From Malus domestica (lineage: Eukaryota; Streptophyta; Magnoliopsida; Rosales; Rosaceae), in contig NC_091661.1 of NCBI RefSeq assembly GCF_042453785.1, positions 25,349,501 to 25,413,500 on the forward strand: DNA of 64,000 nt, in the 5' to 3' direction. The position numbers and the translations under genes are program-made. The notes beneath the pieces were generated by a model, which worked only from the letters and a program-made list of their open reading frames with translations, was not told the origin of the DNA and made no database searches. This document shows positions 1 through 64,000 of the stretch, piece by piece (position 1 is the stretch's first letter; every line of letters begins with the position of its first letter).

Positions 1-1262
1 AGAAGAGTCTGCATCTATTTGTAGGAGAAAATCCCTCATATCTTACAAAATCGAAGTAGATCTAGACCATGTCGCCGAATCATGCACCAGCAAAGCACTC
101 ATTGTGTGCTTTCTCACTTCCGTAAACATAATTTTGGGAAATATATAGAACTTTTACGATGAATGGAACCCTGTATCTAAAATAGTAGATTGACACGAAC
201 TCTGCCCTCGGTATTTTAGGAAGATGTCGTCACGATTAACGCAACAACGCAAGGCTGATCATTATCGAACCTTAGATCAATCAGTTATACTATTCTAATT
301 TGTTTAAAAGAGCAAAACTATTTTAAGCTCCAAATCAAATGACCCACAAACAAAACAACCCCTTTTACATAAATTCTAACACTCGCAGAAAAATGAAGAC
401 TCCACAGAAACAACAGTAACTAAGAGAGATTACTACTCAAATTACCTCACTTTTAAACAACCCTAAATACCAAACCCAAAAAACGGATGCAAAACCTAGC
501 AACCCAGGAAAAATCGAATCCCCTCAAGCAGTGGGGTAAAACCTCAAAAACCCAATAAAGCCCATGTCAGATTGAAGCTTTAAAATCATAACTTTGAACC
601 CACCAAGCTTCAATGGCACAGGTAATTACAAGAATAACCCAGCTATGGCAAACACGAAAAGTAGGAAGATTTAGCTCGCAAATTATGAATGTGATTCAGA
701 AATTGATACAAATCCAAGTAATAATTTCAGAGATTAAGGAAGAAAATTGAAAACCCTTGTTACTAACCTGAATGCGAGGACCTGATCTCAGGAGAGGAAG
801 AGACTTGGAGGTGGAAAATGCTAAAGCCGAAGGCTTCCAACAACGAAGACTCCAGGAACAAAGTAGAACGTGCCCTTTTGCTTTCTTGCTGGATCATCTC
901 ATTTGGGCCTGGTCATGGTGGGCCTTGTAATAATTGTCATAGTTAAAATTTTAAGATAACGATAGATTTGAGTTAAGCCAGTTTGAATCTCCCATAATCT
1001 ACATTATGTTGGCAATTTAAAATCTCGTTTCTTATATTGCAATTCTCACACTTATTTTTGTGATAATCAAACGATAGAAAAAAGAGTAAAACTACAAAAG
1101 AAAAATACAAGAGTGTGGAAATCGTTGTCTCGGGGTCTATAATCAGAACCGCGAAAGGGTTGTAACATGCAATGTTTATACAAAAGAAGGACATGCTAAA
1201 TCTAATTTTCAATTGTCTTCATATATGATACACTTTGTATGTACATTATATAAAGGAAAATG
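1..1262. other. Left-edge region with possible 5'-UTR exon of a minus-strand gene
   Basis: No coding exon is supported here. On the minus strand a leader-like stretch at about 770-895 ends in a good donor (CATTCAG followed by GTTAGT at 769), and two TGGGCC motifs at about 904-925 lie just upstream of it, as in housekeeping plant promoters. This suggests the first, untranslated exon of a gene leaving the window on the left. The rest is AT-rich. Confidence 0.3.
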
Positions 1263-3740
1263 TCATTTGGATGAACATCTCCCTGCTGGTGATGAAGCTG
1301 GCTCATTGGTCCTTTCACAAATGCAACCTGGATATGGATTCGCATAAAAGTTCTCCTCCAGTCTAGGCAAAATTCTGGGCACTCTTGGATATGGTGCTCC
1401 CATCCGATTTTTGTGTAACCTCTTAACTCGGGACGAGAATGTTTTCCAAGTTATCATACCCTTGTCTAACTTATCGATCAATCTAACAAATCTTTGTCTG
1501 CAAGGCAAGTAACATCGAGTGTGTCAGATACGAAACTCCCAATGAAACATGTTACTTACCCCTCTATCTCTCGCCACATCACCATATTACGGAGAGAGAT
1601 GTTGAGAGGGGGTTATGCAACACGCGACAGGTAAGTTTTTCTCGTTAGATAGAGTGCGAGTAAAGATTGAGCTGAAATTAGTTAGGAAAGAATCGTGCTT
1701 ACTTGTCGGGGCTGATTGTTTTCCTAAAACCTTCAAATCTTCTGTGGCCTTTGACTGCTTTGGCCATGTTTCCATCATAGGAGTAGATGAAAACATCACT
1801 CTCAACTGCTATAATATAATCTAATGCGGCAAGCTGGTTGAGCTTATCCTTGTAAGGTTGCAACTCCTCTTCGGATGCTAAATTTGAGTGGAAAAATAGA
1901 TTTGGATACTTGGCTTGCAGTGACGTTAGCCCGTCTTGCCCGTAGACTTCACCTGCAGCTATGTAAATTTTTGTATCCGAAGGAAACCCTATTGCCTCAA
2001 GGAAAACAGCAATCTCTCTTGGGGTCATGGGACATTGCCCTTGGTGTCTCTGCACTGTACCATTGATTTTTTTGTGCTTCCAATGTGGCGTCTTCTCCCT
2101 TATCATTTCGAGTTCTAAATCTTCTTCTCTAGTGAGATTGTGACTGCAGCCTGTGAAAGAAAGCATGTCCTTTTCATACCTGCGTTTGTAACATTCCGAT
2201 CACTTGTTAGAAACTTTACTTGGACAGCAAGAATATGTTAAATATCCCATTTTTTTAATTAATTAGACAAACCTTAGATGGAGAGCAATGTATTTCCCAC
2301 CATTGTTCTTTAATCTGTAAATCAAATTCATTGCAAGCTCTTCGATTTCAACTGCGAAGCGCAGTGCCTTATAAAAGGCGCGGCAACGGAGTCTCTGGAT
2401 CGAGCTATCAACATTATTAGCAAGTCTGGAATCTGTGAAGGTAAATTTGACAACCTTGTGCTTCTTCAATAATGTCGCCATCTGTTGTTTATAGTAACTG
2501 GCCTGGTCACAAATTGTTAGACATTGTTAGACATTGTTAGATTCAAACAATCAAACCTCACTGGTTTTGTCGAAAATGGTACTGACAACGTTGATCATAC
2601 CCCTGACCAAGATACTGGAGCCTTATGGCGGGGTTTCATGTTTGCAAACTCCGACGGGAGAGACTCTACGATCATGATATCATCTCTCAAAACTTCCATG
2701 AAGTTCTTCCAATTGAAAATGTCTTTAAAGTCACTGAGAAGGAAAAAAAACTCAATTACAATAGCCTAATCTAATTATAAACATACAGTAATCAGTTAGT
2801 AAGTTAATTCGAATATATATATATATATATTGAAATCTCTAACATAACCTTGGGTCGGTCCAAAAGGATATGTGATCTAAAGAAGGTAGAACAAGAGTGG
2901 CATTCATAAGTTTTGCTATGGCAACCATATCACTTATCTGCAATTCCAGTTTGTTCATAAGAAGCAATAAGAAAAAGAAATATATACCGAATTGGAAAAT
3001 CCGAAAACAGAAAAGCTTAGCGCGATTATTAGTGTATACCCCGAGCTTCATTTGATTCAATCCGCCATTGGAACGAACAAGGATGTAGCCATTTGTGGCT
3101 GTTTCATTCACTGCAAGAAATGGAACTTGCAATTTATGTAAAATGTTTCACTGATGGATCACAAAAGCTTACTTGTTGGGGAAGAAAGCTTTCGGGACGT
3201 ACAAAATTCCTTCTTCGCTCGATTTATGCATTGGTAGTAGTTATAACTCTCTGATGGCGTCCAAATATCAAGGGTCTGACTAGCAGAAATCAAATAAAAG
3301 ATGGGATCACAATTTCTGCAATTTTTTAAAATTAAATGCAGTAAAAGATAACAATCTGACCTTGAACTTATGAGCATTTTAGCCACATTTACCCTGTCAC
3401 CTAATCTGACCATGTTCTGTTTCAATGTCGTCGTCCCTTCGATCAGTGAAGGTCGAATCAAACTTATTTTCTCCATCACCTTCAACTCTGGAAACGTGTT
3501 CAGCAAGGCAAACTTGGCCAACATTGACAGAAAGGCCAAACCCATCAAAACCATTGAAGTCCATTTGCACAACCGCCAGCTCGAGAAATCGGACAACTTT
3601 CGCACCCTGCGGCGGAAAAACACGGCATGAGCATTGGCGTCATCGAACTTGGTGGAGGAACCCGGTTGCCCCTCCGTTGCCTCGAAATGCCGCCGCCTCG
3701 ACCTAGCGCATGAGTTGTGATCACTAGTGGATTTCGACAT
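1263..3740 (-). CDS. O-fucosyltransferase family protein (GDP-fucose protein O-fucosyltransferase domain)
   Basis: Type II Golgi-type glycosyltransferase of the plant O-fucosyltransferase family. Eight exons read on the minus strand: 3740-3361, about 3315-3173, one near 3125-3045, one near 2940-2853, 2733-2601, one near 2505-2268, 2179-1703, 1497-1263. Junctions are GT-AG and phases agree at every join I could check. The ATG at 3738-3740 is the only one opening exon 1. Residues about 57-80 form a hydrophobic signal anchor after a basic stretch. Family hallmarks are NGGLNQ in exon 3, the [10 protein letters not shown]-type segment in exon 5, TDSRLANN in exon 6, HLRYEKDM across exons 6 and 7, the [11 protein letters not shown] and [10 protein letters not shown] blocks, and [13 protein letters not shown], which stands where the family has its GHRKTI-like motif. 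Whether it fucosylates protein or builds pectin or mannan cannot be told from sequence. Exact ends of exons 2-4 have alternative AGs. Confidence 0.88.
2813..2830. repeat. (AT)n microsatellite in an intron
   Basis: About nine AT units lie within intron 4 of the O-fucosyltransferase gene. Confidence 0.8.
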
Positions 3741-4516
3741 AGGGGAGGAGGGAAACAGAGGAAATGCAGAGGAAATGCAGAGCACTGTAAAGAAAGAGAA
3801 AGAAAGGGGAAGGGGATTGGGTTGAGGGGGGATAGTGGGAGGGAGTTGCTGCCATGTTTGATTAATTTCTTTTTTGTTTTTATATTTTTTATGGCGTTGG
3901 AATATAAGTGGGAGCGAAATATAAGGCGGAGGAGGCTCTGTGTTTGTGATGGTTTTTTTTTTTTTTTTTTTTGTCTATATTTATGTAATTCACTAGTTTG
4001 TTTAGCAATATGATTATGATAAACTTATTTTAGAGGTGGAGATTTGAGCGTAGTCAATCAATTATAATTACCCTTCAAACTTGTCATATATAAGGTCTAA
4101 ATACAAAATCTTTAACTTACAAATGAAAATGAATACTACTGGATCGTCGTATTAGTAAAATTTAAGAAACATCTTTTTCAAACAAAAGAAAAATGAACAA
4201 GAATCACGGGGTGACTGAGTGGTTGGAACAAATTTCAGGCCCGTATTCCACACGGTTAGTCTTAGTTTCGATTTTTAGAGGTAATGAATCACACGATGAT
4301 GGCCAAAGGAAAACTAAAATGCCCATGTGAATCTTTCAAGCATCTAAAAAGATGGACTGTCGTGATTTCGTCACCAGCTATTTTTAGTTTTGAAAAAAAA
4401 AAAAGGGAAGAAAAATGGAACATAAATTATGGCAAATCTCATGCAACAAGAGAAATGGCTTTCAGTTTGGGTTGGGCTTGGGATCCAAAATCATTGAATC
4501 GGACTCCTACACAAAC
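3741..4516. other. Intergenic between divergent genes
   Basis: Holds the 5' leader and promoter of the O-fucosyltransferase gene (purine-rich on the plus strand at 3740-3850), a T homopolymer at about 3954-3972 and AT-rich filler. Short open frames here show no family resemblance. Confidence 0.5.
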
Positions 4517-4675
4517 TTGGGCCTTATGATAATTCAAGAAGAGGCCCACCTGTAAACTCAAACCCTTTTATATAAGTAGTCATCTTCTCCCGCAACCAAA
4601 CTAGGGTTTTAGTGCTTCTTCTTCGCAGGCGTCTGTGGTTGCTCGCTGTGCTCACATAAACCCCCAATCGCGAAA
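4517..4675 (+). promoter_or_regulatory. Ribosomal-protein-type promoter and 5' leader
   Basis: Two site-II-like elements (TGGGCCTT at 4518-4525, GGCCCA at 4543-4548), a TATA box (TTTTATATAAG at about 4566-4576) and a telo-box (AGGGTTTT at 4603-4610, reverse of AAACCCT) precede the eL33 start codon in the order typical of plant ribosomal-protein genes. This combination is known to drive expression in dividing cells. Transcription probably starts near 4600 just before the pyrimidine-rich leader. Confidence 0.7.
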
Positions 4676-5532
4676 ATGGTGAAGGAACGCCAAGGAGAGC
4701 GAATTAGGTAAACTGATCCATTTCTTCCCCCCAAAAACCCTAATTTCGAAAATGTTAATCCGATTACATGTTTTCAGATTTCTAATTGTTTTCTCACTTT
4801 ATTTTTGTCGTATCAGACTGTACGTCAGGGGCACCGTCCTCGGATACAAGAGGTAATTGATTTCCATCGAGCTTTTTGTGACTTTTTTGTGCAATTAATT
4901 TTCTACTGATTAACTGTAAAATGAAAAGATATAAATATATATGTGTGTGTGTATGTAGGGGTGTGATATCCACATACCATTTTTTACTTCTCTCACACCC
5001 TTTTAATTTTCGTCCGGATCGGATGAATTGAAGAAATCAAATGACAGAAATTAACAAAGGGGTGTGGGAGAAGTAAAAATGAGTGTATGGATAGCACATC
5101 CCTATATATATATTTGTGTTTTGAGCTAAATGGAGGCTCGGGTTTTGGGTTGACTATTTTTTTTTTGGGGTTAGGTCTAAGTCGAACCAGTACCCGAACA
5201 CCTCTCTGATTCAGATCGAGGGAGTGAACACCAAAGAGGAGGTTGCGTGGTATGCCGGGAAGCGGTTGGCCTACATCTACAAGGCCAAGGTGAAGACCAA
5301 TGGCAGCCACTACCGCTGCATTTGGGGCAAGGTTTCCCGGCCTCATGGTAACAGCGGCGTAGTTCGTGCTAAGTTCACTTCCAATTTGCCCCCCAAGTCC
5401 ATGGTATTGTGTTGTATTAGAATTATTGTTTACTTTTTTTCTTTTTGTTGCAATCGATATTTTATTGAGCTATTTTGTGGTTCCTTGCAGGGTGATCGCG
5501 TGAGGGTGTTCATGTACCCCAGCAATATCTAA
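4676..5532 (+). CDS. RPL35A: 60S ribosomal protein eL33 (L35a)
   Basis: Structural protein of the cytosolic large ribosomal subunit. Four exons (4676-4707, 4817-4852, 5175-5403, 5491-5532) join in frame to 112 codons plus stop, the usual length of plant L35a. The first exon encodes only [11 protein letters not shown]; the second carries [12 protein letters not shown]; the third has [21 protein letters not shown] and the basic block [16 protein letters not shown]; the last encodes [13 protein letters not shown], the conserved C-terminus. All junctions are GT-AG. Intron 2 hosts a foldback element (4958-5102) that leaves the splice sites intact. The promoter just upstream has site-II and telo-box motifs, so the gene looks functional. 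Confidence 0.95.
4958..5102. mobile_element. MITE, family A copy 1 (in eL33 intron 2)
   Basis: Short non-autonomous DNA element that can fold on itself. The left end GGGGTGTGATATCC is the inverted form of the right end GGATAGCACATCCC, with further inverted pairing (ACTTCTCTCACACCC against GGGTGTGGGAGAAGT). Flanking 8-mers TGTATGTA and TATATATA match at 6 of 8 positions, compatible with an old 8-bp target duplication. Related copies lie at 8797-8942 and 16994-17120. Confidence 0.75.
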
Positions 5533-7152
5533 GTTTTTAAGGTACAATTTTTTAGCTTGCTGCTTAATTGTCTGCCTACATTGTTATTTATAGGGAGTAT
5601 GTGTTTCTTGCGCATGGCATGTATGTTTATCTTCAAAAGTTTTAGTTTATTGTTGTGATCTTCTGTTGTGGATTTTTCTTCTACAATGTGGTTCAATACG
5701 CAACTTCAGCTTGTGTCCTTTACCTTCGTTAGACAATCAGGTGTGTGTTTTCGGGGCAATGAGCTTGTGTGGTGTACTGTAGGGAGTGAGTTGTTATCTA
5801 GAGGATCGTTTCAAATATTCCAATATGATTTACAGTTTTAATTGTTATTTATGAACTTGTGTCCACGGTACCTTAATTTTTACATGGCCTCGAGAGTACT
5901 CCCTTCGTATGTTATTTCAGTTGACTCCGAACTTTTGGATTGTTTGCATTCCAAATGTTGACTGATATTTGATACATCGTATAACTATTCTTATCTTTTG
6001 GGTTTCTTCCATTGGGCTGTTTCACGACATTTTTTTTATGCTCATGTATTTCTTGTCTCTATGGGATACAAATTCAGTATATGAGCTTATATAGGGATTG
6101 CAAATTTATCTCTCCACGATGAAAGTTTTGCTTAGTGTTTGTAATCAGAATTATGCGGGGTGTTTAATCATAATGCTCCATGTTTGTAATTTTAGAGGAT
6201 GTCAAGAAATTTGATTGGCAGCAATATATATACATATATATCGCTTTTTTGTTTCTCGCTCCATGTTTTAACGTCTTGTAGTCATGATGCATGTTACATC
6301 CATCTTCATATAACTATTTGTGCAACTATGTGCTCAGGTCAGCCCGCAGTTCGTATTACTTCTTTAGCATATTCTTCTTACCCTGGTTCTAAGCTCATGC
6401 TCATTTCTTCCTTGCAGTTGCTCAGGACTTCTAGATGATAGAGAACGGACACTTGAAGGGGTCTACTTTCACATGGGTTTTACGAGCGACGTTAGATGTA
6501 TTTGGTTGAAGCCGAGTCAGTTTTGTTGTTCAGATGGTAGAACATTGTCTTGATACTCCTTTACTAATTTTAATGCATATTATACCATTTCAATTATGTT
6601 TTGAAGATTCATTATTTGAGCGTCTGAAGTTTTGAATGAAGCAAGTCTTGTTGGCTATTTTTCTCAAATTAGATCTGTTTAAAAATATGAATCGATAATT
6701 TGGAATATTCAAGTTAAGAGGGAACAAATGATATACTTAATCTAGACTGATTGCGATGTAGTCTTCGTTCGTGGTCTCTCTTGTTGAAATTTCGATGTTT
6801 CTTTTTTGAGTTGTTTTGTTTGTTTCATTCGGATTGAGACTCCGGATCTTTGTGTTTGGAGCTCGCTGTTCGAGAGATCCAGACCACTCAATTTCAATCT
6901 TCTATCCCTCTGGTCCACTTCAAAAAGATTCAAAATCTGAACGGTCCTGATCTCTCTCTTCAATGTTGGGGGTCTCTTGGTATGCTGGCTCGGGAAACAA
7001 AAATCCGGAGTGGAACTCATTCCGTTTCAATCCCGGTGGGAGTTGTCAGACATCGGCATTCTTCTCTCATCTTGCCTCACTGGTCACTTTCATATTGTCT
7101 GGAAAGAATTTGTTGTGACTTGTGATGACAATCGATATTTATTCAACTATTT
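5533..7152 (+). other. eL33 3'-UTR with a probable intron, then intergenic
   Basis: Just after the stop codon AAG|GTACAA (about 5540) looks like a donor and CTTGCAG (about 6412-6418) like an acceptor, so the 3'-UTR may be spliced and resume at about 6419, with T-rich poly(A) context near 6560-6600. Open frames between 6199 and 7198 show no recognisable domain. Nothing else is identified. Confidence 0.3.
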
Positions 7153-7223
7153 GTGCGTATTTCTCTTAATCGGTTTTATTTGTGTGTATTTCTCTTAATC
7201 GGTTTTATTTGTGTGTATTTCTC
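7153..7223. repeat. 29-bp tandem repeat, about 2.4 copies
   Basis: Units begin at 7153, 7182 and 7211 with GTGTGTATTTCTC (first unit GTGCG) and contain TTAATCGG. The period is exactly 29 bases. No coding role is visible. Confidence 0.85.
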
Positions 7224-8796
7224 AAAAGGAATGAAAAAACTTTCGAAATAAAGGCCGCCTCCGAAGCCCGAGAAATGCTGAAAGGAAAGGCACAAAGGGT
7301 GTTGCGATTTAACTTGCTATTGAGGTCGTATTTGCCTTGGTTTTGTAGTTAAAAACCAATTGTCGTGAACATGGTTCGTGGATGCGAAACGTCAAAAGTG
7401 TAGATTTGCTTTGGTTTCGTTTGTAATTAAGTGGCATGTGATGTAAAAGTTGTTTTAAACCATACGATACGCACATGCATGAACTATGCTTCTCACATTC
7501 ACAACCCACATGATCCTAATTGTAAGATTTAAGCTTTCACATTCACTTTTTAGCTCATGATCCATGTCCTAAGTAACCCATCAAACTACTCTCTCTCATA
7601 CCTAATCACAATTTTTTTTTAGTACAACGATATATTTTATACTAAGGAGAGGGCGAGTTTGGTTAAGTCACACAATGAACAACCTAATTTGGTATCAAAT
7701 TTGTCATCCACGAGATTCAAACCTAAAACATCTCACTTACAAGTGAAGAGGAATACCACCAGACAGTAGTACTGAGTGACACCTAATCACGATTTTGACA
7801 TGCTAATAAATTAAGTTACTCATAGACACTCAGTAACGACACATATTTGAATAGACTTTATTACCTATAAGCACTTAGTACAGACACATAATTGTTGAAT
7901 TTTATCCAATAATTTAAACTAAGTGCCTGAAACCTGTTGAATTAAACTCAACAATTAATGAATCAAATATGTGTTGACGTTGATTTTATAAGTTATCAAG
8001 AAAAATTGAATTCGTTGGCCATAACTTATGGTGGAAGTCAGTAGACAAACAATGTGGATTAATAACTGAGTTTGACTAAACCAGGTCCATATAAATTAGG
8101 TAAACTAATCCCATTTTTCTTGGAGTAAAGAATATGCACTAGGTTGAGGCCGCCAAATGGCAAAGGCCTTCCGCACAAGACATTTCTAAGTTCGGTACCA
8201 GCAAAATCATGCTCAATTTCCAGTGAAGTGGCCCCATAATCCGAGAGATTTTTCAGTTTGCCCGGCATATGAGGTGGTACACAACGTGTCACTAAACAAA
8301 TGATGTGATTTGTATGTTAAAAAATTAATAACTTAAAAAATAAAATTTTTCACAATTTACATAAAAACACGTGATGTACCATCCGTATTCCCGTCACAAT
8401 AAAAAAATTTCTCCACAATCCCAAAGTAACTAACCTCATAATAAATTTAACTTTTACCCTTGTTTAATCTTTTTTCCATTGATTTGTCAGACATGGCCAC
8501 CACCGTCAAAACTTATTCAACAAATAGTGTGACAATATTTATTGATTCAAATATACACCTCTAACCTCTTGCATTTTATTATGTATAAGCGATATCGATG
8601 GAGTGAGAGATTCGGCACAGATATTTAAGATGCAACGATAAACGTTTTTAATTTTATTTATCTTTATATTTTAAGACAATTGGAAGTGTCTAAGCTAATA
8701 ATCGAACATCCGGTGGATGAGCCCCTAATTCCAAAATCCTAAAGTTGTAGGTGCGAACGAATGAAGTTGCAGGGACCAGGGAGGGATTAGGGATAT
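7224..8796. other. Gene-free AT-rich stretch
   Basis: No exon with family resemblance. The segment 7620-7780, with a purine-rich lead-in and phrases such as GATTCAAACCTAAAACATCTC, has the look of the degraded dispersed repeats common in plant genomes, but I cannot assign a family. Confidence 0.4.
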
Positions 8797-8942
8797 GGGT
8801 GTGCTATCTACATATTATTTTTTAATTCTTACACACTCGTTAATTTATGTTCTTATATCTTCTTTAATTTATTCGATCTGACGACAATAAATTAAAAATA
8901 CATGTGAAAAGTTAAAAAAATATATTCGTATAGCACATTCCC
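8797..8942. mobile_element. MITE, family A copy 2
   Basis: The left end GGGTGTGCTATCTACA pairs with the right end TATAGCACATTCCC. Size (146 bp) and termini match the copies at 4958 and 16994, but the middle is more AT-rich and diverged and no target duplication is clear, so this copy is older. Confidence 0.6.
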
Positions 8943-9215
8943 ACATCTCTTAGGATATCAGTAAGTTTGGCAGCACATACACCTGGACTTTTGGATCGTG
9001 CAAGTGCAGCAAATAATAATATTATTTCCAAATCACTAGAATTATATAAATATTGCTCTGTCCCTGCACGACCCCTTATTAGTTATCCCTTCACATGGCC
9101 GAAATTTATGGCAATCTCTTCCTGAACCTTTTCAGGCTTTTCTTAAGATCGGCTGCTAATACTTAATTAATTTGCTTAATTGACCAAACTAATTTTTATT
9201 TGAGCAATAAAAAAT

Positions 9216-9370
9216 AAGGAAAACTAATGAAAAGAGTTTGAAAACTTTGAGTTTTAATGATAAGGACAAAATAAAAGGTAAAATGAATAGTATCATATTT
9301 GACTTTTTAGTGTAAAAATATGGTTTTTCGTTAAAGTGAACAGTACCGTGGGCTTTTCGTTAAAACTCCC
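9216..9370. mobile_element. MITE, family B copy 1
   Basis: About 155 bp, starting AAGGAAAACTAATGAAAAG and ending CGTTAAAACTCCC. The ends are imperfect inverted repeats (GGAAAACTAATGAAAAG against GGAGTTTTAACGAAAAG). Flanks (AAAAAATA and AAAAAAATA) resemble a short target duplication. About 80-85% identical by eye to copy 2, 80 bp away. Confidence 0.7.
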
Positions 9371-9452
9371 AAAAAAATATGAGTCAAGACCAGAGTTAAA
9401 AAAGATTGAAAAGAAAAAATACAGATGGATTCTAATTTCTACATAAATTTTA

Positions 9453-9606
9453 AGGAAAACTAATAAAAATGGCTTGAAAACTTTGAGTTTTAACGATAAA
9501 GACAAAATAAATGGTAAAGTGAATAGTACCAGGTTCGACTTTTTAGTGTAAAAATGTGGTTTTTCGTTAAAGTGAACAGTACAGTGGACTTTTCGTTAAA
9601 ACTCCC
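9453..9606. mobile_element. MITE, family B copy 2 with 9-bp target duplication
   Basis: Same family as copy 1. The 9-mer TAAATTTTA lies at 9444-9452 and again at 9607-9615, directly abutting both ends. A 9-bp duplication is typical of Mutator-like elements, so I infer a MULE-derived MITE. Reverse-orientation relatives lie near 34523-34678 and 44733-44888. Confidence 0.75.
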
Positions 9607-10356
9607 TAAATTTTATATTCTCAATACATCGTCTTAACTCTTCATCCGATTCCTTCTCAAATACAAACCTTTGGAATATGCTAGCATTTGACGTGTGTAT
9701 TTAGTGGCAGATCTAGGATTCAAATCTTGGGTGATATGTGTTAAAAGTCCAAGTTTTTTAGATAGAAAGAGTGCAAAGGGCGCAAAAAAAATAATTTTAG
9801 TTTATTCACTGAGACATTTCGTCAAATGAGTGATATCAAGAGAATTCGCCTAGCAGATATTACATCAAACAATTAGTAGGTATAAATTAAAAGGGGACCC
9901 GTACAAAATGTTCGGAGGATCCTTGTTAGACCTTCACATTTATATTTTCTGAACTTTAAGTGGTCCTGGGACCATCTAGGTTTCAGTGTGCATCCGCCTC
10001 TACGTGTGTAATGATGTGATGGTGATTAAATTATTTGTAAATGTCTTTCACTCCTTATTAGTAGACAAAGTGTATTGATCATATTTTTCTTTTTTAACAA
10101 ATAATATTATATACACTAAAGAAGTGAGATAGTGAGCTAAACCTTACTATGAATTAGTTGTACGCTCAATCGATAATCATAAACATACCGCTATCGTTTC
10201 GCCAAAAAAATTTCCATTAAAAGATATTTTGAGCTCCACGGCAAGGATGATGTCGACCTATGTGATGTTATAGTTTACAAGATGAAGGTGTCATTGACCA
10301 TCTTTTTCCCTCAAAATCCAGACAAATTAGTGAACCTGGACTAATTCCTACACGGA

Positions 10357-11210
10357 GGCCCTGTTTGGCAGATCGGATAGAGGATCGGATAGGACTAATT
10401 ATACGGACGCGGGTGTTTGGCGTTCACTCGTACTAAATAAGCGCCGGATTAAATTAACCGGTGTGCTTATTTAGTACGGTATACACCGGACTAATAAAAC
10501 CAACCAAAAGGTCGGGATTATTAGTCGGCCATCTCTCTCTCTCGCCTTCTCTCGGCCCTCTCTCTCTCTCTCTCTCTCTAGGCGTCGTTGTCCTCCCCCC
10601 CCCGTCACCTTCTCTCACCATTGTCGTCCTCCCCGTCGCTGTCGTCGTCCTCCTCGTTGACGTCGTCGTCCTCCCCTGCAACTGGGTCTTGCAAAGAAGC
10701 ATGCACTCTCTTGCCCGGCATGGTGTCTGGGAAACCTCTCTTCTCAAAACGCCAACAAACTACTCTCCTTCTCTCTGTCAAACCGCCGCCAGTCCATTCC
10801 ACTTGCGATGCTGCAGTGCAGGAGGTAACCTTGTCAACAAATCGTTAGTTTGTTTCGTTTGTTGCATCTTGATTTGGGTTGATGTGGATCTGATGACTCA
10901 TGGTTGTTCACCAAATGTGCAGGCAGGCGGGGAAGAAGAAGGGAGAGAGAGGGAGGGCGTTTGAGGGGTTCGGCAGAGAGAACAGGGAAGAAGAAGGGAT
11001 GGTTTCAGATTTTATTTTTATTTTTATAAGTTTAATTTAATTTTAAGTTTGATTTAGCCTATCCGGTATAAAACCAAACACAGTATAAATAATACGGTCA
11101 TTAATCCGATACTGCACCAAACGCCCGACTAATTTAGTCAGTACTATCCGGTGGCTATTTATCCTATCCGACAGAAATAGTCAGTACAGTCCGAGCTGCC
11201 AAACGAGGCC
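10357..11210. mobile_element. 854-bp non-autonomous TIR DNA transposon
   Basis: The left end GGCCCTGTTTGGCAG and right end CTGCCAAACGAGGCC are inverted repeats (13 of 15). Subterminal stretches are rich in CGGAT, ATCCG and ACTAAT motifs repeated in both orientations, as expected for transposase-binding regions. GGA flanks both ends, so a 3-bp target duplication is possible. The interior has a CT microsatellite (about 10531-10580) and CT-rich frames up to 167 codons without domain resemblance; no transposase is seen. PIF/Harbinger-like or hAT-like origin is possible, neither proven. Confidence 0.65.
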
Positions 11211-11542
11211 GGAAGGTCCGGATTGGACTGGATAGTATTATTACGGATATTCCCTTTTCCATCCAGACCAATGGTAAATCGGAAGCAGAATATACTCCTT
11301 TCTCGGCTCTCTGAACTTTGCTTGTCAAAACCCCACCAGTGCCATGTTAGCACCAGAGAGCTTCAACTCCAGCAACTCTGGTTGCAGCTTCGCAGTTGCA
11401 GGTAGCCAGCCATGTTTGGATGCACAATAGCTAGCTCAAATCAACAGATTAAAACGACTTGATTAATCTGGTTTTCTAAGGTTTTTTACTCCCAAACAAA
11501 CAACCCTCATCGGAGTTTGGTGTTTTTTTTTGAACTTCTTCG

Positions 11543-12136
11543 ATGGCACAGATTGTTTTGACTGCTTCAGCTCCTCCTGTTCCCGTCAGTTGTAATTGTA
11601 TGTTTCGATCTCTTAATTAATCCCCCCTTCTTAATTAGCTGCCCAAATTTGTTTTTAAAATTCTTGGGGCTTGAACAAATGGATTCTGGATTCTGCTGTT
11701 TGGTTGCTGAGAAAATGTTGAGAGAAAGGGAAGAAAAGTAGAGCAAGAGTCACTGAGAACTTATGAAGTGTTGTGTGATTTGGTAATCTGATCAGAACCC
11801 AGATCGTGGTTTTGGATTATTTCTTGTATTTTTCCAGCACTTTCTCGGATTCCAAACAGAGTGGCAAAATTGTGAATTTGGGGAAGGCTTTTGACATTTC
11901 TGGGAATTTTTGCAGATGGTGCAAAGCCGTGGAGTAAATCAGTGCTTCTCTGTTCTTCAAGACAATATGCGAGTACGAGCAGCTCTTCGCTATCGATTAC
12001 AAGTTTCGGAGGCAGAAGCCTTCGGATCGTTGAGTCGAAAGCAAATGCAGCTGCAGCAGAAGCAGCCGCCAGTAGTGAAGGTTTTGAAGAGGTAGCTGAA
12101 GGGCAACTGGTCTCTTATTCATGGGCAGATAATAAG
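11543..12136 (+). pseudogene. 5' part of a probable plastid-targeted protein gene, 3' exons missing
   Basis: Two exons, 11543-11597 and 11916-12136, join in phase to 92 codons: MAQIVLTASAPPVPVSCN, then YGAKPWSKSVLLCSSRQYAS and onward to EEVAEGQLVSYSWADNK. The Ser/Ala-rich, acid-poor N-terminus looks like a chloroplast transit peptide. A donor follows (AAG|GTTAGG), but no further exon is recognisable before the next gene starts 2.3 kb downstream. I do not recognise the family. It is either a truncated gene copy or a gene with a very long intron and small later exons. The TIR element ends about 330 bp upstream of the ATG, so the promoter may also be affected. Confidence 0.45.
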
Positions 12137-14453
12137 GTTAGGACTCTCTTCTCAATTTGCATTTTATAAACCCTTTTTACTTAAAGCTAAAGGTTAATTA
12201 ATGCTACATTAATTACATTTAGAGGCGTTTTTAAACTGCTTATTTGGCGGAGTTGAAATTTACTTATTACATTAATTATTGTGATAAACTGATAAATGAA
12301 ACATCACATGTTACATAACGCTGTTTTAAATACAATATTCTCACATTATTATTAAATAATTTATGAGTATTGTTACACTTATATACTACATTTACTGACT
12401 ACATTAAAGACTACATCTTTCTTATACGAGTAAATTTCGGTTCAACTTATGTGAGATATGTGATCGATAAACCGAAGAAACAATAAGAACCATTTACATT
12501 TTACACGTTGTGCATATACACAACAATACAGTGCCCACCAAAAATTTATATAGCTCCCTTTTTGGGTACATGCATTCCACCAAAGCAATTTCAAACTGAA
12601 AAAAGGAAGGAAGGTACACATATCACTAATTCAAGTGATAAATGTATTCATTAAAGCAAGCAAGTAATTTTCATCAAAGATTTTGTTTTACCAAACAAAT
12701 TTAACGCTGAATTGATAGCAAATATTATATATAGGTTTTTCAGTCAAAATGGTCTATGAGATTGATATAACTCTTCATTTTGTTATTTAAGATTTAAAAT
12801 TCATGAAAGTGGAGTCTATGTTTGTCCATCGTCACCATGAAAATCTTCGTTAAATAAGATTAAAATGACAAAAATACCCTTAATTTTTTTTTTCAAATCA
12901 TTTTGGCCCATTGGTTCTCAAACTAAGGATATTTTTGTTATTTTGGTTCTTATTCAATAGAGATTTTTCGTTAAATGACCAAAATATTGATGGTTGACAA
13001 ACTTAAGAACCACTTCTATCAATTTTAAATCTCAGCGCTAAAATACTAAAAAGAAATACAAACAAGAAGAAGCATCTGATTAGTGATCAAGTCGAGTGGA
13101 TTAGAAGGGTACCCAACCACTAATTAAAATAATAATGTTCTGCTACTTAGTCGTTTGCATGGATGATGATCCAAATTTCTAGTAGCTCGAAAAGAATAAA
13201 AATGCTGGCCAGATTCGAACAATTCGTAATTTAAAAACATTTGGACTGGAATTTTGATGTTGCGATGTGGCCTAACATAATCTTTTAATTTTGTATTCAA
13301 CCAATCAAAAGAAAATAAAATAAAAAAGGTGCGTCGGCCGTTGAGAATTTCCTCATTTATACGGACCGGCTATTACGGCAGACACTTCCAAGTCGTATAC
13401 GTAGTTCCCATACACGTATTTTAAAGCAATAATAATAAATAATACTTTAATAAATCTTAAGTATGAAATTTCTTTATTTGCTTTCTAATTTCTTTATTCG
13501 ATTGGACAAAAAAGAAGATTATTGACTTTCTCTTAAAAAAAAATAAAGATATTCGTTCAAAATAATTGGTAAAAATATCATGTCTGAATCACATAAATGC
13601 GATGACGATACATAATTATAATTAGTTCGATTCTGAATACTGATATGAGTGATTTTACAACTCTTTGTAAAAGTATTTTATAGATTCGTCATTTTTTTTT
13701 AATAAAGTCCAAATACTTTGGGAGAAAATGAAGAAAGGTATTGTTTTATTATTCAATTCTTTAATAAGCTAAAGATACCATTAAAATTAAGTTCATACAA
13801 TTAATTTTAAAAACTGAAGTCCACTTCCCCTTTAGTTCACAGCAAAAGAAAAATAGAAAAATTAAAAACAAAAAAAAATAATAATTAAAAATTAAAAACA
13901 AAAAAACTAATTAATTTTTTTGTCAAAAAAAAAAAAACTAATTAAACTACTGACAGATAAAGGGAAAAGAATAAACGAAGTGAATTCTCGCGTACGCGTT
14001 TACCTCTCTCTCTGCTTTAAAACTCTCTCCCCTCTCTCTCTCTATCTCTCTCTCTCTCCGTCCTCCCCTCCCCTAATTGCAGAAGAAGCACATTCCTCGT
14101 CGGTCGTCCTAAAAAATCTGACCCAGCGACGCAGCCTCTCTCTAAATTCCAACGCAGACCCAACTCCCCCACCTCCCTCCCTCTCCCTTTCTCCGTCGGC
14201 ATCTCAGAATCCCCAATTTTTCCTGCTGTTTTTCGTTTTTCAATTTCCTCAATAAATTCGCAGTCTTTTCGATGGACCTAGATTCTCAGATCCATGGGAG
14301 GCCGACCCATGTTTCTACATAACCCAATTCTTCATTCTGCACCTGGGTTTTCACCAATGCCCCAGCCCTAGCAGATCCCATCCCCACCTGAATTTAACGC
14401 ATTCTGGGTTTTTCCCCAAATCTCAGCCGTCCGATCGAGACCCGCCTCGGAAG
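12137..14453. other. Intergenic, and leader of the next gene
   Basis: AT-rich without recognisable exons. 12730-13050 carries phrases shared by dispersed plant repeats (TTTTGTTATTT, CGTTAAATGACC) but its boundaries are unclear. 13980-14453 is the CT-rich promoter/5'-UTR of the translocator gene, with a (CT)n run at about 14032-14060. Confidence 0.4.
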
Positions 14454-16556
14454 ATGAAGGGGAAGAGCCGCTTGTTCACGATCGGGCTCGTCACCGCCTG
14501 GTACTCATCCAACATTGGGGTTTTGCTGCTGAACAAGTACTTGCTCAGCAACTATGGCTTCAAGTACCCGATCTTCCTCACCATGTGCCACATGACGGCT
14601 TGCTCTCTGCTCAGCTACGTCGCAATTGCTTGGATGAAGATGGTTCCGATGCAGACCATTCGATCCCGGGTCCAATTCTTGAAGATCATGGCGCTCAGCC
14701 TGGTGTTTTGTGTCTCCGTCGTGTTTGGGAACATTTCGCTGCGGTATTTGCCGGTGTCGTTTAACCAGGCTATTGGCGCCACCACGCCGTTCTTCACTGC
14801 GGTTTTCGCCTACTTAATGACTCTCAAAAAGGAGGCTTGGCTCACGTATCTCACCCTCGTTCCTGTTGTTACTGGAGTCGTCATTGCAAGTGGGGTATGA
14901 GCTCTCTTCCTTTTCTGTTAATTTTGCTTTGTTTAATGCAAATTCAAGTGTTTTATTGAGAATTGCTGTGAATTCTGGAAATGGGTTTGCTTTGGTATGA
15001 GCTGCTTTGGATGGGATTTGAGCAACTTTGCTTAGACTAGTCTGAATTGTGGGATATGGGTTGGGATGGATTGGTGACATTTTTTGCCAATTCAGTTGTT
15101 TATAACTCCAATTGGTTTTAACCGTCCATAGTTTAGAGAAAAACTATTGTCAGAAGATCTATCAAAACCAAAAGGAAAGATGAATTGTTGGACCTGAGGT
15201 TTTAGTATCTACCTGAGATCTGATATATTTCTGTTAAGCTGAGCTTAGTTCAAGATTTAACTGAATCGGGGTGAATAAAAAGTACTTTGGGTGCATGAAA
15301 GTGGGTGGCTTTTTCCAATTTCCCTAGTTAATATAGCCAGTAAAGTTGTGAGATTGTGCAAATGTATGTGGAGCCTTCAATTTGACCGGAGCAATGCATC
15401 TCATAGTTTGTTCTTTTTACATGGCCGCAGGGTGAACCAAGTTTCCATTTATTTGGTTTCTTAATATGCATAGCAGCAACCGCTGCCAGGGCGCTTAAAT
15501 CAGTGCTACAAGGGATTTTGCTTTCTTCTGAAGGGTAAGGAATCCTTATGTGTTTGCTCTATCAGTCTCTAAATGGTTGAATGGGTACTGAATGACTTGC
15601 CTTTATATTCCAGGGAGAAGCTGAATTCTATGAACCTCCTTCTGTATATGGCTCCGATAGCCGTTGTTTTCTTACTTCCCGCAACACTTATCATGGAAGA
15701 AAATGTTGTCGGTATAACACTAGCTCTTGCAAGAGATGATGTCAAGATCATATGGTACCTACTATTCAATTCGACGTTGGCATATTTTGTAAATCTGACC
15801 AACTTTTTGGTCACAAAGCACACCAGTGCTCTAACTCTTCAGGTTTGTCTCCCTTCTTGATGTAACATCTTTTTAATTGTTAATCAAAATGTATTTTAAA
15901 TGCTGTTAACACTTGTTATGTTCTAGCATTTAGAAGATTTCATGAATAAAAGTTACAGTTTGGGCAGTACTGAAGTTGCAGGGAGTTCTGTCCTCAGGGT
16001 TTAAGTGGTGAAACTACTTGGATTTTGTTGCTTATAGGATGAGCCATCCTAATCTTATAGGGACTAGTTCTGTTTATGGGGTTGAGAAATAATGGTTTAT
16101 TGGTGTGTGTTCAATGATGGCACCTGCTGGAAAATAGCCGGTTATATGGGGCTGTGAACATTATACCATGGCAGAATTTATAATCTAGGACCAGATGCGT
16201 TAGATTGAAGGCACTAGTAGGACAAGAGGATGTCCATTCATATGTTCGCGTGGCTATGTTGGCTAGTGTTTTTGTTTGACGTGTTGAAAAAATGAAATGA
16301 TCATGATAAAATCTGGTGTTTACTGTATTTTTCTAAATTACTTCGTTGTTTCCTTTAATGTGAAAGGAGCTGTAGCAAGTAACTAACGGAACGTTTGGTT
16401 ATCCAGGTTCTAGGGAATGCTAAAGGAGCTGTAGCTGTGGTGGTCTCGATATTAATTTTTAAAAATCCAGTTTCTGTGACTGGAATGATGGGTTACACTC
16501 TTACAGTCTTTGGAGTGATCCTATACAGCGAAGCCAAGAAACGAAGTAAATCATAG
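14454..16556 (+). CDS. Sugar-phosphate/nucleotide-sugar translocator (TPT/NST family)
   Basis: Polytopic Golgi/ER-type exchanger of the drug/metabolite transporter superfamily. Exons 14454-14894, 15431-15534, 15614-15842 and 16407-16556 join in frame to 307 residues, the usual length for this clade. About ten hydrophobic segments are visible. Diagnostic stretches include [16 protein letters not shown] near the N-terminus, [31 protein letters not shown] at the exon 1-2 join, [39 protein letters not shown] and a C-terminal [12 protein letters not shown] with a KKR-type tail. From memory it is closest to Arabidopsis At3g11320/At5g05820, a group linked to UDP-arabinofuranose transport; that substrate is inferred from clade, not seen here. 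The protein has no plastid transit peptide, unlike true triose-phosphate translocators. It looks intact. Confidence 0.93.
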
Positions 16557-16993
16557 TTCCGGGAAAGCATCAAGTGAAATGTCTTACGTTTTGTATTTTG
16601 TACTGCGAGAACAGCAGTGGCCGTCCTGGAGGCATAGTTGGGGGGGGGGGGGGGGGGTACATGCGAGCAGTTGGTGCCGGGATCTTGCCTCTACAAATTT
16701 TATTTTTTCCCCTGGAAGCCTGAGTACGTGAGTGGCTTCCATTTGTATCAGCAAACAACGCAGGATAAGTCGAAAAAAGTAGGAAACTTAATAAGTGACT
16801 AGTATTACGGAGGAAAATCAGTATCGTTTTATCGTTTTATTCTTTCAGCAAAAGGGTTGTAGAATTGGTCTCCACACATTCAGTCTGTTATTAACATTTC
16901 TTCTATTGAATCAATGAAAACAAAACCATTCACAATTTCACTATTTGGTACTTGCATCTCAGACGCAACATTGTATAACTGTCTATTTTCCTA
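16557..16993. other. Translocator 3'-UTR and intergenic, with a poly-G tract
   Basis: A run of 18 G at 16640-16657 lies in the probable 3'-UTR. The remaining sequence is unremarkable. Confidence 0.6.
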
Positions 16994-17120
16994 CGGGTGT
17001 GCTATCCACACACCTTTTTACTTCTCACACACCCTCTTAATTTTAGGCTGTCGGATCGAATGTCAGAAATTAACAAGGGGTGTGCGAGAAGTAAAAAGAA
17101 GTGTGTGAATATCACACCCC
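16994..17120. mobile_element. MITE, family A copy 3 with 8-bp target duplication
   Basis: 127 bp. Left end CGGGTGTGCTATCCACACAC, inverted in the right end GTGTGTGAATATCACACCCC. TTTTCCTA at 16986-16993 is repeated exactly at 17121-17128, giving an 8-bp target duplication that points to hAT-type mobilisation. Best-preserved of the three copies. Confidence 0.85.
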
Positions 17121-17289
17121 TTTTCCTACCAGTTCTGACGCCGAGGATGCAATTGTTGGCCAACAACACGAAATATCTGCCGGAAGATTTCAAATGTTGC
17201 ATGTTTGTAAAGCAAAAATATGATGGTCCGAAAACATTATTTTGATCTTGAAAGGGATGACGAAACTGCTCAACCTCCACTTCATTTTC

Positions 17290-17815
17290 ACCTTCCGGCT
17301 CCGCTACGTTTCCGACATCCACGCGAGGAGCCAAGTGGAAGAACCCTATGTAACCCATGTCAGCAAACTCTACTCAATCACCACCAGCAGATGTGAATTC
17401 GAAGACATTTTGGTTTTCACCTGCCTCGTGGATGGGATTGCCGCGGCAAGCGGAATCATACTGCTCAGAGTAATGGTCAAGATAACAGGCTCCTCCATTT
17501 CTGTAATGGTAGCTTCATCAGGCTTCATATAATATGTAATTGCAGCATATTAGCTGATGTGAAAATCCCATCTCTTTACCAAAACTACCATTTTTGTGAC
17601 TTTTTTTTTGGGGGGGGGGGGGGGGGGGAGTCATATTTCTGCAGAAAAATAAGAACCTTGTCGACAGGAACGTTGTGAAGAAACAGTCCCAGATTCTCAC
17701 CATTGGTGGAGAACTTCACAACTTCATTGCTCACAGAGAACTTCGCAGCTTCATTGCTCACAGATATCCTTGCAAATCGTAGCAAGCCTTGCCGGCAGCA
17801 TCCTTGACAGTGGTT
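17290..17815 (-). pseudogene. PCNA (sliding clamp) pseudogene, C-terminal half
   Basis: Minus-strand pieces match plant proliferating cell nuclear antigen in order: ARICKD-like (about 17765-17782), ISVSNE..VKFSTNG..VDK (ending about 17657), PDEATITEMEEPV (from about 17522) and MGYIGFFHLAPRVD (about 17358-17317), close to PCNA's MGYIRFYLAPKIE. The frame changes between blocks and includes in-frame stops. Between VDK and PDEAT about 130 bases intervene, starting GTTCTT and holding a G19 tract, which looks like a retained intron, so this is more likely a duplicated genomic piece than a processed copy. The N-terminal half of PCNA is not seen. It cannot make a functional clamp. Confidence 0.7.
17610..17628. 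repeat. Poly-G tract (19 G)
   Basis: A homopolymer of G follows a T run within the PCNA pseudogene. Such runs are prone to sequencing error and length variation. Confidence 0.9.
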
Positions 17816-19175
17816 TGGCATTCTTCTTGTGGTCTTCGTTAGCTTCATCATGTAAACAGGAACTCGTATCTCGAGTCTTGATCTTCATGACAGAGAATTT
17901 TGAAAAAGAAATCAACAAATTTACGATGAACAAAGTCAGAGTTGCAAGACATGAACTGAAGTATCATCATCTCTGCTTTTTCTGAAAACAAATCAAGTTC
18001 GATTCTCTAAAACACACAAACTAAGCCTATCTCCGAGAACCAGCCCTGCCCGAAAACCGAGTTACGATACCAACCAATCCCAGAAATGAAGAAAAGAAAG
18101 AAAATAGAAGCGATTCAAGAAACTGAAAGAAAATGCAGAACATAGGTTGAGGTTTCCGTAAACTTAACAATAAAATGCAATGCGCGAAAGTTGTTGTTCT
18201 CCGCCGGAGAGATCAGAAAGTTGTCGCCGTTCTCCGACGGAAAAATCCTTAAGCCTGAATCTGAATGAATGATTTGTCCCATCCGATCCGACGGTCACCC
18301 ATTTCTTTTTCTTTCCTTTGTTCCAATATGGATTGGTGTGATCAAGTTCGCTCATTTTGGCATCAGACAAACCATTCTCGATACTCATTTTGGAAGCGCT
18401 TATAAAATAACTAAAAGTTTGGCCAAAAAGGTTAAAAGTGTTCCTGGGTAAGAAGAAACACTTGAAGTGCTATATAGAAGCACTTAAAAGTGTTTTTTGG
18501 AAGAAACAATTGCTATGTGCTTGCATGTCAAGTTCTTCAAAATTTCGATGTATTTCAACTGCTTCTGACCCAATGTGTTTTGTATAAAAACATTTCCAAA
18601 CGAGCTCTCCGTCCGAATGCTATGCGAAGAACATAAGCCAGGTTAAGGAACGGGACAAGAAAAGCCCATTACAATATTTTTCAGCAGATGAAGGAAAGGG
18701 GTGAGCGCAGATGGTAAGAGCGGGCAGAAAAATTCTTGACTCTTACCGTACGCACAGCCGTCATATGGTATTATCATTCCCCATGTTATAATAAGAATGT
18801 GCAATCTATTTATATTTTAGATATGGTTGAATTGTAACACCACATGACCGTCACATTGAAGAATTTTCGGGTGAGAGGGAAGCAGGAAAATGAAACGAAG
18901 ATGACAGACTCTTTTCATATATTTGCCAAATGCCGAGAAAAATGGTGACAACATGAACTTACTGCAAACAAAGCCCTGAAGGTCTTTTTACAACTGCCGG
19001 ACCCAGAATCACATACGGGAAGCAAAACACAACAATGTGCCCAAGATTGATGAGCCAAATAAAATAGAGAAGTACCAAGTTTTCTCACTCCGCCATGGAA
19101 AAGCATGAGGCTGAAGAGGAATACAACACTCTTAAACAAACGAAAGCCATGTGATCGAACATTTAAATATGGAAT
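17816..19175. other. Intergenic with a foldback remnant, and LIM 3'-UTR
   Basis: 18379-18605 carries the motif set AAGCACTT / AAGTGTTTTTT in both orientations and ends in CCAAACGAGCTC, resembling the foldback element at 46047-46208 and a remnant at about 22190-22380 (hAT-like MITE, inferred). 18910-19175 is probably the 3'-UTR of the LIM gene. No other gene is seen. Confidence 0.4.
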
Positions 19176-20816
19176 TTATGCTTCTGGAATGGAGGCTACT
19201 GCTGCTGTTGCTGCCGCCGCCGCCGCTGCTGTGCGCTTAATTGATGCAGACTTAATAAGATGGTTGTAGCTCCCCTTCTCCTTGAAAAGCTGGGAGAAAT
19301 GGTGCTTGCAGTATAGAATGCCCTCCAAAGCCGCGTAGTTTGAGGGAGTAATAGGACAGCCGCCGTGAGAACACTTGAAACACGACTTGTGATAGGCCTG
19401 GCTCTCCACAGTCACCTGCAAAATTTTGGTTCAATACACTCGAATTAGTTTCATGGGGGTTTTTCATATCTTTGTGAGTTATATAAGAAAAAAGTTAATT
19501 TTCCCCCAATAACTATTGCAGAGGAACTCATTTGTTACCATGGAGGTCATGTGAAATTCGTGGACCTTCAAACACCTTTGATTATAATTAGGAATATTAC
19601 ATAGAACATGTGCTCAACTTATATCAAAGCAACGAAGTGCCAGTTCCAACCAATTCATTTTTGTTTGGGACAAAAACGGGAAAGCAAAAATAGAATGGTC
19701 GAAAGAAAAATTATCAACAAAAGACATATCTTCGGATCCTACCTTCTCCAGTGGATAAGCGGTTTTACCACAAGTAGCACATTTGTCTTGTGTTCCAGAA
19801 AACATGCTAGCAGCTTTGCTAGGAGACCTAGTCTGAACCAAACACAAACATTTGAGAATCAGTGTTGCCGCTATCTGATAGTATAAGAATATTCTGTAAC
19901 TAAAAAACGGAGTTTATAACACCGATGTAGAGAAGTTTACCAGCTCTGGAGTTAACTTCTCAGCTGACTTTGCAGCTGTTGCAAATTAAATTTATAGAAG
20001 ATTAAAACAGTAAACAAAAAACCATGCAGAGACATCAAAGACGGTTTCATCAGGAAAAAGATAAAGACATACGTGACTGAAAGTTCTTGTTGAAATTGCC
20101 AGTCTCCTTGAAAAGTTGCTCAAAGTGAGGCTTACAGTATAGAACACCTTCCATTGAGGAATAATTGCTCAGCTTTAAAGACAAATATTACAAAACATTA
20201 GAAACAAGAGGAAACTTCCATAAACAACTCCATATGTTACATATCTTAAATTGAACAGAATTCGGATCAATGGCACAAACAAATCTCACTATTCGAGTCC
20301 TCTTTCTAACATATACGTTCATACGTCAATAAATTCAAATGTACGTTCATATGCGAGGGTTTGGGACACAAATTTAAGTATTTCTTTTCCCATTGTATTG
20401 TATTATCTATTAATAATCTTCAAATTTTGATATTCGAATAAGGTTGCAAGTAAAATGTGTGTTCCTACGCAAGATTTTCGATTATTAACCAATATTTATG
20501 TCATTACACCCATTGCCATGATACTAAATAATTTGGTCAGAAGTATCGATAAAACGATAGTCTTTATAATTTGCTTTGAATCATTTGAAAATGATGCATC
20601 TAAGTTCCACTTCCACACAAAACGGATCGAAAATCGCAAAGAAAGCATGAAACGAGGCAGAATTGATGGTTGGTTGAGTACCTTCAAAGTCCCTTTGCAG
20701 TGGGTGCATTTGAAGCAAGACTTGTGGTAGGAAATCCCATCAGCAGATAGCTCCTCCACTGGGTAAACTGTCTTTTCACAAGCCTTGCATTTCTGCTGGG
20801 TGCCAATGAAAGACAT
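19176..20816 (-). CDS. WLIM1: Two-LIM-domain protein, WLIM1 type
   Basis: Plant CRP-like LIM protein that binds and bundles actin filaments and can also enter the nucleus. Five exons on the minus strand (20816-20682, 20172-20073, 19975-19941, 19832-19743, 19415-19176) join in frame to 199 residues. LIM1 shows C10-x2-C13-x17-H31-x2-C34-x2-C37-x2-C40-x17-C58-x2-H61, a perfect zinc-ligand set. LIM2 starts at KCATCGKTAYPLEK and continues VTVESQAYHKSCFKC to ILYCKHHF. The linker FNKNFQSPAKSAEKLTPEL is typical of WLIM1. The C-terminus after the second LIM is an alanine-rich tail encoded by a GCN-repeat tract. The 5'-UTR is probably interrupted by an intron (donor after CCTTTG.. GTACGC near 21290). 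The paralogue class is from memory. Confidence 0.93.
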
Positions 20817-23233
20817 ATTTCTATCTCCTTCTAGATCTGATTCTTCTCTTTTTACCAAGATCACCCCCTCTCAACCTTCCACCTGCAATGAACAATTTAA
20901 CAAAACAAAATTCAGGATCAAACGAGCTCTGTTTGTTTCCCGAGAAAGTAGAAGAAAGAAAAGGACTTTAAATTATGTGTGTAAAAGTACAGAGATTCAT
21001 TGACCCAGATACGGGAAAACAGTAAAGTTACAGAATTTGGCAACTTTATCAACAAATCGACAGAAAACCCAAAATCCCATATCTCTTTTCCAGCTTTCCC
21101 AGAAACCGATCTAAAACTTTTAGAACATAAACAGCTAAATTATAGAATAAAAAATTACTCATTTTTTCTTAAGATTTTTTCTCTGATCCAACTTTCAAAG
21201 CACCCAAATGCAAGAACAAATTAATGGAGATCTGGCAGCATAGATTACGAAATGAAGTCAATAAAAATCCTCCAGAATCAGAAAAGCGTACCCTTTGAAG
21301 CTTTAAGGCTGACTGAGTGAAGCTCAAAAATCTCGATAATTAAAAAGGGTAAAATAAAAAAGAAAAGATTTTGAAAACGAAATGGGTGAGGAAGGGCAAA
21401 TGGGTCCTTTTCCGTACGGAAGGAGTGTGATGGCAAGCGGATGGATATGGCGAGCGCTTTTTGCAGGGAGCGGATGCAGCGTAGTGGAGAAGACGACGAT
21501 GATGAAATTATAGAGAGAGAGAGAGAGATAGAGAGACCCCTCCAAAATCCAAATCCAATGAGAGAGATTTTAAAGGCGTTGTAAAATAATAAATAGGAAT
21601 AAAAATATCCGCGCTGGACACACTTTGTATCGTTCAACTTCAACTACTCGATTTTACGCGGCTTTTCTAGCTCTTTGTTGCCTACAAATTTACACATTGA
21701 CCCCTATTTACGATAAAATTTTCAATGTGACACGTGGTATACCCTCTGTGTTCCGGTCACAATAAAAAGTTTCTATTTATTTACTTTACTTTTTACGGGG
21801 GGGGGGGGGACTCGAACTCATCGCAAATATATGTCATCTATGCATACATATGAGTCGAACGATTTTTATAATAGGACTAAAAAAGTGAGTGTTATGCTAA
21901 TATACTGAGCTCGTGTAGGAATCACACATTTACAGTGGGTCGAAAATTTGTAGGTGATACTTTTAAAGTAGTGGGTTCTAAGGTATGAATCGCACATATA
22001 TTGAACTCACACTTGTGTAGTAGTGTTATAGGTATCAAACTCAAGCGGCCTGATTCTTATAAATAAGTATCACATTCACTCAAATTACGGTAAAACCCTA
22101 AGACTTCCTCTGATCAAATGAAGATAACAACTACTTTACTTAAACAAAGGCTACTCGAACTTTCTAAAATTGTTTATGATATGACAAAGTGTTTTTTAGT
22201 AACCAAAAACACTTCTGATTGTGTTTGGTGAAACAACTAAATAAACTTTTACGTCGTAAAAGTGTTTTTTTTAAGCACTTGGGTCATTGGGAATCACTTG
22301 GAGTTTTAATAAAAACACTTGTTGAAAGCAAATTTGAACATAATTGTTGTTTGTAGAGGTAGTCCCAAATGAGCTCTCAACTCCTTCCAATGTACTCATT
22401 GACAATGAGCCAAGCAAGGTTCATGCTAATTGGTAGATAAATGGTTAGTAAATAATTAAAATTAAAAGGCTAATCTGTTTCAGTTTTAAGTATTTAGAGG
22501 ATAATTAAATGCATATAATCTAAGGCTGTGGTTGCACCACATCATTAGCTACGGTAAACATTCTAAATTAAAATTCGTTTCGAAATACGGTGGTAATTAA
22601 TTGTGATTTGGTCATTGGGTGTATGATTTAACTACTAATTTAGTTCCCAACCAAAACAAAGATAAACAAAACTACAAATTTGTCGGGAAAAAATGCCTTG
22701 ACCAGTACAAGACAAAGTGGTCACCAACAAATAAAATAAAACAGAATGAGGCATTGATTGATGATGTTCCACTAACACCACTTTTTGGGTGTCAATTGTC
22801 AAAGACATCGAATTTTCTATGCTCCATCTATTTGCCGGGATATTAATGTTATTGCTAGGATATTAATATTATCCACTTACGTGCACTCAACCTAGCCTTA
22901 ACCTATTTTGCCTATGTCAAGAGTTGTTTATTGATCATTTTAAATTATTTTTAAAATGATTGTAAATATTTTTGGTGATATTAATTTTAGATTCCAAAAG
23001 TACTTTAAGTAAAAAAACATCATATATGTGATATGTTTTTCCAAGATCTACTTGAATTTTTATTAAAGATTTGTTTGAAAATATTTTCATCAAAAATGCT
23101 TTTAATCATTTTAAAAACTTACAAATAAGCCTATGTTTGTGCAGAGTTAAATCCGCAAATAAGCTCAGTCGAAGGAAGCTCTAGACATTATCATGGATAA
23201 CTTGCAGGAAGACAAAGCCGAATGGTTTGATTT
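20817..23233. other. LIM gene 5'-UTR/promoter and intergenic
   Basis: A minus-strand 5'-UTR exon is likely at about 21290-21560, with a GA/CT microsatellite at about 21511-21535. A G13 tract lies at 21797-21809. 22190-22385 contains AAGTGTTTTT and AAGCACTT motifs in both orientations, a degraded foldback element. No coding exon is seen. Confidence 0.4.
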
Positions 23234-23248
23234 AAATTGATTGTACTT

Positions 23249-24108
23249 GTCTTCCTTTATACGCGTTTTTTTTTCTCTCTCTCTCCCTATCTAGAAATCA
23301 AGATCCAGAGCCTTTTCTCCGGCTTCAACTTTCAGCCGCCGCCCTTACTTTTGCTCAGGGTAGGCGGCAACCCGCTACTTCCTCCTCTTTCAAGTCTGCT
23401 TATTCCCTTCTCTTTCCCTCTTTCCCTCCTTACCTCATTTGCCTTTTTCTTCTTTTTCCTCCCCTCTCACATTCCTCCGCTCCATTCCCCTCCCTGCATC
23501 CATCTTTTCATCTCTTCTTTCCAGTCTCATTCTTTCGTTTTATTCTCGGTTTTCTCTGAGTTTATCTTAGTTTTCCCTGAGATGGGTCTCAACTATCCCC
23601 TGAGCTTGTCTCAGATCTCCATTCCCATCCCACCACGCACTCGAATAGGCGGGCTCCGATCATGAATAGAATACCAAATCTACTACCCTCCTTCACTTCC
23701 CTTCCCCCAACCGACATGCCTATGCCGGATCCCTTTGGAGGCCAAGTGTTGGGTATTTTACATACACCCCTTAGCCTCACTTTCTACTCGTATGATACTT
23801 TGTTTGTATATATTTGCAGGGGTTCGTGAAAGGGATTTGGATCTAATGTCTACTTTCTCGGTTCGGAGTTTGCCTTCCCCCGAGGATGTGATGGCCGCGA
23901 CGATGTGGTCTTTGATGCTGAAATTAGGGTATTTTATTGTCTGTTTTTTTACTGTTTTCGGGCCTAAGCTTGTGTAGGCCTCATGTTGTATCTTAGGTTG
24001 CTACTCTCATTTTGTTTAGGCTACTTTCCCTGTAGTTGATTATCCAGTCTTTTTTTAGCCTTGTACTAGTTTTTATCATACTGAAAGTTGATTTTTTGAT
24101 AAAATAAA
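23249..24108 (+). mobile_element. Non-autonomous non-LTR insertion (LINE-related), 860 bp
   Basis: The 15-mer AAATTGATTGTACTT at 23234-23248 recurs at 24109-24123, directly after an A-rich tail (GATAAAATAAAAA). A long target duplication plus A-rich 3' end is the mark of target-primed reverse transcription. The 3' portion (CCTTGTACTAG, then TTGATAAAATAA) resembles the ends of plant L1 elements. The 5' half is CT-rich with an open frame of 142 codons that lacks any domain. I see no reverse transcriptase, so it moved in trans or is an internally deleted LINE. Confidence 0.7.
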
Positions 24109-24123
24109 AAATTGATTGTACTT

Positions 24124-24362
24124 ATAGGGAATAGTTGACTTCTAAGTTGCTAATGCAAAACATTCATTTTTATTCGACTGAGTTGAAATCCTGACAAGAT
24201 TTTTATCGAGGCACATTATGCCCCTGTTCCCAAATTCTATGTTTTTCTAATCATCAATAAATATCGTACTTTCTAAAAAAACAATCCGCAAATTTGTAAC
24301 TCAAGTAAGTGTTAACAAGGCCCTCGATCAATATTGCTTGTATTGCAAAATTATTTGGCACT
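24124..24362. other. Spacer between two non-LTR insertions
   Basis: AT-rich sequence of 240 bases without features. Confidence 0.5.
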
Positions 24363-25068
24363 AAAGCATTAGTACACGAAGGAAAGTTTTTCTCTCCTCT
24401 GTGAGAGTTCTCTTCTCCGCTGTGAGATCCCGCCGTAGTGCGTGGTTATTAGTTGTCAGGCTCAAGTTCGTTTTCAGCCTCGCGATCTTGGTGGATCAGG
24501 TCGTTTTCTTTCCCCTTGGTTCTGTTGTTTTTACTCTTGCACCTTCCGGTCTGCTTTTCCTTTCTCTGATCGGGTTGGGTCCTTTCTTGATGTGATTTGG
24601 GTTGGTGGTCAGTTAATTAGGGTGGTTGGGGTTTGTTTTCCGCTTTTTTCTTAGTTATTTCTTGGCCCCTTTTTCTCCCCTTTCAAGCCCTAGGTTGATT
24701 TTGTCTGATTTGGAGGGAGGGCTTGGCCCTCTTTGGTACTTGTAGTAATGGGGAAGCTGAAGTCCCTAATCTCCGACATCAGGTGTAGGAAGGGGACTCT
24801 GACACAGAGGATTATGCCTGACTGCACAGAGACTACCTCCATAACTGCAAAAGGCTCCAGGTCATCAATTTCCACCGAATACAGGTTATTCCAACCACCA
24901 TTATTTATTGCCATTCTCTTATATGTACTACAAACTCAAGAAATTGGTTGTGGGGTGAAGAAGCATTCTATTTACCCAGTTGTTCGCCTGGAAAAAGCCC
25001 CGTTTTTGTATTCGAGGTACTCTGCGGAACAACCGATTCAATCGGTGCTTCTTCATACGGATAATATG

Positions 25069-26383
25069 GCGCAGTAGGGTGTGGAGGAGCTTGTGGTTCA
25101 ATTAGACAAAGCAATGGACTTGTCAACTGTGGAGACAGGTATTAAACTTGTGGGTTCGGTGCTAGCCGATAAACCTCTGAACAGATGGGGAGTTAGGAAC
25201 ATTCTTCGTGCGGCCTGGAAAAGTTATGGTGACATAGAGATTAAATGGGTAAAAGATAACACGTTTATCATCTCGGTCCCGGATGAACGTGTGGCAGGGA
25301 AGATTATTGATCAGGTGTCGTGGGGGGTCATGAAAAAAAACTTTTTGGTCACTGTTTGGCCAGCGGCGCTTGCTCTGGAAGAAGTTGAAATAAAAAAAGT
25401 CCCGTTTTGGGTCTAAATACGAGGTGTTCCTCTTTGTCTCACCTCTCTCGAAAATGTTAAACGGTTGACTAGAGAGGTTGGGACTTATATGGGTTTTTAA
25501 GGGTTAGACTATTGATTGATTCGACCAAACCTCTTGTGAGTGGATGCTGGTTGAGAAGAGAAGATGATAGAGATACATGGGTGGAATTCTGTTATGAGAG
25601 ATTACAAGATTTCTGCTATAGATGTGGACGACTAAGACATGTTAACACGGATTGCACTTTTGAGGCAACCAAAGCTGGGGCAGTAGGGTTCGGAGAATGG
25701 CTGAAGGCACCTCCAGTCAGGGATGTGGAAGAAGGACCAAAAGTCATGATGACAGGGACGAGTGAAAGAAGGAGAGCTGGACCAGCTAGGGTGCCTGCTA
25801 CACATTTGAGGTCTTTGGGGATTACCGAACTGGAACACACAAAGGAGTCTACTGCTGATAGTGAAAAGGAAAAGGGTAAGCTACCGATTCAGGGGAAGGG
25901 AAGTGCTCACCAATTCTATGGGAGGAAAAAGTGGCAAAGGAGGCTTCGTGCTCACAGGAACACTGAAGAACCGGTGGGGACAACTAATCAGCTAAATTGG
26001 CTTGTTCAGCAAAGTTTACAACAGTCTATATGGGGCAGTGGATCTGGTTGCTATCCTTTTTTACAAAAGTTGAACGTGCAGCAAACGGGGCCCGGTATGC
26101 AATCGGTTATTATACATGAGATCAACGAGGAGGCGACCACAGTGAAAATCGTGGCTGATGGGGGCAACGGAAATGAGCAGGATGAGGATGGATCTTTGGT
26201 TTTCCCACCCTACTCTCATTCGGGTAGGAATAAACAGAAAAAGGTAAAGGAACATCAAGAGATGGAAATATCACAATCTCCCCAAAAGAAAGGCAGGGTG
26301 TATGATGGTGCTCTTGCGGGAAAAGATGCGGGTATTTTGGCCCGGGGTGGTGGCGGCTGGCCCTCAACAGCCGCAGAATCCCC
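25069..26383 (+). pseudogene. LINE ORF1 (nucleic-acid-binding protein), broken
   Basis: RNA-binding chaperone of the LINE particle. The ATG at 25069 is followed by an in-frame TAG at 25078. The following frame from 25081 (VEELVVQLDKAMDLS...) matches the DUF4283 region common in plant LINE ORF1, with stops at about 25414 and 25498 before the second part. A zinc knuckle CYRCGRLRHVNTDC (C-x2-C-x4-H-x4-C) lies at about 25613-25654, preceded by the usual W-x-E/F-C-Y-E-R-L context. The C-terminal part is hydrophilic and ends just before ORF2. Three or more lesions make this non-functional. Confidence 0.8.
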
Positions 26384-29300
26384 ATGATTTTTCTATTCTG
26401 AAACTGCTGTGGTCTAGGGTCGGACACGGTAGTTCGGGCCCTTCATGGGCAGATAAGACATAATAGACCCTCTATGATCTTTCTTTCTGAAACTAAGATG
26501 AAAGATCATAGAATTAATGGAGTGCGCAGAAGGATGAGATTCACGAATGGGTTTAATATTTCGCCCATGGGAAGGGCAGGCGGTCTAAGTTTATGGTGGG
26601 AGGATTCACTGGAGGTGAATATTATTTTTTCATCTAAGCATGTTATTGATGCTCAGGTGAAATCTGGTGCGTCGCAGCAATGGGTTCGTGTCACTGGGAT
26701 CTACGGCACAGCTTATAGAAGCGAAAAAGTGGAATTCTGGGGTTGGATGAAGAATCACTTTACCCCTTCGGATATGCCCTGGCTTTGTGGGGGGGGGGAT
26801 TTCAACGAATTTATGTGGGATCATGAAAAATTGGGCGGGGCCCCGATGTTGTTCAATCGTCCTCGTTATCTGGAGGATTTTATTAACCATTCTAATCTGA
26901 TGGATCTCGGTTTCAATGGGCCTCCCTATACTTGGCGAGGGATGAGGAATGGTAATCTGGTTGAGGAACGCCTTGACCGGGGTCTGATCAACAAGAAATG
27001 GCAGGATATATGGTCACTTTCCACTACTGTGCACGGGACGGTTCTGGGATCTGACCACTGCCCAGTAATCATTAAAACGGAGGTGAATGGGATGAAGGGA
27101 AGAAAATTTTTTCGGTTTGAAGCTTTCTGGGTGAAAGAAGAGGAATGCAGGAATTTGGTGGAAAAGTGTTGGGCCCGTGCAAACGTTGGAGATCTTCAAA
27201 GGAGGTGGGTAAAGAAAATCGATGATTGTAGATCTCTCCTGATCAAATGGAGTAGAAACAAATTTAACAATAGGAGAATACAGATTGAGGAGCTGCTCGA
27301 CCAATTGGGGGAACTTCAAATGAATTGGAGCAAAAATGTGTCTGAGATCAAAGAGAAATCCAGAATTATTGATACTCTCTGGGCTCAAGAGGAATGTTTC
27401 TGGCACCAGAGGTCTAGGGTAAAATGGTTACGATAGGGTGATGCGAACACCAAATTTTTCCATCAGTCAACTCTTCAGAGACGCAGACGGAATATGATTA
27501 TAAAGTTAAAGGATGGTGAAGATTGTTGGGTGGAGAATCCCAACCATATTAGGAAGCTGGTTGACGATCACTTTCTGAATGTTTTCAAATCGGGGGGACC
27601 TCGGGACTGGGGAAACTTGCTGGAAGGCATACATAGTTGTGTTACTGGTGATATGAATCTGGCTCTCATGGAGTCGGTTTCCATGGAGGAAATTAAGGAA
27701 GCTGCTCTCCAAATGGGGGGTTTCAAAGCGCCAGGTCCGGATGGCTTTCAGAGGATTTTCTACAGGTCTTTTTGGGACATTGTTGTGGAAGATGTCAACA
27801 ATCTGGTGAGGTCTTTTCTGCGTGATGAGATCAGCCCGACGGAGATAAATAACACCCATATTGTGTTGCTCCCTAAGATTCCGAACCCTGAATCTGCGTC
27901 TCATTTCCGACCTATAAGCCTATGCAATTATTCTTACAAGGTGCTATCCAAGGTTCTGGCAAACAGATTAAAGATCCTTCTACCGAAGATTATTTCTCCT
28001 ACTCAGAATGCGTTTGTGGCAAGAAGACAGATACAAGATAATATCGGGATCACTCATGAGGTGTTTCATTATCTGAAAGGGCGCAAGTCAAAAAAATAAG
28101 TTTGAGTTGGGTATTAAAGTTGACATGCAAAAAGCGTATGATAGAGTTGAATGGGACTTCCTCGAGGCGACTATGGAAAAAATGGGGTTCTGCAGCCAGT
28201 GGAGGAAACTTATCATGGGCTGTGTGACTTCTGTCAAGTTTGCTGTCATTCTCAACGGGCATCCCGGCAACAAGTTTGCCCCTTCTCGAGGCCTTCGGCA
28301 GGGCGACCCTCTATCTCCGTATTTGTTCCTTCTGATTGGAGAAGTGTTATCCAGATTGATCCAAGCTGCGGTGGAAAAAAAGTCTTTGGACGGTATCAAG
28401 TTGGGAATCACATGGCCGGTTCTTTCTCATATATTCTTTGCTGATGATATGTTAATTTTTTTGAGGGCTAATGAGAAAAATTGCAGGAATCTTGTAAATC
28501 TCCTTAAGGCTTTCTGTGCTGCCTCGGGGCAGGAAGTTAACCTGCAAAAGTCCAGTGTTTTCTTTGGAGCGAATACTCCGGTGAGGGTTTCTGAGGAGCT
28601 GGGATCTATTCTGGGTATGCCGGTTCTTGACAACCCGGGGTCATATTTGGGTGTCCCGACCTGTTGGGGACGCTCAAAGAAGCAGGGTCTCGCTTATGTG
28701 AAGGGTCGTATTATTGAGAAACTTCAAGGGTGGAAGCAATGTACTCTGTCGAAGGCGGGCAAGGAGGTTCTCATCAAGGCGGTTGTCCAAGCTGTTCCTG
28801 CTTATCCAATGAATCTTTTCAAATTTCCGGCTGTGTTATGTGATGAGCTGGACACTTTGGTTGCTAGGTTTTGGTGGGGAACGGGGATGGGTGACAATAA
28901 AATTCGCTGGGTGTCGAAGAAGGTTTTGGGCCTCCCTAAGACTCTTGGGGGTTTGGGTTTCCGAAATTTCATGGAGTTCAACGATGCGCTGCTTGCAAAA
29001 CAATGTTGGCGCCTGCTTTGTGACCCTTCCTCTCTATGGGCTAGAGTGATGAAGGCCCGTTACTTCCCCAATTGCTCCTTCTTGGAAGCCAAAAAAGGAG
29101 GCAGGGCCTCTTGGGCGTGGAGTAGCCTTCTATCGGGTCGTGATCTTCTTATGTAGGGAACTCACTGGCAAATTATGGGTGGTCAGGATGTGAGAGTTTG
29201 GGTTGACCGCTGGTTACCCTCCATTCCTTCGGGGCGCCCTTCTCCGCTGGGTGAGGTTGGGGTGACTAGAAACCTACGTGTTAGCTCTCTAATTTGTCCG

Positions 29301-30535
29301 CAATCTCGGGATTGGGATTTATCCTTTCTGAGTCCCTTCCTTTCTGTGGCTGATCAAGGGGCAATTGAAGGTACGCCTATTGGAGATATTAGTAGAAGTG
29401 ATAGACTGATTTGGGCTGCAACAAAACATGGTAAGTACACGGTAAAATCTGGGTATAGATGGGTGCAATCTCGGTCTCTGAGTGCGAGAGATCATCGCCT
29501 ACCTCATGTTCGATCCATCCCAGAGAAGTTGTGGAATTGTATATGGAAGATCGATGTTCAACCTAAGATACGCCATTTTTTATGGAACTCTCTGCATAAT
29601 ATTCTGGCTACTAATGCGAATCTGTACAGGAGGCGGTCTACCACTTCCCCCACCTGTCCTATCTGCTTGTGTGAAGATGAATCTGTTGAGCATTTGTTCC
29701 TCATCTATTCATGGGTTCAAGCTGTATGGTTTGGTGGGGCTTTGAATTATAGGATTAACAGGCTGGCTATTAACTCTTGGATTAGTTGGCTGCATGCTAT
29801 TTTTAATCCTGATTTTGGTAATCGTTCTGAGTTGTTATGGACCCAAAGATTGGTGGCTTATACTTGTTGGCATATTTGGAAGGCCATGTGTGCTTTTGTG
29901 TTTAATAAGGTGCGTATCAACCCTGTAAATGTTGTTCTGGCCATTTCTAATTCTGTGGGGTCTTTCCTGGCTGTTTCCTGTGTCTCTGAAGTTGATCGGT
30001 TTCCGGAGAATGTTGGCCAGGTTCCTGGCAGTGCTCCGTTGTGGTGTCCTCCTCCCCCCCTTTTACGAAAATAAATGTTGATGCCATCTGGTTCAAGACG
30101 TCTTGCTTGGGTTTTGTGGGAGTGGTTTTACGCGACGCTGATGCTCATTTCATTGCGACTGCTCGTTACCACATTCGGGCCCCCTGTGCTGCAGCTGCCG
30201 AAGCTATGGCTTTGCTGCGGGGCTGTGAACTGGGTGCATCTTTGGGTCTATCTGAGGTTATTCTGGAATCTGACTCTTCCGAGGCGATTTCTTGCCTTTC
30301 AAATTCTATAGAGAATGGCAGTTGGGAGGCTATTCCTACTTTAGCAAGAGTAAAGCTCTTTGGGGAAACCTTCCAGAACTGTCACTGGTCTTGGGTTCCA
30401 AGATCAGCCAATACGGCGGCAGATGCTCTTACGTCGCGTGGTTGTGCGGAGCTGTGTGATGTTGTTTGGGTCGATAGGCCTCCATCTTCGCTTGTTTTCG
30501 TGTTAAATAATGATGGTCTTCCGTGTCCACATTAG
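26384..30535 (+). pseudogene. LINE ORF2 (endonuclease, reverse transcriptase, RNase H), broken
   Basis: Endonuclease and reverse transcriptase for target-primed retrotransposition. Start ATG at 26384. N-C-x-G-L-G near 26402 and FLSETKM (26480) open the endonuclease, which ends with GSDHCPVI (about 27047-27070). The RT has the GPDGF block (about 27732), FRPISLCN (27907), a KAYDRVEW block (28131), GLRQGDPLSP (about 28290) and the catalytic FADDM (28436-28450). zf-RVT lies at about 29555-29720 (C-P-I-C..E-x-V-E-H-L-F) and an RNase H domain at 30066-30440 (NVDA, ESDSSEAI). Lesions: TGA at 26399, TAG at 27434, a frame change in an A run near 28095, TAG at 29154 and a frame change at a C run near 30055. 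Confidence 0.88.
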
Positions 30536-30722
30536 CTGTTGGTGGTAGTGTGGGGAGTGACGCTTCAGCTTAGTTGTTGTGTCTCTGTTTGTAACTCCTT
30601 ACGCTGCCTTCCTTCTTGAGCTTGTTGGCTGTTTGCCTCTTCGTAGGCTCTCTTGTTTTCTTCGTTGGCCTCTGTGCCCTGGAATGAATCTTTCCTAGCT
30701 TTCAAAAAAAGCATTAGTACAC

Positions 30723-32614
30723 CAATCACTTATTTGGATACCCTTTTCATATTATATGCAAGAATTCTCAAATCGAAAAGTATTTTGTTATCCAATTGGG
30801 ATAAAATAAATTCGATACAATGTTCACAATACAGCAATAAAGTGTTGATAAAAAAATGATTAATAATTTTTTTAAATTGAGAGAATATTTGCAGAAATTA
30901 ACATTAATTGAGATGAAAAAATGAAGTCGTGAGAGACTATTTTGGTAGGGATGGGTATTAGGTGCCTCGGTTGGGTTGATTTTAATCCGTTGGCCAACCA
31001 ATAGGCCTGGTAGGCTCTCGGATTGACATTATTGAAACCCAATTCCACCATTTTCATCCAAGAAAATGGACAAACCAATCAACTCAAACCATTATAAAGC
31101 AGGTTTGAGATTATTTACTTTCTTTCTTGTTTTTAAAGTGACCGTGAGTGACAAATAATCCAAAATGCATGTCATATTAGACTTAAATAATGTTAATTTG
31201 GTGTTGTTGAGTCCCTATTTGTTAATATTTGAATTTCATTATTTAACTAAATTTTAAATAAACAAGTGTGTTTAATAACTATTAAATTTTATATATGTCT
31301 ATCTATTGTATGTTTAAAAATTATTGATATTCGAGTAGGTCAGATTCTATTATTAATAATACTTAAACTCAACCCAACCCGACCCACTTATTAAATGGGT
31401 AGTCTAATTTTTACTCAAAAATAATTTTTAGAGTTTACAACCCAACTAACCAAACCCATTTTGGTTGGGTTGGTCAGTAAAAACACTAAATTGTCCACCC
31501 CAAACTCTATGAAAGTGATTCAAATGAGATAGCTAGCATTGCATTAATTCACTAAATGACTAACGATGTAAGTTTTAAGTAAAATCGGGTGATAATTCTC
31601 GTTAATTAAATTGATCCAGTACACATTATTATATAACCTTACAAAGAGCTAAGATCAATGACACGACCATCTATCTAATCTTGATACATTGTGAAGTCCC
31701 AATGTATGAACGTGTGCGCGACAGACCGTAGTAGACGTAATGAGTCGAATAAAGCTAGGTCCTGAGGGAGACGGCACGCGCTTGAACTGCATGCTGGACA
31801 TTGTATTCGCCAACATGATGACCTTTTATTACCTCAAGCCACGATAACCATAATTCGGTATCAGTGGTTTCCTGTCCTGCTATTCATCCGAATTCCTGCT
31901 TAGAGGATTGACATTGTAAAGTTGTCCAATGATCGTATGTGGAAAGCGTTTAGTCTCGTGTACCCAAGGAGTTTACGTGCAGATGCAAATAAGACTCGAT
32001 TATATATAACGTTTCTTGCCAGTATAAATTGGCAATTAATTAAACATGGTTTGGCTAAGATTTTGACCTTGCTGATCATATGTGCCGGTATTTTCTATGT
32101 CCCGGTCGAGTAGAATCATCCTCTTTTGAACTTAGGTACTTGAATTCTGCCCATGTTAATCGTCTTCCTTGATCGGACTGATGATTCTACTATATACTTG
32201 CGCTAAATGCAGTAAGGAAACAATGCTAAATCCATGCCAAAGCTCGTAAATAATTTATGTAAGCTCAAGAGAACGTGGACAAAATGCAATAGCTTTTGAA
32301 GAAATTAAGGTTCAAATATACATGAAAAATAATTTGACTTGAAAATATGTTTTTTAATCAGTGTTTTAGGAATTGAATCAATGTTTTTGGATACTGGGCT
32401 TGGGCTGAGCGTTTAAAATAAGCCCAGCAGCATTTAGCTGCCCGAATTACTTGGGAGTGTGACACTATCCGGCTAACAGCCCACTCTCAACTAAACAACA
32501 CCCAGTGCGCAATACGCACCCCCCTCAAACTCCAGTTCCCGCGCCAAAACTCCTCTGCTCCAACAGCTCTAACAAACTAACAACCACCGGCTTCCACATC
32601 ACGCCTTCCTCGCA

Positions 32615-32645
<31 letters not shown>

Positions 32646-32696
32646 TTCATTTTCAAACCCCAAGAAAACTCCCTCCAAAGAAAGCTCCAAGAAGCC
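30723..32696. other. Intergenic and GH17 5' leader
   Basis: 30940-31500 contains repeated GGTTGGGTT/CAACCCAACC motifs of a degraded dispersed repeat. 31690-31880 is of higher complexity but matches nothing I recognise. A (CT)n run at about 32614-32642 lies in the GH17 leader, where an upstream in-frame ATG at 32505 gives a low-complexity extension that I reject. Confidence 0.4.
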
Positions 32697-33833
32697 ATGG
32701 CGGCGTGCTTCTTTCTCTCCCTTGCCGCCATCCTCTTCACCCTCTCTCTCCTCCCCGGAAGCACCTCGCTTTCCACCACCGTCGGTGCCACCTACTCCGC
32801 CAGCACCGCCGCAACCTACGCCGCCCCTCCCGCCGTCGACCGCGTTGCCCACGCCGTCTCCTCCCTCGGCCTCTCCGCGCTACGACTAGACGCCTCCGAC
32901 CCCGCCATGGTCCGCGCCTTCCTCTACTCCAACACCTCCCTCCTCCTCACCATCCCCAACAAGCTCGTCCCGCCCCTCGCCGCAAACCGCTCCAACGCCC
33001 TCCGCTGGCTCTACATCCACGTCATCCCCTTCTACCCCCGCACCAAAATTTCCACCATCTCCGTCGGCAACGACCTCCTCGAGTCCTCTCCGAACTTCTC
33101 CACCTTCCTTCTTCCCGCCATCCGCAACGTTCAACTCTCCCTCAAAGACCTCGGCATCCAAAAGATCTCCGTCTCGACCACCTTCTCCTTCATCAACGTC
33201 ATCACCACGGCGTTCCCGCCTTCCAATGCCCAGTTCCAAGAACCGGCCGTTGACACCGTCATCAGGCCCCTCCTCCAGTTCCTCCATGACACCAATTCCT
33301 CGTTCTTGATCAATCTCTACCCCTACAATCTGTACAAGATGCGCAGCGAGATACCGATCGGGTTTCCCCTGTTTCAGGAGCACCCATTCGGATTCCGAGA
33401 CGACCTCACCACCGGCGTCCGGTACCGGAACCTCTTCGACATGATGGTCGACGCCGTCATCAGCGCCATGGCTGTCGCAGGATACGAGAACATTCCGGTG
33501 ATCGTGACCGAGACTGGGTGGCCCAGCTTCAGCACCGACCCGGCCGAAATCGACGCCAACCCGGTTTACGCCGAGATGTACATCAAGGGGCTTTTGTGTC
33601 ATTTGAGGTCCGGAAAGGGAACGCCGCTGAGGAGAGAAGGGGTTTCCGAGACGTACATTTACGAGCTGCTCGACAAGCAAGTGAAGCAGGGGCGCAATTG
33701 GGGGATTCTTTACCCAAATTTGACCAGCAAGTACAAGGAGATTCAGTATTCTGGGTCGGATTGCGGAGGTTTCTTTGATATCTTGATCATGGCGGTTGGG
33801 CAACTCTTGGTGTTTGCATTACTTGCCTGGTAA
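32697..33833 (+). CDS. Glycoside hydrolase family 17 (beta-1,3-glucanase-like), single exon, probably GPI-anchored
   Basis: Secreted wall protein of the glucan endo-1,3-beta-glucosidase family; 378 residues. The ATG at 32697 sits in AAGCCATGG context and opens a signal peptide (residues 1-27: hydrophobic FFLSLAAILFTLSLL). GH17 blocks follow: RLDASDPAMVRAFLYSNTSLLLTIPN, SFLINLYPYNLYK, FDMMVDAV and VTETGWPS with nucleophile Glu272 (codon 33510). The acid/base motif, normally VGNE, reads SVGND, so residue 126 is Asp. The usual N-terminal GVNYG reads GATYS. No X8/CBM43 module is present; after SDCGGFF the protein ends in a hydrophobic tail (ILIMAVGQLLVFALLAW), as for a GPI signal. The gene has very high GC at third positions, unlike its neighbours. 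It may be a weak or non-catalytic glucan-binding member. Confidence 0.9.
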   Translation: MAACFFLSLAAILFTLSLLPGSTSLSTTVGATYSASTAATYAAPPAVDRVAHAVSSLGLSALRLDASDPAMVRAFLYSNTSLLLTIPNKLVPPLAANRSNALRWLYIHVIPFYPRTKISTISVGNDLLESSPNFSTFLLPAIRNVQLSLKDLGIQKISVSTTFSFINVITTAFPPSNAQFQEPAVDTVIRPLLQFLHDTNSSFLINLYPYNLYKMRSEIPIGFPLFQEHPFGFRDDLTTGVRYRNLFDMMVDAVISAMAVAGYENIPVIVTETGWPSFSTDPAEIDANPVYAEMYIKGLLCHLRSGKGTPLRREGVSETYIYELLDKQVKQGRNWGILYPNLTSKYKEIQYSGSDCGGFFDILIMAVGQLLVFALLAW

Positions 33834-34471
33834 TGTTGCTTTTCCGATTCAGTTGCTTAATTTCATTACTGGGTAGCTCGATTTGTTGATTCTTGGAGGG
33901 TTCTTAGAGATCTTTGATCCGCACAGTCGACTGTGAATTGGGTTCAATTACTTGCTTTGATTAGTAGGTGACTAGCACAGCTTTCGATTCATGGAGGTGC
34001 TGTTGCTAATTACTTAATTGGGTATATGAAGAAACTGTTGTTGATTACTTAACTGGTAATTTTGATTCTTAGATGGTCCTGGGGATTCAATTTGTTCAGT
34101 TTGGATTGCTGCTCAAAGGAATTCCTGTTTTTGTACTCTGTTTTTAGGGTATTTTGTATACGAAATGGTGGTTGTGATAAAGCCAATTGCACCACTAGTC
34201 TTCTTGTGATGAACAGAGTTTAGTGGATGTTTTTGCAGAGAAAATCGATGTTTGGATGGTTTGAATTTTTAATCTCAAAACTGAAAGTTAGCATCTTGGT
34301 TGGCTGCAATGTTTAATTGAAGATTTGTTGTGTGATTGTTGCAAGTTTCATGCTTTAGTTTCTTTTGAGATGATTGAATTCTGCAGATTGAATTGGATTG
34401 GGAATTTGGGTGTCATAAGTTCTGCAGATTGAATTGAAATTTTAATGGACCCTTGTCTAGTACTAGGTACA
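33834..34471 (+). other. GH17 3'-UTR and intergenic
   Basis: T-rich trailer without coding features, up to the start of the 420-bp duplicated segment. Confidence 0.5.
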
Positions 34472-34891
34472 TGGAAAATGACTAGCATCCTGTAAAGTCT
34501 ACCTTTTTACTGCCCAATTTGGAACTTTAACGAAAAAAATTCGGTACTATTCATTTTAATAAAAAATCACATTTTTATACTAAAAAGTCAATCATGATAT
34601 TATTCATTTTACATTTTATTTTATCATTATCGTTAAAACTCAAAGTTTTCAAGCTATTTTCATTAGTTTTTTTATAAAAATAATGTATATAAACCAATAA
34701 CATGCAAAGAATAAAAAAAAAAATTAATGACACAATTATTCGTAAAAATGAAGAGAGTTATCATTTTATTAGTACAAGATAATTGAAAACGAAAATGATG
34801 TTTCAAATTAATGATCACAATAGGTCAAATATATTATAATTACAAATTTCGAATTGCATAATATGTTGTGCCCAAGATTGCTAAACCTAAT
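34472..34891. repeat. Left copy of a ~420-bp direct duplication flanking the LTR element
   Basis: Begins TGGAAAATGACTAGCATCC and ends TTGCTAAACCTAAT. The same sequence, with roughly 2-3% differences by eye, lies at 44682-45102 on the other side of the LTR element. It contains a reverse-oriented family B MITE (about 34523-34678). The left copy abuts the first base of the 5' LTR; the right copy abuts the last base of the 3' LTR. Confidence 0.92.
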
Positions 34892-35936
34892 TGTAGACAT
34901 CGAAATTTCGGTAAATAAATGTTGACGGATAAATCAAAGTTTCAACGCTCATGTATTACATAAATTTTACACGTAGCGTGTGTTTAAACAAAAAATCGAA
35001 ATAGTTGGAAAAGTCATCAAACAGGACACGTGTCAACACCTGGCAGAAACGACTTATTTCATCTGGGATATTATATTCAAAATTAGGCCTTGGAAATTTC
35101 TATAAATAGAAGGCTAATTCATTCATTTAGGGGAACCAAAATCATTAGGCAAAATTCTTGAAGCTCTGAAACTCTGAAACTCCGAAGCTCTCAAGTATCT
35201 AGGTTCCCGAAGAATCAAGAAAGCTCTCTTCGATCTTCGATCTTCGTTCATCGTTCATCCTAAGATCAAGCCCCAACGGCCCTTTGGATCAACAATCATC
35301 CACCTTCAAAATCAAGCCCTGACGGCCCTTGAAGAAAGTGTTCTTCGTTTTTCGTTCTTCGTTCATCGTTCTTCCAAGATCAAGCCCCAACAGCCCTTTG
35401 GATCAACAATCTTCCACCAATTCAAGATCAAGCCCCGACGGCCCTTGAAGAAAGTGTTCTTCGTTCTTCGTTCATCGTTCTTCCAAAATCAAGCCTCGAC
35501 GGCCCTTGGATCAACAAACCACCGTTCTTCAAGATCAAGCCCAAAAGCCCTTGAAGATCCGTTCATCACTGTTCTTCAAGATTAAGCCCAAAAGCCCTTG
35601 AAGATCCGTTCATCACCGTTATTCAAGATCAAGCCTTAACGGCCCTTGAAGAAACACTCATCCTCAAGATCAAGCCCCAACGGCTCCTTGAAGATCCGCT
35701 CAAATCCACCTTCAAAGATTAAGCCCATGGCCCTTTGAAGAAACTTCCAACAGTTCATCCAAGATCAAGCCTCGACGACCCTTGGATCAACAAAACATCC
35801 ACAAATCAATACCTTACGGAGATCGAATCAGAGGATCAAAATAGAGAGAGATTGTAACCCTAAATCATCAAATACACAAATATTATTTTGTGCACGTTGT
35901 TCTTGTCTCTTTCGTTTCAGGAATTTTCCGTGTTCA
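34892..35936 (+). repeat. 5' LTR with internal minisatellite
   Basis: Starts TGTAGACATCG and ends CCGTGTTCA (TG...CA). The second half is built from variants of a 25-50-bp unit containing AAGATCAAGCC and CGGCCCTTGAAG or CGGCCCTTTGGATCAAC, arrayed between about 35255 and 35795. TATA-like TCTATAAATAGAAGG lies near 35098-35112, probably the element's own promoter. Confidence 0.9.
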
Positions 35937-36017
35937 CAAATTGGCACGCCCGGTGGGACAATCTCTACCTCTCATCTCTTTCTCCGTTCAAGAAATTCGA
36001 GCACACTTCCAAAATTA

Positions 36018-37925
36018 ATGGCATCAAGGAAGGCTCAAACTGTTCCCGCAACTGGCGCAAATAACAAGAGCGTCATCGTCGCAAGTGGTGTCCCTTTAGG
36101 CATCACGACTCGAAGCAAGGCAAGAGCTACTTCTGCCGCCTCTTTCACCTCTGCATCAACTCTGCCAAGGGAACAAGAGCACCTAAGGCACGAGCCTTTG
36201 ATCACCTTAGCCTCACCAAGGGGCGAAAATCCAAGGAAATACTCCGAATCCATGCTCTCCAATGCCGATTCGAGCGGCAGTTCAGCCATGCAAGTCATGA
36301 CCATTGGAGCAACTTCAATCGATGAGCAGCTGGCTCAAATGAATGAAGCAATCGCAAGGCTAACCCGAACTGTGGAAGAAAAAGACTTGCAAATCACTGC
36401 ACTCGTCAGCCGACTGGAGCCACAGGACGACGATAACCCTAACCCAGAAGAGGAGCCTCTAGTGGAGAATATCGATGTGAAGCCGCAGCCAGACCAAGCA
36501 GCGGCACTCATGGGATCTCTTTCTATCCAGCAACTGCAGGAGATGATCGCCAGCACCGTCAAGGCACAGTACGAAAGGAGCTCAAATACATCCGGGTTGT
36601 ACTCAAAGCCGTATTCAAAGAAGATCGACGCCTTAAGGATGCCGAAAGGTTATCAACCGCCAAAGTTCATGCAATTCGATGGAAAGGGAAACCCGAAACA
36701 GCACGCGGCCCACTTTGTTGAAACTTGCAACAACGCAGGGACCGAAGGGGACTACCTCGCCAAGCAGTTTGTGCACTCGCTGAAAGGAAACGCCTTTGAG
36801 TGGTACACGGACCTAGAGCCTGAGTCCATCAACAGCTGGGAGTAATTGGAGCGGGAATTCCTCAACCGCTTCTACAGCACCCGCCGCACTGTGAGCATGC
36901 TAGAGCTAACGAGCACAAAGCAGTGGAAGGACGAACCAGTCATTGACTACATCAATAGATGGCGCACTCTAAGCCTCGATTGTAAAGACAGGCTCTCGGA
37001 AACCTCTTCAATCGAGATGTGCATCCAAGGCATGCAATGGGGTTTGCAATACATCATTCAAGGCATTAAACCACGGACCTTCGAGGAATTGGCCACTCGC
37101 GCCCATGACATGGAGTTAAGCATCGCCTATCATGGGAAGAAGGAACCGATCGCCGACTACAAGAACGACAAAGTTCTTAAGACAAAGGTGGAGAAGGCTG
37201 CATGGAAACCCACCAAGGAAGCGATGACGGTCAACACATCTCCCGTCAAAATCTCCACACGAGGCAAGGCGATTCAAATCGAAGCTTTTCGTGATCAAGA
37301 GATGCGTAGACGCACTTTGAAGGAGCTTGAGGAGAAGACTTATCCATTCCCCGACTCTGATGTGGTTGCCATGCTGGATGACCTGTTGGACAAAAAGGTG
37401 ATCGGTTTGCCTAAGTGCAGATGGCCGGAAAAGATGAATCGTACCGACAATCCAAGGTACTGTAAATTCCACCGCTTCATCAGTCATCCGACAGAAAAAT
37501 GCTTCGTGCTGAAAGATCTCATCATGAAGCTGGCTCAGAAAGGAATCATCGAGCTAGATCTTGACGATGTGGTGAAGTCAAACTATACCACCATCACTTC
37601 TGGCTCTTCTGACTCAAGGTTTTTACCTCAACCGTTGGGGGCATCCTCCAAGACAAGCAAAGTTGAAGGATGGACTCAAGTCACTCCTAAGAAATTGCAC
37701 AAGAAGTGTATGTCTCCTCCACAAGTCCGCCAATCGGAAAGGGGGCAAAACAGCTCTTGTCAACCTTCAAAGCAACGTGAACGGGTTGAAGATGATGAAA
37801 ATTTGACACATAGGTCGTCCATCCCCATCACGATGCACGATTTCTTTCCTGAAGACTTCTTCAATCACTCGGTCAAGACTCATTGCTATGAAAATTGCAA
37901 GGAAAGCCTCTACAGGATCGTTTGA
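36018..37925 (+). pseudogene. gag region of the LTR element (fossil)
   Basis: Encodes a Ty3/Gypsy-type Gag with a retrotransposon_gag domain (blocks FDGKGNPKQH, FVHSLKGNAFEWYTDL, FLNRFYSTRR) and a C-terminal Cys/His-containing block (YCKFHRFISHPTEKCF) typical of the plant Tat/Ogre-like lineage. An N-terminal coiled-coil segment (about 36330-36420) precedes it. No pol follows. Confidence 0.8.
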
Positions 37926-38567
37926 CAAATTCACAAAGCTCCTTGTCCACAAGAGCCTAAACTGCAGGACACCCAAGCTCCTGGTTTGCACGAGCATAAA
38001 AGGCAACATCAACGCTCCTGGTCTGCACGAGCATAAAAGGCAACACCAACGCTCCTTGCCTGCATGAGCTGAAACTGCAAACGGCACAAAAAAAGAAAAT
38101 ACCAAAAAAAAATATATGTATGTATTTGAACTACGTTACGACTTGATCTCTTCTTTGGAGGGGTACGTAGTCAGCTCGAATGTTCAAAATTTTCGAGTTC
38201 AGTCACATCAAATTAAAAAGAATCAATGTTTTATTAAAGAAGGTCAATTTTATTACAAATTTATTTTGTTAAGAAAATTTGCAATTTTCTTTGTAAAAAA
38301 TTAAATTACACTTTCTTCGAAAAAAAAACAAAAAAAATAAAAAAATAAAAAAAAATAAAAATAAAATCAGAAGATGGAAGCTTTTCTCCGCACTCGGCCT
38401 ACTGGCCTGCGATGCCAGGATCCATGCCAGCAAAACCCTAATCACCATAACCACGTGGCGGTGGAAAAGCAAAACAACATCAAACACAAGAAATACAAGC
38501 AGCCGAGATCTCAGGTGGGAGGCGGAGGAGAAGGAGCATCATTAGTCATTTTCGAAGCTCGAGCACC

Positions 38568-39230
38568 ATGGATGCCAAGTCCGTGTATTCCTCATCGAGT
38601 TCAGGGTTTCGAACACCTCCTCCTTATAGCCACACACATATTTCATTTGCTGCCAGCACGAAGGCTTCAACCCAATCTCAAGGGTTACGGCCTGCCAGTA
38701 GCAATCAGTCTTCATCTCCTCCGGTAATGGTCGGTTCACCCACAACCACAACCTCATCAATGGCTAAGAGTGCTGGTGGAAGCCCCAGGATAACTAGTTC
38801 GACTTCCACAGGAAATAAAGCTGGCCAAGTATCGTCTTTGTTATCTCAGCAGGCCAAGAACTCACCAACAGTGCCCAGTCAGAAGTCGTCTCCTGTTGGC
38901 GGGAGGAATGTCCCTTCGATCATAGGCCCACTCCACCACAACAATGTTTTTTGGGCCAACAATGGTTTCGACATCGCCGTCAGGCTCTTGGAGCCCATCA
39001 AGCAAAGGGTCTCTTCCTCTCTTCCGCCTGCAACAGCAAGAACCACGCCCAAGTCTCCATGGCTTCTCCCAGAGAGAGCACGACATCACCTTCTTCAACC
39101 CTTTAACCTTTATCGTCGGCCCCAACGACGACGGCAAAATCATCCTTTCCCGCAGCACCCGCTACATCTCATGCGTCCCACCGGTGCTCTTACTCTTCCA
39201 AATCCTCGTAAGTAGCCACGATGTCCACAC
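38568..39230 (+). other. Ser-rich and other host-like segments inside the LTR element
   Basis: An open stretch of Ser/Thr/Pro-rich sequence (for example QQAKNSPTVPSQKSSPVGGR at about 38848-38907) looks like a piece of a plant nuclear regulatory protein; I think of the C-terminal part of TIME FOR COFFEE-like proteins but am unsure. At about 39080-39140 another frame reads ITFFNPLTFIVGPNDDGK, resembling the RAD50 N-terminal region; this is weak. Both differ in style from the gag and from retroelement proteins. Confidence 0.35.
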
Positions 39231-39415
39231 TTCCAAGATTCAATCGCAGACCTCCCTCTTCACATCTACTGCTTCGAAAACATCTCCCAATTCATGGAAC
39301 TGCCCCTGCTTGATCAACGGCAACAACGGCGACACCTTCACTTACGCCGACGTCGAGCTCGCCTCCCGCAAGGTCGCCTCGGGGCACCACAAAATCGGCA
39401 TTCACCAAATTGACG
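39231..39415 (+). pseudogene. Fragment of a 4-coumarate:CoA ligase (4CL) N-terminus, captured
   Basis: Reads LPLHIYCFENISQF, then in another frame CLINGNNGDTFTYADVELAS and RKVASGHHKIGIHQ, close to the N-terminal region of plant 4CL, a phenylpropanoid enzyme. It sits between the Ser-rich piece and the acyl-activating enzyme piece, inside the LTR element. Only about 60 residues' worth is present. Confidence 0.6.
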
Positions 39416-40400
39416 TCAGCAAACTCATCTCCTCTAACACCCTTGGACTTTCTGGAAAGAGCAGCCGTCGTCTACGGCGACTGCCCGTCCGTTATATACG
39501 GAGACACCACCTACACTTGGACACAGACCCATCGTCGATGTCTCCGCGTGGCTTCCTCTATATCATCCCTTGGTATCAAGACAGGCAACGTGGTGTCTGT
39601 TCTTTCCCCAAACATCCCAGCCATGTACAAGCTCCATTTCGCCGTACCCATGTCTGGCGCCATCCTCAACAACATCAACACCCGCCTGGACAGGCGCGCC
39701 GTCATGCGCAGCACCACTCGATGACTTCCTTTGCACGTACGTGGACCTCGTGGACAGGGGCGACGAGGGGTTCGAGTGGGTCTCGCCGTCAAACGAGTGG
39801 GTTCCGATGACGCTGAACTACACATCGGGGACCACATCGTCTCCCAAGGGAGTCGTTCACTCTCACAGAGGCGTCTTCATCATCGCCGTCGATTCCCTGA
39901 TCGACTGGGGTGTACCCAAACAGCCGGTGTACCTATAGACCCTACCGATGTTCCACACTAACGGGTGGAGCTACCCCTACGAAATGGCAGCCGTCGATGG
40001 GACCAACATCTGCATCCGTAAGTTCGACGCCCAAATAATCTATTCCATGATCAAACGATAGCGAGTTACCCACATGTGCGGTGCGCCGGTGGTGCTGAAC
40101 ATGCTCACAAACGTCCCGTCCGGAACCGAAAAGCTCGAGTACCCGGTTCACACCCTGACCACCGGAGCTCCGCTGCCGGTTCCAGTTCTGTTCCGGACCG
40201 AGTCCCTGGGTTCGTGGTGAGTCACGGTTATGGGTTGACCGAAACAGCGGGGCTGGTGGTATCGTGCGCGTAGAAGAGGAAGTGGAATTTGTTGCCGGCG
40301 ACTGAGAGAGCGAGGCTGAAGTCGAAGCAAATAGTGAGGACAGTCGTGCTCCCTGAAGCTTGCAGGACAATGAAGTTCGTGGCTGGGCTTTTGACGTCGA
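39416..40400 (+). pseudogene. Fragment of an acyl-activating enzyme (AAE/benzoate-CoA-ligase-like) gene, captured
   Basis: Segments match peroxisomal acyl-activating enzymes of the ANL superfamily in order: ANSSPLTPLDFLERAAVVYG, FAVPMSGAILNNINTRLD, LNYTSGTTSSPKGVVHSHRG (the AMP-binding P-loop motif), PMFHTNGW, THMCGAPVVLNML, HGYGLTETAG and WNLLPATERARLK. It breaks off before the C-terminal subdomain and is broken several times. Exon boundaries seem to have been lost, suggesting capture from spliced RNA, but I cannot prove that. Confidence 0.75.
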
Positions 40401-40649
40401 TGTTGATTGACGGATGATAGAGCTCTTGATGGGCAGAGATCTTCGGCGAGGCTCTCGTTGGGTAGAGTGTAGCTCGTTGGGGGAGTAGGGTGTCTTGAGA
40501 GATTCCCTCGAGCTCGTCACTATGACAACCCTAGTAGCAAAGAACTTCAACGACCGCCGTCAAACGACTAGCCGGTCGTGAAGCTCGAAGCACCATCTTT
40601 GCGCCCTCCTTGCTCCGCTCCCTGCAAAATTCCCCATCCCGTCATCCAA

Positions 40650-41085
40650 ATTTATACAAAAAAAATAAATAATAAAAAAAATATATGGTGGAACACTGCA
40701 CCATGATTAAAGAAAAATAAAATAAAATAAAATAAAATAAAACAATAAAATAATAAAAATGCATGGTGCGTCTGGCACCATATGAAAAAAAAGAATAGTG
40801 GGTGCATGATTACAAAATAAAAAAAATAAAAATAAATAAATAAATAAATAAAAAATAAATAAAAAATAATAATAATAAAAAAAAAATGATGATGGTGCAT
40901 CTGGCACCATGTGACAAAAGAAAGAAAAAAAAAAAAAGTGGTGGTGCATCTGGCACCATGAGAAACATATGAATATATATAAAGCATTTAGTAAAGCCCA
41001 TCTTTTATTTATTTGTGTAAAAAAATTTTTACATAAATTCGCATTCCACATGCCATAAAAAAAAAAAAAAAAAAAAAAAGACAAA
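40650..41085. repeat. A-rich block with repeated short palindromes
   Basis: AAAT/AAAAT microsatellite sequence is punctuated by near-palindromic units such as ATGGTGCATCTGGCACCAT (about 40890-40910 and 40940-40960) and ATGGTGCGTCTGGCACCAT (about 40760-40780), about four or five in all. The F/Y-rich frames on the other strand are artefacts of the A/T composition. Confidence 0.8.
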
Positions 41086-41107
41086 TCAAATTTACAAGAG
41101 GGGATTT

Positions 41108-41758
41108 TCAAGGTTGATCAGATGGCGCCTCAGTACTCGGCGGAACCCCAGGAGAAGGAGGCACCGAATGTTGATCATTTGAGGCTTCATTACGCAGTAC
41201 AGCCCCAGAAGACGAAGGTAAATGCTGCTGGAACAAACCCACAAACCTCTGATGATCAAGTAAAATCTGACCATCAGATTCCTGCATCTGGTTAATCTTC
41301 CTCTTCATGTTTGTCGCATAGCTATGTGCGAGCTTATGCAACTGTTTATTCTCCTGCTTGAGCCCTCTAATCTCCTGTTTGAGACTCATCACTTCCGCCG
41401 CCAATGATTCAACTTGACGGGTTCGAGCAAATAGGCGTTGGGCCATATTAGACACAGAACTTGCACACTGCACACTGAGAGCCAGATAATCCTTAACAGC
41501 CAACTCATCAGACCGTTTGGAAAGTAGTCTGTTATCTCTGGGAGTGACAAGGTTTCGGGCCACCACCGCAGCGGTCATATCATTCTTCACCACCGAATCC
41601 CCAACGGTAAGAGGACCAGTAGGGGATATGAAGGATGGGCGCCATATGTTGTCTGGAGAAGGCGGGACTGCCTCTTCACCAAGGTTCAAGTCAAAACGAC
41701 GGTCGGAGGGTCCAGATATTTTCAAAGTGTTGAAGAAAGAAGAGATCGGACAAATCAA
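41108..41758 (-). other. Antisense ORF with coiled coil, in 3' part of LTR element
   Basis: An open frame of 216 codons on the strand opposite to gag. The middle (about residues 105-155) is a heptad-patterned coiled coil (RLFARTRQVESLAAEVMSL then KQEIRGLKQENKQLHKL). The N-terminal part has DLNLGEEAVPPSP and WRPSFISPTGPLTVGDSVV; the C-terminus is Pro/Ser-rich. I recall near-identical hypothetical proteins repeated many times in apple and pear annotations. Antisense ORFs at this place are known in some large plant Gypsy elements (Tat/Ogre/Retand relatives); function is unknown. The call is the ORF only, not evidence of expression. Confidence 0.6.
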
Positions 41759-43200
41759 GATCTTAGAAGTGCAAGAAGGGAGTTTTCACAAGCGAAAATT
41801 CAAGTGTGCTTTGAAACAAACAACGTGCCTCTATAAAAAATCAGCACTCGACGGGATTTCAGAGATCGAAGAGGCGAGCTCAGAATTCGAAGAGGCCATT
41901 CAAAAATCGAAGAGGCAAGCTCAGAAATCGGAGAAGCATCTTGCTTTTCCAGACGCGTCGGCACCCATCACACGCAAACTCAGCTTTGCGAAAATCACGG
42001 GCAATTTGTCGAAGCGCCGATCCTAGATATCGAAGAGGCGCCAGTCTTTTTCAGCCTCGTCAACACCTGTCATATGCACACTCAACTTTGCGCAAATCAC
42101 GAGCAATTTGTCGAAGATTTTCGGTGAAGGAGAAAGCACGTGAAGTTTACTGTTCAATCATCCAACGGTTGCCGACAAGAGTGAAAGAACAGTACCGGTT
42201 ATTAATCCATATAAATGTCCACCTTTACCCTACATAGCAAGGCAGACATACAGAACATTTCTTCATCTCCGAGAATGCCTTCCCAACAAAGCCTCTCGAG
42301 TCACCCAGTGTTCCTTATTCCTTGGGGTACCTCTGTAAGCCAATGACTCCAAAGCAAAAATATCTCATATCACCAGGGTAGAAAGCAAGAGTATCTCATA
42401 TCATGTGTTCTCTCTGTCCTTTCTTTTGTCCTTGTTCTTACTTACAAAGACAAGGATAAAGAAAACAATATGCCGGAACCTCCACTCAAACTCGGGTAAG
42501 GAACCGACCGCTTGGAACCCTTCCCTGATTGCTTACCTAGCACTGCTCTCGAGTACTCATTTCCCATTGCTGCTGTACTTCCAAAGAAGCTGCCACATCT
42601 GCCTGAAGAAACAAGCAGAGAAGAATGCAGCATGCACAGTCAACTCAGCAGAAGGAGTCTGAGATGAGGAACTCGAGAAGATGCCACATCTGCCTGAGGA
42701 ACAGATAAAGGAAATGAAAATAATACCTTGAAACATGTGGAGACAAGTGCAACCAAGCACGTGCTTATTCATTCGCTACTTCTTCAAAATCAAAAGTATC
42801 TCATATAATCAGGGTTGCAATCATTCTGGACGGTGAATTCGTTTTGACCCTCAAATTCTTGGGTCGACTTGCTAGGCGTTGTGGGCTGCACGTGCCGATT
42901 CACCACCCTTGAATCGAATCCTTAAAGATCAAGTCACCAACTGGAAGAAGAGCCCATCAATCTTGAAGATCATACCGTTGACCAAACTGCTCAGGTGTGA
43001 ATTAGAAAGATTGAACAAAGAAACAGGCTGTCACATTTACCTCGTGCTTGCTTGCCATGTGTTCAAATCAACCTTCGAGATCAAGCCTCAAAGGCCCTTG
43101 AAGAAGCTTCCAGCCAAAGTTCAAGATCAAGCCTCAACGACCCTTGAAGAAATCACAAGTCCGATTCAAGATCAAGTGTCTACCACCCTTGAATCAAATC

Positions 43201-43352
43201 CAGTTCAAGAATAAGCTGTGGAAAGTCAACAATTGGAGGAAACCAGAAAATCCTCCAACCCAGTTCAAGAATAAGCTGTGGAAAGTCAACAATTGGAGGA
43301 ATCCAGAAAGTCCTCCAATCCAGTTCAAGATCAAAGCTGTGGAAAGTCAACA
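43201..43352. repeat. 60-bp tandem repeat, about 2.5 copies
   Basis: Units start at 43201, 43261 and 43321 with CAGTTCAAGA and share GCTGTGGAAAGTCAAC and TTGGAGGAA. It lies in the spacer before the 3' LTR and shares the TTCAAGATCAAGCC-type core with the LTR minisatellite. Confidence 0.9.
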
Positions 43353-43643
43353 AGTGCAACAAAATACGTGCCGATTCATCCACTACCAAAGCCAAAAATC
43401 ATCTACCACATGAAGTTCCTTGTGGTCCAATTTCAACTTTCAAGATCAAGCCTCGACGGCCGTTGAAGAAATTTCAAACAAAAGTTCAAGAACAAGCCTC
43501 AACGGCCCTTGAAGAAAGCTCCAGCCCCATTCAAGATCAAGCCTCGATGGCCCTTGGATTGACATCTACATTAAGTGACTTCAAAACGCATCTCCTACAC
43601 GCGACAAGCACATGTATACGACGCGTCTTGAAGTGGGGGCATT

Positions 43644-44681
43644 TGTAGACATCGAAATTTCGGTAAATAAATGTTGACCAATAAATCAAAGTTTCAACGC
43701 TCATATATTACATAAATTTTACACGTAGCGTGTGTCTAAACAAAAAATCGAAATAGTTGGAAAAGTCATCAAACAGGACACGTGTCAACACCTGGCAGAA
43801 ACGACTTATTTCATCTGGGATATTATATTCAAAATTAGGCCTTGGAAATTTCTATAAATAGAAGGCTAATTCATTCATTTAGGGGAACCAAAATCATTAG
43901 GAAAAATTATTGAAGCTCTGAAACTCTGAAACTTCGAAGCTCTCAAGTATCCAGGTTCCCGAAGAATCAAGAAAGCTCTCTTCGATCTTCGATCTTCGTT
44001 CATCGTTCATCCTAAGATCAAGCCCCAACGGCCATTTGGATCAACAATCATCCACCTTCAAGATCAAGCCCTAACGGCCCTTGAAGAAAGTGTTCTTCGT
44101 TCTTCGTTCATCGTTCTTCCAAGATCAAGCCCCAACGGCCCTTTGGATCAACAATCTTCCACCAATTCAAGATCAAGCCCCGACGGCCCTTGAAGAAAGT
44201 GTTATTCGTTCTTCGTTCATCGTTCTTCCAAAATCAAGCCTTGACGGCCCTTGGATCAACAAGCCACCGTTCTTCAAGATCAAGCCCAAAAGCCCTTGAA
44301 GATCCGTTTATCACTGTTCTTCAAGATTAAGCCCAAAAGCCCTTGAAGATCCGTTCATCACCGTTATTCAAGATCAAGCCTTAACGGCCCTTGAAGAAAC
44401 ACTCATCCTCAAGATCAAGCCCCAACGGCTCCTTGAAGATCCGCTCAAATCCACCTTCAAAGATCAAGCCCACGGCCATTTGAAGAAACTTCCAACAGTT
44501 CATCCAAGATCAAGCCTCGACGGCCCTTGGATCAACAAAACATCCACAAATCAATACCTTACGGAGATCGAATCAGAGGATCAAAATAGAGAGAGATTGT
44601 AACCCTAAATCATCAAATACACAAATATTATTTTGTGCACGTTGTTCTTGTCTCTTTCGTTTCAGGAATTTTCCGTGTTCA
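43644..44681 (+). repeat. 3' LTR
   Basis: Same as the 5' LTR with about 2-3% differences and a few small length changes in the minisatellite. Ends CCGTGTTCA at 44681, directly followed by the right copy of the 420-bp duplication. Confidence 0.9.
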
Positions 44682-45102
44682 TGGAAAATGACTAGCATCC
44701 TGTAAAGTCTACCTTTTTACTGCCCAATTTGGAACTTTAACAAAAAAATTTCGGTACTATTCATTTTAATAAAAAATCACATTTTTACATTAAAAAGTCA
44801 ATCCTGATATTATTCATTTTACATTTTATTTTGTCATTATCGTTAAAACTCAAAAATTTCAAGCTATTTTCATTAGTTTTCTTATAAAAATAATGTATAA
44901 AAACCAATAACATGCAAAGAATAAAAAAAAAAAAATAATGACACAATTATTCGTAAAAATGAAGAGAGTTATCATTTTATTAGTACAAGATAATTGAAAA
45001 CGAAAATGATGTTTCAAATTAATGATCACAATAGGTCAAATATATTATAATTACAAATTTCGAATTGCATAATATGTTGTGCCCAAGATTGCTAAACCTA
45101 AT
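44682..45102. repeat. Right copy of the ~420-bp direct duplication
   Basis: Matches 34472-34891 over its full length with about ten differences, then diverges: after CCTAAT the right side continues CCATACCCAACCC while the left side enters the LTR. The family B MITE inside (about 44733-44888) is therefore also duplicated. Confidence 0.92.
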
Positions 45103-46340
45103 CCATACCCAACCCAAATCAAGAAAATAAAGCTAATTTCACCCTAAAAATTAGAAAAGGTGAACAAATTGGACCTCCAAAAATCCAAAGAAGATGATAA
45201 TATCATAAATGAGAGAGGATGCTCGCCGGATTCTTATTGTATATACCGTAAGAATTCTGAAAATCTTCCAACCACATCCGTCTACATATTATATTACAAA
45301 ACCCAAAAACAGAATCCCGCGAGGATCCTTCTGGATCAGAAACGGGCATGGTGGACCGACTGTGATAATTGTTTGACCATGGTTCTTGCTTGGGCCGATT
45401 ACAAAACCCAAAAAGAATAATAAAAAAATTCGGATTGTGCGCCGTCGTTTTCGCGTTTCAGAAACACTCAGAGAGTGAGAGAGAGAGAGAGAGTCTTCTG
45501 CTTTTTCGTCGTCGTCGTCGTCTTCTTCTTGTGGAAGGTAAAGGGTAAAGGGTATGGTGTGAAACTGCAAAGAAGGAACTCCGGCCCTCTTTAAATCCCA
45601 GGTATGAATTATGTACCCTCTTTCGATTTCGATGCAATTTTTTAATATTTTGTTTTAGCATGCAATCGCCAACGCATTGTAGATTCACGGAGGTTGTTTC
45701 AAATGCGAATTTTGTCACTTCAATTGAGCTTTTCTGTATGAACACTCTAATTGCATCGTATGGGTTTATATTTATTTGCTTCAGTTTTCATTGCATTTCG
45801 AGTTTTTCACTTTTGTTTTCTGCTTATTTTTTGCATTTAACTGTATAAAGTTAGAGACTTGAATTATGAATCTAATCCTTATACTCATTAAGGTTATCAA
45901 CAATAAATCAACTGCAAATTATGTAGTTTGGCAAAAAAGGTTGCTCTTTATTTGGACTGCAAAATAATTTGAAGAAAATTAATGGGGTTTTTCATAATTA
46001 CAATGCTGCTTTGGTGTTGAAGTTTGCCCAAATTATCCAGCTCGTCTGGAAGCTTTTAAAATGACTGCAAATGCTTTTGGAACCAATCCTTAATAAAAAT
46101 GCAAGTGAATCCTGGAAAAGCACTTGAAGTGCTTCATGCAAGAAGCACATAAGAAACCCAAAAACACTTTCACCAAAAGTGCTTTCAGTCATTTTAAAAG
46201 CACTTCCATACAAACCCTTCATTTCCTTTTTTCATGTTAAATACATTGGGGTTTTAACTTTTTGTTTTGAGGTAACGAATTTCGCATTGTATCGTGTTCA
46301 TGCCTGTGAAAAATGTCAGAGAATTTGGAATTGATAAAGG
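45103..46340 (+). other. Promoter, 5'-UTR and 5'-UTR intron of the SANT gene
   Basis: A GA microsatellite lies at about 45475-45493 and a (GTC)n/(TTC)n stretch at about 45505-45530 in the likely leader. CCCAG|GTATGA at about 45602 is a good donor; the leader probably resumes shortly before 46341. The intron contains the foldback element at 46047-46208. Confidence 0.5.
46047..46208. mobile_element. Foldback MITE, family C
   Basis: The left arm TGGAAGCTTTTAAAATGACT pairs with the right arm AGTCATTTTAAAAGCACTTCC, with inner pairing GCAAATGCTTTTGG / CCAAAAGTGCTTTC and a central AAGCACTTGAAGTGCTT palindrome. 162 bp. It resembles the remnants near 18379-18605 and 22190-22380. Probably hAT-derived; no clear target duplication. 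Confidence 0.7.
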
Positions 46341-47900
46341 ATGTATAGCTCAACAAGATCAAAAGCTATCTGGACTCCGGGGCACCGGAAAGTATTCTTT
46401 GATCTTTGTCTAGAAGAGGTGGACAAAGGGAATAAGCCGGGTACACACTTTACTAAGGAGGGTTGGAGGAATCTCATCCAAGGGTTCTACGAGCAGACGG
46501 GTTTAAGGTACACCAAGAAGCAAATGAAGAATCATTGGGATTTCACCAAGAAGCAATGGAAAGTTTGGGTTAAGCTCATCGCCGAGAGTAGTATGAAGTG
46601 GGATCCTACGACCAATCAATTTGGTGCTAGTGCAGAAGAATGGGCTCACTACATACAGGTAATGCTAATTTATTTACAGCAGCTAATGTTATGCATTTGA
46701 AGAACGATGCTATAGAGGTTTTTCGTGATTTCAGATTTGTAATTGCGAGTGCTTTGTCTCAGGTGAACCCCGAAGCTGCACAGTTTCAGCATAAGGAAAT
46801 CCCGTGCCCTGACCTATTGGAAATCCTTTTTGTTGGCACTATGGATTCTGGGGACATGGAGCCTTGTGATTCTCAGAGGAAGCAAAGCAATAGCTCGGAC
46901 AACTCCTTTCTGCACTCAGAAGAACAAGATTTGGTGACTGTGGAGCTGGGAGAGGAGCATATTTCAAACGCTGTTCCATTAAGGAGTTACGTGGCTCAGT
47001 CTGAACACCGTCTAACAACTGCAAGTGAGCAGAGCATATCTAGCTCATCCCATTCAAAGGCAAAGGCCGTTTGGTCGCCTGCATCCCACGGTGTATTTAT
47101 TGATCTATGTCTAGAAGAGACATTGAAAGGGAACAAACCTGGGACACATTTTACCAGGGACGCTTGGAGGACTATTGTTGAATCATTTAACCAAAAAACT
47201 GGCCTTATGTATGATAGGTTGCAGTTGAAGAATCATTGGGATGTCACCAAGGAGCAATGGAGAATCTGGTGTAAGCTAATTGGCACAACTTGTATGGGTT
47301 GGAATCCGAACACCAGACGATTTGGAGCAAATGATGAAGATTGGGCCAATTACTTAGAGGTATGGTATACAATTGCCAGTAACTATTTCTACGAAGTTGG
47401 AAACTAGGAAGATTATGAATGATTTCGGGTTCTTAAATCATGTTGGTTTTGTTTTGTTACAGACCGACCCTGAAGCTGCTTCATTCCGCTTTAAGGAACC
47501 TCAATGCGCCGACAAACTGGAAATCATATATGATGGAACAATTGATACCGGAGAGACAGAGCCTCCTGCTAGGCGTAGGAAGTACAACGATAACTTGAGT
47601 ACATCCGTTTTGCATATAGAAGAAGATGGAGGCATAGCGAATCAAGAGGAGAACAACGTTGGGCAACTGGATGCTGTAACATTTGCTTTTGCACAAGGCA
47701 AGCCCACTTATAGCATCGGGGAGTGCATCAACTGCCTTGATGCCATGGAGGAAGTAGAACAAGGAAGTGATCTCTATTTGTTTGCTTTAGATGTATTCCT
47801 GAAAAGGGAGTACAGAGAAATATTTCTTCAACTGAAAAGGCCTAGTGTAAGAATTGCTTGGTTGCAGCGGCTGCAATCCGTCAGCCCGCCTTTGTTCTAG
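46341..47900 (+). CDS. Protein with two Myb/SANT-like DNA-binding domains (L10-interacting MYB-like)
   Basis: Likely nuclear DNA-binding protein of the plant Myb_DNA-bind_3 family, some of which derive from Harbinger-transposon accessory proteins. Exons 46341-46658, 46763-47359 and 47463-47900 join in phase 0 to 450 residues. Domain 1 spans about residues 8-106 (WTPGHRKVFFDLCLEE, KNHWDFTKKQWKVW, WDPTTNQFGASAEEW) and domain 2 about residues 203-305 (WSPASHGVFIDLCLEE, KNHWDVTKEQWRIW, WNPNTRRFGANDEDW). Each domain ends at an exon boundary and is followed by the same DPEAAxFxxKE..LEIxxxGT linker, so an exon-level internal duplication made the tandem. The C-terminus (IGECINCLDAMEEVEQGSDLYLF..) is the family's helical tail. 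The ATG at 46341 has no in-frame upstream alternative. Confidence 0.88.
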
Positions 47901-48233
47901 GATGTTTCTTGTCTCTTGGATTTCACTTGTTCATTGAAAGGTAGCTGATTTCTTTCATCATTTACGGGTTTTTTTTCATCGTCACTCGATTAAGTAAGTG
48001 CACATATTTAGGCAAACTTAAGCAACACATGAAGAGCGATTACCAATAATTATACTGAAACTTTTTTACAAGAGAATACACAGAGCAGAACTGAGGCTAT
48101 TTACATGGCTGTGGAGAGTTCAGATCAGAAATCTCCTGAAAATCTGTATGGAATGCAAATATCAATGGTGCCAACATGGAAGAACAACTTTTTTGGTGTA
48201 TGTGTGTATAAGCGATATTCTACTTAAACTAGT
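47901..48233. other. Convergent 3' ends
   Basis: Short spacer shared by the 3'-UTRs of the SANT gene (+) and the HAD gene (-). Confidence 0.5.
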
Positions 48234-49683
48234 CTAAACGGCAGAGGAATTTAAATTCGGGTGTATACGGGAGAGCACATTCGCTCTAGACAATGCGGCG
48301 ACGCCCACATCTGTATGTATGTCCTCAATTTGATGTGAAAAATTGTAAAAAATTGGGTTTGGAAGCTTGAAAATCCGCTCGCCTGAAAATGGACTTCTTA
48401 GAGCATCCATGTGACTGCTTACGGAGGCTATAGCGCGGAAGCCTTCTCTCTGCATCGCGTCCCTTCGTTTGGAGAAGTAGTCATGGCTCTCCATATGCAA
48501 TTCATCTTCCGATCTGCCGAAAACAGAACGACCAATCAGAACTCAGAAACCTCCAACTAATTTTACCTAAAAGACAACAGAAAGAAGGGGCATTTGGATA
48601 GTAACAAATACCTCATAATCAATGAAGACCAAGCTCTATATCCTGCAGATATAAGATCCTCCATGGAAGAATTTCGCTCCGCCTCCGGTTTTCTTGAGAG
48701 CAGAATCAAAGGCCAACCACCAGCATGAAGTTCCATATATAATCTCAGAATAAACATCTGCTTCAGATGCTTTGCCTCTTCCACAAAATCACTACCACCA
48801 TACTGATCATATCTGTGCACAAGGAAACGGGATAGCTCGAAAGCCGGAACTATGGAAGAACAGATGCTTCAAGGACTAAAAGGAGATTAAATTACCGGTG
48901 CAGTCTACGATTTGAAGAAAGAATGTCATCTATGTCGATCAAGACCACGTCGAGACCATCGTGTGTTGGGGTAATGCTGCTGAAATAATTCTGAATCATC
49001 GACACGGTAGAATTTAAGTCTCTTGCGTATTGACCTTCTTTGATGTACTGAAGGGCAACAACCCTGCACATTGAAGGGAAGCGATCTGCTTCAACGGCGT
49101 TGAGTTCCATATGCAGAGAGAAGATCTGGCAGTGATTGTAATCGAAACTCGGTTTCTGAGTCTCAACGACTCCATGGCTCTTACTTTCGCAAGACTGCAG
49201 CATTACAGTCAGTGCAATCAGCAAGGTGATCAATAAGACCCCAACAGCTACAAGTGCACCAATGAAGATTGCCGTAGCAAAAGACGACATGTAGAACCCC
49301 GTCTCCATGGCATAACTGCTTGCCCTCTCTGTGTCCACGAAATGGAACAGTATCAATAGTTGATTAATTAAAAGCTCAACATGCTTCTGATTATATGAAC
49401 GAAGGCCTCGGGGCTTGTTTGGTGCCTAGGGTTGGATTGAATAACTCGTTTGTCATACGTTTCTTCCTTCAACATGTACTGAATCTATAGATCTTAGACA
49501 CCAAACGAGGCCTAAAGATATAACATTTCACTGAGCTACCACCTAACAAAAGCACTTGTAAAAAAACGCTTATGAGCAGAAACGCTTCCTACGATTTGAA
49601 GAATGTTATCACATACCTGAACCTCCACCCGAAAGACTCTGGGCGGAGTACTCGCGCTCCATATGACGTCCATAGGCAGACAT
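48234..49683 (-). CDS. HAD superfamily IIIB acid-phosphatase-like protein, membrane-anchored
   Basis: Belongs to the plant acid phosphatase B / VSP-like family but carries a single N-terminal membrane anchor instead of a cleaved signal. Exons on the minus strand 49683-49617, 49328-48896, 48812-48612 and 48513-48234 join in frame to 326 residues. Start [18 protein letters not shown]; one transmembrane segment at about residues 38-64 ([20 protein letters not shown]). HAD motif I reads DIDDI at residues 154-158 where DxDxT/V is usual; motif II region is [11 protein letters not shown]; the motif IV place, usually GDQWSDL, reads SSHMDAL, and KLPNPIFY follows as in the family. Loss of the motif IV aspartate suggests reduced or no phosphatase activity. 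Closest in memory to Arabidopsis At2g39920. Confidence 0.87.
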
Positions 49684-51820
49684 GGTTAAAATCCAAGACA
49701 AATCACCAGCTCAAATATTCTGCAGAACAACTCCAGGTCCCTTCCTGTTCACAGAAGGATCACCCGCAAGTCTGCAACCTACAAAAGTGACATTAAACAT
49801 CATGACAACGCAACAGCCACCATAACCACTTCTCAGATTCTCAAATTATTCGAGGAAAACACCGCGAAAAACGCTAAATTTACAAAAGAAACCTCATTCT
49901 CTAAATCTGATGCTTACAGTTTTTCAGATGCACCCCTTAAAGCCAGCTTGTTCATTGTTCAGTTGAATCTCATCATATTCCGGAATCCACCGTTCAACTA
50001 TGTCCAGTTAGACCAAATCCAATAAAAACATCAATTTCATGAAAAAATACAATAATAAATATATATAAAAAAGCATGAGTTGCGTCGGGAGTTGGGACAA
50101 GTAAGACCATCTGCTGATTTGCAGATCATTTAACCAATCCAATATTATTTTCCACAATTTTTACATTTTGGCCCCAAAGGGAAATCAAGGAAACCGATAA
50201 TACAAGTTGACCGCCCTAATCAGATGATATTTAACTAAATAACTGAAGCTACAGGGAGGGGGAGAGAGAGATATATAGAATACCAGAGAGAGAGAGAAAC
50301 ATTGGATTGGAGAGATTGTGTGACAAGGCAGCTCTCTCTTCCTCTGTCGTGTTCTTGGAGATGGGGGGGAGAGAGAGACTTGAAGAAGTTTCCTTTGTTA
50401 AAATTAGCAATCATTATGATTATGATTTTACTGTTTTACAGGTCCCATGAACCAGGGGGTACTTGTCAAACAAAGAAACACTCTACTAGGTACACTTTTG
50501 TAATTAGCTGTCGAATTCAAACTCATCGTATAACTTTTCACTTATGAGTTAAGTTACAAGTGAAAAAAATAACATTAGACCGTATTTAATTAGTGTAATT
50601 TTTCTAATCATTGACACTTTTGCCATAAATACCACGGTCTAGATTGTACGTATACGTATATATTTTCCATTTACTTGTTACTTTGTTAGTGGGAGATCTC
50701 ATGTTCTACTCGGTGAGTTTGTTACCTAATTATAGTTGACCATATCTCATCTTCTCATATTTGATATATACCACCACTCAAATGTTAGAATTCAAATTTG
50801 AGTTTTGAGTCCTCTCGGGCTCTGGAATGGTGGACTACCGCGCAAGAGCCACCAGCTGGTTTCTTCTTAGGAAAAAGAAAAAATTGAGTTTGAGCTAAAT
50901 GCTTGAATTTTCTTTTTTTGAACAAATGATATTTTCTACTCTAAAAGAAAGGGGTGTGCTTAATCTCACAATGCGATAGCAATAATGTGGTTTAAATTCG
51001 ATTTTGGTAATAATAGAGTCTAAGATTTCTTATTTAGAAATAAAAAGAAATATTATATTATTAAATGACGAGTCTAAATCCTTGAATTGAATAATGAAAA
51101 GTTATATTTTGTGTTTTACTATATATGACTTTTGTTGGTAAGGATTGAGAAATCATAATCTTTTGTGGTTGTGGGCCAGTTAAGGAGAATTTGCTACCAA
51201 ACCGACTCTTAAATTAATTAATCTTAATTAATGGTTTTAGTTCCATACTTATCATTAAAAAGATGCATTTGCTATTGGCTCTGAAACATTATTGTATAAA
51301 TGCCAACTGTCTGACATGTCCAGCCATCCCTACACGATTTTCATATCCAGATGAGCATCATCCAATATTATATTATACAGATCAGAATGAACTATATATA
51401 ATATTCTTGTCTTGACATTTGTCGTGATTCTATAGGTCACCAAAAAATTGAGCCATGTAATGTTTGATTCTCTTATCAGCCACAATAAGCACTTTTCCTG
51501 TGAGCACTTAAATTTTGAAGAAGCACTTTTATTGCTTCACGGCCAAGTGACAGGCCAGTTCTTCAACTGCTACAACATATTACTAGGTAATTGGTTTCTT
51601 CCTTCGGTTAGTTTCTCCAAATCGTCCTCAAGAATACCATTTTTTTTTTCAATTATCTGTATGTAAATTTGGTTAAATATAAAATATTTAGCACAGAGTA
51701 CACTTTAAACTCATCAATTAAAGAGAACTTCAATGCGTACTTCATGATCACCCACCTAAATTTGGTATAGATGATTGAATTGGAATTGATAAATAACTAT
51801 TTTCAAGGAATGATGAAAGA
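49684..51820. other. HAD gene promoter/5'-UTR and gene-free region
   Basis: GA-rich microsatellites lie at about 50262-50298 and 50367-50377. A further upstream leader exon of the HAD gene is possible. The rest (50400-51820) is AT-rich without recognisable exons. Confidence 0.4.
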
Positions 51821-51835
51821 AGAAATGAAAATTCT

Positions 51836-52313
51836 TGTTGCGGACAATTTTGCTAACATGGGATTGTCTTCTCCATCTTTAACTTGGCATGATTCTCCTC
51901 CGATGGCGGTTCGTGCTGCCCTGTTTTCAGACTATGTTAGCTTGCTTAGTTACCGCTTATCAAATTAATGTGCATGTCAGCATCCAGGTTTGTCTCATTT
52001 TTTTTTTCTCCTAACTTTACGGGGTTGTTTGACTTGTTTTGCAGGTTTAGACCTTTAGGTTTGGTTTTAGAGGGGTTAGGTTTCATGTCCCCCCCTTCCC
52101 TCTTTTCTTTGTATATTTCTCGTTTTTTGTTTCTAGAAGGGTAAGGTTTATGTCCTCCCTTCTTTTTCGTGTATTCATTTTTATTGTCTCTGTTTTTTTA
52201 GGGGTAAGGTTTATGTCCCCCCTATCTAAGTGTAACTTTTTTTTTTCGTTATCAATAAAATTATCCTCGTACCGTCGAGGTTTCCAAAAAAAAGAAAAAA
52301 AAAGAAAAAAAAA
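51836..52313 (+). mobile_element. 5'-truncated LINE, 478 bp
   Basis: The 15-mer AGAAATGAAAATTCT at 51821-51835 recurs at 52314-52328 right after an A/AAAG-rich tail. The 5' part still codes for the end of a LINE RNase H domain (VADNFANMGL..WHDSPP) up to a stop at about 51966-51968, followed by a 3'-UTR with repeated GGTTTATGTC-type phrases and TATCAATAAAATTATC. A classic 5'-truncated L1 insertion. Confidence 0.85.
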
Positions 52314-52840
52314 AGAAATGAAAATTCTATGACAAACTTGAAGGTAGGAGATAGATAACTCAAGAAGAAAAGTTATCCATTTGCAAGTGGTTTGTAGCTT
52401 ACGTGGTTAAGAGTCTTCGCTCTTGCATCCAAACGTGTTCATTTCCACTCGTAATTTAGATGAAAATAGTATAGGTTTATCCTATCGTTTGTGAAAAATA
52501 GAAATTATCCATATCAATTCTCCCAAAATGAAAGGTTTCGCACAAATAAATTTTCTTCATATCTAATCGTCTTCTAATCCATTTTTTTAAATGAGACATT
52601 GTTCTCCTTTACTTTCAAAAATACCTAATTTCGAGGACTATCCGTTACATTCAATCCTCAATACCAATTGAGGCCTAAAGATCCTTTGGACAATACAAAC
52701 GAATGGGAATAATACGTAAGCAGAACCAAAGGCGGTTGGGCACACACAAACTTACAAACAGTGGGTTAACATATCTCTTGGGAGGAGCAGGGCAGATAGC
52801 AGAGCCACAGAACACTTTGTCAGCACATCTACTCGTCGGC
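52314..52840. other. SBPase upstream region
   Basis: AT-rich region between the truncated LINE and the light-type promoter motifs. Nothing else is identified. Confidence 0.4.
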
Positions 52841-52843
52841 CTC

Positions 52844-52956
52844 CACGTGTCGAAACACCATTTCCCGCCTTATCTGGTATCCCCCAACAAGACAAAGTAT
52901 ACTACCGAAAATTGTTGATCAGAATATCAATCTCTGGAGTAGTATTTTCCAAAAGC
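52844..52956 (+). promoter_or_regulatory. Light-type promoter motifs and leader of SBPase
   Basis: A G-box core CACGTG (52844-52849, in CTCCACGTGTCG) and an I-box core on the minus strand (CTTATC at 52869-52874) lie about 85-115 bases before the ATG. The pair is typical of photosynthesis genes and suggests light and clock control. The transcription start is not determined. Confidence 0.55.
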
Positions 52957-55900
52957 ATGGAGGCCACCATAGCTTGCTGCTCATCCGCCAGGGCGCTCCT
53001 GCCGGCTGCCGGCATTTCGACTCACCAGCATTCCACTTCAGTTGTGGCTCCATCTTTCAGCTCCAAGGTTATTAGCATTTCATTTCATTTATGCATGTGT
53101 CATCACATAAAACTTAAGGTATCATCACATGGTGTAATTGGAGCTTCCTTGTGACTGCAGGGCCTAAAATCAAGCTCCCTCTTCGGAGAATCACTACGAC
53201 AAGTGCCACGATCATCGCTCAAGTTTTCTACAACAAAACAGTCCTCCCATGTGATCAAGTGTGAGATCGGCGATAGCCTGGTGAGTTACACAAAAGAACA
53301 ACTTTTGTTCAACGTAACAATAGTTTGGAAAATGAAAGTTTGTCTAAGCAACATTGAAAATGTAAATTGTGCGAAAATATTTATTGCCACTGTAGGAGGA
53401 GTTTCTTGCAAAATGAAAGTTTGTCTAAGCAACATTGAAAATGTAAATTGTGCGAAAATATTTATTGCCACTGTAGGAGGAGTTTCTTGCAAAGGCAACC
53501 CCGGATAAGGGACTGATCAGGTTGCTGTTAAGCATGGGAGAAGCATTGAGGACTATATCCTTCAAGGTCAGAACAGCTTCTTGTGGAGGAACAGCCTGCG
53601 TTAATTCTTTCGGAGATGAGCAGCTCGCCGTGGATATGCTTGCTGACAAGCTTTTGTTCGAGGTAAGGAAAAGATAAGTTTCGGTTCTTGTTGAGTTTTG
53701 GTTTTAATATTTGTTGTATATTTCATTATGAAGATTACAAGAGAGTGAAGACAACTATTATAGAGAGCCAAAAGAAAGCTACAATAGATTGTAGGATAAC
53801 TACAAAAACACAATCCCTAAAATCTCCCCTAACAAGTGGAAAAGCAAAAACACAATCCCTAAAATCTGCCCTAACAAGTGGAAAAACAAAAACCAAATTA
53901 CAAGCAACTAAGAAAGGTTGACAAAAGGAAGGTAAGATGAATGACAAGCTATGAAAAGTGATGAAAATAGGGTTAAGACCATCACTTTAGCCTATAACCC
54001 ATCCATATAAATTGGTTTCAATACACCCTCTCAAGCTGGATCAAGGGGATTGATTGATCCAAGCTTGCACAACAAACGCTGAAACTGAGTAGAGTCTAGT
54101 GCTTTTGTGAATAAATCAGCAAGTTGATCGTTGCTGTGTGTGAACATGGTGTCTATCACCTTGGATTGAGCTTGAGCACGAATATAATGGCAGTCAACTT
54201 CAATATGTTTGGTCATTTCATGGAATACTGGATTGGAGGCAATGTGCATGGTAGCTTGGTTATCACAATACAAGGACATAAGTGCCATGCTTGTGAATCC
54301 GAGCTCGAAAAGAAGACCTTTCAACCATATGAGTTCACAGGTTGTTACTGCCATAGCCCTATACTCAGCTTCGGCACTAGATCGAGCAATAACAGTTTGT
54401 TTCTTGCTCTTCCAAGTGACAAGGTTCCCTCCAACAAATGTGCAAAAACCTGTTGTGGATTTTCAATCAAGGGCATTTCCAGCCCAGTCAGCATCTGTGT
54501 AGGCCAAGATGTGATTTGATCCATTGTTCTTCATAATTATCCCCCTTCCAACTAAGCCTTTGAGATATCGAAGTATTCTCTTGACGATTTCCCAATGAAC
54601 TAGAGTAGGAAAGTGCATGAACTGACTGGCTAGGCTAACTGAATATGAGATATCAGGCCTAGTAATGGTGAGATAAATAAGTTTCCCAACCATTCGCTGA
54701 TAAACACTAGGGTCCGAGAAAGGTTCACCTTTTTCATGCCACTGAAGTTTGCTAGCTAGGGGTGTCCGAGCTGGTTTATGTTCTATCATGTTAGCTTCAT
54801 CTAGAAGATCGAGAACATACTTTCTTTGATTCAAGAACAATCCCTTTGAAGAGGTAGCCACCTCAATTCCAAGAAAGTATTTCAAGGGCCCCAAGTCTTT
54901 AATGAAATTTTTTTGGTGAAGTGACTGCTTAAGCATCTTGATTTCACTTATATTGTCACCTGTAATAATTAGGTCGTCAACATATATAAGCACAACCAAT
55001 TTGCCAGCAATACCACTTCGAACAAACAAAAAAGAGTTAACATGACTCATTTTGAACCCTGAGGCTTCAAGGACTGAACTAAGCTTCGAATACTAAACTC
55101 GAGGGGATTGTTTGAGACCATGTATGGCTTTGTGAAGTTTGCAAACCTTGTTGGGTTCATTTTCTCTTGGATGACCAGGAGGCAACTTCATGTACACTTA
55201 TTCTTCAAGATCCCCATAAAGAAATGCATTCTTCACATCCATTTGGAATAAGGGCCATGCATTATTGACTACCACAGACAACAATACCCCCAATGTGTTC
55301 ATTTTGGCAGTAAGAGCAAAGGTCTCTTTATAGTCAATGCCATAGGTTTGAGTAAAGCCTTGAGTAAAGCCTTGAGCTACTAACCGTGCCTTGTGTCTTT
55401 CAATGCTTCCATTGGAGTTGAATTTGGCCTTATATATCCACCTATTTCCCACGACTTTCTTGCCATTTGGAAGATCCACCGCACTCCATGTCTGGTTGTC
55501 ATTCAAAGCTTGAAGCTTTTTAGTCATAACATCTTGCCATTCAGGCATGCATGTGACTTCATGAAAATTCCTTGGTTCGAAAGTGTAAGTAACATACTCT
55601 TGTAACGTCACTGGTGGATGTCTATCTTGTGTAGGATTTCTTCTTGGTGCACTTATAACTTGCTAATTTGGTTGAGCTTCTGATGGTCCAGAAGTGCTTG
55701 GCACTGCATCAATTACACTCTCAGTGTGTTGAGAATTATCAGTGTTGATATGAGCATGAGTGACTTCATGAATTCTGCTGGAATAGGTAGTGGAAATAGG
55801 TCCATAAGATCTTCCATATTAGCATTAGTCTCCAACCCTTTGTGGAAATAAGGTGAATATTCATCAAATCGCACATCTTTAGAGACTGCCAGCTTCCCCA

Positions 55901-58900
55901 TGTTAAGGTTGTACACTTTGTAACCCTTTTGAGAACTGGCTTATCCCATAAACACACATTTAACAGCTTGAGGGTCTAGTTTGTCACGATGGAGAGCTTG
56001 AATGTGCACATAACAAGTACAACCAAAGGTCCTAAGGTGAGACAAGTTTATAGGCCTGCCCTTCATGACTTCAAAAAGAGATTTAGTATTCAACACCCGA
56101 GTTGGCAGTCTATTAATGATGTACGTGGCAGTGAGTAGGGCTTGAGACCAAAATTTCTTAGGAACATTCATTTGGATCATAAGTGATCGAGTCTTCTCCA
56201 ATAAGTCTCGATTATTTCTTTCTGTCACACCATTTTGTTGTGGTGTACCAACACAACTAGTTTGATGCAAAATGTCATGATTGCTCAAGTAATTACTCAT
56301 GTTATTGGAAGTGTACTCGGTACCATTATCTGATCTTAACATAAATAACTTAGATGAAAATTGATTGGTGATTAGGTTGTGAAAGTCCTTAAAAACATCG
56401 AACAAATCACTTTTAAGTTTTAAAAGATACAACCAGGTTACTCTAGAATAGTCATCAATAAATGTAACATAATATCTATACCCATCAAAGAATTCTATAC
56501 GAGAAGGACCCCAAATATCTGAGTGAACAAGCTCAAAAAGTTTACTAGTTCTAGAATTAGAGGAAACAAAAGGAAGTCTAGTGGCTTTTGACATTTGACA
56601 AGTTTCACACTCCAGTGTGTTTTTACAAAAAAAGGGAAACAACTTGGTCATCACATGTTCTGAGGGATGGACAAGGCGTTGATGCCAGAGTTGGTGTTCT
56701 TGAACTTGACTTAAGTTGATATTGAGTTTTTTTGACAAAATTGAACTCATTTGAGAGATAGTAGAGTCCATTCAAGAAGAATCCTTCACCAATCTTCTTC
56801 TGAGTAACTCGGTCCTGAAACACAACATTGTGAGGGGAAAATATGGCAAGACAGTCTAAGGTTTTTGTGATTTTTCATATTGACAAGAGCTGAAAAGGAA
56901 AAGAAGGTACATAAAGAGCAGTGGAATCAATATGCTCACTTGGCAATCTAATCTTTCCTTTCCCTAGAATAGGTTCCCCTTTCCCATTTGCAACAGATAC
57001 ATGAATTGGATCAATAGTTCTTTGAAAATCGTGAAGACTAGAGGGTTTATTAGTTATATGATCAGTGGCACCAGAGTCAATAATCCAAAAATCATGTGTA
57101 ACATTTGTATTAAGAGCAGTGGAAATGACACTGATAATACCTGGAATATTGCATTTTGATGTGTTTTCCGAGTCAGCCAAGAATCCAGCAAATTTCCCTA
57201 GCATTGCAGTAGGGTTTTCATGTGTCATTTCATCAGGTTCAGTGCTTCCTTGCTTCTTTTGAAGAAAAACAGCAAACTCGTTGATCAAGGACACATGATT
57301 TATTGAGAAATTGGCCATCCCATCAGTTGAGGAACAAGCTGAATGAAATGCTTTTGGAATGACTCATCATTTCCCATCTTTGATCATCTTGCCTTCCCTA
57401 TCAAACTTAGGCTTTAACTCCGGATGAAGAATCCAACATTTTTCTCTCAAATGTCCCTTCATGTTGCAATAAGAACATTTCCAGTCTGCTTTCTTGCCAA
57501 GCACCCTATCACCAGTTGCTTTGTGATTTGTCGTGAAAACCCTAGCCTTAGAGTTGGATTTGGGCTCAACGTTCATCACTATTCATCGAGTTTCCTCTCT
57601 CTGGATTGCATGACACACACTGATAAAGGAGGGCAACTCTTAAGTCATTAACAAGTGACTACGCATGTCTTCATAATCCCAAGCTTGGTAAGAGTTGAAA
57701 CACCTTGTCTTCATCAGCTTTTTTCAGTAGCACATCGGAATTAGTCGTGTGTGGATGATACATATCGAGTTCATTCCACATGGATTTCATACTTCCAAGG
57801 TGTTGAACAAAGGAGTGATCACCTTGCTTTAAACTAGCCACACTCTTCTTCAGTTGAAAGATGTGAACTGAGTTGTTTTGGCTGCCATACATGTCTTTGA
57901 CAGACTTCCATAGGAGAAGGGAAAACTCTGAGTAACTGAAAAGCTCAGACAATTTTGGCTCCATGAAGTTAAGTATCCAGGACATGACCAGCTGATCAAT
58001 AGCATGCCATGCATCGTAGGTTGGTGAAGTGGATTCTGGGGGCTCAGAGCTTCCATTAATAAACCCTAACTTCGATCTTCCTCCTAGAGCAAATGACACA
58101 ACTCTTGACCAATGAAGGTAGTTGAACTTGTTCAGTAACACTGAGCATAGTCGTTGATTTGGATTGTTCTCACCCCATTGGGTTAAGTTTGGGGAGGAGG
58201 ATGAGGCACTGTCGGCACTAGACACATTTACTTTTGCCATCTTTATCGATGATGAGCAAATGAAGAAGTAAAAAAAAATATGAACAGAGTCAGGACCCTA
58301 TGGTTCCTGCTATGATACTATGTTGAGTTTTGGTTTCAATATTTGTTGTATATTTCATTATGAAGATTACAAGAGAGTGAAGGCAACTCTTATAGAGAGC
58401 CAAAAGAAAGCTACAATAGATTGTAGGATAACTACACAAACATAATCCCTAAAATCTCCCATAACAAGTGGAAAAGCAAAAACACAATCACTAAAATCTG
58501 CCCTAACAAGTGGAAAAGCAAAAACCAAATTACAAGTAAAGAAGCTTTTACAAGCAACTAAAAAAGGTTGACAAAAGGAAGGTAAGGTGAATGACAAGCT
58601 ATGGAAAGTGATGAAAGTAGGGTTAAGACTATCACTTTAGCCTATAACCCATCCATACAAACCGGTTTCAATAGTTCTGCTTGTATTGTTCTGATGAAAT
58701 TTGAAAGTCATTCTTCCACAAATGCATCAGAATATAGGATTTGTATACTTTCAGGATCAGCAATAAAATTAATGCCTGTTACATTTGGTGCCTTAGGCCT
58801 TAAGTTACTCGCACGTCTGCAAATACGCTTGCTCTGAAGAGGTTCCGGAACTCCAAGACATGGGAGGCCCAGTTGAAGGTCAGCAAGTCCTATCTTATAA

Positions 58901-60005
58901 TGAATTGATCTCTGATCTTAAAATTTTTTTTTTCTTGTAACGGAGGATGAGATGATCAAAAGGGTTTAGCCTAATTATCGAATTTGCAATACGAGCAGGT
59001 GGATTTAGTGTTGCTTTTGATCCGCTTGATGGCTCCAGCATAGTCGACACAAACTTCACAGTAGGGACAATCTTTGGTGTGTGGCCAGGGGATAAGTTAA
59101 CTGGGGTAACAGGAAGAGACCAAGTTGCTGCAGCCATGGGGATTTATGGTCCTAGAACTACATATGTTCTTGCTATCAAGGGCTTCCCCGGAACCCACGA
59201 GTTTCTTCTTCTTGATGAAGGTATCATTGTAACAATAATTTAATTATTTAAACCTCCCATGTTCCCAAAAAAGAAAAAAATGTTCATCAAAAGTATGAGG
59301 TGCTCAATCCTGTTGGCTGTAAATCGATATCTCACGTGAATGTCTTGGTCAGGAAAGTGGCAACATGTCAAAGAGACAACAGAGATTGGTGAAGGAAAAA
59401 TGTTTTCGCCCGGGAATTTGAGAGCCACATTTGACAATCCAGACTATGACAAGGTTTAAAGAGCAATATTATTTCATTACTGCACTACTAATCAGTAGTG
59501 AAGCAGATTCATCAATTTTTTGTCAATTTTTTTTTTTGTTTATCAACAGTTGATCAGCTACTACGTAAAAGAGAAGTACACGTTGAGATACACCGGAGGA
59601 ATGGTGCCAGATGTCAATCAGGTCTTCTCGACTTCCTCTTAATCAAACAAACAGATAACTGCTCATTTGTGTTTGGCAATTAGCACTCTTAAAAGGTTCA
59701 CCAATTTATGGTTTCTTTGTGTGCAGATAATTGTGAAAGAGAAGGGGGTTTTCACAAACGTGATATCTCCAACTACGAAAGCCAAGCTGAGGCTGTTATT
59801 TGAGGTAGCTCCATTAGGGTTGTTGATTGAGAATGCTGGAGGTTATAGTAGTGATGGTCAGCAGTCTGTGCTAGACAAGGTCGTTGTTAACCTTGACGAT
59901 AGAACTCAGGTTGCTTATGGATCAAAAAATGAGATAATCCGATTCGAAGAAACTTTATACGGATCATCCAGGCTCAAAGGTGTGCCTGTTGGAGCTGCAG
60001 CTTAA
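52957..60005 (+). CDS. SBPASE: Chloroplast sedoheptulose-1,7-bisphosphatase
   Basis: Calvin-cycle enzyme in the plastid stroma that hydrolyses sedoheptulose 1,7-bisphosphate to the 7-phosphate, regenerating RuBP. Eight exons: 52957-53067, 53161-53280, 53477-53662, 58797-58878, 58999-59220, 59353-59453, 59550-59621 and 59727-60005, in phase throughout, giving 390 residues (Arabidopsis about 393). Residues 1 to about 60 are a transit peptide ([19 protein letters not shown]). [20 protein letters not shown] holds the two redox-active cysteines (CGGTAC) switched by thioredoxin f. [14 protein letters not shown] is the metal and phosphate site; GPRTTYVLA and [11 protein letters not shown] follow. 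Intron 3 is swollen to 5.1 kb by a Copia insertion, and an 81-bp duplication repeats the 3' splice site of exon 3. Reading frame is intact, so it is probably functional if spliced correctly. Confidence 0.95.
53329..53490 (+). repeat. 81-bp tandem duplication spanning the exon 3 acceptor of SBPase
   Basis: Copy 1 53329-53409 and copy 2 53410-53490 are identical by eye. Each contains the end of intron 2, the acceptor CCACTGTAG and the first 14 bases of exon 3 (GAGGAGTTTCTTGC). Only the second acceptor leads into the full exon; use of the first gives E-E-F-L-A-K then a TGA. Confidence 0.95.
53689..54023 (-). repeat. Copia LTR (3' LTR of the minus-strand element)
   Basis: Starts TGTTGAGTTTTGG and ends GGTTTCAATA on the plus strand. 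Preceded by host GTTCT and followed by a purine-rich tract on the minus strand (TTGAGAGGGTG). Confidence 0.92.
54031..58240 (-). pseudogene. Copia gag-pol region (fossil)
   Basis: Recognisable parts: Gag 58240-57671, CCHC knuckle about 57579-57367 ([14 protein letters not shown]), protease about 57318-56875 ([10 protein letters not shown]), integrase 56771-55941 (HQRLVHPS zinc-binding start; GVTERNN and LRTFGC further on), reverse transcriptase 55611-54463 ([20 protein letters not shown]) and RNase H 54354-54031 ([11 protein letters not shown]). Order integrase before RT defines Ty1/Copia. Confidence 0.9.
58321..58673 (-). repeat. Copia LTR (5' LTR of the minus-strand element)
   Basis: Same sequence as the left LTR with a short extra segment. 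Ends GGTTTCAATA, then the host duplicate GTTCT at 58674-58678. Confidence 0.92.
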
Positions 60006-60898
60006 GCCATGCATTCCTTTCTCGTATAATGGTGCACAAATTTTCCAAAGGTGGTGGAAATGGATCCAAGTTTAATTTAGTATATCGTTATAGTTTGTAT
60101 TAGGTATATGTGCAGTTGTGCACCTTATTCACCATACTATATATATAGCAACTTGGTGCGTGTTTACAAAGCATTGAAAGGCTTTCAAATGATCTAAAGT
60201 AGCAATGTTTACATGTGATTAGCATGATGATTAAGTTGTTGGTCAAATTTGCAGGCTTCGACGAATGTTTTAGTTTGAACACAAGACAGTTACATAGTCC
60301 ACATCATGTCGAGAGTCACATATTTGCAAAGTAAAGCCTTCAATAATAGCAATCAGATTGATTTTAAGTTGGATGTTCACATTCTAATATGATATTAGAG
60401 TGAGTGTGTTTATTTTTCTATTCAATGATATGGCATTTATACGGACAAGAAATTGAACCCTCGAAAAAACAATAAAAAAATAAATTCTAATGACTGTAGT
60501 AATCCAAAATTTTGTAAATTCCTAAGTTATGCCTTGAAGTATCCCCTAATAAGATCCAACCTTTTTTGTCTTCCAAAGGTATACATTCCAAGACCATATA
60601 TTGTTTCATGACATATTCCTTCATGAACAGCTCTGCTTTCATTGGAAATACTGTTCCTACAACCAAGTTGTCTGTCAGGAAACACACAGAAAAGCATGGT
60701 ATGATTACTACATTCCCTTTTCAATTTTATCCGTATATGAAAACGACGCTATTTTAATCTCTCAAATCATAATATAGCTACAATTTTCTCTTTTCACACT
60801 TAATTTCTTGAGGTACTAACTTATGAAAATTTGATTTTGAATTTGCTAAAGTTATTGGTGAAATCATAGAACTCAAACTTCCGGATTTTTTTCTTCAG
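60006..60898 (+). other. SBPase 3'-UTR and upstream part of the next gene
   Basis: SBPase trailer followed by AT-rich spacer. An ATG immediately followed by a donor (GCATG|GTATGATT, ATG at 60696-60698) could be the start codon of the next gene; see that entry. Small frames on the minus strand at 60487-60724 show no family. Confidence 0.4.
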
Positions 60899-61387
60899 GC
60901 ATCTGAGGCCAGAACTGCGAAATGGCGCGGATCAGTGGGGGGCATTGTTGAAGCTCCTATAGACAAAGTGTGGAGCATGGTTTCTCAAACCAAAAGACTA
61001 GCCGAATGGATGCCGATGGTTGAGCGCTGCACTGATCTAGCTGGAGAGGAAGGCGTTCCAGGATATGTTCGGTTAGTCTCGGGCTTCATGTTCCCTCAAG
61101 ACGATGGAGACAGGTCATGGATCAAAGAGAAGTTGGTGTCCATGGACTCATCACAACATAGTTATGCGTACAAACTGGAAGCAAGCAACGTAGGGTTGGA
61201 TGGGTCTGTAAATTCACTGAAGCTTGTAGATTATGGGGATGAGTCAACCCTAGTTGACTGGTCATTTGAGGTCAACCCCGTTGAAGGTGCACGTGAGGAC
61301 AGCACTGTAGATTATCTAGGGTTTCTGTTTAAGTCTTGCATTAATAGGATTGAAGCTGCTTTAGAAGCAGCATCCAAGAAAGTTTGA
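60899..61387 (+). CDS. SRPBCC (polyketide cyclase/START-like) protein, lachrymatory-factor-synthase-like
   Basis: Small cytosolic ligand-binding-fold protein; relatives in onion make the lachrymatory factor, but in other plants the role is unknown. The coding exon begins after TTCTTCAG at 60899 and runs 162 codons: ASEARTAKWRGSVGG, APIDKVWSMVSQTKRLAEW, VPGYVRLVSGFM, SWIKEKLVSMDSSQHSYAYK, STLVDWSFEVNPVEG and YLGFLFKSCINRIEAALEAA. No ATG opens this exon in frame near the N-terminus. An upstream ATG at 60696-60698 directly followed by GTATGA, spliced to 60899, would give MASEARTAKWRG, the expected start for this family. I place that start as a hypothesis; otherwise exon 1 lies elsewhere or is lost. 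Confidence 0.78.
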   Translation, partial: ASEARTAKWRGSVGGIVEAPIDKVWSMVSQTKRLAEWMPMVERCTDLAGEEGVPGYVRLVSGFMFPQDDGDRSWIKEKLVSMDSSQHSYAYKLEASNVGLDGSVNSLKLVDYGDESTLVDWSFEVNPVEGAREDSTVDYLGFLFKSCINRIEAALEAASKKV

Positions 61388-61636
61388 GTAGAATGTTATT
61401 GTACATGTTTTTGTTTAAGTAAATAAAAAATAAAACTCAACTTTCTGTTTTTTTTTCCTATTCCTTTTGGTACACCTATGCTATATTGAACTGAAATTTT
61501 TATGGTTTCAAGGTTGAGGCGGTCTAGCAGCTAACTACTAATTGATCAAACACCAATATTGTTCTTGATTTAACTACCTGTACAGTCCAATTGTGTAACA
61601 TGCAATTCACACACATAAGAGGGCTCCCTGAAAAAC

Positions 61637-62724
61637 ATGGAGTTCTTCGGGCTTCCATTTCGAACAATGTTGTTGGTTGCCTTCTTGTATCTGGCATTTG
61701 TCGAGTCCTTGATTCGACACTATAACTTCAGTGTCTTGTTTCAAATTAAGCTCGCATGTATTGATGTTTCAATACTAGCTAGTGTAACATTAACGGCTGG
61801 ATTATATATGCAGGTGGTCTTCAAGAGCACAACAAATCTTTGTTCTTCGAAGCCCATCGTCACCGTGAATGGGAAGTTCCCCGGACCAGCTCTATATGCA
61901 AGGGAAGATTATACCGTAATTGTAAAGGTCACCAACCATGTGAATCACAGTGTCACAATCCACTGGTGAGAACTATTCTATTCCCACAAATATACGAGAA
62001 ATTTTTATGCGAGACTGTTCCTGTCACGTGACAATACTGAGTGACAAAACAATTTAACTAAAAGATGATATACATCCAAATTTAATGACTGATTTTACTT
62101 TTCTTTTTAAATGTTTGTCATTTTTTAACTGAATTACATTGTCATCTTAAAAGTTGATGAAATCCTAATAAATTAATCATATAATTTTGGTAATGGAAGG
62201 CATGGGGTGAAGCAACTTGGAACAGGTTGGTCAGAAGGGCCAGCATATATCACACAATGGCCCCACAAAACCTGGCCAAAACTATATCTACAATTTCACA
62301 CTTACAGGCCGAAGAGGCACACTTCTTTGGCATGCACACGACTCTTGGCTAAGGGCCGCTCTACACGATGATATGGTCATATTGCCTAAGAGAGGCTCTT
62401 CGGATTGTGCTAGATACAAGGCTGTCATATCACCAGAGAGCCATCCAACACATTTCCATGGAATTCCCCGATTCATTGTTTCTCCTATTCCAAGTAGCAT
62501 GCTAACAATTTTTACAAATGAATTGTAATTTATTAGAAATTTATTGTTTTTGGTGAACGGTAGGTATTTGGTTTCTGCATTGTCACCTGGAAGTTCACAC
62601 AACATGGGGGCTTAAGATGGCATTCACAGTGGAAAATGGCGAAGGACCAAATGAGTTCATGTCGCCACCTCCGACTGATCTTCCAACTTTCTGGATTTTC
62701 CGACCCGAGCGGCTTTCAAATTGA
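61637..62724 (+). pseudogene. Laccase pseudogene with the central region deleted
   Basis: Derived from a secreted multicopper oxidase that oxidises lignin monomers or flavonoids. Exon 1 (61637-61732, signal peptide [20 protein letters not shown], ending RHYNFS), exon 2 (from 61815: [20 protein letters not shown], ending VTIHW at about 61965) and exon 3 (from 62202: [19 protein letters not shown]; then in other frames [23 protein letters not shown] and LPKRG) are followed within 70 bases by the last exon (about 62564-62724: [39 protein letters not shown]). The HCH copper ligands survive, but about 300 central residues are missing and exon 3 has frame changes. Confidence 0.85.
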
Positions 62725-62880
62725 GGACTGAGGCTCTACACATGAGAAGAGTGTGCAGGGTAGAATATGAACTGGATTGAGAAGCAACAATAGGGAGGAA
62801 AATAGAATAAGAGCATTATTTTGTAAAATGACCTTAAAAAAAAAAGTAATATTTTGTAAAAATGACCTAAAAATAATAAA

Positions 62881-62953
62881 CGCGCCAGATAGGGGTCGAA
62901 CCTATGACCTTCTGCTTAGGAAACAGACGCTCTATCCACTGAGCTACAGGCGC
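62881..62953 (-). tRNA. tRNA-Arg (anticodon CCU)
   Basis: 73 nt on the minus strand. Acceptor stem GCGCCTG pairs with CTGGCGC-type 3' arm; A box TAGCTCAGTGG; anticodon arm TCTGT-TTCCTAA-GCAGA gives anticodon CCT; B box GGTTCGACCCC. G discriminator base, no encoded CCA, no intron. Reads AGG codons. T runs for Pol III termination are not obvious immediately downstream (TTTATTATTTTTAGG follows on the minus strand). Confidence 0.96.
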
Positions 62954-63871
62954 TTGTTGATAGGTATTGCGGTTGAGCTTTATTTAATGGATCCAAGTGA
63001 GTTGGCCAAAGGAAAACAAACAAATAATTGAAAATTGAGAGTGACAAACCATTTGTGTCCTCCAACACACCATTGTTTATTATTGACTTGTTCAATTTGA
63101 TGGTCAAAAATAAAAATAGTATAGTATTTTTATGAAAAGTTGGAACCGTCGTAGCTAATTTGTTTGGTATACCAATAAAAAAAGTCAAACTGCATCGTAT
63201 TGGTTTTATGTGGTTTGATTCCACTGTAATTTTGAGCTTATGTAAATGTATCAGACCGAACATCCACTTGTATATTTATCTGTATATTGTTTATACATGT
63301 AGTACTACAATAGGCTGATAACTAAAAGTGTATGTTCAACTTTGAAGTCGAGTGGGAGTTACGAATGAGGGTTGGTTGAGTTGGTAATGATCGTTATTTT
63401 TGCTATATTAAGACCTATGTTTGGGTCTCGCTGTCGACAATCGTTCTTGATAGGCGATTTGTGAAAACAAAACAAAAAAAGACTAAAACCCCTCTGTAAG
63501 TCCTCAAAGAAGCTCGTAGTATGCCATGACCTGAAATGGTTTAGCCTTCCCTCTTCCTTAACCTTTTGTTACCAAAAGAAAAAAAAGGATGTCGAGTGGG
63601 AGTTTAAAGCAGTTGATTTAGTTGTAACTATAATAGTTATTGAGCTTTGAAATTTATGTGCAAGAAAATAAAATATATGTAGCAGTCACAAAATATTTTG
63701 TCATAATTAAGCTGATGAAGTTGAAAAATGTAAAAGAAATAAGATTCAACCAAAAGAAAACCATAAAAATTAGGGGTGGACACTTGAAATTGAAAACTAA
63801 AAGGGAAATACGAATCAAATCGGACTGCATCTCACGGTTCGATTTTTTAGATGTCAGATTTTAATTGATTA
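62954..63871. other. Gene-free region downstream of the laccase remnant
   Basis: AT-rich. The frame at 62777-63031 overlaps the tRNA and is not a gene. Nothing else is recognised. Confidence 0.4.
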
Positions 63872-64000
63872 TGTCACATCCCGGCCTGGGTCCCCACCAC
63901 ATCCCGGGCTCGACTCCGCCGTAACATGATATTGTTCGCTTTGGGCCCCAACCACGCCTTCACGGTTTTGTTTCTGGGAACTCACACGAGAACTTCCCAA
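63872..64000. mobile_element. Start of a Cassandra-like TRIM/LTR repeat, cut by the window edge
   Basis: Begins TGTCACATCCCGGCCTGGG and ends at the window edge in CACGAGAACTTCCCAA, whose reverse complement TTGGGAAGTTCTCGTG resembles the 3' part of plant 5S rRNA. Cassandra elements carry a 5S-derived box in their LTRs. Only the first 129 bases are present, so the family is tentative. Confidence 0.5.

Follow-up and report, generated by a model that had tools for sequence, protein, structure and literature searches.

A Malus domestica LTR retrotransposon between ~420-bp direct repeats of host DNA, with one canonical LTR end and one trimmed end joined at a microhomology

The closest described systems are insertions of HERV-K (HML-2), with target duplications of 111 and 250 bp for which empty alleles were sequenced and a putative duplication of 450 bp as the longest; table 2 of the source lists eight that exceed 10 bp (PMC5488345). 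In plants, transposed host genes are flanked by direct repeats of more than 30 bp in 18/126 cases, and target duplication is one explanation offered; these are host genes and not an LTR element, and the authors also propose recombination of an excised circle. Vaughn and Bennetzen are said to have described, in 2014, rice tandem duplications that arose by patch repair. In another source, rice offers a plant case of direct duplication ascribed to break repair, with sizes into the kb range and a share of events that has dropped to 5% at 200 bp, but the inserted material there is the duplicated copy itself, whereas the present copies have a 9.8-kb retrotransposon between them (PMC7971508). At Cas9 breaks in mouse zygotes, retrotransposon-derived sequence is captured at the break, as may have happened here; compared with what the accessible part of that report describes, the present element has both LTRs nearly complete and a canonical left end (PMC4516963). 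The literature matches listed include no case of a plant LTR retrotransposon whose target duplication runs to hundreds of bp.

Our window is a stretch of 64,000 nucleotides of M. domestica (contig NC_091661.1, positions 25,349,501 to 25,413,500 of the forward strand), and all coordinates below are positions within it. The features are as follows, with X denoting the duplicated segment; the 5' LTR (placed also by the ends of relatives), the PBS-like and polypurine-tract-like motifs and the CA were read from the sequence.

34472..34891, + strand: copy A of X, host DNA adjoining the 5' LTR on its left, with a left context that is ancestral by the C7 homeolog
34521..34674, + strand: MITE-like dispersed repeat within copy A (X ~50-203), its edges set by an alignment of 6 copies
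34892..35938 (1047 bp), + strand: 5' LTR, TGTAGAC...GTGTTCACA
35942..35959, + strand: PBS-like TGGCACGCCCGGTGGGAC, 3 nt past the 5' LTR
36768..37037, + strand: gag remnant, a single frame broken by a stop at 36843-36845 (Pfam Retrotrans_gag)
38400..40350, + strand: host-gene-like fragments, including acyl-activating/4CL-like exons
43630..43643, + strand: polypurine-tract-like GAAGTGGGGGCATT, 5' of the 3' LTR
43644..44681 (1038 bp), + strand: 3' LTR, terminal GTGTTCA, which stops 2 nt before the family end (4 nt when CA is counted with X)
44680..44681, + strand: microhomology (CA) shared by the LTR end and the left edge of X
44682..45102, + strand: copy B of X, left side derived, right side ancestral, 3' terminal bases CTAAT

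The element between the copies of X is ~9.8 kb long, and its two LTRs, together with a PBS-like and a PPT-like motif, mark it as an LTR retrotransposon. The PBS-like motif is presumably a primer-binding site; no tRNA was matched to it. Joined to the LTR end it has 56 exact matches in the genome, and the PPT-like motif joined to the LTR start has 710, with the present copy counted in both. Pfam on 8 of 26 open frames returns gag (two Retrotrans_gag matches, of 16.9 bits at E 0.0074 and of 23.8 bits at E 5.4e-5, neither reaching the cut-off of 24.1), AMP-binding and two weak coiled-coil matches; reverse transcriptase, integrase and protease gave no match in these 8 frames. The element may be non-autonomous. 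The acyl-activating/4CL-like exons are joined in the element without the gap present at genomic loci.

The first-pass annotation had proposed that a host segment of about 420 bp recurs on both sides of the element, and it does. Copies A (420 bp) and B (421 bp) differ by 11 mismatches in 420 aligned columns and one 1-bp gap in a pairwise alignment, and a repeat finder returns the same pair as two ungapped blocks. Chance resemblance is ruled out by a shuffled control, in which single-base-shuffled X scored at most 31.9 bits against copy B in 20 trials. A long direct host repeat thus adjoins both LTRs as in HML-2-type insertions, and the likeness lies in an LTR element between direct host repeats far longer than 5-6 bp. 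HERV-K (HML-2) differs in being a human retrovirus, several of its insertions being solo LTRs, while the present case is a plant LTR retrotransposon known from the insertion allele alone (PMC5488345).

The description of X as host DNA needs one qualification, since X ~50-203 is a dispersed repeat and the segment is therefore not wholly unique. This part has at least 41 genome matches besides A and B, at 78-90% identity (40 scored of 3406 first-look candidates). The last 192 bp of X (34700-34891) have no third copy in the 651-Mb genome in a search that skips very common words; being found in these two copies only, they give no sign of a third locus as the source of X, and import from such a locus is rejected on this search.

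The outer junctions of the duplication can be compared with the C7 homeolog. There the left flank continues directly into X positions 16-53 (a 38-bp match), with no LTR match between the left flank and the start of X, and the right flank past copy B matches at 45130-45189. On this comparison, the junction from the left flank into X and the sequence to the right of copy B are the ancestral ones. Other matches of the homeolog to X reach at most 24 bp, none with an E below 0.002. The homeolog cannot serve as a complete empty site: past X position 53 come ~2.56 kb without a good match, and the remainder of X is unalignable.

We now consider how the element meets X on its two sides. Family members share the LTR ends and the PBS-like and PPT-like motifs with the present element, but the 5-bp target duplication is theirs only. 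For this comparison 14 pairs were selected for well-kept PBS/PPT motifs out of 34 picked, with L106 in place of L071; pairs ~13-17 kb apart were excluded as likely nested, and pair L096/L097 was unscorable (right end not located), which leaves 13 of 14 pairs. The duplication is 5 bp in all 13, in line with the expectation of about 5 bp for normal integration, and none has flank-to-flank similarity. X as the outer terminal repeats of a larger element is ruled out by the same 13 scorable relatives, whose flanks share no such repeat. The present element lacks the short fixed-length duplication of its family: CTAAT stands before the 5' LTR and TGGAA (or CATGG) after the 3' LTR. An ordinary insertion exactly at an X-X tandem junction is ruled out by LTR ends without a 5-bp duplication.

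The first-pass annotation also held that X abuts both outer LTR ends exactly. This is correct on the left, where the LTR end is canonical, complete and processed. It is not correct on the right, where the LTR stops 2 (or 4) nt early, without the last 2 bases found in its own 5' LTR and in relatives, and is joined to X at a shared CA. The microhomology itself was rightly noted: CA occurs at 34470-34471 and at 44680-44681, is common to both left edges and is assignable to neither side. Right ends were located in 39 relatives, of which 36 end in exact CACA, 2 carry one substitution before ACA, and one (L042) is ambiguous, so that 38/39 clearly reach the normal right LTR end. L042 ends in CATA, which may be a substitution or a trimmed end; its LTR also carries an internal insertion. 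Among the 29 relatives used for ends, L013 is without a located LTR start and L036 starts after a PPT-like motif. In the accessible part of the HERV-K (HML-2) source a trimmed LTR end is not reported as a clue, and in one 96-bp case two nucleotides separate the repeat from the LTR (PMC5488345).

The divergence of the two copies had been taken to be similar to that of the LTRs and so to date both together. The figures are compatible with this (X 11/420, 2.6%; LTRs 20 mismatches in about 1032-1038 aligned columns, 1.9%; p = 0.43), but the dating is weak, because 9 of the 11 mismatches sit in the repeat part of X (9/154 versus 2/266 in the remainder, p = 0.0026). Outside the repeat, X is nominally less diverged than the LTRs (p = 0.28). 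When the 9 repeat mismatches are polarised on six repeat copies, B seems to carry the derived base at 5 of them and A at 1, with a mixed picture at the other 3; this may reflect mutation or conversion.

The absent 5-bp duplication, the ancestral outer junctions and the trimmed right LTR joined at CA all support the earlier suggestion that duplication and insertion were one event. At a probability of roughly 0.45, slightly short of even odds, our preferred reading is that one LTR end integrated normally and that repair synthesis with X as template, followed by microhomology joining, closed the other. A linear cDNA of the family would have entered a site with a single X, ending in CTAAT and followed by CCATACC. 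Its left end would have undergone ordinary integrase-like joining, with the TG end directly behind CTAAT, and its right end would have escaped integrase joining at the normal CA. The open right chromosome end (CTAAT, then CCATACC...) would then have been extended by ~415 bases through repair synthesis copying X, from an intact sister or homologous chromosome or from the left arm via the 5-bp CTAAT repeat, and closed by end joining at CA to an LTR end short of 2-4 bases. The order of these steps, the template and the existence of a break are what we infer. Counting against the repair-copy reading, a 2-bp microhomology is common by chance; moreover, since CA remains the terminus of the trimmed LTR, integrase may have mis-processed the element at this inner CA, and L042 may have a similar end.

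How else could the same anatomy arise? Nicks on opposite strands ~420 bp apart, with capture of the cDNA and filling of both overhangs (patch-mediated repair), would give a true 420-bp target duplication and yield exactly the observed anatomy in one step. Paired nicks would leave no mark of their own in a single genome. We regard this as unlikely, though a serious competitor: the 420-bp duplex between the nicks should not, by our reasoning, separate spontaneously, and the trimmed right LTR end disfavours integrase-type joining at both ends. Rice duplications of such kind fall sharply above 125 bp in the available portion of that source (PMC7971508), and given the 5% reached by 200 bp, a 420-bp copy would fit templated synthesis somewhat better than paired nicks. 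An assembly artefact is very improbable, since 11 mismatches and a gap separate A from B, 20 mismatches separate the two LTRs, and A and B each run on into homeologous flank.

Two histories in more than one step are each improbable, the second by a shade more so. X, as part of a larger unit, may already have been a tandem when the element entered the first copy with a 5-bp duplication, a later deletion then removing what lay between the LTR end and a CA of the second copy. The CA microhomology and the trimmed LTR suit a deletion junction, X is overall nominally more divergent than the LTRs, and for HERV-K a related pseudo-duplication model has been put forward in which segmental duplications recombine (PMC5488345). 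This history requires a second event that happens to break within 2-4 bp of the end of the LTR; the genome search gave no other copy of the unique part of X, the C7 homeolog has one 38-bp match at the start of X with its other matches to X at most 24 bp long, and outside the repeat the copies are nominally closer than the LTRs. That last figure would instead favour a normal insertion with a CTAAT duplication, followed by a break at the 3' LTR/flank junction at which X was copied and the ends joined. CTAAT, the 5 bases before the 5' LTR, also ends copy B, as a normal duplication would give, and relative L064 carries a tandem duplication over its 3' LTR/flank junction (151 bp matched with 1 mismatch, at a spacing of 147 bp), so later re-duplication of a junction of this type can occur. 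Here too a post-integration break would have to fall within 2-4 bp of the LTR end, and X overall is no younger than the LTRs.

The claim that a giant target duplication is rarely described holds as to rarity, but such duplications are already described for HERV-K (HML-2), at 111, 250 and a putative 450 bp (PMC5488345); the present case is clean and rare, and not unprecedented. It is a well-preserved long target duplication in a plant, and its asymmetry is diagnostic: one LTR end is perfect, the other is trimmed and shows microhomology. Any assembled genome can be scanned for this asymmetry, which would give the frequency of half-failed integration; LTR callers that rely on 5-bp duplications would probably miss such copies. 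Tentatively, and with some doubt, plant LTR retrotransposons might sometimes integrate on one side only, with the host completing the other by copying hundreds of target bases from an intact chromosome. If this is true, giant target duplications would record, in readable form, a failure of concerted integration and not wide staggered cuts.

The window holds a host segment of about 420 bp, here called X, in two copies on either side of an LTR retrotransposon of about 9.8 kb:

34472-34891, X copy A, 420 bp
34892-35938, 5' LTR of the element
43644-44681, 3' LTR of the element
44682-45102, X copy B, the second occurrence of X

Alignment of A and B gives 11 mismatches over 420 columns and one 1-bp gap, which bears out the first-pass annotation's description of a host repeat around an LTR element; the LTR pair differs at 20 of 1038 columns. 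When we search the genome (651 Mb, 19 contigs; very common words skipped), the part of X at 34700-34891 is found in two places only, A and B. Positions ~50-203 of X are a dispersed repeat, its edges set by alignment with six copies, which has 41 matches at 78-90% identity besides A and B (40 candidates scored out of 3406); two more copies, adjacent and on the minus strand, lie at 9220-9612. Degenerate repeat units (AAGATCAAGCCC...) lie inside both LTRs (35178-35830 and 43930-44572), and similar units occur in the element interior at 43068-43559.

Relatives of the element normally end their LTRs in ...GTGTTCACA, and this full end is present on the window 5' LTR. The exact CACA end is seen in 26 of 29 relatives in the first set of right ends; two (L049, L060) have one substitution before ACA, and the 3' LTR of L042 (contig C11), which carries an internal insertion, reads CATA (GTGTTCATA), which could reflect either a substitution or a 2-nt trimming like that of the window element. 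Exact CACA also ends 10 of 11 additional right-end stretches; in the remaining one, L097, the LTR end was not found. Exact abutment of X on both LTRs, as first proposed, holds on the left, where TGTAGAC directly follows CTAAT, but not on the right, where the 3' LTR halts at GTGTTCA and is followed by TGG of X. Because the CA at this junction can be assigned to the LTR or to X, the microhomology noted earlier, 2 or 4 nt are missing from the 3' LTR.

For a control, 34 pairings of a 5' with a 3' LTR end were picked among the relatives; we use 14 of them, on C1, C2, C3 and C6, and both ends are located in 13. All 13 carry an identical 5-bp duplication and none has a flank-to-flank match at E 0.001, in a sample where decayed copies are under-represented because relatives were selected for well-kept motifs. 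At the window element, CTAAT precedes the 5' LTR and does not directly follow the 3' LTR; it is found at the end of copy B. At one relative on C6, L064, the 3' LTR/flank junction together with the 5-bp target duplication GAGTC lies within a head-to-tail duplication at 2564-2861 (151 bp matched with 1 mismatch, spacing 147 bp). At another, L036 (~414; C1, 18592282), a PPT-like motif immediately before the LTR and a distance of 8.8 kb to another copy suggest a complex element in which an LTR is shared.

The homeologous region on contig C7 bears on which junctions are old. The left flank matches it at 86% over 1525 columns, reaching 34434, and on C7 a match to X 16-53 (34/38) comes directly after this flank. 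Homology restarts on the right at 45130 (77% over 61 columns), with more from 45399 (64% over 638 columns). The other X matches in the region are at most 24 bp, with E 0.002 or worse; one of these (X 29-51, E 0.03) lies near the first X match. The LTR has no match in this region. From this pattern of homology, with no LTR match there, we infer that A is ancestral at its left edge and B on its right side, and that the junctions of A with the 5' LTR and of the 3' LTR with B are new. No copy of the dispersed repeat is found at the corresponding point on C7, so this repeat was probably already part of X when the retrotransposon arrived.

The similar divergence of A/B and the LTRs, claimed at first pass, is compatible with the data for the whole of X (p = 0.43) but not for its repeat part (p = 0.008); the rest of X gives p = 0.28. 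Mismatches number 9/154 in the repeat part and 2/266 in the rest (p = 0.0026), for a split chosen post hoc with edges taken from other repeat copies. These 9 of the 11 mismatches (34521-34674 and the same part of B), polarised against six repeat copies, look derived in B in 5 cases and in A in 1, with 3 mixed. With assumed rates (per site and year) of 1.3e-8 to 4e-9, the insertion would be roughly 0.8-2.5 million years old. The age of the duplication is compatible with that of the insertion, although divergence does not prove the single event once drawn from it.

The element interior looks chimeric from its matches. Gag remnants fall below the Pfam cut-off and are broken by a stop, pol was not found in the 8 open frames scanned of 26, and there is an AMP-binding match (E 5e-16). 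The stretch 39413-40350, with acyl-activating/4CL-like exons, matches C17 (33604035-33604325 and 33604461-33605119, 95-96%) and C9 (34514551-34514841 and 34514977-34515631, 87-88%). Because the exons are continuous across the site of a 135-bp gap in both loci, the element probably captured a host transcript after splicing. Further host-gene-like pieces lie at 38400-39440: 38403-39255 matches one C13 locus (40744460-40745304, 96%) and in parts other sites on C13, C10 and C9; 39250-39440 matches C13:30314872-30315059 (92%); and a RAD50-like stretch at 39079-39171 is weak (E 0.087).

A normal LTR end paired with a trimmed, microhomologous one is the outcome expected if integration took place on one side only and repair closed the other. 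One LTR end would integrate normally and the other be left to repair, synthesis would extend the chromosome end carrying CTAAT/CCATACC across X, and the extended end would then be end-joined to the LTR. Fill-in of wide staggered ends may instead have occurred; it would give the same product. Paired nicks 420 bp apart are made slightly less likely by rice data, in which tandem duplications, at 70% of events at the start, fall above 125 bp and are down to 5% by 200 bp, with some above 1 kb (PMC7971508). An older duplication of X followed by deletion, or a later break after insertion, could also place X on both sides, but each requires that a breakpoint fall no more than a few bases from the LTR end.

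For HERV-K (HML-2), PMC5488345 gives target duplications of 250 bp and 111 bp, both with the pre-integration allele sequenced, and a putative one of 450 bp, tabulates eight above 10 bp, and also proposes a recombination model for long duplications. Long target duplications are therefore already known, and the window case is the same phenomenon, differing in that the element is a plant LTR retrotransposon.
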